A stretch of 40,243 nucleotides of DNA, from NCBI GenBank assembly GCA_016932965.1, contig JAFGBW010000129.1, positions 1-40,243 of the forward strand. Direction: 5' to 3'. The number at the start of each line of letters is the position of its first letter. Position 1 is the stretch's first letter. Under the pieces are notes generated by a model. That model did no database searches. It was given only the letters and a program-made list of their open reading frames with translations, and was not told the DNA's origin. Below, in pieces: positions 1 through 40,243 of the stretch. The position numbers and the translations under genes are program-made. This DNA comes from Candidatus Auribacterota bacterium (lineage in GTDB: Bacteria; Auribacterota; JAFGBW01).

Positions 1-762
1 AGAGAAGTTTTCCCCTGCATTCCTGATGAAGAACGTGCTTCCTTGATAAAAAATTATAGATTGGAAATCATGCAGGGAGCCAGGGATATTCACCTGTCCG
101 GAAAGGACAGTTATTTTCATGATAAAAAAGGCAGGGTAAAACCGCTGTCTTATGGGTATCTGATTCAAAATAAAGAATCGTATGTTCTGCACACGAGCGG
201 AAAAATCCCGGTTCATCTTCCTTTTTTTCTTTCTTTTTTATTGATGGAGATCATCAAACAGTTCGGCCATGGGCATGACCTGTTTCTTCTTCACAGCGCC
301 TGCGTGTACAGAGGGGAAACCGCCTGGCTGATTCCCGGAAAACAGGGACAGGGAAAAACGACTCTCAGCAAGAAACTGCCTGGCGTTTCGATCCTGAATG
401 ATGATTTGACTTTAACGGTTTATCATGAGGAAAAGAACGAATTTTTCGCCTTTAAAATTCCTTCTCCCCAGGATTTGGATTCCCCGCATCCATTTTTATG
501 GTACGGACCCAAGAAAATAAGAAAAATATTATTCCCGGAAAAAGAAAAGCCGTTCGGAATAAAAGAGTTAAGTCCGGATGAGACCCGCGCTTTCTGCGCC
601 GATGATGAAATTGTCTCTCATGGGTACTGTGAAAAAAACCGGGACAAAAAAATGAAAAAGATCTACAGCCTCATCCGGAAAATGTCCGAATGCATCCCTG
701 CCTGCCGTATTCGCTACGACAGCGGAAAAGACCTCCGCTGGCTGAACGAGGCATTAATCTAA
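1..762 (+). CDS. HPr kinase-like P-loop protein, 5' end probably outside the window
   Basis: Frame is open from base 1 (REVFPCIPDEERASLIKNYR...). Walker A-like GKQGQGKTT follows LLHSACVYRGETAWLIPG; LNDDLTL resembles the HprK-type acidic motif. Confidence 0.6.
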   Translation, partial: REVFPCIPDEERASLIKNYRLEIMQGARDIHLSGKDSYFHDKKGRVKPLSYGYLIQNKESYVLHTSGKIPVHLPFFLSFLLMEIIKQFGHGHDLFLLHSACVYRGETAWLIPGKQGQGKTTLSKKLPGVSILNDDLTLTVYHEEKNEFFAFKIPSPQDLDSPHPFLWYGPKKIRKILFPEKEKPFGIKELSPDETRAFCADDEIVSHGYCEKNRDKKMKKIYSLIRKMSECIPACRIRYDSGKDLRWLNEALI

Positions 763-865
763 AAAGAATCCTTTTTCTTATGATTTCACCATGAAGGATA
801 TCTTTTGGACTCAATGGAAATAAAATGATAGAATAACACCTCGAACTTAAGGATATGATTGAAAT

Positions 866-1915
866 ATGGAAATCAAACCGGGCAGTATTTTTTTAGACTA
901 CGAGGTGCTGGAGGAGATCGGCAGGGGAGGATTCGGGGCTGTTTTCAAGGGTAAAAAGATCCATTCAGAACCGCCTTTCTTTGTCGCCATCAAAGTCCTG
1001 CACCAGATTCATGCCGGACATGAAAAAAATGTACGGCGTTTTCACAGGGAAGCCAGACTCGCCAGGAAATTGTCCCATCCCAATGTGGTAGCCATCTTAG
1101 ATGACGGTGTGATCGAAGACATTCATTATATCATCATGGAATTTGCCGAGGGAAAAAACCTCCTTTTGTGGATGATCGAGGGAGATTCGGAAACATCCGT
1201 CTATGAATCAAATACCCTCAGCATGACCCGGAGTGATCTGGCCGAGCCTTCCGCGTCAAATCAGGACATCCAGGATGCGCAAACAGTGGTTCTGGATAAA
1301 GCCTTTGTTCCAGGGACGTTTCCGGCAGGTTCGGCTGAAACAGCGATCCCCCTCATGAAGCAATGCGCCGATGTTTTGAAATCCGCTGAAGAGGCCGGAT
1401 TGGTCCACCGGGACATCAAGCCTGAAAACATCCTTGTCCGAAAGAGTCAGGACGGAACTCTTCAGGTAAAAATCCTGGATTTCGGGCTGGCCAAAAATTT
1501 CGTGGATGAATCGGTCCAGCTTTCTTCAGCCGGACAGGCTATAGGGACTCCGGCTTACATGAGTCCGGAACAATTCAAAGGGGATTCTCTGGATATCCGC
1601 TCGGACCTGTATTCTTTAGGAGCCACTTTCTATACCTTTGTCACAGGCCAGAAACCTTTTAAAGGTCCGGGACTCCGGGAATTCATGCACCAGGTTATCA
1701 TGGAAAATCCTATGCCTGCCAGTCAGGCGAATCCATCTGTCAGTGAAAATTTCTCGCGCATCCTTTTACGGCTGATGCACAAAGATCCTTCAAAACGATA
1801 TCAGCACCCGAATGAATTGCTTCAGGATCTCAACCGTTCTGCTTCAGTTCAGGATACGGCCAAACAAAAGACCTGGGGATGGACTGGACTGAAGTCAATA
1901 TTCCAGAAAGAATAA
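866..1915 (+). CDS. Serine/threonine protein kinase (Hanks type)
   Basis: GRGGFGAVFKG glycine loop, VAIKVL lysine, HRDIKPENILV catalytic loop, DFGLA, GTPAYMSPEQ. Confidence 0.93.
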   Translation: MEIKPGSIFLDYEVLEEIGRGGFGAVFKGKKIHSEPPFFVAIKVLHQIHAGHEKNVRRFHREARLARKLSHPNVVAILDDGVIEDIHYIIMEFAEGKNLLLWMIEGDSETSVYESNTLSMTRSDLAEPSASNQDIQDAQTVVLDKAFVPGTFPAGSAETAIPLMKQCADVLKSAEEAGLVHRDIKPENILVRKSQDGTLQVKILDFGLAKNFVDESVQLSSAGQAIGTPAYMSPEQFKGDSLDIRSDLYSLGATFYTFVTGQKPFKGPGLREFMHQVIMENPMPASQANPSVSENFSRILLRLMHKDPSKRYQHPNELLQDLNRSASVQDTAKQKTWGWTGLKSIFQKE

Positions 1916-1917
1916 GA

Positions 1918-2796
1918 TTATTTTTTTACAACAAGCGGTTTTTCGCCTTTTAAAAGAACCAGACCCTGTTCCCCGATGCCGAATACGTAAAAATCCTGAA
2001 ACAGTTCTCCTTCTTTTATTTTTCTTGTGATCCTGGATGACCGGTTATGCGACGGATAGGAAATCTCAGCCACCCAGAGTTTCCCCTCCTGATAGGTATT
2101 GATGACCGAGAGAGGTCCTTCACCGGATGAATGCACCTCTTTTTCAGGAAAAAGATCGTCGTGCGTTCCCTTTTTCTGGTCCTCCCCTGTAGAAAAAAGA
2201 ACATAGGCCAGTTCGTTCTCCCCCTTGAAAAGAGGGTTGTTTTTCAGCTCATAAACAATGGCCGATCCAAAACCATCTTTCAGATCATGGATCTGAATGG
2301 CCGAGGAAGAAAAAAGCTGCTGTATTTCACCGGGAAAAGATTGATGCTCCATGAAATACCGCAGCACGGCATTTTGGAGTTTATTCAACCTTTTTTGTGT
2401 CACAGTATGACCATACTTTTTTTTGTATTCTTTAACCCGGGTCATGATCCGCATGTCATCGGTTGAATTTTCCGTCTTTTCCAGGTAAAGGAACCCGTCT
2501 TCAATCTGACCCAGCGGTTCCAGAAGAATTTCCGCCATATTCAGCCAGGCTGACGGCAGATGGGAAGAACGCGGAAACTGTTTCTGGAAGTCCTGCAAAA
2601 GGCGCAATGCTTCTTTGTCTTTTTTCTTCTGCCTCAAGTGTTCAACCTCAGAGCTCAAGGCCGACCATATCTTTTCTTCATTCAGGGCGTACTGTGCGGC
2701 TGAGAGAAAAAGCGTCCAATGAGATAATAAAAAAACAGCCGCTATTTTTATCAATACAAGAATGAACGGTTCATTTTTTTTCATTTGTTTAGTCAT
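1918..2796 (-). CDS. Hypothetical protein: N-terminal membrane segment, TPR-like region, GspG-like C-terminal region
   Basis: N-terminal hydrophobic stretch; FPRSSHLPSAWLNMAEIL resembles TPR; DGFGSAIVYELKN and FSTGEDQKKGTHDD resemble the C-terminal pattern of type II secretion major pseudopilins. Confidence 0.55.
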   Translation of the reverse strand: MTKQMKKNEPFILVLIKIAAVFLLSHWTLFLSAAQYALNEEKIWSALSSEVEHLRQKKKDKEALRLLQDFQKQFPRSSHLPSAWLNMAEILLEPLGQIEDGFLYLEKTENSTDDMRIMTRVKEYKKKYGHTVTQKRLNKLQNAVLRYFMEHQSFPGEIQQLFSSSAIQIHDLKDGFGSAIVYELKNNPLFKGENELAYVLFSTGEDQKKGTHDDLFPEKEVHSSGEGPLSVINTYQEGKLWVAEISYPSHNRSSRITRKIKEGELFQDFYVFGIGEQGLVLLKGEKPLVVKK

Positions 2797-3025
2797 TTTT
2801 TTACCACGAAGGATACGAAGAGTACGAAAAAAAATCCTTTACCCCCTCAATACTTCAATAATGATTTGTTCTCAAGATGTTTTTATTGATCTATTATTTT
2901 TCATTAAAACAATATTCTTCTTCGTGTCCTTCGTAGAATGTTATCATTAATTCTGTTTTATAGTGAAGGGCTCCCTAAGCTAATGATCCAGTTATCAATG
3001 CAGCATTAATATATTCATGGGTTTC

Positions 3026-4852
3026 TTATATAAGTTCAAAGAGCGCATATTTTCCTGAAGTAAACAAAAATCGGGTTTTTGAAGTGTCCTGAAGCAGGTC
3101 CGCCAGGGAATCCGGATAAAGGATCCCCCAGTTTTTTCTGTAAAATAAAATATGAGACATTTTCATTGACTGTAAAACAGCCTGTAACTCCTGCGAAGTT
3201 TTAGCCTGGGAAAGCAGTGCATTGATCTGAGAGGCTTCAAAAAAACTGTCCGCAATAAAATCCCTATTACAAAAGAATCCCTGATTGGTGTTCAAAAACA
3301 AAATCCTTGCATCATCCGGAATGCGCTTATTGATATAATAAAAAACCGCAGGTTCCATTTCCGTTATTTTTTCTTTGTTCTGACAGAGTTCGTTTATTCT
3401 GGATACAACGGATTCCCCAATAGGAATAAAAGAGACCATCATATATATGACGGCGGCCAGAAGAGCCCCTCTCAAGAAGAAATCGCGATAAACAAGATTG
3501 TTTACCTTTGCAAATAATTCCATAACAGACAAAGACCCTGCAACAGCCAAAAAGGGCAAAATGGGGATCAAAAAACGCATTTGCTGGGAGGAGATGCTCC
3601 AAAGCAGAAAATAGATTCCTGATACGGTCATACACCTTTTGATCAATGGATTGCGGAAAGAGAAAACAATTGAAAGAGGAACAAGCGCAATCCAAAAAGG
3701 GGAAATATTTCCGTCAAAACGGCTGTATCCGTATCCCCCGGACAGGATGACTCTCACTGGTAACAGCAGATAATCCATCCATTTCCGTCCCATTCCGATG
3801 GATTGCTGCCAGTTTATCCACTCTCTGGACAGGGAATCACTCCATTCAGGCCCGCCAAAAAATGAATAAAAAAATGGATACAAGGGATTGCCTGTCTGAC
3901 AGAAGCTTTTTATCAGCCAGGGCATGACTAAAATCAGGCCGGGAAAAATCAATAGCCAGATATCCGATATTTTCCTTTTATTGTTTATTGGATTCATGAG
4001 AAGCAGAAAAACAAAGCATAAAAGACTAAAAATGCCGGAAAATTTTGTGCCTGCAGCCAGTCCCAGACAGAGACCGGAATAAATCAGATAAGTTTTTCTC
4101 TGGCCGGGATTTTCAAAAGCCAGGTTCAGACACACAAAAGCAGAGAAAAAAAAGAACGCCATGCCCAGGTCCGCATAGGCGGTTTTCATTTCAAACAGGA
4201 CGATTTCATTGGCGAGAAAAAAAATAGCCGCCAGACAGCCGGCGACCCTGCTGTCGGATCTGGAACGGGAAAAGGTTATAATGAGAATCAGTGTCAGGAT
4301 GCCAAAACTGAAATGGATGAGTCTTGCAAGAATAAAATCTTTGATCAGCAGTGCGAGTGTGAAGAGCATTTCCATGCTCTGCGGCCAGTTTGAATACACA
4401 TTAAAAGGGACTCGGAAAAAGCCTTTTTGATCCAGGTAAAGCCGCGGCAGGGTCAAATGGTATGCCCCTTCATCCCAGAAAATATGAGGGGTAAAAGTGC
4501 CCATCAAAAGACTAAATGCAATGACGGTTAAAAAAACATGAAAAAGGGCTTCTAATATCCCGGGATTATTCATTCGAGAAAAAGGGATGAAATTCGTTTT
4601 CGAGATAACCCCTAAAAGAAAAACCAGAGAGATCATCCCATAAACAGGGATCGCGAAAAGCATTTTTAAAGAAGCCAGAATGAAGATGAAATAGATCCAG
4701 AAAACGGTTCCGGAGACAAAGGGGATAAGAAAGGAATTTTCAGCAAGAGTACCGGTTGAAAGAAAAGGGGTTTTCAGTAAAACCCTTCCTGTGATGAAAA
4801 AAGAATAAAGGACACTGACTAATATAAATATTTCAGCAAACACTATCGGCAT
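3026..4852 (-). CDS. Multi-pass membrane glycosyltransferase (ArnT/PMT-like, GT-C fold)
   Basis: 608 aa, many hydrophobic segments; WDEGAYHLTLPRLYLDQKGFFRVPFNVYSNWPQ is typical of GT-C enzymes. Confidence 0.65.
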   Translation of the reverse strand: MPIVFAEIFILVSVLYSFFITGRVLLKTPFLSTGTLAENSFLIPFVSGTVFWIYFIFILASLKMLFAIPVYGMISLVFLLGVISKTNFIPFSRMNNPGILEALFHVFLTVIAFSLLMGTFTPHIFWDEGAYHLTLPRLYLDQKGFFRVPFNVYSNWPQSMEMLFTLALLIKDFILARLIHFSFGILTLILIITFSRSRSDSRVAGCLAAIFFLANEIVLFEMKTAYADLGMAFFFFSAFVCLNLAFENPGQRKTYLIYSGLCLGLAAGTKFSGIFSLLCFVFLLLMNPINNKRKISDIWLLIFPGLILVMPWLIKSFCQTGNPLYPFFYSFFGGPEWSDSLSREWINWQQSIGMGRKWMDYLLLPVRVILSGGYGYSRFDGNISPFWIALVPLSIVFSFRNPLIKRCMTVSGIYFLLWSISSQQMRFLIPILPFLAVAGSLSVMELFAKVNNLVYRDFFLRGALLAAVIYMMVSFIPIGESVVSRINELCQNKEKITEMEPAVFYYINKRIPDDARILFLNTNQGFFCNRDFIADSFFEASQINALLSQAKTSQELQAVLQSMKMSHILFYRKNWGILYPDSLADLLQDTSKTRFLFTSGKYALFELI

Positions 4853-4930
4853 GATCCGAAACTATAGCAGAGGATCAATAATTTTCAATATCTCGTTTGG
4901 TCCGACCGTTCCAAAAAATGGCGACGGATA

Positions 4931-5022
4931 GATTCCCCTAAACGAATTTTTAGGAATCTCCGCTCAAAAGAATGCTTCGCAGCTGTTTGTTCGGCCATTC
5001 CCCGGCTGCAGGCAGACAGGAT
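4931..5022 (+). repeat. Dispersed intergenic repeat 2, copy 1
   Basis: TTTTTAGGAATCTCCGCTCAAAAGAATGCTTCGCAGCTGTTTGTTCGGCC...GCTGCAGGCAGA, roughly 70% like 36216-36121 by eye. Confidence 0.75.
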
Positions 5023-5047
5023 GAAGTTTGCGCCCTGTGAATTCATT

Positions 5048-5076
5048 TTGACACTTTTCTTGCCAAGAATTATATT
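5048..5076 (+). promoter_or_regulatory. Sigma70-type promoter for metX
   Basis: TTGACA (5048-5053), 17-nt spacer, TATATT (5071-5076), 37 nt before the metX ATG. Confidence 0.6.
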
Positions 5077-5112
5077 CCACTAGCTCATCACAAGACTACA
5101 GAAACAAAAATA

Positions 5113-6258
5113 ATGCACAATGATACAAAAGACTCCGTTGGACTGGTCCGGACCCAGACGATTCAGCTAAAAGAAAAAATCTCTCTGGATTGCGGCACCA
5201 CTTTTGGACCCATCACTGTTGCTTATGAAACATACGGCAGGATGAATGAAGCGAAATCAAATGTCATTTTGGTTTTGCACGCCCTTTCCGGAAGCGCCCA
5301 TGCCGCAGGATACTGGACTCCGGAAGACAAAAAGCCCGGCTGGTGGGACATGATGATCGGGCCCGGAAAAGCCCTGGACACCAATTTGTACTGCGTGATC
5401 TGTTCCAATGTATTGGGTGGCTGCTACGGAACCACAGGTCCTTCTTCCATCAATCCCAACACCCAGCAGCCTTATGCCATGAGCTTTCCTGTGATCTCCA
5501 TCAGCGACATGGTGACCGTGCAGAAACAATTGATGGATCAATTGGAAATCCCCGGGCTTTTGGCTATTATTGGCGGTTCCATGGGCGGAATGCAGGTGTT
5601 GGAGTGGGCCGTTAATTATCCGGGTTATGTGAAAGGGGCCATCCCGATCGCCTCCACCGCCCGTTTGAGCGCCCAGAGTATCGCTTTTAATGAAGTTGGC
5701 AGAAGGGCCATCATGGCTGATCCCAAGTGGAACAACGGAAATTATGATCCTAAAGATCCGCCTGCCAGGGGACTGGAAATTGCCCGGATGGTGGGGCATA
5801 TCACTTACTTAAGCGACGAAAGCATGCAGAAAAAATTCGGCAGGCGCCTGAAAGACACCCTCCAGTATTCCTATGATTTCGACCCTGAATTCGAAGTGGA
5901 AAGTTATCTGCGTTATCAGGGAAAAAGTTTCGTAAAACGCTTTGATGCCAATGCGTACCTGTATATCACCAAGGCGATGGATTATTTTGACATTGCCATG
6001 CGAACCAATGGATCACTCGAAGAACTGTTTAAAAACGTGACCTCGAGCTTCCTGGTCATGGCTTTCTCCTCAGACTGGCTTTTCCCTTCCTATCAATCGA
6101 AAGCGATTGCTAAAGCATTGCGCACCGTGAACAAGGAAGTCACTTACGTGGAAATCAAGTCTTCGCTGGGTCATGATGCATTTTTACTGGAACACCAGAC
6201 TATCACTCATGTCATCAAGTATTATTTGAAACACCTTTCAGACGGCAATAAGAAATGA
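5113..6258 (+). CDS. metX: Homoserine O-acetyltransferase (alpha/beta hydrolase)
   Basis: [30 protein letters not shown] nucleophile elbow, [11 protein letters not shown]; followed by metW with ATGA overlap. Confidence 0.95.
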
Positions 6259-6866
6259 AACACAATACCCGAATGAGAAGCGATTGGGAATCCATTGAAA
6301 AATTCATCCAGCCCTCTTCTACCGTACTGGATCTGGGTTGCGGAGACGGCTCTCTTCTGGAACTACTCAGGAAAAATAAAAATGTTCAGGTCCGCGGCGT
6401 GGATATAGATCAGAATAATATCCTATCCTGTATCCAAAAAGAGATTCCGGTTTTTCAAAGCAATCTGGACGAGGGACTGTCCGATTACGGGGATAAAACT
6501 TTTGATTATGTCATTCTCTCTTTGACGCTCCAGGTGGTTTATGAGCCCCGGATGCTTTTAAAGGAAATCATGCGGGTGGGGAAAAAAGGGATCGTGAGCA
6601 TCCCGAATTTCGGATACTGGATCAGCCGGATCCAGCTGCTGATCAAGGGGACCTCCCCGGTAACGGAGCATCTGCCTTACGAATGGTATAATACTCCCAA
6701 TATCCGCACCACCACCGTGGCCGATTTCATTAACCTGTGCGGGGAAATGAACATCAGGATTGAGGCCACAGCCCATACCTGTCTTAAAGGGAAAAAAGTC
6801 CCCTCCTGTTTCGCAACTCTCTTACCGAATTTGTTTTCCGAAGTCTCGGTGTTTCTGTTAAGTTAA
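6255..6866 (+). CDS. metW: Methionine biosynthesis protein MetW (SAM-methyltransferase fold)
   Basis: [28 protein letters not shown]; overlaps the metX stop by 4 nt. Confidence 0.93.
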
Positions 6867-6871
6867 ATTTA

Positions 6872-6936
6872 TTAAAAGGGATCATATTTTGCGGGAAAAA
6901 CTTTTTGATAAAAAAATTTTTCCCGCACCCTTTTAA
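6872..6936. other. Nested inverted repeat, possible metW terminator or processing hairpin
   Basis: Outer TTAAAAGGG (6872-6880)/CCCTTTTAA (6928-6936); inner GCGGGAAAAA (6891-6900)/TTTTTCCCGC (6917-6926). Confidence 0.7.
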
Positions 6937-6951
6937 AAAAAATTGATAGAT

Positions 6952-6984
6952 GCATTCATGGGAACAAAATGTTCCCATGAATGC
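6952..6984. other. Perfect 15-bp inverted repeat with AAA loop
   Basis: GCATTCATGGGAACA-AAA-TGTTCCCATGAATGC read directly. Confidence 0.9.
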
Positions 6985-7021
6985 AAAACAATCCCCATGA
7001 TTAATAAAAAGGAACCCTTTT

Positions 7022-8362
7022 TTGTTTAATTATTTAAAAGAAAAAACTTCCCGTAATCCATGGTTTTATATCCCCTCGCAATATTTTGCTGAAGGGATAC
7101 CCTTTGTTCTGGTGAATCAGCTTTCAGTTGCCATGTATAAATCACTGGATGCAACGAACGAGTTCATCGGCATGACGAGCTTCTTATATCTTCCCTGGTC
7201 TTTAAAGTTTCTCTGGAGCCCTGCCGTGGACGCCACGAGTACAAAAAGGCAATGGGTCCTCACCCTGCATTTGATATTGAGTCTTTTCTTTGTCTTCCTT
7301 GGATGCGGACTGGGATTCCCTTCTTTTTTAACTATCAGTTTAGTTCTTTTCACTTTGATCGCATTTTGTTCAGCCACTCATGATATTGTGATTGACGGTT
7401 ATTATCTCCATGCCCTGAACAAAAAAGAACAGGCTTTTTTCTCAGGAATCAGGAATACTTTTTATCGTTTTGCCATGATTTTTGCCGGGGGGATTCTGAT
7501 CACATTGGCAGGCAGAATCAAAGAAATGACCGGCCATGTGATTCAGGGCTGGTCCGCCGCCTTTTATATCGCGTCTTTTATTTTTCTTGTGTTGTTCTTC
7601 TATCACCGTTTTATTCTCCCTTATCCTGTGACCGATTCCCCGGTCCATGCCACAAAATCCAGACTTCCGTACAAACAAATCTTCAGGGAATATTTCGGAC
7701 AAAGACAGATCGGAGTGATCCTTTCCTTTATTCTCCTCTTCCGTTTCGGAGAAGGATTACTTTTGAAAATGGTTCAGCCTTTTTTTCTGGATAAAACTGC
7801 GGCCGGTGGAATGAACCTGGGATTGGAAGAAGTCGGAATCATGTACGGCACGATAGGAATAAGCGCCCTGATCATTGGAGGCATTCTCGGCGGATGGCTG
7901 ATAAAAAAATACGGTCTGAAAAAAATGATCTGGCCGTTCACGTTATGCATGCATCTGCCGAATCTGCTTTTTGTGTATCTGGCCGTCTGCCATCCGTTGC
8001 TTGAATGGAATTTTTCCCTGAATTGGGCGGCTCGCCTGTTTGATTCGGGAACATGGATGGTGAAGACCCATCCGGTTCTATTAGGCGTGGTCATGACCGA
8101 GCAGTTCGGTTACGGCCTGGGATTCACCGGATTCATGGTCTATCTTTTATATCTTGCCAGGGGGGAATTCAAAACATCCCATTATGCGATCTCCACGGGC
8201 CTCATGGCCGTGGGAATCATGGTGCCGGGCTTTTTAAGCGGCCTGATTCAAGCCAAGCTGGGTTATACCTGGCTTTTCATTATAAGCTGCATCACCACTA
8301 TTCCGGGCATGGTCTGCATCTTTTTTTTGCCGTTTGATGAAGATAAACTCCATCAAAATTAA
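7022..8362 (+). CDS. MFS transporter, AmpG/BT1-like
   Basis: About 12 hydrophobic segments; YFAEGIPFVLVNQLSVAMYKSLDATNEFIGMTSFLYLPWSLKFLWSPAVD resembles the AmpG-type N-terminus. TTG start. Confidence 0.8.
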   Translation: MFNYLKEKTSRNPWFYIPSQYFAEGIPFVLVNQLSVAMYKSLDATNEFIGMTSFLYLPWSLKFLWSPAVDATSTKRQWVLTLHLILSLFFVFLGCGLGFPSFLTISLVLFTLIAFCSATHDIVIDGYYLHALNKKEQAFFSGIRNTFYRFAMIFAGGILITLAGRIKEMTGHVIQGWSAAFYIASFIFLVLFFYHRFILPYPVTDSPVHATKSRLPYKQIFREYFGQRQIGVILSFILLFRFGEGLLLKMVQPFFLDKTAAGGMNLGLEEVGIMYGTIGISALIIGGILGGWLIKKYGLKKMIWPFTLCMHLPNLLFVYLAVCHPLLEWNFSLNWAARLFDSGTWMVKTHPVLLGVVMTEQFGYGLGFTGFMVYLLYLARGEFKTSHYAISTGLMAVGIMVPGFLSGLIQAKLGYTWLFIISCITTIPGMVCIFFLPFDEDKLHQN

Positions 8363-8409
8363 GCGGAATGGATTGAATGCAGGATAAAACATTTATCCCG
8401 CGGACAAAT

Positions 8410-9015
8410 TCAGACGCGTTTTTTGAAAACAAAAAACACAAAGACGGCTGACAAAACACCGGTGAGATGGACAGATGGAACCAGGAAATGGGGTTCGTTC
8501 TCCATTGCGGCAAAAGATTGTCCGTGCGCCAGTTCCAATCCGATTATCGTGAGCGTTCCAAGCAAAATCATCACGTACAACCATCGCCAGGATGATTCTT
8601 CCTTAAAACTGTGAAGACATAAAAAAACAACAGTTGCCATTGTGACACCTGAAAGACCGCTGTAATACTGCACATTGTGATAAAAGAAGAAAACGACTGC
8701 AGAAATGAAAGTGGCGGAAACAAAATAAAGACTGATAAAAAAAGGGAATTTCTTTTTTTCAATGATGGTGCCGGCAATCACAAAAGGGATCACTCCGGTG
8801 AAAAACTGACGTAACGTGAAATGATCAAGATGACAGGTCCACAGCCTCCATATCTGTCCGACAAAAAGAGTGGTCCGGTTATAGACGGCATAATCATTAT
8901 AGCCCATCCATTTAACGACAGAGACAATCACACTGGCAACCGTTATCAAGACCGTGAAATTGGGAAAAATTTTCCTTTCAGGAGGTCTTCTGTCTTTTAG
9001 TTTTGGGATATCCAT
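8410..9015 (-). CDS. Rhomboid-family membrane protein, rhombosortase-like
   Basis: WRLWTCHLDHFTLRQF, putative catalytic GLSG (YYSGLSGVTMA) and late-helix His (VHLTGVL); about 6 hydrophobic segments. Confidence 0.6.
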   Translation of the reverse strand: MDIPKLKDRRPPERKIFPNFTVLITVASVIVSVVKWMGYNDYAVYNRTTLFVGQIWRLWTCHLDHFTLRQFFTGVIPFVIAGTIIEKKKFPFFISLYFVSATFISAVVFFFYHNVQYYSGLSGVTMATVVFLCLHSFKEESSWRWLYVMILLGTLTIIGLELAHGQSFAAMENEPHFLVPSVHLTGVLSAVFVFFVFKKRV

Positions 9016-9059
9016 ATTTTATTTATCTCATTTTTTATGATAAAACGCGATAGAAAAAG

Positions 9060-9171
9060 AAACCACGCGCCAAGACGCTGAGTATTTTTTCCTGCTTAAA
9101 TCGTAATAAATCCTGTAAATCCAGTTGATGTCTAAAAAATTCCTTCCCGCTCCTTTGCGCCTTAGCGGGAG
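9060..9171. repeat. Intergenic short-unit repeat element, copy B (degenerate)
   Basis: aaaccacgcgccaagacgctgag (9060-9082) and inverted ttcccgctcctttgcgccttagcgggag (9145-9171). Confidence 0.5.
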
Positions 9172-9336
9172 TTATCTTAATTCTAGATTCTCAATTCAAT
9201 CTCTCTCTGCGCGAGTCATGTATCAAATCATATTCATCACATCCATAGTAACACTATTTTTTATACTAACGATCTTGCTTAATCCCAGCAGGTATTGTAA
9301 AAGAAAGCGTTAAAAAAATTCCAACTGCGAGGAGTT

Positions 9337-10710
9337 ATGGCAAAAGATTTATTGAAAGACATTGTCGCCTTGTGTAAACGGAGAGGCTTCATTTTTCCGG
9401 GGTCTGAAATATACGGCGGACTGGCCAATACATGGGATTACGGTCCCATGGGAGCGGAACTTAAAAATAATGTAAAAAGAGAATGGTGGAAATATTTCAT
9501 CCAAGCCAGGCCGGATATGGTGGGGCTGGATTCTTCCATTTTAATGCACCCGAAAACCTGGATCGCTTCAGGCCATGTGGAGGGATTTTCAGACCCATTG
9601 GTTGAATGTCTTGCCTGTAAAAAACGATTCCGGGGAGATCAGCTCCTGGAGGAACAGGTAAAGATATCCGCTGTCGGAATGGGGCTGCCGGAAATCGGCA
9701 AAACTATCAAGGAAAAGGGGGTAAAATGCCCCGAATGCGGCCATGATAAACTGGCTGAACCGAAAAAGTTCAATCTCATGTTTTCCACTCAGATGGGGGC
9801 GGTGGAGGGTGAAAGCCTGACCGTATATCTTCGCCCTGAAACAGCCCAGGGGATTTTCGTCAATTTCAACAATGTTCTCAATTCTACCCGGATCAAACTT
9901 CCTTTCGGCATCGGACAGACCGGCAAATCATTCAGGAATGAAATCACTCCGAAACAGTTTATTTTCAGAACCCGTGAGTTCGAGCAGATGGAGATTGAAT
10001 ATTTCGTCAAACCCGGAACAGAGGATGCCTCTTTCCAGGAATGGGTCGAGTACTCGAAAAACTGGTTTTTCCAACTGGGAATCCAGCCGAAGAATCTGGC
10101 CATGCGCGAGCATGATCCCAAGGAACTGGCCTTTTATTCCAAAAGAACCGTGGATCTGGAATACCGCTTTCCATGGGGATTTGGAGAACTGGTCGGAATC
10201 GCGTCCAGGACCGATTATGATTTAAAGCAGCATAACCTCTATGCCGAGGAAAAACTCGAATACCAGGACCAGATCACAAACGAAAAATTCATTCCTTATG
10301 TGATTGAGCCTTCCTTTGGCGTGGACCGGGCTGTTTTGACTTTTCTGTTAGAGGCTTACCAGGAGGAAAAACTCGAGGAACGGACCCGAACGGTTTTAAA
10401 ATTACACCCGCGTCTTGCTCCGGTAAAAATCGGCATTTTCGCACTCAAACGGAACGCGCCGGAACTGATTGAAATTTCCAGCTCCCTGTTTAGGGATTTT
10501 TGTCCCTTATGGAATGTGCAGCTCGACAACAGCGGCAATATCGGAAAAGCTTACAGCCGTCAGGATGAAATAGGCACCCCTTTTTGCGTCACCGTGGATT
10601 TTCAAACTCTCAGCGACAAAACGGTGACCGTACGCAGCCGGGATTCCATGCAGCAGGAAAGAATCTCTTTAGATCAGATCAAAAACTATTTCCGGGAAAA
10701 CCTGGATTGA
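9337..10710 (+). CDS. glyS: Glycyl-tRNA synthetase (class II, dimeric type)
   Basis: RRGFIFPGSEIYGGLANTWDYGPMGAELKNN; LRPETAQGIFVNF; FIPYVIEPSFGVDR. Confidence 0.96.
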   Translation: MAKDLLKDIVALCKRRGFIFPGSEIYGGLANTWDYGPMGAELKNNVKREWWKYFIQARPDMVGLDSSILMHPKTWIASGHVEGFSDPLVECLACKKRFRGDQLLEEQVKISAVGMGLPEIGKTIKEKGVKCPECGHDKLAEPKKFNLMFSTQMGAVEGESLTVYLRPETAQGIFVNFNNVLNSTRIKLPFGIGQTGKSFRNEITPKQFIFRTREFEQMEIEYFVKPGTEDASFQEWVEYSKNWFFQLGIQPKNLAMREHDPKELAFYSKRTVDLEYRFPWGFGELVGIASRTDYDLKQHNLYAEEKLEYQDQITNEKFIPYVIEPSFGVDRAVLTFLLEAYQEEKLEERTRTVLKLHPRLAPVKIGIFALKRNAPELIEISSSLFRDFCPLWNVQLDNSGNIGKAYSRQDEIGTPFCVTVDFQTLSDKTVTVRSRDSMQQERISLDQIKNYFRENLD

Positions 10711-10722
10711 CCATCATCCGAA

Positions 10723-11703
10723 TCAACAGATTCCGCGGATCACAAAGCAGTTTTCGATATCCGTTCCTTCATCCCAGTCCTTCTTTCTCTTTTTGATCCA
10801 TAACCGGCCTTTTCTCTGCTTGTTCCAGCCTGCAGCATAGAGATTGCCCTCCAAATCGCAAAAAAGAGTATACAGGGCAAGGCAATCTTTTAATTCCACG
10901 GCGTTCCAGAATCCGCCGGAATTTTCCCAGATCACCTTGTTTTCATTGCCTGCCCCCCCGAAATAGACCGTTCCATCTTTGGCCGTTATGGAAGTGTAGA
11001 TCCCCACTGAAAATTTCAAGGGGTTGCCTGCTGTCCAGGCTTCTCCTTTGAATTCCCATTCTCCTCCGGATAAATCATTCTTCTTGCCGCCCGCAAAAAT
11101 ACTGTTTCCTGAAATAGTCAGGGTATTGATTTCCTTTGCCTGATTCAAATTAGTGCCGTGATTCCATTCTCCCTGGTTTTTGATCCAGACTTTGCCGTGC
11201 GTTCCCATTAGACCGCCTGCAAAAATACGGTCCTTGTCATCCACAGCCAGACTGTAAATAACAGAGGAATTCATGAGGATTTGAGGTTGTCCCCAGTCAC
11301 TGTCGCCTTTTTTTTCCCAGAAAGCGCCGCCTAGATTCACATGCGTTCCGGCGCAGTAAAGCGCATCCTCTTTTTCAGAGTAAGCCAGGGCGTAAATCAT
11401 CCTCGATTCAGGAGGACGAGTCAATGTCGTCTCCCCTTTTTCTCTGTTTTTCATCCAGACCGCTCCCTCATCGTCTTTGCATCCGCCAAAACAGAAATCC
11501 GTTCTATTCTGAAGACAGCAGAACACTTCAGCCTGATTGGAAATGATTTCACCCTTCCCGGCTTTTCCTTTTTTGTTCAATATCCAGTAAGCTGCGTCCA
11601 GCGGCATTTGCCTGCCTGTCAGCATGACTTCTGAAAACGCCATGGTTCCATAAAGAAAACATCCTGCCAGAAATATTATTTTTTTCATGTTTTGCTTTTT
11701 CAT
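10723..11703 (-). CDS. Secreted repeat protein, probable beta-propeller
   Basis: Signal peptide-like N-terminus (MKKIIFLAGCFLYGTMAFSEV); recurring IY.LA....D.I(F/Y)AGG.......W.K....W units. Start overlaps the argS stop. Confidence 0.6.
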   Translation of the reverse strand: MKKQNMKKIIFLAGCFLYGTMAFSEVMLTGRQMPLDAAYWILNKKGKAGKGEIISNQAEVFCCLQNRTDFCFGGCKDDEGAVWMKNREKGETTLTRPPESRMIYALAYSEKEDALYCAGTHVNLGGAFWEKKGDSDWGQPQILMNSSVIYSLAVDDKDRIFAGGLMGTHGKVWIKNQGEWNHGTNLNQAKEINTLTISGNSIFAGGKKNDLSGGEWEFKGEAWTAGNPLKFSVGIYTSITAKDGTVYFGGAGNENKVIWENSGGFWNAVELKDCLALYTLFCDLEGNLYAAGWNKQRKGRLWIKKRKKDWDEGTDIENCFVIRGIC

Positions 11704-13373
11704 TACATCCTCTCCGGTATACTGATTCCCAATAAATTTAATCCGTTATTGATCACCTGTTGAAAGCATCGGCACACTATTAATTTCTGAACGGTCATCT
11801 CAACATTCTCGGAAATGACCTTATTCCCGCTGGAATAATATTCTTGGAAAAATCCGGCCGTTTCTTCAAGAAAATTAGCTACTTTGTGGACTTCAAAATG
11901 GACGGCAGCTTCTCCCACCACCTCCGGAAACCGGCATATCATTTTAAGAAGAAATTTTTCAGCATCCCCGATACAAGACGCGTCAAAGGATACATCCGTT
12001 CGGCCGTAAAGCGGATTTTTCTCAAGGGCTTTTTTCAACATGCTGGATATCCTGGCAGAGGCATACTGAACATAAAAGACCGGATTATCCGGTGTCTGTT
12101 TTTTGGCCAGCTCCAGATCAAAATCTAAAGGACTGTCCATTTTTCGGCGGACAAAAAAATAACGGGCAGCGTCCGTTCCCACTTCCTCCAGCAATTCACG
12201 CAGCGTCACATATACTCCGCTTCTCTTTCCCATTTTCAACTGCTCTTGTCCGCGATAGAGTGTGACAAGCTGAATGATTAAAAATTGGATTTGATCGGGT
12301 TGATAACCCAAAGCCTCCACTGCCGCTTTCATCCTTGGAATATAACCATGATGATCCGGCCCAACTAAATTAACCAGCAAATCAACCCCTCTTTGCAGCT
12401 TATCCAGATGATAAGCTATATCAGAGGTCAAATAAGTGTATTCCCCGTCGGTTTTTATGAGAACCCTGTCCTTGTCATCTTTCCAGCGGGAAGAGGCAAA
12501 CCATAAGGCGCCATCCTGTTCATAGCTGTGTCCTTTTTCTTTTAAATCATTCAAGCAAGTCTGGATCTTGTCAGAAGAAAGAAGACTTTTCTCGCTGAAA
12601 AAACGATCAAATTGAACCCTGAAATCAGCCAGGTCCTTGATAATCTGCTGAAGCATTTTTTCAGCGGCTTCATGTTTAAAAAATTCCGCTCCCTCTTCGG
12701 CTAAGAGATTCTCCTTTTGCCTGCCGTATTTTTCAGCCATTTCATCTGCGATGATTTTGATGTAATCTCCCTGATAACCGTCTTCCGGGAAGGTGACATC
12801 CTTGCCGAATTTCTCCAGATACCGGCAAAAAACCGATTTCCCTAACAGCGTGACCTGGTTACCCCTGTCATTATTGTAATACTCCCTGTGAACCTTGGCC
12901 CCTGAGGCAGAAAGGACCCGGGCCAGGCAGTCACCGACCGCAGCCTGTCTCGCATGAGCTATCGTCAAAGGACCTGTTGGATTGGCACTGACAAACTCCA
13001 TTAAAATGCTTTTCCCGGCCAGGAAATGATTTTGTCCAAAATGCTCCTTCTGTTCCCGTATGGTGGAAACAATGCGTCCAACCATGTTGTCCGAGTAGGT
13101 AAAATTGATGAATCCCGGGCCTTCCACCCTGATAGAGGAAAAAATCTCCTGAATATCCGCGTCTGCCTCCAATACTTCAACGAAGACGGAAGCAAGCTCT
13201 CTCGGTTTTTTTTTCAGTTCTTTACTGAGTTTCATGGCCAGGTTCAGGCTCAGGTCCCCGAATTCCTTAGGAGGGAAAGAAAATTCTACATGCCGTGCTT
13301 CAATAGGAACACCGTCGCATTTCTTCAAGGTCCGTGATATCAGGGATTGAAGTCCTTCCAGAAGGGTTTTCAT
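11703..13373 (-). CDS. argS: Arginyl-tRNA synthetase
   Basis: EFVSANPTGPLTIAHARQAAVGD signature; GPDHHGYIPRMKAA; KMGKRSG. Confidence 0.97.
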   Translation of the reverse strand: MKTLLEGLQSLISRTLKKCDGVPIEARHVEFSFPPKEFGDLSLNLAMKLSKELKKKPRELASVFVEVLEADADIQEIFSSIRVEGPGFINFTYSDNMVGRIVSTIREQKEHFGQNHFLAGKSILMEFVSANPTGPLTIAHARQAAVGDCLARVLSASGAKVHREYYNNDRGNQVTLLGKSVFCRYLEKFGKDVTFPEDGYQGDYIKIIADEMAEKYGRQKENLLAEEGAEFFKHEAAEKMLQQIIKDLADFRVQFDRFFSEKSLLSSDKIQTCLNDLKEKGHSYEQDGALWFASSRWKDDKDRVLIKTDGEYTYLTSDIAYHLDKLQRGVDLLVNLVGPDHHGYIPRMKAAVEALGYQPDQIQFLIIQLVTLYRGQEQLKMGKRSGVYVTLRELLEEVGTDAARYFFVRRKMDSPLDFDLELAKKQTPDNPVFYVQYASARISSMLKKALEKNPLYGRTDVSFDASCIGDAEKFLLKMICRFPEVVGEAAVHFEVHKVANFLEETAGFFQEYYSSGNKVISENVEMTVQKLIVCRCFQQVINNGLNLLGISIPERM

Positions 13374-13846
13374 ATCTCATCCTCGTCATCAAACGCTGTC
13401 CTGATTCTTCTTTTTCTGATTTGATCTTTTTTCTCCCCCCATAAGCTTTCCAGATCATAAAGATCCCTCAAATCATTGAGAAATGCATGAACAATGACAT
13501 CTCCATAATCCATCACCACCCATTCACATTCAGGCATGCCGTCTATATGAAAAGGCTTTCTGGAAAATTGTTCCCTGATTTGTTTCTCGATCTCATTGAC
13601 AACGCTTTTTATCTGGCGCTCATTTTTACAGCTTAAGATAATAAAATAATCTGCAATGCCGTCTTTGAGTCTGATCTTGACAATATCGGCGGCCTGCTTT
13701 TCTTCTGCGGCAGACATGATTTTCCCTATAAACGGAAGGATTGAAGAGCCAGGAGTTTTCTCTCTTTTTATCCTCCCGGGTTTAATTTTCACTTTTGATT
13801 TTTGCATCCTTGCCCCTGATCGAGGTTTTTTATTCCATTCAGCCAT
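13370..13846 (-). CDS. rsfS: Ribosome silencing factor RsfS, with basic N-terminal extension or later start
   Basis: KQAADIVKIRLKDGIADYFIILSCKNERQIKSVVNEIE...WVVMDYGDVIVHAFLNDLRDLYDLESLWG. Confidence 0.92.
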   Translation of the reverse strand: MAEWNKKPRSGARMQKSKVKIKPGRIKREKTPGSSILPFIGKIMSAAEEKQAADIVKIRLKDGIADYFIILSCKNERQIKSVVNEIEKQIREQFSRKPFHIDGMPECEWVVMDYGDVIVHAFLNDLRDLYDLESLWGEKKDQIRKRRIRTAFDDEDEI

Positions 13847-13966
13847 TCATGATGGACATTTTAAAAAATAAAATTAAAACATGATAACGTATTTTATTGA
13901 AACAATCCGCTTAAATAGAAATGCCTAACAGAATGAACCGTGTTTGTAAAGTTTCTGTTCCCTGAA

Positions 13967-14707
13967 TCAATAAAAAACCTTCATGAGCGTCAGACCTTGA
14001 GGAGGAAGATTTCTGGCTGCGGACCCTCTGGCTCTGTCTTTAAGAATAGCAGGAATATCAAGGGATTTCCCGCGCCCGATCTCCAAAAGGGTTCCGCAAA
14101 TCCCCCTGACCATCTTATATAAAAAACTCACTCCGGTCACATCAATGACGAGTAAAGGATAACGTTCTGTAATCGCGATGGTGTCAATCGTTCTGATCTT
14201 ATTTTCATCCTTTCTGCCTGCGTTTGACGCAAAAGAAGTGAAATCATGGGTCCCCTCAATCTGTCTGGCAGCCGTAATCATGGATTCCAGATCGATTTTT
14301 TTATCACCTAACCAGTAGATGGTTTCACTCTCAAAAACCGGTTTTTCCTTTGAAATCCATATGCGATATTGATAATGCTTCCCTTGGGCGTTTTTTCTGG
14401 CATGAAAATCCAAAGGCACTTCCTGAACCTTTTTAATATAGATATCCACAGGCAGCCTTTTGTTCAGGGCATGATGGATCACCTCTGTTTCCTTCTGGGA
14501 TGTGGTATGAAAATTCCCTGTCTGGCCCAAGGCATGCACGCCTGCGTCGGTGCGGGAAGCGCCGAATAAAACAACACCATGATTCAGCAGAACTGACAGA
14601 TGTTTTTGAATTTCTCCCTGAACAGTGATCTTGTCTTTCTGGATCTGCCAGCCGTGATAATGCGTCCCTTTATACGCTATGACCAGTTTGATGTTTCTTG
14701 TTTCCAT
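13967..14707 (-). CDS. truA: tRNA pseudouridine(38-40) synthase
   Basis: YKGTHYHGWQIQ; GASRTDAGVHALGQTGNF; SFLYKMVRGICGTLLEIGRG. Confidence 0.96.
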   Translation of the reverse strand: METRNIKLVIAYKGTHYHGWQIQKDKITVQGEIQKHLSVLLNHGVVLFGASRTDAGVHALGQTGNFHTTSQKETEVIHHALNKRLPVDIYIKKVQEVPLDFHARKNAQGKHYQYRIWISKEKPVFESETIYWLGDKKIDLESMITAARQIEGTHDFTSFASNAGRKDENKIRTIDTIAITERYPLLVIDVTGVSFLYKMVRGICGTLLEIGRGKSLDIPAILKDRARGSAARNLPPQGLTLMKVFY

Positions 14708-15064
14708 GATGAAGTCCCAAGTTACTATAAATCATTGTTGCTTATGGAGCAGAATCAAGTAAAAAGATCAATTATTTTTAACAACGAAATACTCAGAACA
14801 CACGAAAATTCATATCCAGATATAAAATTCTCTTGCAAGTCCCTGTAAAAATAACACAATTAAGCTATTATCGGACATGGGATAAGAAGCAAGTATACGA
14901 AAATAAGTTTTGATAATTTTGTGAATATTTTTATTATATAGCCTCATTCCTGGATATTGAATGCTCAATATTTGAGGGAGGTATTCACAAAGTGATAACA
15001 CGAGGAATACTGAAAAAATGGAAAAAGGAAGAAACAAGTAGAAAATCAAAAAAAGGAACACGCC

Positions 15065-15340
15065 ATGCCAACAAAAAAGAAATCGGCACGTAAAGCAAAT
15101 CCCGCATTCATGAAGCCACTTCAACCCAGTTCAGCTCTGTCCGCCATAGTAGGATCCAAGCCTATACCCAGAACTGAAATCGTCAAAAAAATGTGGGACT
15201 ATATTAAGAAAAACAAGCTTCAGGACGCAAAAAATAAAAGAATGATCAATGCCGATGACAAATTAAAGGGTATTTTTGACGGCAAGAAACAGGTTTCCAT
15301 GTTTGATATGACTAAAATGGTGAATAAGCATTTAAAATAA
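15065..15340 (+). CDS. SWIB/MDM2 domain-containing protein
   Basis: Full SWIB domain: LQPSSALSAIVGSKPIPRTEIVKKMWDYIKKNKLQDAKNKRMINADDKLKGIFDGKKQVSMFDMTKMVNKHL. Confidence 0.92.
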   Translation: MPTKKKSARKANPAFMKPLQPSSALSAIVGSKPIPRTEIVKKMWDYIKKNKLQDAKNKRMINADDKLKGIFDGKKQVSMFDMTKMVNKHLK

Positions 15341-15361
15341 TATTCACCGCAAATCAATCCT

Positions 15362-15399
15362 ATCCCCCTTCTTTGAAGACAAAGAAGGGGGATTTTTTA
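15362..15399 (+). terminator. Rho-independent terminator downstream of the SWIB gene
   Basis: ATCCCCCTTCTTTG-aaga-CAAAGAAGGGGGAT followed by TTTTTATT. Confidence 0.92.
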
Positions 15400-16179
15400 T
15401 TCAATCGGCTTGACCGGCAAAGGTTCACCGTTTAAGGCTTTCTGAACCAGAGCTTTGATATCCCCCGGGAAATCACCGGTTAAGATCCACCGGCAGAAAG
15501 CCTTTTGCTCTTCAGCCAGTCTCTTTAATGGAGTGCCTTTTGTCTTGGCAAAATTGCAGATGATTTCGCCGTTTTCCCCCCAGATGAAATGGTAGCTGCT
15601 GCCGACCCAGGAAGGATCAACCGGATAACAGTATAACCCTAACGCTTTGGGCTCATTCGGAAGATCAGGAAACTGCTTGATTTGGGCGGAGAGCACCTCA
15701 TAGGTGGCATTGATATCCAGGAGGGCATTATGTGCTCCGGCTAATTCTTTTCCGCAGAAATGTTTGTAAGCATGTTTAAGGGTTTTAGGATCCAATTTTT
15801 TCCAAATGGAAAAGGGATCCAAAAGAATCGTGTTTCTGAGATTGGGAGGAATTCTATCGCAGCGCAGCAGCTCGTTAGAAAGGATTTTCATATCGAAAAT
15901 GATATTATACCCGAAAATGACGGCATGGGATATTTTCTCGAGCACTAGGTCCGCAATATCAGGGAAAACAGGAGAAGAGACAACATCGGCATCATGGATC
16001 CCGTGAATATAGGAAGCGCTGGCCGGAATGGGAATCCGTGGATTGATCCTTTCTATATAATCCGGAAGCCTTTTTCCATATTCAAAGGTGATCAGGGCAA
16101 TTTCAACGATCCGGTCATTGAAACTGCTGCCGGTGGTTTCCAGATCTATGCCTACCAGACGGGGAATGGTTTCAAACAT
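15397..16179 (-). CDS. DnaQ-family 3'-5' exonuclease (Pol III epsilon-like)
   Basis: VGIDLETTGSSFNDRIVEIALI (ExoI DxE); HNALLDINATYEVL (ExoIII-like). Confidence 0.85.
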   Translation of the reverse strand: MFETIPRLVGIDLETTGSSFNDRIVEIALITFEYGKRLPDYIERINPRIPIPASASYIHGIHDADVVSSPVFPDIADLVLEKISHAVIFGYNIIFDMKILSNELLRCDRIPPNLRNTILLDPFSIWKKLDPKTLKHAYKHFCGKELAGAHNALLDINATYEVLSAQIKQFPDLPNEPKALGLYCYPVDPSWVGSSYHFIWGENGEIICNFAKTKGTPLKRLAEEQKAFCRWILTGDFPGDIKALVQKALNGEPLPVKPIE

Positions 16180-16211
16180 GACGAGGTTCTTTCAGAATGA
16201 CTTGTTATATT

Positions 16212-16241
16212 TTGGACATTTTTGTTCAAATGCAGTATTAT
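16212..16241 (+). promoter_or_regulatory. Putative sigma70 promoter upstream of the pseudopilin gene
   Basis: TTGGAC (16212-16217), 18-nt spacer, TATTAT (16236-16241), before the ORF at 16297. Confidence 0.4.
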
Positions 16242-16296
16242 GCACAAGGTAATTACAAAACCTTGATGATTTTGCAATGGAAATGATTCAACTGTT

Positions 16297-16836
16297 TTGG
16301 AGATATCCATGCAGACTAAAAAAACGATGAAAAAAAGGGCCTTTACTCTTATTGAGATATTGGTGGTGATGGTTATTTTGGTTATTTTGGCAGGCCTTGC
16401 TCTGACTTCGTACAAGTCCGCAAAGCAAAAAGCTCAAAATGCCCAGTGTATTTCAAATATAAAGAGTCTCCATGAGGCCATGATGGTGTACCTGTCGGAG
16501 CGGTCAGCGGTCAATGAGAAGAATCCGCCTGTTATAACCGATCTTTTTTTAAAACAATATCTGGGAACAACACGCAATAAAATCCGATGTCCGATGCTGC
16601 CGGAAGGATCTTTTGGATATGCTGTCAACAGCAATCTGCTAAATGGTTCAAATGAACTGAAGGCCCTGATCGAACATATTCCTAATACCATGATATTGCT
16701 TTATGAAGTGGCCCAGGACGGAAACACCGTCCCTGCTTCCAGACATAATGGAAAGAGCTACGCGGTCAATGTGCTGGGAGAAATTCTTCTGGGTTTTGAT
16801 CCCACTTCCGAGGACTATATAGCAACCGGTTTATGA
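16297..16836 (+). CDS. Type IV pilin/pseudopilin-like protein
   Basis: Prepilin signal KKRAFTLIEILVVMVILVILAGLALTSY; C-terminal RHNGKSYAVNVLGEILLG resembles the H-X9-DG pattern. Confidence 0.85.
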   Translation: MEISMQTKKTMKKRAFTLIEILVVMVILVILAGLALTSYKSAKQKAQNAQCISNIKSLHEAMMVYLSERSAVNEKNPPVITDLFLKQYLGTTRNKIRCPMLPEGSFGYAVNSNLLNGSNELKALIEHIPNTMILLYEVAQDGNTVPASRHNGKSYAVNVLGEILLGFDPTSEDYIATGL

Positions 16837-16898
16837 TTTATTTTACGTCTTGACGAAATCATCCTTGATTTTCTAATGTTTATGATTTAAAACCCCTG

Positions 16899-16970
16899 GC
16901 TGGTGTAGCTCAATGGTAGAGCAATTGATTTGTAATCAATAGGTTGCGGGTTCGAATCCCATCACCAGCT
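16899..16970 (+). tRNA. tRNA-Thr (anticodon TGT)
   Basis: Acceptor GCTGGTG/CACCAGC; anticodon arm ATTGA-TTTGTAA-TCAAT; TTCGAAT T-loop; no encoded CCA. Confidence 0.95.
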
Positions 16971-16990
16971 TTTTTATATATGGGTATACC

Positions 16991-17074
16991 GGGAAGATAC
17001 CAAAGCGGCTAACTGGGACAGACTGTAAATCTGTTGCGCATCGCGCTTCGATGGTTCGAATCCATCTCTTCCCA
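16991..17074 (+). tRNA. tRNA-Tyr (anticodon GTA)
   Basis: Acceptor GGGAAGA/TCTTCCC; ACAGA-CTGTAAA-TCTGT; long variable arm; T-arm GATGG-TTCGAAT-CCATC. Confidence 0.95.
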
Positions 17075-17102
17075 TTGATGATTTGAAAATCGAAATGATG
17101 AA

Positions 17103-17173
17103 GCGGGTATTGCTTAATGGTAAAGCTCTAGCCTTCCAAGCTAGCCATGAGGGTTCGATTCCCTCTACCCGCT
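17103..17173 (+). tRNA. tRNA-Gly (anticodon TCC)
   Basis: Acceptor GCGGGTA/TACCCGC; CTAGC-CTTCCAA-GCTAG; T-arm GAGGG-TTCGATT-CCCTC. Confidence 0.95.
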
Positions 17174-17330
17174 TTTCCTATTCCGATATAAAGTCATTTT
17201 TCTGACCGTCTGCCAAACACCATTGATTTTTTATAACAATAAATCATCAAACAATATTTTCGCAGGAAAGGAGAACAGAAACCGTTTCTTTGCGTCAAAT
17301 AAAGGGACATCCATATTTAAATAGATTGCT

Positions 17331-17714
17331 TTATTCCGGGAAACTGGCTTCCACGGTAGTGGTGATTCCGCCCCGGGGAGTGAAACGGCCCGTGACTTTC
17401 ATGGATCGGGGACGGCAGATGACAGACAAATCATTCAATATTTCATTGACGGCCCTTTCATAGAAGATCCCCTCATTGCGATAGGATTGCATGTAAAATT
17501 TAACGGACTTTAATTCCAGGCAAAGGCAATCCGGGATATAGATGATAGTGATGGTCCCGAAATCCGGCTGACCGGTTTTTGGACAGACGGAAGTAAACTC
17601 AGGCACTTCAATGGTGATATGATAGGCCCGGTCCGGAAAAGGATTTTCGAAAGTCTCTAACACTTCTTTTTTCATTGATAATAAAGCATTTGACTTTATC
17701 CCTGATTTTGTCAA
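17331..17714 (-). CDS. queF: NADPH-dependent 7-cyano-7-deazaguanine reductase
   Basis: EFTSVCPKTGQPDFGTITIIYIPDCLCLELKSVKFYMQSYRNEGIFYERAVNEIL. Start may be the internal ATG at 17675. Confidence 0.95.
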   Translation of the reverse strand: MTKSGIKSNALLSMKKEVLETFENPFPDRAYHITIEVPEFTSVCPKTGQPDFGTITIIYIPDCLCLELKSVKFYMQSYRNEGIFYERAVNEILNDLSVICRPRSMKVTGRFTPRGGITTTVEASFPE

Positions 17715-17752
17715 TTGAATTTACGTTTTTTTAGAAGGTACAGAAGCGATCT

Positions 17753-17884
17753 TACCAGGAAGACCATGAAGATAGCCGTGATGCTTTTACTGCATGAAGA
17801 CTCTAGAAACACTGGATTTATCATCTCAAATTCCAGCGCGTTCCGCCTGTTTTCTCCATGTCCTTCATGCTCCTCATGGTGTGA
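17753..17884. repeat. Intergenic short-unit repeat element, copy H
   Basis: taccaggaagaccatgaagat (from 17753) and inverted ctccatgtccttcatgctcctcatggtg (17854-17884). Confidence 0.5.
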
Positions 17885-17953
17885 ACAATTTTGATATGAT
17901 TTTTTTAAGTGGGATTGCGGCTAAACGGCGTTAAATTATTGATAGTCCAAAAA

Positions 17954-20029
<2,076 letters not shown>

Positions 20030-20035
20030 GCAACC

Positions 20036-21010
20036 ATGAAATCGGTCACGGTTCTCGGATGCGGGGCAGTCGGACTTTTTTACGGGACCCGTCTTAAAAG
20101 GGGAGGCGCTGAAGTCAAATTTTTACTCCGTTCGGATTATGAAACCGTCAAAATAAACGGGGTCACGGTTCATTCTATAAACGGCGATTACCATGAAACC
20201 GTAACGGCATGCCGTCAGAGTGAAGAATGTTCCGGATCCGACTTGATCCTGGTCTCATTGAAGACCACAGCCAGGTCCTATCTGAAGGAAGTTCTCCCTA
20301 AGGTTTACGGCCCTTCTTCCATGGTCATGACGTTGCAAAACGGACTGGGCAATGAGGAATTGATTTCAACCATGGTTCCTAAAAACCGGATTATCGGGGC
20401 TGTGGCATTTGTCTGCTTGAACCGGACAGAACCCGGAGTGATTTCCCATACGGCGTTTGGTCACATCAAAGCCAATGCCTATGACCCTTCGATGAATGAG
20501 AACTATGTAACTGAAATCAAAAACCTTTTCATTCAGGCGGGAATTGATTTCCAGATTGCCCCGTCTCTGGGACTTTTAAAATGGGAGAAACTGATCTGGA
20601 ATGTACCTTTTAACGGGCTTTCTGCTGCCCTGGGGGGAGTGGATACGCTATCCATTTTAAATCATCCGCCCAGCTACCGGATAGTAGAAAAACTGATGGA
20701 GGAAGTGATATCAATTGCCGGAGCCAACGGCATGGTTCTTTCTCCGCAGCTGATCCGGGAAAATATAGATAAGACGCTTCGGATGGGAGCATACAGGACT
20801 TCCATGTGTCTGGACAGATTGAATCTAAAGTCTATCGAGGCTGAAAGTATCGTGGGAGAACCCCTGAGACAGGGTGCAAATAAAGGGCTGTCCCTACCCT
20901 ATATGGAATCATTGTATTCTGCGTTGAGTTTTTATAATACATTTGTTGCCTCAACAGATACTGCGGGTGTAAACAAACTAAAAAGAGACACTACTGGGAT
21001 TCACTTTTAA
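20036..21010 (+). CDS. panE: 2-dehydropantoate 2-reductase family protein
   Basis: VTVLGCGAVGLFYGTRLKRGG; LVSLKTT; TLQNGLGNEE; KWEKLIWNVPFNGLSA. Confidence 0.88.
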   Translation: MKSVTVLGCGAVGLFYGTRLKRGGAEVKFLLRSDYETVKINGVTVHSINGDYHETVTACRQSEECSGSDLILVSLKTTARSYLKEVLPKVYGPSSMVMTLQNGLGNEELISTMVPKNRIIGAVAFVCLNRTEPGVISHTAFGHIKANAYDPSMNENYVTEIKNLFIQAGIDFQIAPSLGLLKWEKLIWNVPFNGLSAALGGVDTLSILNHPPSYRIVEKLMEEVISIAGANGMVLSPQLIRENIDKTLRMGAYRTSMCLDRLNLKSIEAESIVGEPLRQGANKGLSLPYMESLYSALSFYNTFVASTDTAGVNKLKRDTTGIHF

Positions 21011-21073
21011 TGTAAACCTCTTCATCGCGGTGTGTTCTAATAAATAAACTGTGAAATATTTACATTTTTTATT

Positions 21074-21303
21074 TTTCACCACGTAGGACATGACTCAAGA
21101 CAGGATGTCCGTAGTACAACAGCACGGAGGGCAAGACTTATTGTGCATTAAGTTTTAAATTTTGGGTTATACCGTCATTTTATCATTCCAATTTATAACT
21201 CAAAATGCACAACATAAAAATCTTATCCTAAATTATCTCCGTGCTCTCCGTGTCCTGCGTGGTGAAAATATTTCTTTTTAAAAATTTCCGGAATTGTCAA
21301 ACT
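21074..21303. repeat. Intergenic short-unit repeat element, copy C, with conserved 3' flank
   Basis: Left arm ttcaccacgtaggaca...agcacggag (21074-21130); right arm tctccgtgctctccgtgtcctgcgtggtgaaaat (21236-21269); flank to 21303 shared with copy E. Confidence 0.75.
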
Positions 21304-21656
21304 GTACTAGTCCACCCCCTGAGGCGGTGGTTTTCTGGATTAATCATGAAATGAGAAAAATGAAAAATTGGATTTCCATAAATAAAGACGAAAAACACAT
21401 CAAAAAAGAAAGAGAAAAGGCCAGAGTTTTGCGCCAAAGCCGATGGTGGAAACAAAAACTCATGGAGGGGGTTTGTTATTATTGCGGAAAACAATTTTCT
21501 CCATCAGAATTGACCATGGATCACCGGCTGCCTTTGGCGCGAGGAGGGAAAAGCACTCAAGGCAACTGCGTCCCCTGCTGCAAAGAATGCAACAAGACAA
21601 AAAAATGCCTCACTCCGGCAGAACTCATTTTGAATCAAATCAGGCAGCCGTCATGA
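21294..21656 (+). CDS. HNH endonuclease (start probably 21351 or 21360)
   Basis: CYYCGKQFSPSELTMDHRLPLARGGKSTQGNCVPCCKECNKTK, full HNH with two CxxC pairs. Confidence 0.88.
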   Translation: MSNCTSPPPEAVVFWINHEMRKMKNWISINKDEKHIKKEREKARVLRQSRWWKQKLMEGVCYYCGKQFSPSELTMDHRLPLARGGKSTQGNCVPCCKECNKTKKCLTPAELILNQIRQPS

Positions 21657-22684
21657 ATGAAATTCAGATACAACACCGTAAAATCGGAAGAGAACATTCA
21701 CCGTTTGTGATTGCTGGAATCGGGATCAATCATGAAGGCTCTTATGAAAAAGCCATTCAGCTTGTGAATGCGGCATATGAAGCTCATGCGGATTGCGTGA
21801 CATTTCAGTGTCACATCACAAAAGCTGAAAGGATTCAGGTGAACTCAAAGACACGGACCGTTTCAAAAGAGCGGTTATGGGATATCATCAAAAGGAGTGA
21901 ATTGTCCGAGCACGATGAAATCAAGATAAAGGAATATTGCGAACGGAAAGGGATCCTCTATCTTTCAGCGCCTTTTTCAAAAGAAGCAGCCGAACGATTG
22001 CATAAAATGAGAGTACCGGCTTTTAAAATCAGTTCCGGAGACTGTAATAATCTTCCCTTGATCGAGCATATTGCCAAATGGGGAAAACCCATCATCCTTT
22101 CAACAGGAATGAATGATATGGCCTCCATCATTAAATCGGTCTCCCTCATCCGAAAATACGGCTGTCCGCTCCTTGTCATGCATTGCACCTCTTGCTATCC
22201 AACTTCTCATGAAAAAGTCAGGCTCGATACGATATCGGAACTGGAAAAAAAATTGAAAGTTCCAGTGGGACTTTCTGATCATTCGAATGGTATTTATACC
22301 TGTCTGGGTGCCGTTGCCCTCGGAGCCTGTGCTCTGGAAAAACATTTCACCATTTCCCGGAGTTGGCCGGGTCTCAATCATTTTTTCTCCATCGAGCCGA
22401 TGGAATTAACTGAAATGGTCAAAGGCTCGAGGGCTGTTTTTTCCGCCCGTGGGGGCGGAAAAATTATTTTTCCTGAAGAACAGATTGTGAAGGAAATGGC
22501 TTCTTCATCGGTCGTGACTATTCTTCCTGTAAAAAAAGGGGAGGAATTCACCTTGAAAAACATCTGGGTGAAACGACCGGGAACAGGCCAGATTCCAGCC
22601 TCTGACTTAAAAAAAGTACTGGGAAAAAAAGCGAAAAAGAAATTAGCCATGAATGTTTATATAAATGAGAGGGATATCGCATGA
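21653..22684 (+). CDS. N-acetylneuraminate synthase-like (NeuB family, with SAF domain)
   Basis: IAGIGINHEGSYEKAIQLVNAAYEAHADCVTFQ; KISSGDCNNLPLIEHIAKWGKPIILSTGM; VGLSDHSNGI; C-terminal SAF. ATG at 21653 in ATGA overlap with the HNH stop. Confidence 0.88.
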   Translation: MNEIQIQHRKIGREHSPFVIAGIGINHEGSYEKAIQLVNAAYEAHADCVTFQCHITKAERIQVNSKTRTVSKERLWDIIKRSELSEHDEIKIKEYCERKGILYLSAPFSKEAAERLHKMRVPAFKISSGDCNNLPLIEHIAKWGKPIILSTGMNDMASIIKSVSLIRKYGCPLLVMHCTSCYPTSHEKVRLDTISELEKKLKVPVGLSDHSNGIYTCLGAVALGACALEKHFTISRSWPGLNHFFSIEPMELTEMVKGSRAVFSARGGGKIIFPEEQIVKEMASSSVVTILPVKKGEEFTLKNIWVKRPGTGQIPASDLKKVLGKKAKKKLAMNVYINERDIA

Positions 22685-23631
22685 AGGAAAAGCCTTTTTC
22701 CTGTTTTGTGACCGGCGCTTGCGGTTTTATCGGACGCAGGTTGAGTTATAAATTGCTTCAGAGAGGTGCTCATGTAACCGGACTGGATACGGCCCTTTCT
22801 CATCCCCAATCACTAGACGATCAGCATTTTCATTTCATCTCCGGTAATTTGTCGGAAAAGGAAAAAGAAATCAAAAAGCATTTCCTTTCAGCCGAACGCA
22901 GTGGAAATGAAACGGTTTTCCATGCTGCTGCGATTTCGCATAACTCCGCCTGTATAAAGGACCCGGCACGCGCCGTGGAAGCCAACGTCATGCTGACCGA
23001 AAAAATACTGGAATTTTGCCGGAAAAATGGCGTGAAGAAACTCCTTTTCTTATCCACCGGACTCGCATACGGAGAAGAATTAAACCGTCCGGCAAAAGAA
23101 AGCGACCCTGTTTGTGCATTCAATTTTTATTGTTCTACCAAGCTGGCAGCGGAAAAACTGATCGAAGGCTATGCAGAGGCATTCGGTATGACCGGCATTG
23201 TTGTCAGGCTCAGTAATGCCTATGGTCCCGGCATGAATCCGGATACAGTCACCGGAACTATTTTAAAACAGATCGCTGATCGTGAATCCATCCATGTCAA
23301 GGATTGGATGCCGGTCAGGGATTTTATTTTTGCTGAGGATGTGGTTGAAGGCTTGATCCGTCTGAGTGTCTCAATCCGGGAAAGCGGATACCATCTTTTT
23401 AATTTATCCACAGGGACCGGCTCTTCCATCCGGACCCTTGGAGAACTGGCTTCGGGATTATCCGGACTTCCCCTTCAACAGCCGGACATCCAGAATAACC
23501 GTGCTAAAAAACCTCCTTCGCTTATTCTTGATAATCACCGTTTAATTGAAAAAACAGGCTGGGAACCGAAATATTCCCTGAAAGAAGGCATGAAAATAAG
23601 CGTTGAGGAATGCAGACGATTATCTGATTAA
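22681..23631 (+). CDS. NAD-dependent epimerase/dehydratase (extended SDR)
   Basis: FVTGACGFIGRRL; YCSTKLAAEKLIEGYA (YxxxK); VRLSNAYGPGM; RDFIFAEDVVEG. Confidence 0.92.
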   Translation: MKEKPFSCFVTGACGFIGRRLSYKLLQRGAHVTGLDTALSHPQSLDDQHFHFISGNLSEKEKEIKKHFLSAERSGNETVFHAAAISHNSACIKDPARAVEANVMLTEKILEFCRKNGVKKLLFLSTGLAYGEELNRPAKESDPVCAFNFYCSTKLAAEKLIEGYAEAFGMTGIVVRLSNAYGPGMNPDTVTGTILKQIADRESIHVKDWMPVRDFIFAEDVVEGLIRLSVSIRESGYHLFNLSTGTGSSIRTLGELASGLSGLPLQQPDIQNNRAKKPPSLILDNHRLIEKTGWEPKYSLKEGMKISVEECRRLSD

Positions 23632-23652
23632 AACAAAAAGGAAGAATTGGAA

Positions 23653-24621
23653 ATGTCAAAATACCCATGGCTGAATAGAGCCGCCGTGATAAAAATAAAC
23701 CTGTTCTTTGCCGTTTTCTTACAGGAAGCGGCATGCGAAAACGCCGATTCCATGCTCATCTCCTCAGTGGAAAAAAACAGATATCAGGAAGTGAATCAGG
23801 CTCTTTCCAAAGGAGCGAATCCCAATCTGAAAAACATGGACTTTGATTCTCTTTTGCATATAGCCGTAACGCACGCTTACAACAAACTTGCCGCCCTGTT
23901 GATAGACAAAAAAGCGGATATCAATGCCCGGAATAAATATGGAGAATCTCCTCTTCATCTTGCTGTCAGACATGACCATACGGTCCTGATACAATTCCTT
24001 CTGGATAAAGGAGCGGATATCAATTTAGCAGACAAGGGAGGGGAAACCCCTTTATTTATTGCCATACGGCGAAGAAATGAAAATCTGATTCAGTATCTCA
24101 TTTCCAAAGGAGCTGATGTCAATGCGAAAGATAAGAATAAAAAATCCCCGCTGCATCTGGCGGCAGAGATGGGGCGGCCTGGTCTTGTCTCTTTTTTAAT
24201 TTCCAAAAGAGCCAACGTGAATGCGAGAAGTTTCCATTTGCAGACCCCGCTGCATCTGGCTGTCCTGAAAAAAGATTATGCTGTTGTCAAACTTTTGATC
24301 GACCAGAAAGCAGATATCCATGCAGAAGATTTCTTACAAAGAACACCCCTGCATCTGGCGGCAGAAGCAGGTGAAGCGGGGCTTATCTCTCTTCTGATTT
24401 CCAAGGGAGCCCGTGTGAACGCCACAAATGATCACCTGCAGACCCCGCTGCATCTGGCTGTCCTGAAAAAAGATTATGCTGTTGTCAAGCTTTTGATCGA
24501 CCAGAAAGCAGATGTCCATGCAGAAGATTCATTGAAAAAGACCCCCCTTCAGCTGGCCAATGAGGATGCAAATAGCAAAACCATAGCAAAGCTTTTGATC
24601 CAGTCTGGAGCAGCAGAATAA
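23653..24621 (+). CDS. Ankyrin repeat protein
   Basis: Multiple ~33-aa ANK units (e.g. NKYGESPLHLAVRHDHTVLIQFLLDKGADINLADKGGETPLFIAIRRRNENLIQYLISKGADVNA). Confidence 0.95.
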   Translation: MSKYPWLNRAAVIKINLFFAVFLQEAACENADSMLISSVEKNRYQEVNQALSKGANPNLKNMDFDSLLHIAVTHAYNKLAALLIDKKADINARNKYGESPLHLAVRHDHTVLIQFLLDKGADINLADKGGETPLFIAIRRRNENLIQYLISKGADVNAKDKNKKSPLHLAAEMGRPGLVSFLISKRANVNARSFHLQTPLHLAVLKKDYAVVKLLIDQKADIHAEDFLQRTPLHLAAEAGEAGLISLLISKGARVNATNDHLQTPLHLAVLKKDYAVVKLLIDQKADVHAEDSLKKTPLQLANEDANSKTIAKLLIQSGAAE

Positions 24622-24688
24622 AAAGATAAAGGGGGAAAAATAATTTTGAGTTGTGAATGTTGAGTTACAATGTCATTTCATATTTCCA

Positions 24689-24746
24689 ATCTCTGCGTGT
24701 CCTTTTTGGTGAAATCAATTTAAATAGTTCCGTATCTGCCAAACTT
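24689..24746. repeat. Partial element, copy D (right arm plus flank)
   Basis: atctctgcgtgtcctttttggtgaaat...tctgccaaact, similar to copies C and E. Confidence 0.6.
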
Positions 24747-24938
24747 CATGAGTTCTCCGCTGATGGTGGTGAGCGACCCTCTGGATTGATCAATAGTTTC
24801 CTATCGTTTGTTTGCCCCCTTTTTCGGTTATTAACCGCATAAATAAATCTTCTATCTTCAATTCATCTTATGCTATGTTCTCATTTCAATTAACAGGCTG
24901 AGCATTCATTTTTTAAAATGACCCGGACAATATAAACC

Positions 24939-25676
24939 ATGCTGAACAACAGAAAAATCGTGGTCGTGCTTCCTGCATACAAGGCAGAAGCAACTTTGAA
25001 GCAAACTTATACAGAGATCGACCACTGTGTTGTTGACGAGGTGATCCTGGTGGATGACGCCAGCGATGACCGGACAGTGGAGATCGCCAAAGAACTGGGT
25101 TTGAAGGTCTTTGTTCATGAGAAAAACCAGGGTTATGGAGGCAATCAGAAAACCTGTTACCGGGAAGCCTTAAAACTGAACGCGGACATCGTGATCATGC
25201 TTCATCCGGATTATCAGTATACGCCGAAGTTATTGATCGCCATGGCTTCCATGCTGGCTTACGGCCAGTATGACATGGTCTTGGCTTCCAGAATCCTTGT
25301 CAAAGGCGCGTTGAAAGGCGGAATGCCTCTATATAAATACATTGCCAACCGCTTTCTGACGTATTTTGAAAACCTGTGCCTGGGTGTGAAATTATCCGAA
25401 TATCACACAGGATACCGCGCTTACACTTCCCAACTGCTGAAAACCATCCCCTTTGAGAAAAACAGCAATGATTTCGTCTTCGACAACCAGTTGATTGTCC
25501 AGGCAGTGCATCGCCAGTTTCAAATCGGGGAGATTTCCTGCCCTGCCAAGTACTTTCAGGAGGCTTCCTCCATCAACTTCAGACGGTCCGTGAAATACGG
25601 CTTCGGCGTCCTCCTCTGCGCTATCGCCTTTCTTCTCCACCGTACCGGTATCAAAAAAATATCTTGGCTAAAATAA
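24939..25676 (+). CDS. Glycosyltransferase family 2 (dolichyl-phosphate mannose synthase-like)
   Basis: VVVLPAYKAEATL; VDDASDDRTVEIA; GYGGNQKTCYREAL; MLHPDYQYTP. Confidence 0.92.
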   Translation: MLNNRKIVVVLPAYKAEATLKQTYTEIDHCVVDEVILVDDASDDRTVEIAKELGLKVFVHEKNQGYGGNQKTCYREALKLNADIVIMLHPDYQYTPKLLIAMASMLAYGQYDMVLASRILVKGALKGGMPLYKYIANRFLTYFENLCLGVKLSEYHTGYRAYTSQLLKTIPFEKNSNDFVFDNQLIVQAVHRQFQIGEISCPAKYFQEASSINFRRSVKYGFGVLLCAIAFLLHRTGIKKISWLK

Positions 25677-25720
25677 GAAGCCGTCATTGATCTTATTAAC
25701 TGAACAGGGGTTATTAACAT

Positions 25721-25931
25721 TTTCTCGCGCAGAGACGCTGAGGCGCAGAGAAAAATGGGTAATGCATTTTACATAGAGACATTAGTAGTTACACACGATG
25801 TATTGTCTTTGTTTTGAATTTTATTGCGATGGAACATTAATGGAATTATCAATCAGGTGTTGAACCTTATCGGTTCAAGCTTTGAGTTTTTTCCTGAGGA
25901 AACTGATTTATCCATATTCTCTGCGCGAGAA
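25721..25931. repeat. Intergenic short-unit repeat element, copy F
   Basis: tttctcgcgcagagacgctgaggcgcagaga (25721-25751) and inverted tctctgcgcgaga (from 25919). Confidence 0.7.
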
Positions 25932-25967
25932 CTAATAAGTTTTTTTCATCCTATTCCGCCTCAGAGC

Positions 25968-26597
25968 TTATTTTATATAAGCTTGAATTAACTTCTTAAT
26001 TACTTCACAGATAAGGGAAAACTTTTTTTCAGCGAGCCATTCTTTATTGAATACGCTGGCTCCGAATGCGGCGGCTGAGGCACCGCAGGTGAAAAAATCC
26101 CTTATATTCTGAGGAGTGACCCCGCCGCAGGCCAAAAGTTTGACGTCCTGCAAAGGTGCTTTGATTTCCTTGAAATACTGGGGGCCGAAAGAATTGGAAG
26201 GAAAAATTTTCACCATGGTGGCGCCGCAGTTCCAGGCATCGTATATTTCTTTTGGCGTCAATGCTCCCGGAAAAACAGGTATATCATGCTTCACACAATC
26301 ATTCACCACTTCCTTATCAAGCACAGGCATCACGATAAAAGTCGCCCCGGCATTGAGAGCCTGCTTCAAATCTTTCCTGTTCAGAACGGTTCCGGCTCCG
26401 ATCATGAGCCGGCCACGGCTGTACCGGACCATCTCTTTGATCAATTCGGGCGCACCTTCCGTGTTTAGGGTGATTTCAACGCTTTTCAAGCCGGATGCGA
26501 TGATGGAGTCCGCAAGAGGATGAATAACCTCTTTTTTGATCCCGCGAAGGATCCCTAAAAGCGGAAGCCGGTTAAATTCTTTTAGATTCATATCCAT
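25968..26597 (-). CDS. eda: KDPG/KHG aldolase
   Basis: LLGILRGIKKE; VEITLNTEGAPELI; MIGAGTVLNRKDL; VFPGALTPKEI; KIFPSNSFGPQYFKEI; CGGVTPQNI. Confidence 0.93.
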   Translation of the reverse strand: MDMNLKEFNRLPLLGILRGIKKEVIHPLADSIIASGLKSVEITLNTEGAPELIKEMVRYSRGRLMIGAGTVLNRKDLKQALNAGATFIVMPVLDKEVVNDCVKHDIPVFPGALTPKEIYDAWNCGATMVKIFPSNSFGPQYFKEIKAPLQDVKLLACGGVTPQNIRDFFTCGASAAAFGASVFNKEWLAEKKFSLICEVIKKLIQAYIK

Positions 26598-26639
26598 TCA
26601 TGTCATGGTTTAGAACTCATTATTATACATTTTTTAAAT

Positions 26640-26700
26640 CCTCTCCGTGTCCTCCGTGGTGAAAATTTGAATCTAAACAATTTCCTCCAATTGTCAAACT
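26640..26700. repeat. Partial element, copy E (right arm plus conserved flank)
   Basis: ctctccgtgtcctccgtggtgaaaat...aatttcctccaattgtcaaact matches copy C. Confidence 0.75.
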
Positions 26701-26755
26701 ATGGTAGCCTAAAAGATGCACCAGCGATTAACCTGGAAAATGATCCGAAAATATC

Positions 26756-28225
26756 CTATCCACTCAATTCATGAAAGGGGCGGGACAGTTTCAGATAATT
26801 TTTTTGCTCGCAAAAATGAAGCAATTTTTCGATCTCCTTATTTTTTCTGGGAACAATGTCATACATCCCCCGGAAATAACTCAATTCCTTAAAATCAAAA
26901 TAATCCTGGAAACGAAAAGGCAGTTCTTCGGAAGAAATGAGCCTGCCTTGTTTCAAAAGTCCCGCTCTCCGGAAGAAATCTTCGGTCTCCATTCCGCAGC
27001 CGATAAACCTTTCGTCAAAGCCCCCTGTCTTTTTCAAGGCTTCATGGGTCAGAAGAAGAACCGGCACGATGGGGACTGTGATATTCTCCTCGAATTGAAC
27101 AGGGATGTTTTGTCCTTGTTTTGAAAGAGCAATGCCACAACAATTATTCTTCGGGGAAACCGATTTCACAAGCTGTGTTAACCAGCCTGAGAGGGCCGGC
27201 AGACAGCCTTCCTCTAAAAGGATGATATTTTGATGATTTTTAAAGTGGGCCAATAAAACATTTTTATGGAAAGCACCGCAGAGAGTAGAGCTAGTATAAA
27301 CCGGAAACGGAAAATCTTTCCATTGATGAAGATGGCCTTTTTTATCTTTTGTGATATTGAAGATAGCTGGTTCATACGTTTCGTTCGTGTTTCTCCGGAT
27401 GCTTTCTATGAGAATGGATACCTGTTCGCGGGTGTAATGAGAAACAATGATCCCTATGCCGGTTTTTCCATTGGATGTTCCTGAGAAAGTGATTTCAGGC
27501 CATGGAGGACAATAAGGGGGAAGAAGCTGGTTATTCAGACAGAAACCCCAGATATAAAGGACGAGTTGATTGATATATAGCAGCTCTTTGGAGCGTTCGG
27601 ATTGAACCGTGCTGGGGACGTTCTGGAGCGTCATGTAAGTTTCCGCCTCTTTCAAATGCGCGAATACAAAATGATTCAAACCGGCATGATGAACGCGTTC
27701 CGTGAGATTGGAGTGTTCATGCCCGTAAAGAATGAAGCGGGTATCAAAACCACCCACTTCATGGAGTGCCTTTTTTGACAAGGCCATGAACACTCCATTG
27801 GCCCCGTAATTTTCCATGATCGTGAATTCATCGAATGCGTGAGCCTGCCAGTGATCCGGTGTATATCGTGCATTTTCTGGAATATAGCTCAGATGGTTTT
27901 CTCCTGTTTTTTCCATGGCGTTGATGAAAAGTTCTACCCATCCGGCCCTGAAAAAATGGATGTCGTCTTCGATGATGAAGGTATAATCGTGATGCCAGAA
28001 TCGCGTTATAATACGGTTCTTGCTCCAGGAAATGCCGGCATTAGGAGCGGTGGTGAATTCAATGCCTGCCGTTTTTAAAAATTCAACAGTTCCATCCGTG
28101 CTGCCGTCATCGGAGACAAACAGTTCCACCGGTGAAGAAGAAGGGGGAAAAACCGATAAATCATGCAGAATGGCCTGTAAATGAGGCAAACGATTGAAAG
28201 TGGCAATGCCGATTCCGATTTTCAT
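26756..28225 (-). CDS. Glycosyltransferase family 2, probable two-domain protein
   Basis: IGIATFNRLPHLQAILHDL...VSDDGSTDGTVEFL; EDDIHFFRAGW; second GT-like half GIIVSHYTREQVSILIESIRRN...GGFDERFIGCGMETEDFFRRA. Confidence 0.82.
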   Translation of the reverse strand: MKIGIGIATFNRLPHLQAILHDLSVFPPSSSPVELFVSDDGSTDGTVEFLKTAGIEFTTAPNAGISWSKNRIITRFWHHDYTFIIEDDIHFFRAGWVELFINAMEKTGENHLSYIPENARYTPDHWQAHAFDEFTIMENYGANGVFMALSKKALHEVGGFDTRFILYGHEHSNLTERVHHAGLNHFVFAHLKEAETYMTLQNVPSTVQSERSKELLYINQLVLYIWGFCLNNQLLPPYCPPWPEITFSGTSNGKTGIGIIVSHYTREQVSILIESIRRNTNETYEPAIFNITKDKKGHLHQWKDFPFPVYTSSTLCGAFHKNVLLAHFKNHQNIILLEEGCLPALSGWLTQLVKSVSPKNNCCGIALSKQGQNIPVQFEENITVPIVPVLLLTHEALKKTGGFDERFIGCGMETEDFFRRAGLLKQGRLISSEELPFRFQDYFDFKELSYFRGMYDIVPRKNKEIEKLLHFCEQKNYLKLSRPFHELSG

Positions 28226-29070
28226 AGGGTATTTTCCAGGATAGTCTTCATGGGATAATGGGTTTTAAATTGTTCATGACTTTTTTTTCTCAACATATTC
28301 ATTGTATCCGGATTGCTGAGATAAAAAAGACTTTTTTCAGCCAGTTTATCCGCAGAAATAAAAGGGATTTCCACTTCCGGATAAGGATAAAACTCTGAAG
28401 GTTCTGAAAGAATAAAACACCGGTTGTTCAGCAAATAGGAAATCCTCACCTGTTCGAATTGATCCGTTCCCTCATTATGGATATTCCAGATGATTTTGGA
28501 CCGAGAAATGAAAGCATCCCTTTCTTTTCCGTAACAACCGAAAAGCAAATGGGTTCGAATATTTGGAAGATGATTCAGCGCATCTAAAATGCGGTTTCGT
28601 CTTTCATCCCTGCTTCCATAAAATAATATGTCGATGTCTTTTTGAGTTCTATCAGCAATCTGTTCAAGAGCACTGTGATATCCTATAGGAACGTATCGGG
28701 CATGAATGTCCAATCCTTTTAAAAAATCAATGTTCTCCGGAGAATAGTCCCATACTGCATAGGCGTGCCGTAACACGGCTTCCATATTCTTGAAATAATC
28801 CGGTGAATTTTTCGTTTGATCCCGCAGTCTGGTCAACTGTTCCAGCTGATATGGAATGTAGGAATAGTTCATCAGCGAGGAATCCATTTTCACCAAATGC
28901 CAGGCCAGGATGATATTGATTTTGTTTTCCTCCAGTTGGTTTAATTTTAATGAACAGGAAACGCCGAGGGTATCAAACGTACTTTTAAGAAGAACTGCCA
29001 GTTCAAACAAACCCAATGAATGAGGGTAGTCCTTGGGCATCCATAAACAGACGTGATAGGATTTTTTCAT
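28222..29070 (-). CDS. CgeB-like glycosyltransferase
   Basis: DILFYGSRDERRNRILDALNH; HNEGTDQFEQVRISYLLNNRCFILSEPSE; 4-nt overlap with the next gene. Confidence 0.6.
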   Translation of the reverse strand: MKKSYHVCLWMPKDYPHSLGLFELAVLLKSTFDTLGVSCSLKLNQLEENKINIILAWHLVKMDSSLMNYSYIPYQLEQLTRLRDQTKNSPDYFKNMEAVLRHAYAVWDYSPENIDFLKGLDIHARYVPIGYHSALEQIADRTQKDIDILFYGSRDERRNRILDALNHLPNIRTHLLFGCYGKERDAFISRSKIIWNIHNEGTDQFEQVRISYLLNNRCFILSEPSEFYPYPEVEIPFISADKLAEKSLFYLSNPDTMNMLRKKSHEQFKTHYPMKTILENTL

Positions 29071-29251
29071 GTCAGGCAGCAGTTTAATCTGAATAAGCCA
29101 TAAGGGGAAAGTTTTTCTTTTTTGGAAAATATACCAGTTGCAAAAATAATGTCAGTTTTTTAGAATTATTCTTATAAAAGAAATGGCGGATTTATCCATG
29201 ATTCTTTGATGTAATCAAGATACCTGCTTTTTTTACAGGAGGAAAACCACG

Positions 29252-30703
29252 ATGAAAAACATGAAAAAATACAGATCATTCGCTATCAGATGCCTCGTTT
29301 TTTTGAGTTTATTATCCGTTGGACTTTCAGTCCCGGTATCGGACGCTTTGAAAGGGATGGAAGACGCTTTTGTTCAAATCAGTGAAACCGTTGGGCCGGC
29401 TGTTGTAACGATTGGCGTGGTGCAGATATTGAACCGCGGTTATGGCCAGGGACCAAGGGGAGAATATTATTCCTTTGAAGATTTTTTATATGATTATTTC
29501 AAAAATGCACCCGGAGGAAGACAGGAATTCAAACAGAAAGGGCTGGGTTCCGGATTCATCATAAACCAGGAAGGCTATATCCTGACCAACGACCATGTTG
29601 TAGGCGATGCGGATGAAATTGAAGTGACCCTGCCGGACGGAAGGACATTCAAAGCCGCATTCATTGGAAGCGACCCCAGAAACGATATTGCCCTGATTAA
29701 AATCAACGGAGATAATCTGCCTTATGTTAAACTGGGTGATTCCGAACAGGTCAAACCCGGTCAATGGTCCATTGCTTTGGGGAATCCATTCGGCAATATT
29801 GTGAACAATCCCAAACCCACTGTCACGGCCGGAATTGTTTCAGCCATCCACCGGACACTCCATGTCTATGAAGAAGGAAGAATGTACGGGGATTTGATTC
29901 AGACCGATGCCGCGATCAATCAGGGAAACTCCGGAGGACCTCTGGTTAACCTGGCCGGAGAAGTCATCGGAATCAATACGCTCATATTCAGCCCTTCAGG
30001 CGGAAATGTGGGGATTGGATTTGCCATCCCCATCAACCGAGGAAAAATGATTTTAAATGACCTGATCAGCGGTAAAGAAATCAAGCACGGCTGGCTGGGA
30101 TTATGGCTGCAGGATATGGACAGGGACATGTTGAAACAATTCGGCATGGCGGAAGATAAAAGCGGAGCTTTGGTATTCAAAGTGGAGGAAGGGAGTCCTG
30201 CGGAAAAATCCGGATTTTTATCCGGGGATATCATTGTGGAAATTCAAGGGGAGCCCTGCAGGGATTCCAACGATGTGACGCGCATCATTTCAGGGACTAA
30301 ACCCGGCCAGACCATTGAATGTAAAATTTTCAGAAAAAAACAGATCCAAACCATAAAAGCGGCCATTGGAGAAAGAAAAGAGCCTGAATCCTCCAGAAGA
30401 AAGTCGCCTGTTGCTGCACAAGACCAGAAAGTATTTGAATGGCGGGGTCTCCGGGTTGAAAACATCACGGACGATATCGCTGAAAAATTAAACCTTCCTT
30501 CTAGGGAAGGAGTGGTGGTCAGCGGCGTTGCCTTTGGGTCCAGTGCTCACCGGGCCAAAATCCGTCCAGGGGATGTCATTTATTCCATCGCCCAGGAACC
30601 CGTTGACACCGTGGAAGATTTTTATTCCGTGGCGAAAAAGTATTCCAAAGGGGATGTTCTGATCCAGACTTCGAAAGGTTACATGGTCTTGTTTGAAAAA
30701 TGA
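29252..30703 (+). CDS. htrA: HtrA/DegP-type serine protease with two PDZ domains
   Basis: GSGFIINQEGYILTNDHVV; DIALIKI; TDAAINQGNSGGPLVN; two PDZ-like regions; N-terminal signal. Confidence 0.95.
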   Translation: MKNMKKYRSFAIRCLVFLSLLSVGLSVPVSDALKGMEDAFVQISETVGPAVVTIGVVQILNRGYGQGPRGEYYSFEDFLYDYFKNAPGGRQEFKQKGLGSGFIINQEGYILTNDHVVGDADEIEVTLPDGRTFKAAFIGSDPRNDIALIKINGDNLPYVKLGDSEQVKPGQWSIALGNPFGNIVNNPKPTVTAGIVSAIHRTLHVYEEGRMYGDLIQTDAAINQGNSGGPLVNLAGEVIGINTLIFSPSGGNVGIGFAIPINRGKMILNDLISGKEIKHGWLGLWLQDMDRDMLKQFGMAEDKSGALVFKVEEGSPAEKSGFLSGDIIVEIQGEPCRDSNDVTRIISGTKPGQTIECKIFRKKQIQTIKAAIGERKEPESSRRKSPVAAQDQKVFEWRGLRVENITDDIAEKLNLPSREGVVVSGVAFGSSAHRAKIRPGDVIYSIAQEPVDTVEDFYSVAKKYSKGDVLIQTSKGYMVLFEK

Positions 30704-30773
30704 GCGGTCTCCTCATAAACGGTTAGGATAGTATCATTCTCCGGGGATCGGAAGAAAACAAAAAATAAATTTT

Positions 30774-30940
30774 TTCGCTCAGAGGCGCAGGGAAAAGGAT
30801 ATGATCATTATTGATACAACGCAGGAACCTGTTTTTCTGAAAATTCATCAATAATATGCAATGACTCTCAAATATTGTATTAGATATTAAATGATTTTTT
30901 GTTATATTATCTCTGCATTTCTGCGCCTCTGAGCGAGAAC
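30774..30940. repeat. Intergenic short-unit repeat element, copy G
   Basis: tcgctcagaggcgcag (from 30775) with exact inverted counterpart ctgcgcctctgagcga (30921-30936). Confidence 0.8.
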
Positions 30941-30996
30941 CAACCATATCTAACAAACTATAATTATTTAAGATGCCCTGGATTGGAAAAAGCACC

Positions 30997-32292
30997 ATGA
31001 ATAATTTTGCAACAGTCATTTTAGCTGCGGGTAAAAGCAAAAGGATGAAAACATCACTCCCCAAGGTCCTGCACAAGGCCATGGGAAAAACCCTCGTCAA
31101 TCACGTACTGGATGCCTGCTTTTCATCAGAAAGTGGCCTGTTGATTTGTGTGGCTTCTGCTGAAAACAAAGATGCTCTGACCAAAGCCATGCCGCCGGAA
31201 ACCTTGTTTTGCGTGCAGCAGGAACAGCTTGGTACAGCCGATGCCGTGAAAACAGCTCTGTCGCTGTTGCAGCAGGATATGATCAAAAATGTGCTGGTTG
31301 TCCCGGGAGATATGCCGCTCTTAAAAAAAGAAACCATACGGGAACTGATCCGCATTCATGAAAACGAAAAAAACCTCCTCACGGTTTTGACCGGCATTGT
31401 GAAAGAACCTTTCAGTTACGGCAGAATCATACGCGATTCAAAAGGGATCATTGCGATTGTTGAAGAAAAAGACCTCCGTCCAAAACAGAGACAGATCCAT
31501 GAGGTCAATAGCGGAGTCTATGTGTTTGATGTGGAATTACTCACTCGTTGTCTTTCCAAAATAAATAAAAGTAATGCCCAAAAAGAGTTTTATCTCACCG
31601 ATTCGGTTCAAATTGCTTTGAAAATAAATCCAGCAAAAAATAAAAAAGGAAAAAACGCCGTCACAAGAAAAGTCGATACGTTCATTACGAACTATGGTGA
31701 AGAATGCCTGGGAGTCAACTCAAGAAAAGACCTGGCTGTGGTGATAGACATTCTCCGGAAAAGAAAACTGCAAGACCTCATGGACAATGGCGTGACCATC
31801 GAGGACCCTTCAACTACCTTTATTGATTCCTGCGTGCAAATAGGAAAAGATACAATCATCAAGCCATTTACCATCATTTCCGGAAACGTGGCGGTCGGTG
31901 AAAAATGTGAAATCGGTCCCTATGCGCATGTTCATGAGAACATCCGGATCGCGGACCAGGTTTGCATCGGGAATTTTGTGGAAGTCAAACGAAGCGTGAT
32001 CGGCAAGGGAAGTAAGGCCAAACATCTCACGTATTTGGGGGACACTACGCTGGGAGAAAAAGTCAATATCGGAGCCGGGACGATTACTGCCAACTATGAC
32101 GGGCATAAAAAACATCCGACCGTAATCGGAGACGGAAGCCATATCGGTTCCAATACCGTGGTGGTCGCCCCGAATGTTCTTGGAAAGAACGTGACCACCG
32201 GGGGTGGCAGCGTGATTCCTGCAGGTAAAAGCATTCCGGACAATTCTCTTGTCTACGGCGTTCCGGCGAGAGTCATAAAACAGCTGACATGA
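30997..32292 (+). CDS. glmU: Bifunctional UDP-GlcNAc pyrophosphorylase/GlcN-1-P acetyltransferase
   Basis: VILAAGKSKRMKTSLPKVLHKAMGK; QLGTADAVK; left-handed beta-helix hexapeptides; YLGDTTLGEKVNIGAGTITANYDGHKK. Confidence 0.96.
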   Translation: MNNFATVILAAGKSKRMKTSLPKVLHKAMGKTLVNHVLDACFSSESGLLICVASAENKDALTKAMPPETLFCVQQEQLGTADAVKTALSLLQQDMIKNVLVVPGDMPLLKKETIRELIRIHENEKNLLTVLTGIVKEPFSYGRIIRDSKGIIAIVEEKDLRPKQRQIHEVNSGVYVFDVELLTRCLSKINKSNAQKEFYLTDSVQIALKINPAKNKKGKNAVTRKVDTFITNYGEECLGVNSRKDLAVVIDILRKRKLQDLMDNGVTIEDPSTTFIDSCVQIGKDTIIKPFTIISGNVAVGEKCEIGPYAHVHENIRIADQVCIGNFVEVKRSVIGKGSKAKHLTYLGDTTLGEKVNIGAGTITANYDGHKKHPTVIGDGSHIGSNTVVVAPNVLGKNVTTGGGSVIPAGKSIPDNSLVYGVPARVIKQLT

Positions 32293-32356
32293 AAATCTCT
32301 CTTGACATTAACGAAAAAATAGAGTGAATATACCCCTCTTTTAGAAGGAAAGTATT

Positions 32357-33298
32357 ATGCTGCGTGATACAGATCTGATTTTATGCTGCGGTAACTCCAA
32401 CAGAAAGCTGGCCCAGAGTATTGCGGACGCGATTTCGCTGCCGTTAGGCGATGTGGAAGTGACCCGCTTTTCCGAAGGGGAAATTCTGGCCAAGATCAAC
32501 TGTGACGCCAGGAACCGCGATGTTTTTATCGTTCAGCCGACCTGTCCTAATCCCAATGAATCGCTCATGGAACTCTTGATCATGATTGACGCTTTTAAGC
32601 GTGCTTCCGCAGCCAGGATCACGGCGGTCCTTCCTTATTATGCTTATGCCAGACAGGACAGAAAAGACCAGGGCCGCGTGCCGATCACTGCCAAACTCGT
32701 TGCCAATCTCATCACCACGTCCGGTGCCAACCGGGTGCTTGCCATGGACCTTCATGCAACGCAAATCCAGGGATTTTTTGATATTCCCATGGACCATCTT
32801 TATTCCGCGCCCGTTGTGATCCGTTTTTTAAAAAATACAGGCATCCAGGACATGGTTGTCGTTTCTCCTGACGCAGGTTCTATCCGAATGGCCAGAGCAT
32901 TCAGCGAGAAACTGGGAACCGATCTGGCTATCGTGGATAAAAGAAGGATAGACGGAGCGACCGCCAAGGCATTGACCGTCATCGGAAACGTGTCCGGAAA
33001 AAATGTCATGATTGTGGATGATATCATTGCTACCGGCGGATCACTGGTGGAAGCCGCCTCCATTTTAAAACGAAACGGCGCCAATCAGATATACGCGGCC
33101 GTGACACACGGCGTCTTGTCAGGACCGGCGGTAGAACGGATACAAAAATCGGAAATACAGGAAATGTTTGTGACAGACAGCATTTATCATGAAACTTACC
33201 CCTCCAAGATAAAAGTCTTGAGCGTGGCTGAACTCCTGGGAGACGCCATCATGCGCATCCACGAGGGTAAAAGTGTCAGCATGTTGTTCAATAGTTAG
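32357..33298 (+). CDS. prs: Ribose-phosphate pyrophosphokinase
   Basis: CGNSNRKLAQSIADAISLPLGDVEVTRFSEGE; YYAYARQDRK; MIVDDIIATGGSLVEAA. Confidence 0.97.
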   Translation: MLRDTDLILCCGNSNRKLAQSIADAISLPLGDVEVTRFSEGEILAKINCDARNRDVFIVQPTCPNPNESLMELLIMIDAFKRASAARITAVLPYYAYARQDRKDQGRVPITAKLVANLITTSGANRVLAMDLHATQIQGFFDIPMDHLYSAPVVIRFLKNTGIQDMVVVSPDAGSIRMARAFSEKLGTDLAIVDKRRIDGATAKALTVIGNVSGKNVMIVDDIIATGGSLVEAASILKRNGANQIYAAVTHGVLSGPAVERIQKSEIQEMFVTDSIYHETYPSKIKVLSVAELLGDAIMRIHEGKSVSMLFNS

Positions 33299-33331
33299 TC
33301 TGTCTGATTTACCATTAAGGGAGAGCACACA

Positions 33332-34051
33332 ATGTCAGAGATTATATTGGATGTTGAATCCAGGGATGTGAACAAGGAACCAGTTAAACAGCTGAGAAGA
33401 AACGGGATATTGCCTGCTGTTGTGTACGGCCATGGAAAAGAAAATAAAGCTCTTAAGCTCAATCAGAAAGAATTCCTCCAGCAATTTCATGGCAAAATAG
33501 CCTCTAACATTTTTATTGATCTGAAAATCGACAATGAGAAGGCCCCTTCCAAGACCGTTTTAATAAAAGAGGTTCAGAGAGGCTGTGTCAGTCAGGAAGT
33601 GGAACATATTGATTTTCTGGAAATCAATCCGAATGAAAAAATCAGCCTCATGATTCCGGTGGTGTTGACAGGATCGCCTATTGGCTTGACGTTTGGGGGT
33701 ATTCTTGAATTCGTGATGCGATCCTTGGAAGTGGAATGCCTGCCGGCGGATGTGCCCAAAGAAATAAAACTGGATATTTCGGGCTTAAATATTGGGGACT
33801 CCATCCATGCCGGAGCCATTCACCTGGGAGAGAAAATCAAAACACTTACCTCCTCTGAAACGACGGTAGTGGCTGTTCTGGCTGAAAAGAAAGAAAAAGA
33901 GGAAGTAAAGCCTGCTGCTGAGGCCGCGACACCGGCTGAAGGAGAAGCCGCCGCAGCCGCACCGGCAGAAGGAGCAGCCAAGGCACCCGTTAAAGGGGCA
34001 GCTAAATCCGAAGCCGCTGCTCCGGCTGAGAAGGCCGAAAAGAAAAAATAA
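33332..34051 (+). CDS. rplY: 50S ribosomal protein L25/Ctc with Ala/Glu/Pro-rich tail
   Basis: LRRNGILPAVVYGHGKENKALKL; GCVSQEVEHIDFLEI; prs-rplY-pth order; tail AAEAATPAEGEAAAAAPAEGAAKAPVK. Confidence 0.93.
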   Translation: MSEIILDVESRDVNKEPVKQLRRNGILPAVVYGHGKENKALKLNQKEFLQQFHGKIASNIFIDLKIDNEKAPSKTVLIKEVQRGCVSQEVEHIDFLEINPNEKISLMIPVVLTGSPIGLTFGGILEFVMRSLEVECLPADVPKEIKLDISGLNIGDSIHAGAIHLGEKIKTLTSSETTVVAVLAEKKEKEEVKPAAEAATPAEGEAAAAAPAEGAAKAPVKGAAKSEAAAPAEKAEKKK

Positions 34052-34166
34052 TTTAGAATTGAGAATAGGGGAAAAGAACAGGATCGAGATCAATAAAATA
34101 AATGCACGATGTGCTTTCATCTTTTCTTTCATTTTTAAATTTTTTTAATTCTTAAAGGTTTTTCCC

Positions 34167-34760
34167 ATGACTCTTCTCATTGCTGGTTTAGGCAATCCTG
34201 GAACACTTTATTCACAAACCAGGCACAATATCGGGTACCTTGTCGTGGATTGCCTGGCTGAAAAACTGGGAACAGCTTTTCAGAAAAAAAATTCCCTGGA
34301 GAACTGGATTGCTGCCGGGAAAACAGAAAACACAGAACCAATCATCCTTATCAAGCCCGCAACTTTCATGAACGAAAGCGGCAGATCTGTTCAGAAGGCG
34401 CTTTCCTTCTATCAACTGCGTGACGAAAACCTGTGCGTGGTCATGGATGATCTGGATTTGCCTTTCGGGACATTGCGGATCAGACTGAAAGGAAGCCACG
34501 GCGGGCATAATGGGTTGAAATCCATTGAAAATAATCTGGGAAACAACCGCTGGACCAGGATACGCATGGGAATCGGAAATGCTCATTCTCGTGTTTTAAA
34601 ATCTGTAAAGTCAAGATCCGGAATCAGGGACTTTGTGTTATCCGCCTTTCTTGAGGAAGAAAAACAAAAGCTTTCTTTTTTTTGCGAGCTGGGGGCAGAG
34701 GCTGTATTTGACTGGATAAGGAAACCTTGTTCCAAAACCATGAATTTAGCCCAGCTATAG
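34167..34760 (+). CDS. pth: Peptidyl-tRNA hydrolase
   Basis: LIAGLGNPGTLYSQTRHNIGYLVVD; KPATFMNESGRSV; MDDLDLPFGTLRIRLKGSHGGHNGLKSI. Confidence 0.97.
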   Translation: MTLLIAGLGNPGTLYSQTRHNIGYLVVDCLAEKLGTAFQKKNSLENWIAAGKTENTEPIILIKPATFMNESGRSVQKALSFYQLRDENLCVVMDDLDLPFGTLRIRLKGSHGGHNGLKSIENNLGNNRWTRIRMGIGNAHSRVLKSVKSRSGIRDFVLSAFLEEEKQKLSFFCELGAEAVFDWIRKPCSKTMNLAQL

Positions 34761-34874
34761 GTGATTTTCACCCGGAGGCACTGAAAAGAATTTAGAACAC
34801 ATTGCAAATGACACATGTAATACTTGCCTTTAAATCAACTTGAACTTCAAACTCAAGGGTTGTGCAGATCATAT

Positions 34875-35528
34875 ATGAACGCTGTTTTATTTGACATGGA
34901 TGGAACATTGATCGATTCCAAAAAAACCATCTCCAGGCATTTTATCACTGCCCTGGATGAAATGGGCGTGCCGCATTCCCTGGATTTGGAGTCATTGGGA
35001 GACCAGTTGGAAATTCCCTTCATAGAGCTGAATCATAGGCTGGGTTTAAATCTGGATAAGAAGAAAATCAATGAATTCATATCTTTATACAGAAAAAATT
35101 ACCTCCTTGACCCGGTGAACGGAACTAAAATCTATGAAGGCGTGGAAGAAGTACTATGCTATATAAAAACCAGAAGAATAAAGATCGTTCTTGTGACAGG
35201 AAAAAGGAACGATGCCGCCAGGCTGATTCTGGAAAAACTGGGACTGACTGATTACTTTGACTGGATACAGGGCGAAGAAGAAGGATTGAAGGCAAAGCCT
35301 GAACCAGATATATTGAAACACGCGCTATATCATATCCATATACCTGCTCAGGATTGTATCATGGTGGGAGATACTCATGTAGACATCCTGGCCGGCAAAT
35401 CTCTGGGAATGAAAACGGTAGCCGCCCTTTACGGCCTTGGAAAAAAGGCAACGCTGGAAAAAACCCATCCGGATTTCTGGATCAAAACAATTCGGGATTT
35501 AATCAAAATCATGGAGGATAAATCATGA
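34875..35528 (+). CDS. HAD-family phosphatase (phosphoglycolate phosphatase-like)
   Basis: [47 protein letters not shown]. Internal ATG 34875 fits the HAD N-terminus. Confidence 0.9.
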
Positions 35529-36052
35529 AGGAAATGTTGTTCACAAGCATGATGTTTTTAGTAGGTTCTATGCTGCCCGTTAACGCCCAAACCCTGGCGA
35601 TTGTCAAAACAACCCTCGGTGAGTTTACCATAAGGCTTTTTGCCGACAAAACACCCAAAACCGTTAAAAATTTTATCACGTTGAGTGAAAAAGGATTCTA
35701 TAACGGCATTATTTTTCACCGGGTTATCAAGGGATTCATGAGTCAGACTGGGGATCCTACGGGGACAGGAACCGGAGGTCCGGGTTACACATTTGAAGAT
35801 GAGTTCATTCCTGAACTGAAACATTCCAAATCCGGCATTGTTTCCATGGCGAACCGGGGCCCTGATACCAACGGCAGCCAGTTTTTCATCACGGCTGCAC
35901 CTCAGCAGCATTTGAACGGAAGACACACGGTTTTCGGCGAAGTCATCCAGGGTATGGATGTGTGTGAAAAAATCAATTCCGTTAAAACCGACAGGCAGGA
36001 CCGTCCCATTGATGAAGTCAAAATCATTTCCATTCAGATCATGAGCAAATGA
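35525..36052 (+). CDS. Cyclophilin-type peptidyl-prolyl isomerase
   Basis: [66 protein letters not shown]; signal-like N-terminus. Confidence 0.95.
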
Positions 36053-36120
36053 TTGCTTTGCATGGTGTAAGAAAGGGGGGCTAAATCCAAATCGGATTCG
36101 TTAGACTGAATTTGCCTGGA

Positions 36121-36216
36121 GTTAAACCCTTCTGCTTGCAGCGGGAAAAGGGCTGTACATACTGTTGCGAGGCATCCTTGATAAGCGAAGATTCCTAAAA
36201 ACTTGCTTTTAGGAAC
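36121..36216 (-). repeat. Dispersed intergenic repeat 2, copy 2
   Basis: Reverse complement TTTTTAGGAATCTTCGCTTATCAAGGATGCCTCGCAACAGTATGTACAGCC... resembles 4931-5022. Confidence 0.75.
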
Positions 36217-36227
36217 TTCAATTCCGA

Positions 36228-37655
36228 TCAATAAAATTCGATCCTGGAAGGGATTTTATAATGCGACATGTTCTTCTTGCACCAGTCAATGAAGGCTTTT
36301 TGATTCCGTTCATCGGATTGAACCAGCTCCACCCTGCCCTTTACCACATCCCCTTCGAATTCATGAGAAACTCCTGTGATCTCCGCGTTTTTTACCTGTT
36401 CATTCTTTTTAAAAAACCGTTCCACCTCAGCCGGATAGACCTTTTTTCCTCCCACATTCAGCATCCGTTTTTTTAAGCCGGTGAGATACAGGTATCCGTC
36501 TTCATCCAGCTTTCCCAAATCCCCTGTATGCAACCACCCCCTGTTGAGAACGCTTCTCGTGGTTTCTTCACAAAGATAGTACCCTTTCATCACATTATCG
36601 CCCTGAACACAGACTTCTCCTATTTGATCGGCCGGCAATTCAGAACCTTCCTGATCCATGATGACTACGCGGCAGCCCGGAAATGCCCTGCCGACTGATT
36701 CAGGCTTGATCTTGTCCCCCGGACGGTGCCATGTACAGATCGGAGAGGCTTCCGTCAATCCATATCCCTCATGTAATTCAATTCCTGTCTTTTCAAGAAA
36801 ATGGTTAAACAATGAAACAGGCAGTTTATGCGCTCCGGAAACGCAGCTCTTTACGCTTTTCAATACCTGCTTTATTTCCGGATACTTCATCAAAAGATAA
36901 TATATAACCGGAGTGGTATATAAATTAGTAACCGTATGTGTCTCCACTGCATCGGCAATGGTTTTAATCTTCGTCAGACTGCTGATATCCTGGATCACCA
37001 TTTTTCCCCCTCCGGAGACAGGACCAAGCAATCCTGTCTGCAGTCCATACAAATGATGAAACGGAATGATCGCGCAGCTGATCGTGTCCGGTCCAATACA
37101 ATCTGCTTCGACTACTGCAGCAGCATTTGAAGCCATGCCCTTTTTAGTCAGCATGGCTGCCTTGGTAAAACCATCATCAGCAGCTGTATAAACCATGGTG
37201 CAAACATCATCCAATTCATGGCCGGCATGACGGGGTTTTCCATAATAAAAGAGAATTTCCTTTTGATAATCCCATTCTTCCTGCTTGTTATCAGAATAAA
37301 AAAAAGCAGCCGGCGGAGCGTCTTTGAGTATTTCATCCAATTCTAGTCCCCCTGTCTCCGGATCAATCAAAACAACAATCCTGCCTGTTTTGATAATGGC
37401 AAAATACGCGATCAGGGTTTTAATGTGATTGTAACTGATGAGATGAATAAACGGGGAGGAAGATAGGCATTTCTTATCAAGGAAAGAAGCCAAAGCATCA
37501 ATGGAAAAGGTCAGGATTTCGTTTGTATACGTCTTCCCGTTAAAAATAATGTCGTTGAAACGTGGGTTCTCAAAAAGCATAAAAAAACAAGAGCCATTCC
37601 TGAATTGACCCGAATTACCCCCTTTATGACTAATTTCCTCCCTTTTTAATTTCAT
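36228..37655 (-). CDS. ANL-superfamily acyl-AMP/acyl-CoA ligase, degenerate A3, C-terminally short
   Basis: HEGYGLTEASPICTW (A5), GWLHTGDLGKLDEDGYLYLTG (A7), KKRMLNVGGKKVYPAEVE (A8). Alternative start 37580 (MLFENPRF) avoids overlap with the ACP gene. Confidence 0.85.
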   Translation of the reverse strand: MKLKREEISHKGGNSGQFRNGSCFFMLFENPRFNDIIFNGKTYTNEILTFSIDALASFLDKKCLSSSPFIHLISYNHIKTLIAYFAIIKTGRIVVLIDPETGGLELDEILKDAPPAAFFYSDNKQEEWDYQKEILFYYGKPRHAGHELDDVCTMVYTAADDGFTKAAMLTKKGMASNAAAVVEADCIGPDTISCAIIPFHHLYGLQTGLLGPVSGGGKMVIQDISSLTKIKTIADAVETHTVTNLYTTPVIYYLLMKYPEIKQVLKSVKSCVSGAHKLPVSLFNHFLEKTGIELHEGYGLTEASPICTWHRPGDKIKPESVGRAFPGCRVVIMDQEGSELPADQIGEVCVQGDNVMKGYYLCEETTRSVLNRGWLHTGDLGKLDEDGYLYLTGLKKRMLNVGGKKVYPAEVERFFKKNEQVKNAEITGVSHEFEGDVVKGRVELVQSDERNQKAFIDWCKKNMSHYKIPSRIEFY

Positions 37656-37878
37656 TTTCCAGTGCAGCCAATAATTCTTCCAGGGTGCTGACTGTCATGA
37701 CCAATGCGGGGATTTCAATCTTGAATGCCTGCTCCAGCCTGGCGATGATCGCCACCAGTTGCATGGAATCCAGATTGGTTTGCTCCCTGAAATCCTTCTT
37801 CGGATTGATGACAGATAAATCCTCTCCTGTCTCTTTTTTTACGATATCAAACACCTTTTTCCTGATGTCTTCTGCCAT
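37630..37878 (-). CDS. Acyl carrier protein
   Basis: NLDSMQLVAIIARLEQAFKIEI with phosphopantetheine Ser; about 80 aa from the internal ATG at 37878 (MAEDIRKK). Confidence 0.88.
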   Translation of the reverse strand: MAEDIRKKVFDIVKKETGEDLSVINPKKDFREQTNLDSMQLVAIIARLEQAFKIEIPALVMTVSTLEELLAALENEIKKGGN

Positions 37879-37927
37879 AGCTGTCCCTTTCCTGATGCTG
37901 TTATCTCCTCCCATAACAAGATCAAAT

Positions 37928-39688
37928 TCACTGCCTCCTGATTTGGAGAAATTTCATAGTGCCGTTTTCAATCTCGTGAACCTTGCTTTGATTTTTATTC
38001 TGAACCAGTTGATACAGATTTTTTCTATTCCTGTAAACCATATACCATTCCATTCCGTATTCTATAAAACTCCGGTAATGAAACCCGTCCATAGACAGGT
38101 TAGAAATCATCATCTCTCCGGCGGATTTAATCTTCTGCCCAAGTTCCCTGATCACAAATTTAGCCACTCCATCGTCAAAATAATCAAACAAGCCAAATGC
38201 ATAGATGAGATCATATCTGGCGCTGTTCTTTTCCGCGCCAATCAGCCTCAAATATTCTCCTAACGTCTGGTGGATAAATTTGATCTGCATGTTGCTCCCG
38301 TACCTGATCCTGCTTTCGTATAATTTTTCCTGGGAAAATTTCAGGGCATTGATTTCCTGGTCCAGTAAAGTCAAGGATATCCGGCTCGAAATTTCAGGCT
38401 CATTTTTTAAGAGATGTTCGATCTCCAAAGAAGGACCCGAAGCGATGCTGAATATCTCCACGGGATCACGCCGGCGGCTGCGGACAAATTCCGCTATGTG
38501 ATGACTCAAGTATTGGGTCCTTTTTCTCGTGACCACCCCAGCGGCATTACTGGTTACAGATTTATTGAGAAGCTTGGAAAATAAAGTGTCCCCGTCAAAG
38601 CGGTTTTCATGAATGAGCTGCATGATGGCATAATCACCAGGATAACCTGAGGGCTTGAAATAACTACGATGAATGACCGGGGCAGACAAAAGAAGGGTCA
38701 ACAGATGTTTCTGAAAATAAGATTTATACAGGGAATTTTCAGCAGGAGATAATTTCAGCTTTCTGACGATATGATCGATCTGAATGATTTTCGAATCCAC
38801 AATGGGAAAATGGACTTCAAACAGCTCATTTAAGAGTTCCTCGGCGTCTTTCTCCCGGCTTTTAAATTTTGGGGATTCAAGATAACTTTTGCTGTCTTCC
38901 AGATAGGCCCTGAAATCCGCCACTGAACATTTGAATTCACTGTCAATATCCTGATATGAGTCATGCTGTTTGACGAGAGCCCTTGATTCCTCGGCAACCA
39001 TGGCAACAGACTGGATTTTCTCGGCCATTTCCACATCGATGACCTGTTTCCTCGGTTCTATGACGGTCCGGTTCTTCCCGGTTTTATCCTGATAAATTTT
39101 GGTAACAGTCGCGGAACCTTCATATAGCAGATGGTCCCCCATGAAAATCTGAACAGGATTTAACAGCGACCCGCTTCTTAAAAGCACGATATCATTGGAT
39201 TCATAATGAAAAGCAACGCTGTATTTTGAATAATCAATCAGCTCAAATTCATGAGTCCTACCATTCAACCCGAAACGGATAAAAGACTTGTTTTTAGTGT
39301 CCAGCAGGGAATAACGGACGGGCCTCAACTGAAAGGAATGTCCCATCACATCCCGGTAGCCGGCTTGCAATTCCAAGCCGATTTTATAGAATCTCTCGCC
39401 GTTTTCCCGGTAAAACGGGCTGTAATATCGGACAATTCCAAAATGCCTGGAACGCGTCTGATCTTCTGTGATTAGGAAAAATGAAAGGGGGGTGCCTATA
39501 AGAAAATAACCGTCTGAATAGGGAATAAAAAATGACAGACCGAATTCATCGAATTCATTGACTTTATAGACTGATTTCTTCTGATGGCCGAAGGAATGTT
39601 CGATTTCGATAAAAACCGAACTGCTTTCCAAAAGACAGGTTCGTATCCTTTTCCGTTTTTCTTCCCTATTGCTTGTTACAGTTGGCAT
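37928..39688 (-). CDS. PilZ-like N-terminal region fused to class I SAM-methyltransferase (PhcB-like)
   Basis: FGIVRYYSPFYRENGERFYKIGLEL resembles the PilZ C-terminal strand; YFKPSGYPGDYAIM, IFSIASGPSLEIEHLL, LTLLDQE, YDLIYAFGLFDYFDD methyltransferase features. Confidence 0.65.
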   Translation of the reverse strand: MPTVTSNREEKRKRIRTCLLESSSVFIEIEHSFGHQKKSVYKVNEFDEFGLSFFIPYSDGYFLIGTPLSFFLITEDQTRSRHFGIVRYYSPFYRENGERFYKIGLELQAGYRDVMGHSFQLRPVRYSLLDTKNKSFIRFGLNGRTHEFELIDYSKYSVAFHYESNDIVLLRSGSLLNPVQIFMGDHLLYEGSATVTKIYQDKTGKNRTVIEPRKQVIDVEMAEKIQSVAMVAEESRALVKQHDSYQDIDSEFKCSVADFRAYLEDSKSYLESPKFKSREKDAEELLNELFEVHFPIVDSKIIQIDHIVRKLKLSPAENSLYKSYFQKHLLTLLLSAPVIHRSYFKPSGYPGDYAIMQLIHENRFDGDTLFSKLLNKSVTSNAAGVVTRKRTQYLSHHIAEFVRSRRRDPVEIFSIASGPSLEIEHLLKNEPEISSRISLTLLDQEINALKFSQEKLYESRIRYGSNMQIKFIHQTLGEYLRLIGAEKNSARYDLIYAFGLFDYFDDGVAKFVIRELGQKIKSAGEMMISNLSMDGFHYRSFIEYGMEWYMVYRNRKNLYQLVQNKNQSKVHEIENGTMKFLQIRRQ

Positions 39689-39727
39689 TAGATATTGGAA
39701 GCCTCTTTGCCTTGCTGGTTGTCATCT

Positions 39728-39756
39728 AATATAATTTGATCTTGATAGCAAATCAA
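39728..39756 (-). promoter_or_regulatory. Putative sigma70 promoter for the methyltransferase-ACP-ligase cassette
   Basis: Reverse strand TTGATT, 17 nt, TATATT, about 40 nt upstream of the ATG at 39688. Confidence 0.45.
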
Positions 39757-39799
39757 GAAAATTGCAGAAAAATTAAAAAATGGATTCAAACTCCAAACG

Positions 39800-39960
39800 G
39801 AGGATAAGACTCAAGGCCTTCTAGTGAGAGGAAGGGCAGCTTGCCTGCCTGAATCGAAGAAAAGTCCGCGACCAACGGGGATCATCCCGTTAGGGAAAAA
39901 CAAAAAGGTGCAGCAAAGCCAGGGAGCGGAAGTCCGCCGTCCAATAACATAAAAGGAACA
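39800..39960 (+). ncRNA. Candidate structured RNA, class unassigned (strand inferred)
   Basis: No ORF in the track overlaps it; hairpins CCTTC/GAAGG, GGCAG-cttgc-CTGCC, AACGGG-gatcat-CCCGTT, GCGG-aagt-CCGC; repeated AAGTCCGC. Confidence 0.4.
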
Positions 39961-40075
39961 ATAATAATGAACGTTAAATTTCAAATTTGAGCTTAGCTGA
40001 GATCACATTATTCCTGCTCGTGAATAAAACTCACAACCCAAATTGTCTTCTGATTCCCCTGCTCGATTGATGGGA

Positions 40076-40243
40076 CTATTTCTTCCCGCCCTCTCCGACC
40101 ACCACCTTCTTGACCACTTTCTTCTTGGTGGTTTTTTCAGCTTCAGACTGTTTTGATGCGTCCTGGGGAGTTTCGCCTTCTTTTATCTCTTTGGATTTAT
40201 CCGGGGTCTTTTTTCTCTTTTCCTCTTTCAATACATAGTCCCC
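40076..40243 (-). CDS. C-terminal fragment of a Lys-rich protein, 5' end outside the window
   Basis: Open reverse frame GDYVLKEEKRKKTPDKSKEIKEGETPQDASKQSEAEKTTKKKVVKKVVVGEGGKK then TAG. Confidence 0.6.
   Translation of the reverse strand, partial: GDYVLKEEKRKKTPDKSKEIKEGETPQDASKQSEAEKTTKKKVVKKVVVGEGGKK

Follow-up and report, generated by a model that had tools for sequence, protein, structure and literature searches.

Among the closest described counterparts of the locus analysed here is the phc system of Ralstonia, which has the gene order phcB-phcS-phcR-phcQ (PMC8578825). Its quorum-sensing signal, a fatty acid methyl ester, is the product of the methyltransferase PhcB (PMC6989110, PMC8578825). 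PhcB signalling has been described in Ralstonia, and homologues are known from Cupriavidus and Paraburkholderia; an R22C mutation that alters Ralstonia quorum sensing lies outside the known PhcB domains (PMC6989110). The window, i.e. the whole stretch of 40,243 nucleotides that was analysed, is a contig of a Candidatus Auribacterota bacterium with a draft genome of 3.14 Mb (93% complete). It harbors a cassette of three genes, the first of which encodes a methyltransferase homologous to PhcB and carrying the GYxGD hallmark of these proteins (Table 1). Unlike the PhcB operon, the window encodes two PilZ-like domains, an acyl carrier protein (ACP) and an ANL protein, and it lacks adjacent PhcS, PhcR and PhcQ.

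Table 1. Features of the three-gene cassette (window coordinates)
Feature	Position	Strand	Basis
PhcB-type SAM methyltransferase with YcgR-like tandem PilZ N-terminus, 586 aa	37928..39688	-	homologues, tree, fold matches
First predicted PilZ-like beta domain, aa 24-107, PilZN position of YcgR	39368..39619	-	models, fold matches, motifs
Second predicted PilZ-like beta domain, aa 119-222	39023..39334	-	models, fold matches, motifs
GYPGDY motif, aa 348-353	38630..38647	-	GYxGD common to PhcB-type proteins
Rossmann methyltransferase core, aa 405-586; IASGP, LLD and GLFDYF motifs retained	37931..38476	-	motif comparison
Acyl carrier protein, 94 aa (likely start 37878)	37630..37914	-	PF00550, E 2.3e-11
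Phosphopantetheine attachment serine (LDSM)	37765..37767	-	sequence
Divergent ANL (acyl-CoA synthetase-like) protein, 475 aa	36228..37655	-	PF00501, E 3.6e-55
Lost P-loop: YTAADDGFTKA versus YT(S/G)GTTGxxKG in homologues	37158..37190	-	alignment
Leu at A8 arginine position	36474..36476	-	Arg in 29/29 homologues
C-terminus ...YKIPSRIEFY-stop, short of A10 PxxxxGK segment	36228..36233	-	alignment; segment present in homologues

The three co-directional genes called by the initial annotation are borne out by the reading frames, all of which are coding, with in-frame codon scores that match those of other genes of the window. The genes are tightly spaced, the ACP and ANL frames overlap, and the three are probably carried on one shared transcript. 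For the ACP the start at 37878, behind GGAAAGGG, is likelier than that at 37914, and the ANL protein may start at 37655 or 37580. The single promoter that had been proposed does not stand out from chance, with 11 promoter-like sites as compared to 7.7 ± 2.9 in shuffled sequences. A search for structured RNA upstream of the operon likewise gave nothing beyond a chance-level match. The contig ends only 555 bp upstream of the methyltransferase gene, and this stretch contains the end of another minus-strand reading frame.

Searches of Pfam and NCBIfam with the 586-amino acid protein alone gave zero matches, as did a sequence search of the PDB, and the methyltransferase and PilZ identities were drawn from homologues and from fold comparison. 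The homologues obtained by genome searches match methyltransferase models; for three of them PilZ also scores above the curated Pfam cut-off, as it does for the closest homologue. Scanning genome contigs with a profile from a two-member alignment yielded two relatives. Full-length relatives with 27-29% identity occur in one Auribacterota and one Desulfobacterales metagenome-assembled genome (loci L069 and L068), and both have the PilZ-PilZ-methyltransferase layout of the window protein. The best plasmid match, from Paraburkholderia graminis, is followed by genes for a sensor kinase and two response regulators; because these neighbours match the phcB-phcS-phcR-phcQ order of Ralstonia, we consider it the PhcB orthologue. 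It aligns to residues 165-582 of the window protein, its own N-terminal region included (23% identity, 126 bits). In a tree of 30 proteins a 97/95 split leaves both of them together, with homologues from Desulfobacterales and Auribacterota as the nearest neighbours of the window protein (83/73). The GYxGD motif was found in 31 of the 31 PhcB-type proteins examined, and the window protein, which is one of them, also possesses the SAM-binding core. These results uphold the proposed kinship to PhcB, and the sequence comparisons give good support for reading the first gene as that of an orphan methyltransferase of the PhcB type, the N-terminal half of which is YcgR-like and degenerate. By analogy with PhcB, the predicted product would be a 3-hydroxy fatty acid methyl ester.

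The N-terminal half gave no match when residues 1-226 were searched against Pfam. AlphaFold, supplied with a three-row alignment, gave weak models, with a mean pLDDT of 52 for the entire protein and of 67 for residues 1-226, so that the fold matches rest on local geometry. With both of these weak models the top Foldseek matches were PP4397, MrkH, MotI, YcgR, VCA0042 and PlzA (E 7e-7 and 2e-6), all of them PilZ proteins with the PilZN-PilZ layout. The two domains also match each other (E 1e-4). In hhalign comparisons with PilZ proteins of the same genome the first domain matched weakly (probability 6%) and the second did not match. A PilZ fold, as initially suggested, is thus likely in view of the models and the closest homologue. 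The motifs are incomplete: RxxxR is present just ahead of the first domain (RKRIR, aa 12-16) and absent from the second, and the [DN]xSxxG motif is absent from both, being replaced by EFDEFG in the first and by DYSKYS in the second. In lacking [DN]xSxxG and in being fused to a methyltransferase, the window protein differs from YcgR, MrkH, PP4397 and MotI, the best fold matches of its first 226 residues, whereas a complete RxxxR and two [DN]xSxxG motifs are found in the L068 and L069 proteins. Since neither domain has the full set of motifs, binding of c-di-GMP by the PilZ pair is doubtful, and so is the c-di-GMP gating that had been envisaged. The probable role of the barrels, in which the c-di-GMP site is degenerate, is regulation or docking. 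In the Paraburkholderia orthologue the stretch before the methyltransferase aligns with the second half of the second PilZ-like domain. As this alignment starts inside a PilZ-like domain, PhcB itself probably begins with one, and the R22C mutation may fall in it.

The second gene encodes a stand-alone ACP, as originally called, with a PP-binding domain and an intact attachment serine. Four carrier domains, this one included, were found in the host genome. The closest outside ACPs (41-42% identity; L138, L139) are encoded in clusters whose other products include a ketoacyl synthase and two FAD oxidoreductases resembling phytoene desaturases. A row of genes elsewhere in the same genome (L141, C106:20000-29000) encodes UbiA, Oxidored_FMN, an ACP, an oxoamine synthase-like protein with an aminotransferase fold and a DAGK-like kinase; this row could serve sphingolipid-like synthesis.

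The ANL protein is 29-39% identical to acyl-CoA ligases, in particular to PRK06187-like long-chain fatty acyl-CoA ligases, and retains the A5 and A7 motifs of these enzymes. In contrast, it has lost three elements that are nearly invariant in 29 homologues, namely the A3 P-loop, the arginine of A8 and the segment with the A10 lysine. The protein retains 47 of 64 conserved columns, as compared to 90-100% in the homologues. Losses cluster in the ATP-handling columns, with 7 of 12 affected as against 10 of the remaining 52 conserved ones (Fisher p 0.01, with the ATP-handling columns picked from general family knowledge after the alignment was seen). In ANL enzymes the A10 lysine is required for efficient adenylation. 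Judged from these motif losses, ATP-dependent acid activation or acyl loading by the ANL protein is unlikely. Of the ANL-fold ligase and its proposed loading of the ACP, the PF00501 domain stands, but the term ligase is too strong for a protein in which the ATP-handling motifs are missing. Being most likely unable to adenylate acids, it would be either a pseudo-enzyme that binds acyl groups or ACP, or a decaying gene. The short C-terminus was not ascribed to a frameshift, since the downstream sequence has no GK motif at the expected place; an assembly error is possible.

The same losses, together with the low column retention and a cassette linkage seen only once (see below), fit a remnant, in which the PhcB-type enzyme works alone and the ACP and ANL genes are chance neighbours, the latter a decaying copy of a fatty-acyl ligase gene. 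We regard this as rather unlikely, as the ANL frame is open for 475 codons with a normal codon score, the carrier serine of the ACP is intact and the genes are tightly spaced and overlapping.

A sample of 384 genomes, plasmids and GTDB contigs supplied 30 PhcB-type loci with GYxGD at which conservation of the linkage was examined, and 9 further loci came from a second phylum. An ACP/ANL pair beside the methyltransferase was found at none of these 39 loci (0/30 and 0/9), some of which reach contig ends, with a single-sequence ACP search that is insensitive. Conserved linkage of the three genes is thus not supported. At one locus (L067) an AMP-binding gene lies a few kb off, in a seemingly unrelated catabolic cluster. 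Since the survey provided no second example, the argument that the three proteins of the cassette would function together is one of adjacency. Gene content, the PilZ fold and PhcB kinship would suit the pathway of the initial annotation, in which a functional ANL ligase would charge the ACP with an acyl chain and binding of c-di-GMP to PilZ would turn methylation on. However, with the ATP motifs and catalytic lysine missing from the ANL protein, [DN]xSxxG missing from both PilZ-like domains and the linkage not conserved, we consider this pathway very improbable, and a working ligase-ACP-methyltransferase route gated by c-di-GMP is not supported. Of loading followed by methylation, the PhcB-like methyltransferase and the ACP are retained, and the ATP-using parts of the ligase are not.

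About 22 of the 39 PhcB-type loci adjoin a sensor kinase, as in phcBS. A histidine-kinase-type protein is encoded beside the methyltransferase at 14 of the 30 loci (15 counting the MASE8-like sensor protein of L076), and a PhcS-like sensor, either a kinase or MASE8-like, at 8 of the 9 loci of the second phylum. Unlike the window gene, the methyltransferase genes of L068 and L069 directly precede genes for a hybrid kinase with a MASE8-like sensor and for a receiver-kinase protein. Loci L068, L069, L075 and L144-L152, from Desulfobacterales, Auribacterota and another phylum, combine a PhcB-like methyltransferase with a downstream PhcS-like kinase that has a MASE8-like sensor. No phcS-like sensor kinase adjoins the cassette in the window, which reaches 555 bp upstream. 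The L069 sensor had no match in the host genome, nor had the MASE8 family (PF20968), for which the control genome G011 was equally silent.

Three of the 30 loci (L063, L065, L067) adjoin EAL/GGDEF genes, and at L086 the gene after that of the methyltransferase encodes a nucleotide cyclase domain. Such neighbours, and a weak similarity of relatives to CheR, would suit a nucleotide-signalling output domain that methylates a target other than a fatty acid, for example a protein carboxylate or a small metabolite, next to unrelated genes. This appears improbable given the product of the characterised relative PhcB and the occurrence of polyketide synthase-fused relatives in the same phylum. In the latter (L090-L092, Auribacterota genomes G038 and G032) the PhcB-type methyltransferase forms the C-terminus of a large KS-AT-KR-DH synthase, the domains of which were demonstrated for L090; by eye, the stretch ahead of the methyltransferase resembles a phosphopantetheinyl transferase. 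Shorter, more distant methyltransferases (ca. 280 aa, lacking GYxGD) adjoin apparent ketoacyl synthases at L089 and L093, the latter locus also harboring a GH3-type adenylase.

The reading that we prefer, tentatively and as possible rather than probable, is that of an orphan PhcB-type carboxyl methyltransferase lacking a PhcS-like kinase, encoded beside an ACP and a non-adenylating ANL protein, be it pseudo-enzyme or decaying. SAM-dependent methylation of the carboxylate of a medium- or long-chain, probably 3-hydroxy, fatty acid would give the methyl ester, and the ACP may present or release the acyl substrate. The synthase fusion shows that a carrier/synthase context exists in the same phylum; against this reading, members of the family are only about 20-30% identical and the substrate could have changed. 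It seems decidedly unlikely that the three proteins make up a dedicated synthase of a signal lipid, with a non-adenylating ANL pseudo-enzyme passing the ACP-bound acyl group on to a PilZ-controlled PhcB-type methyltransferase.

The cassette itself would matter chiefly if the ANL protein turned out to be a functioning pseudo-enzyme, and the by-product of its analysis may outweigh it in interest. Judging by the relatives, PhcB-PhcS-like modules are spread over several phyla, uncultured ones among them, and some of these modules have PilZ-type N-termini. It thereby becomes possible to test how widespread PhcB-like signalling is and what the N-terminus of PhcB does.
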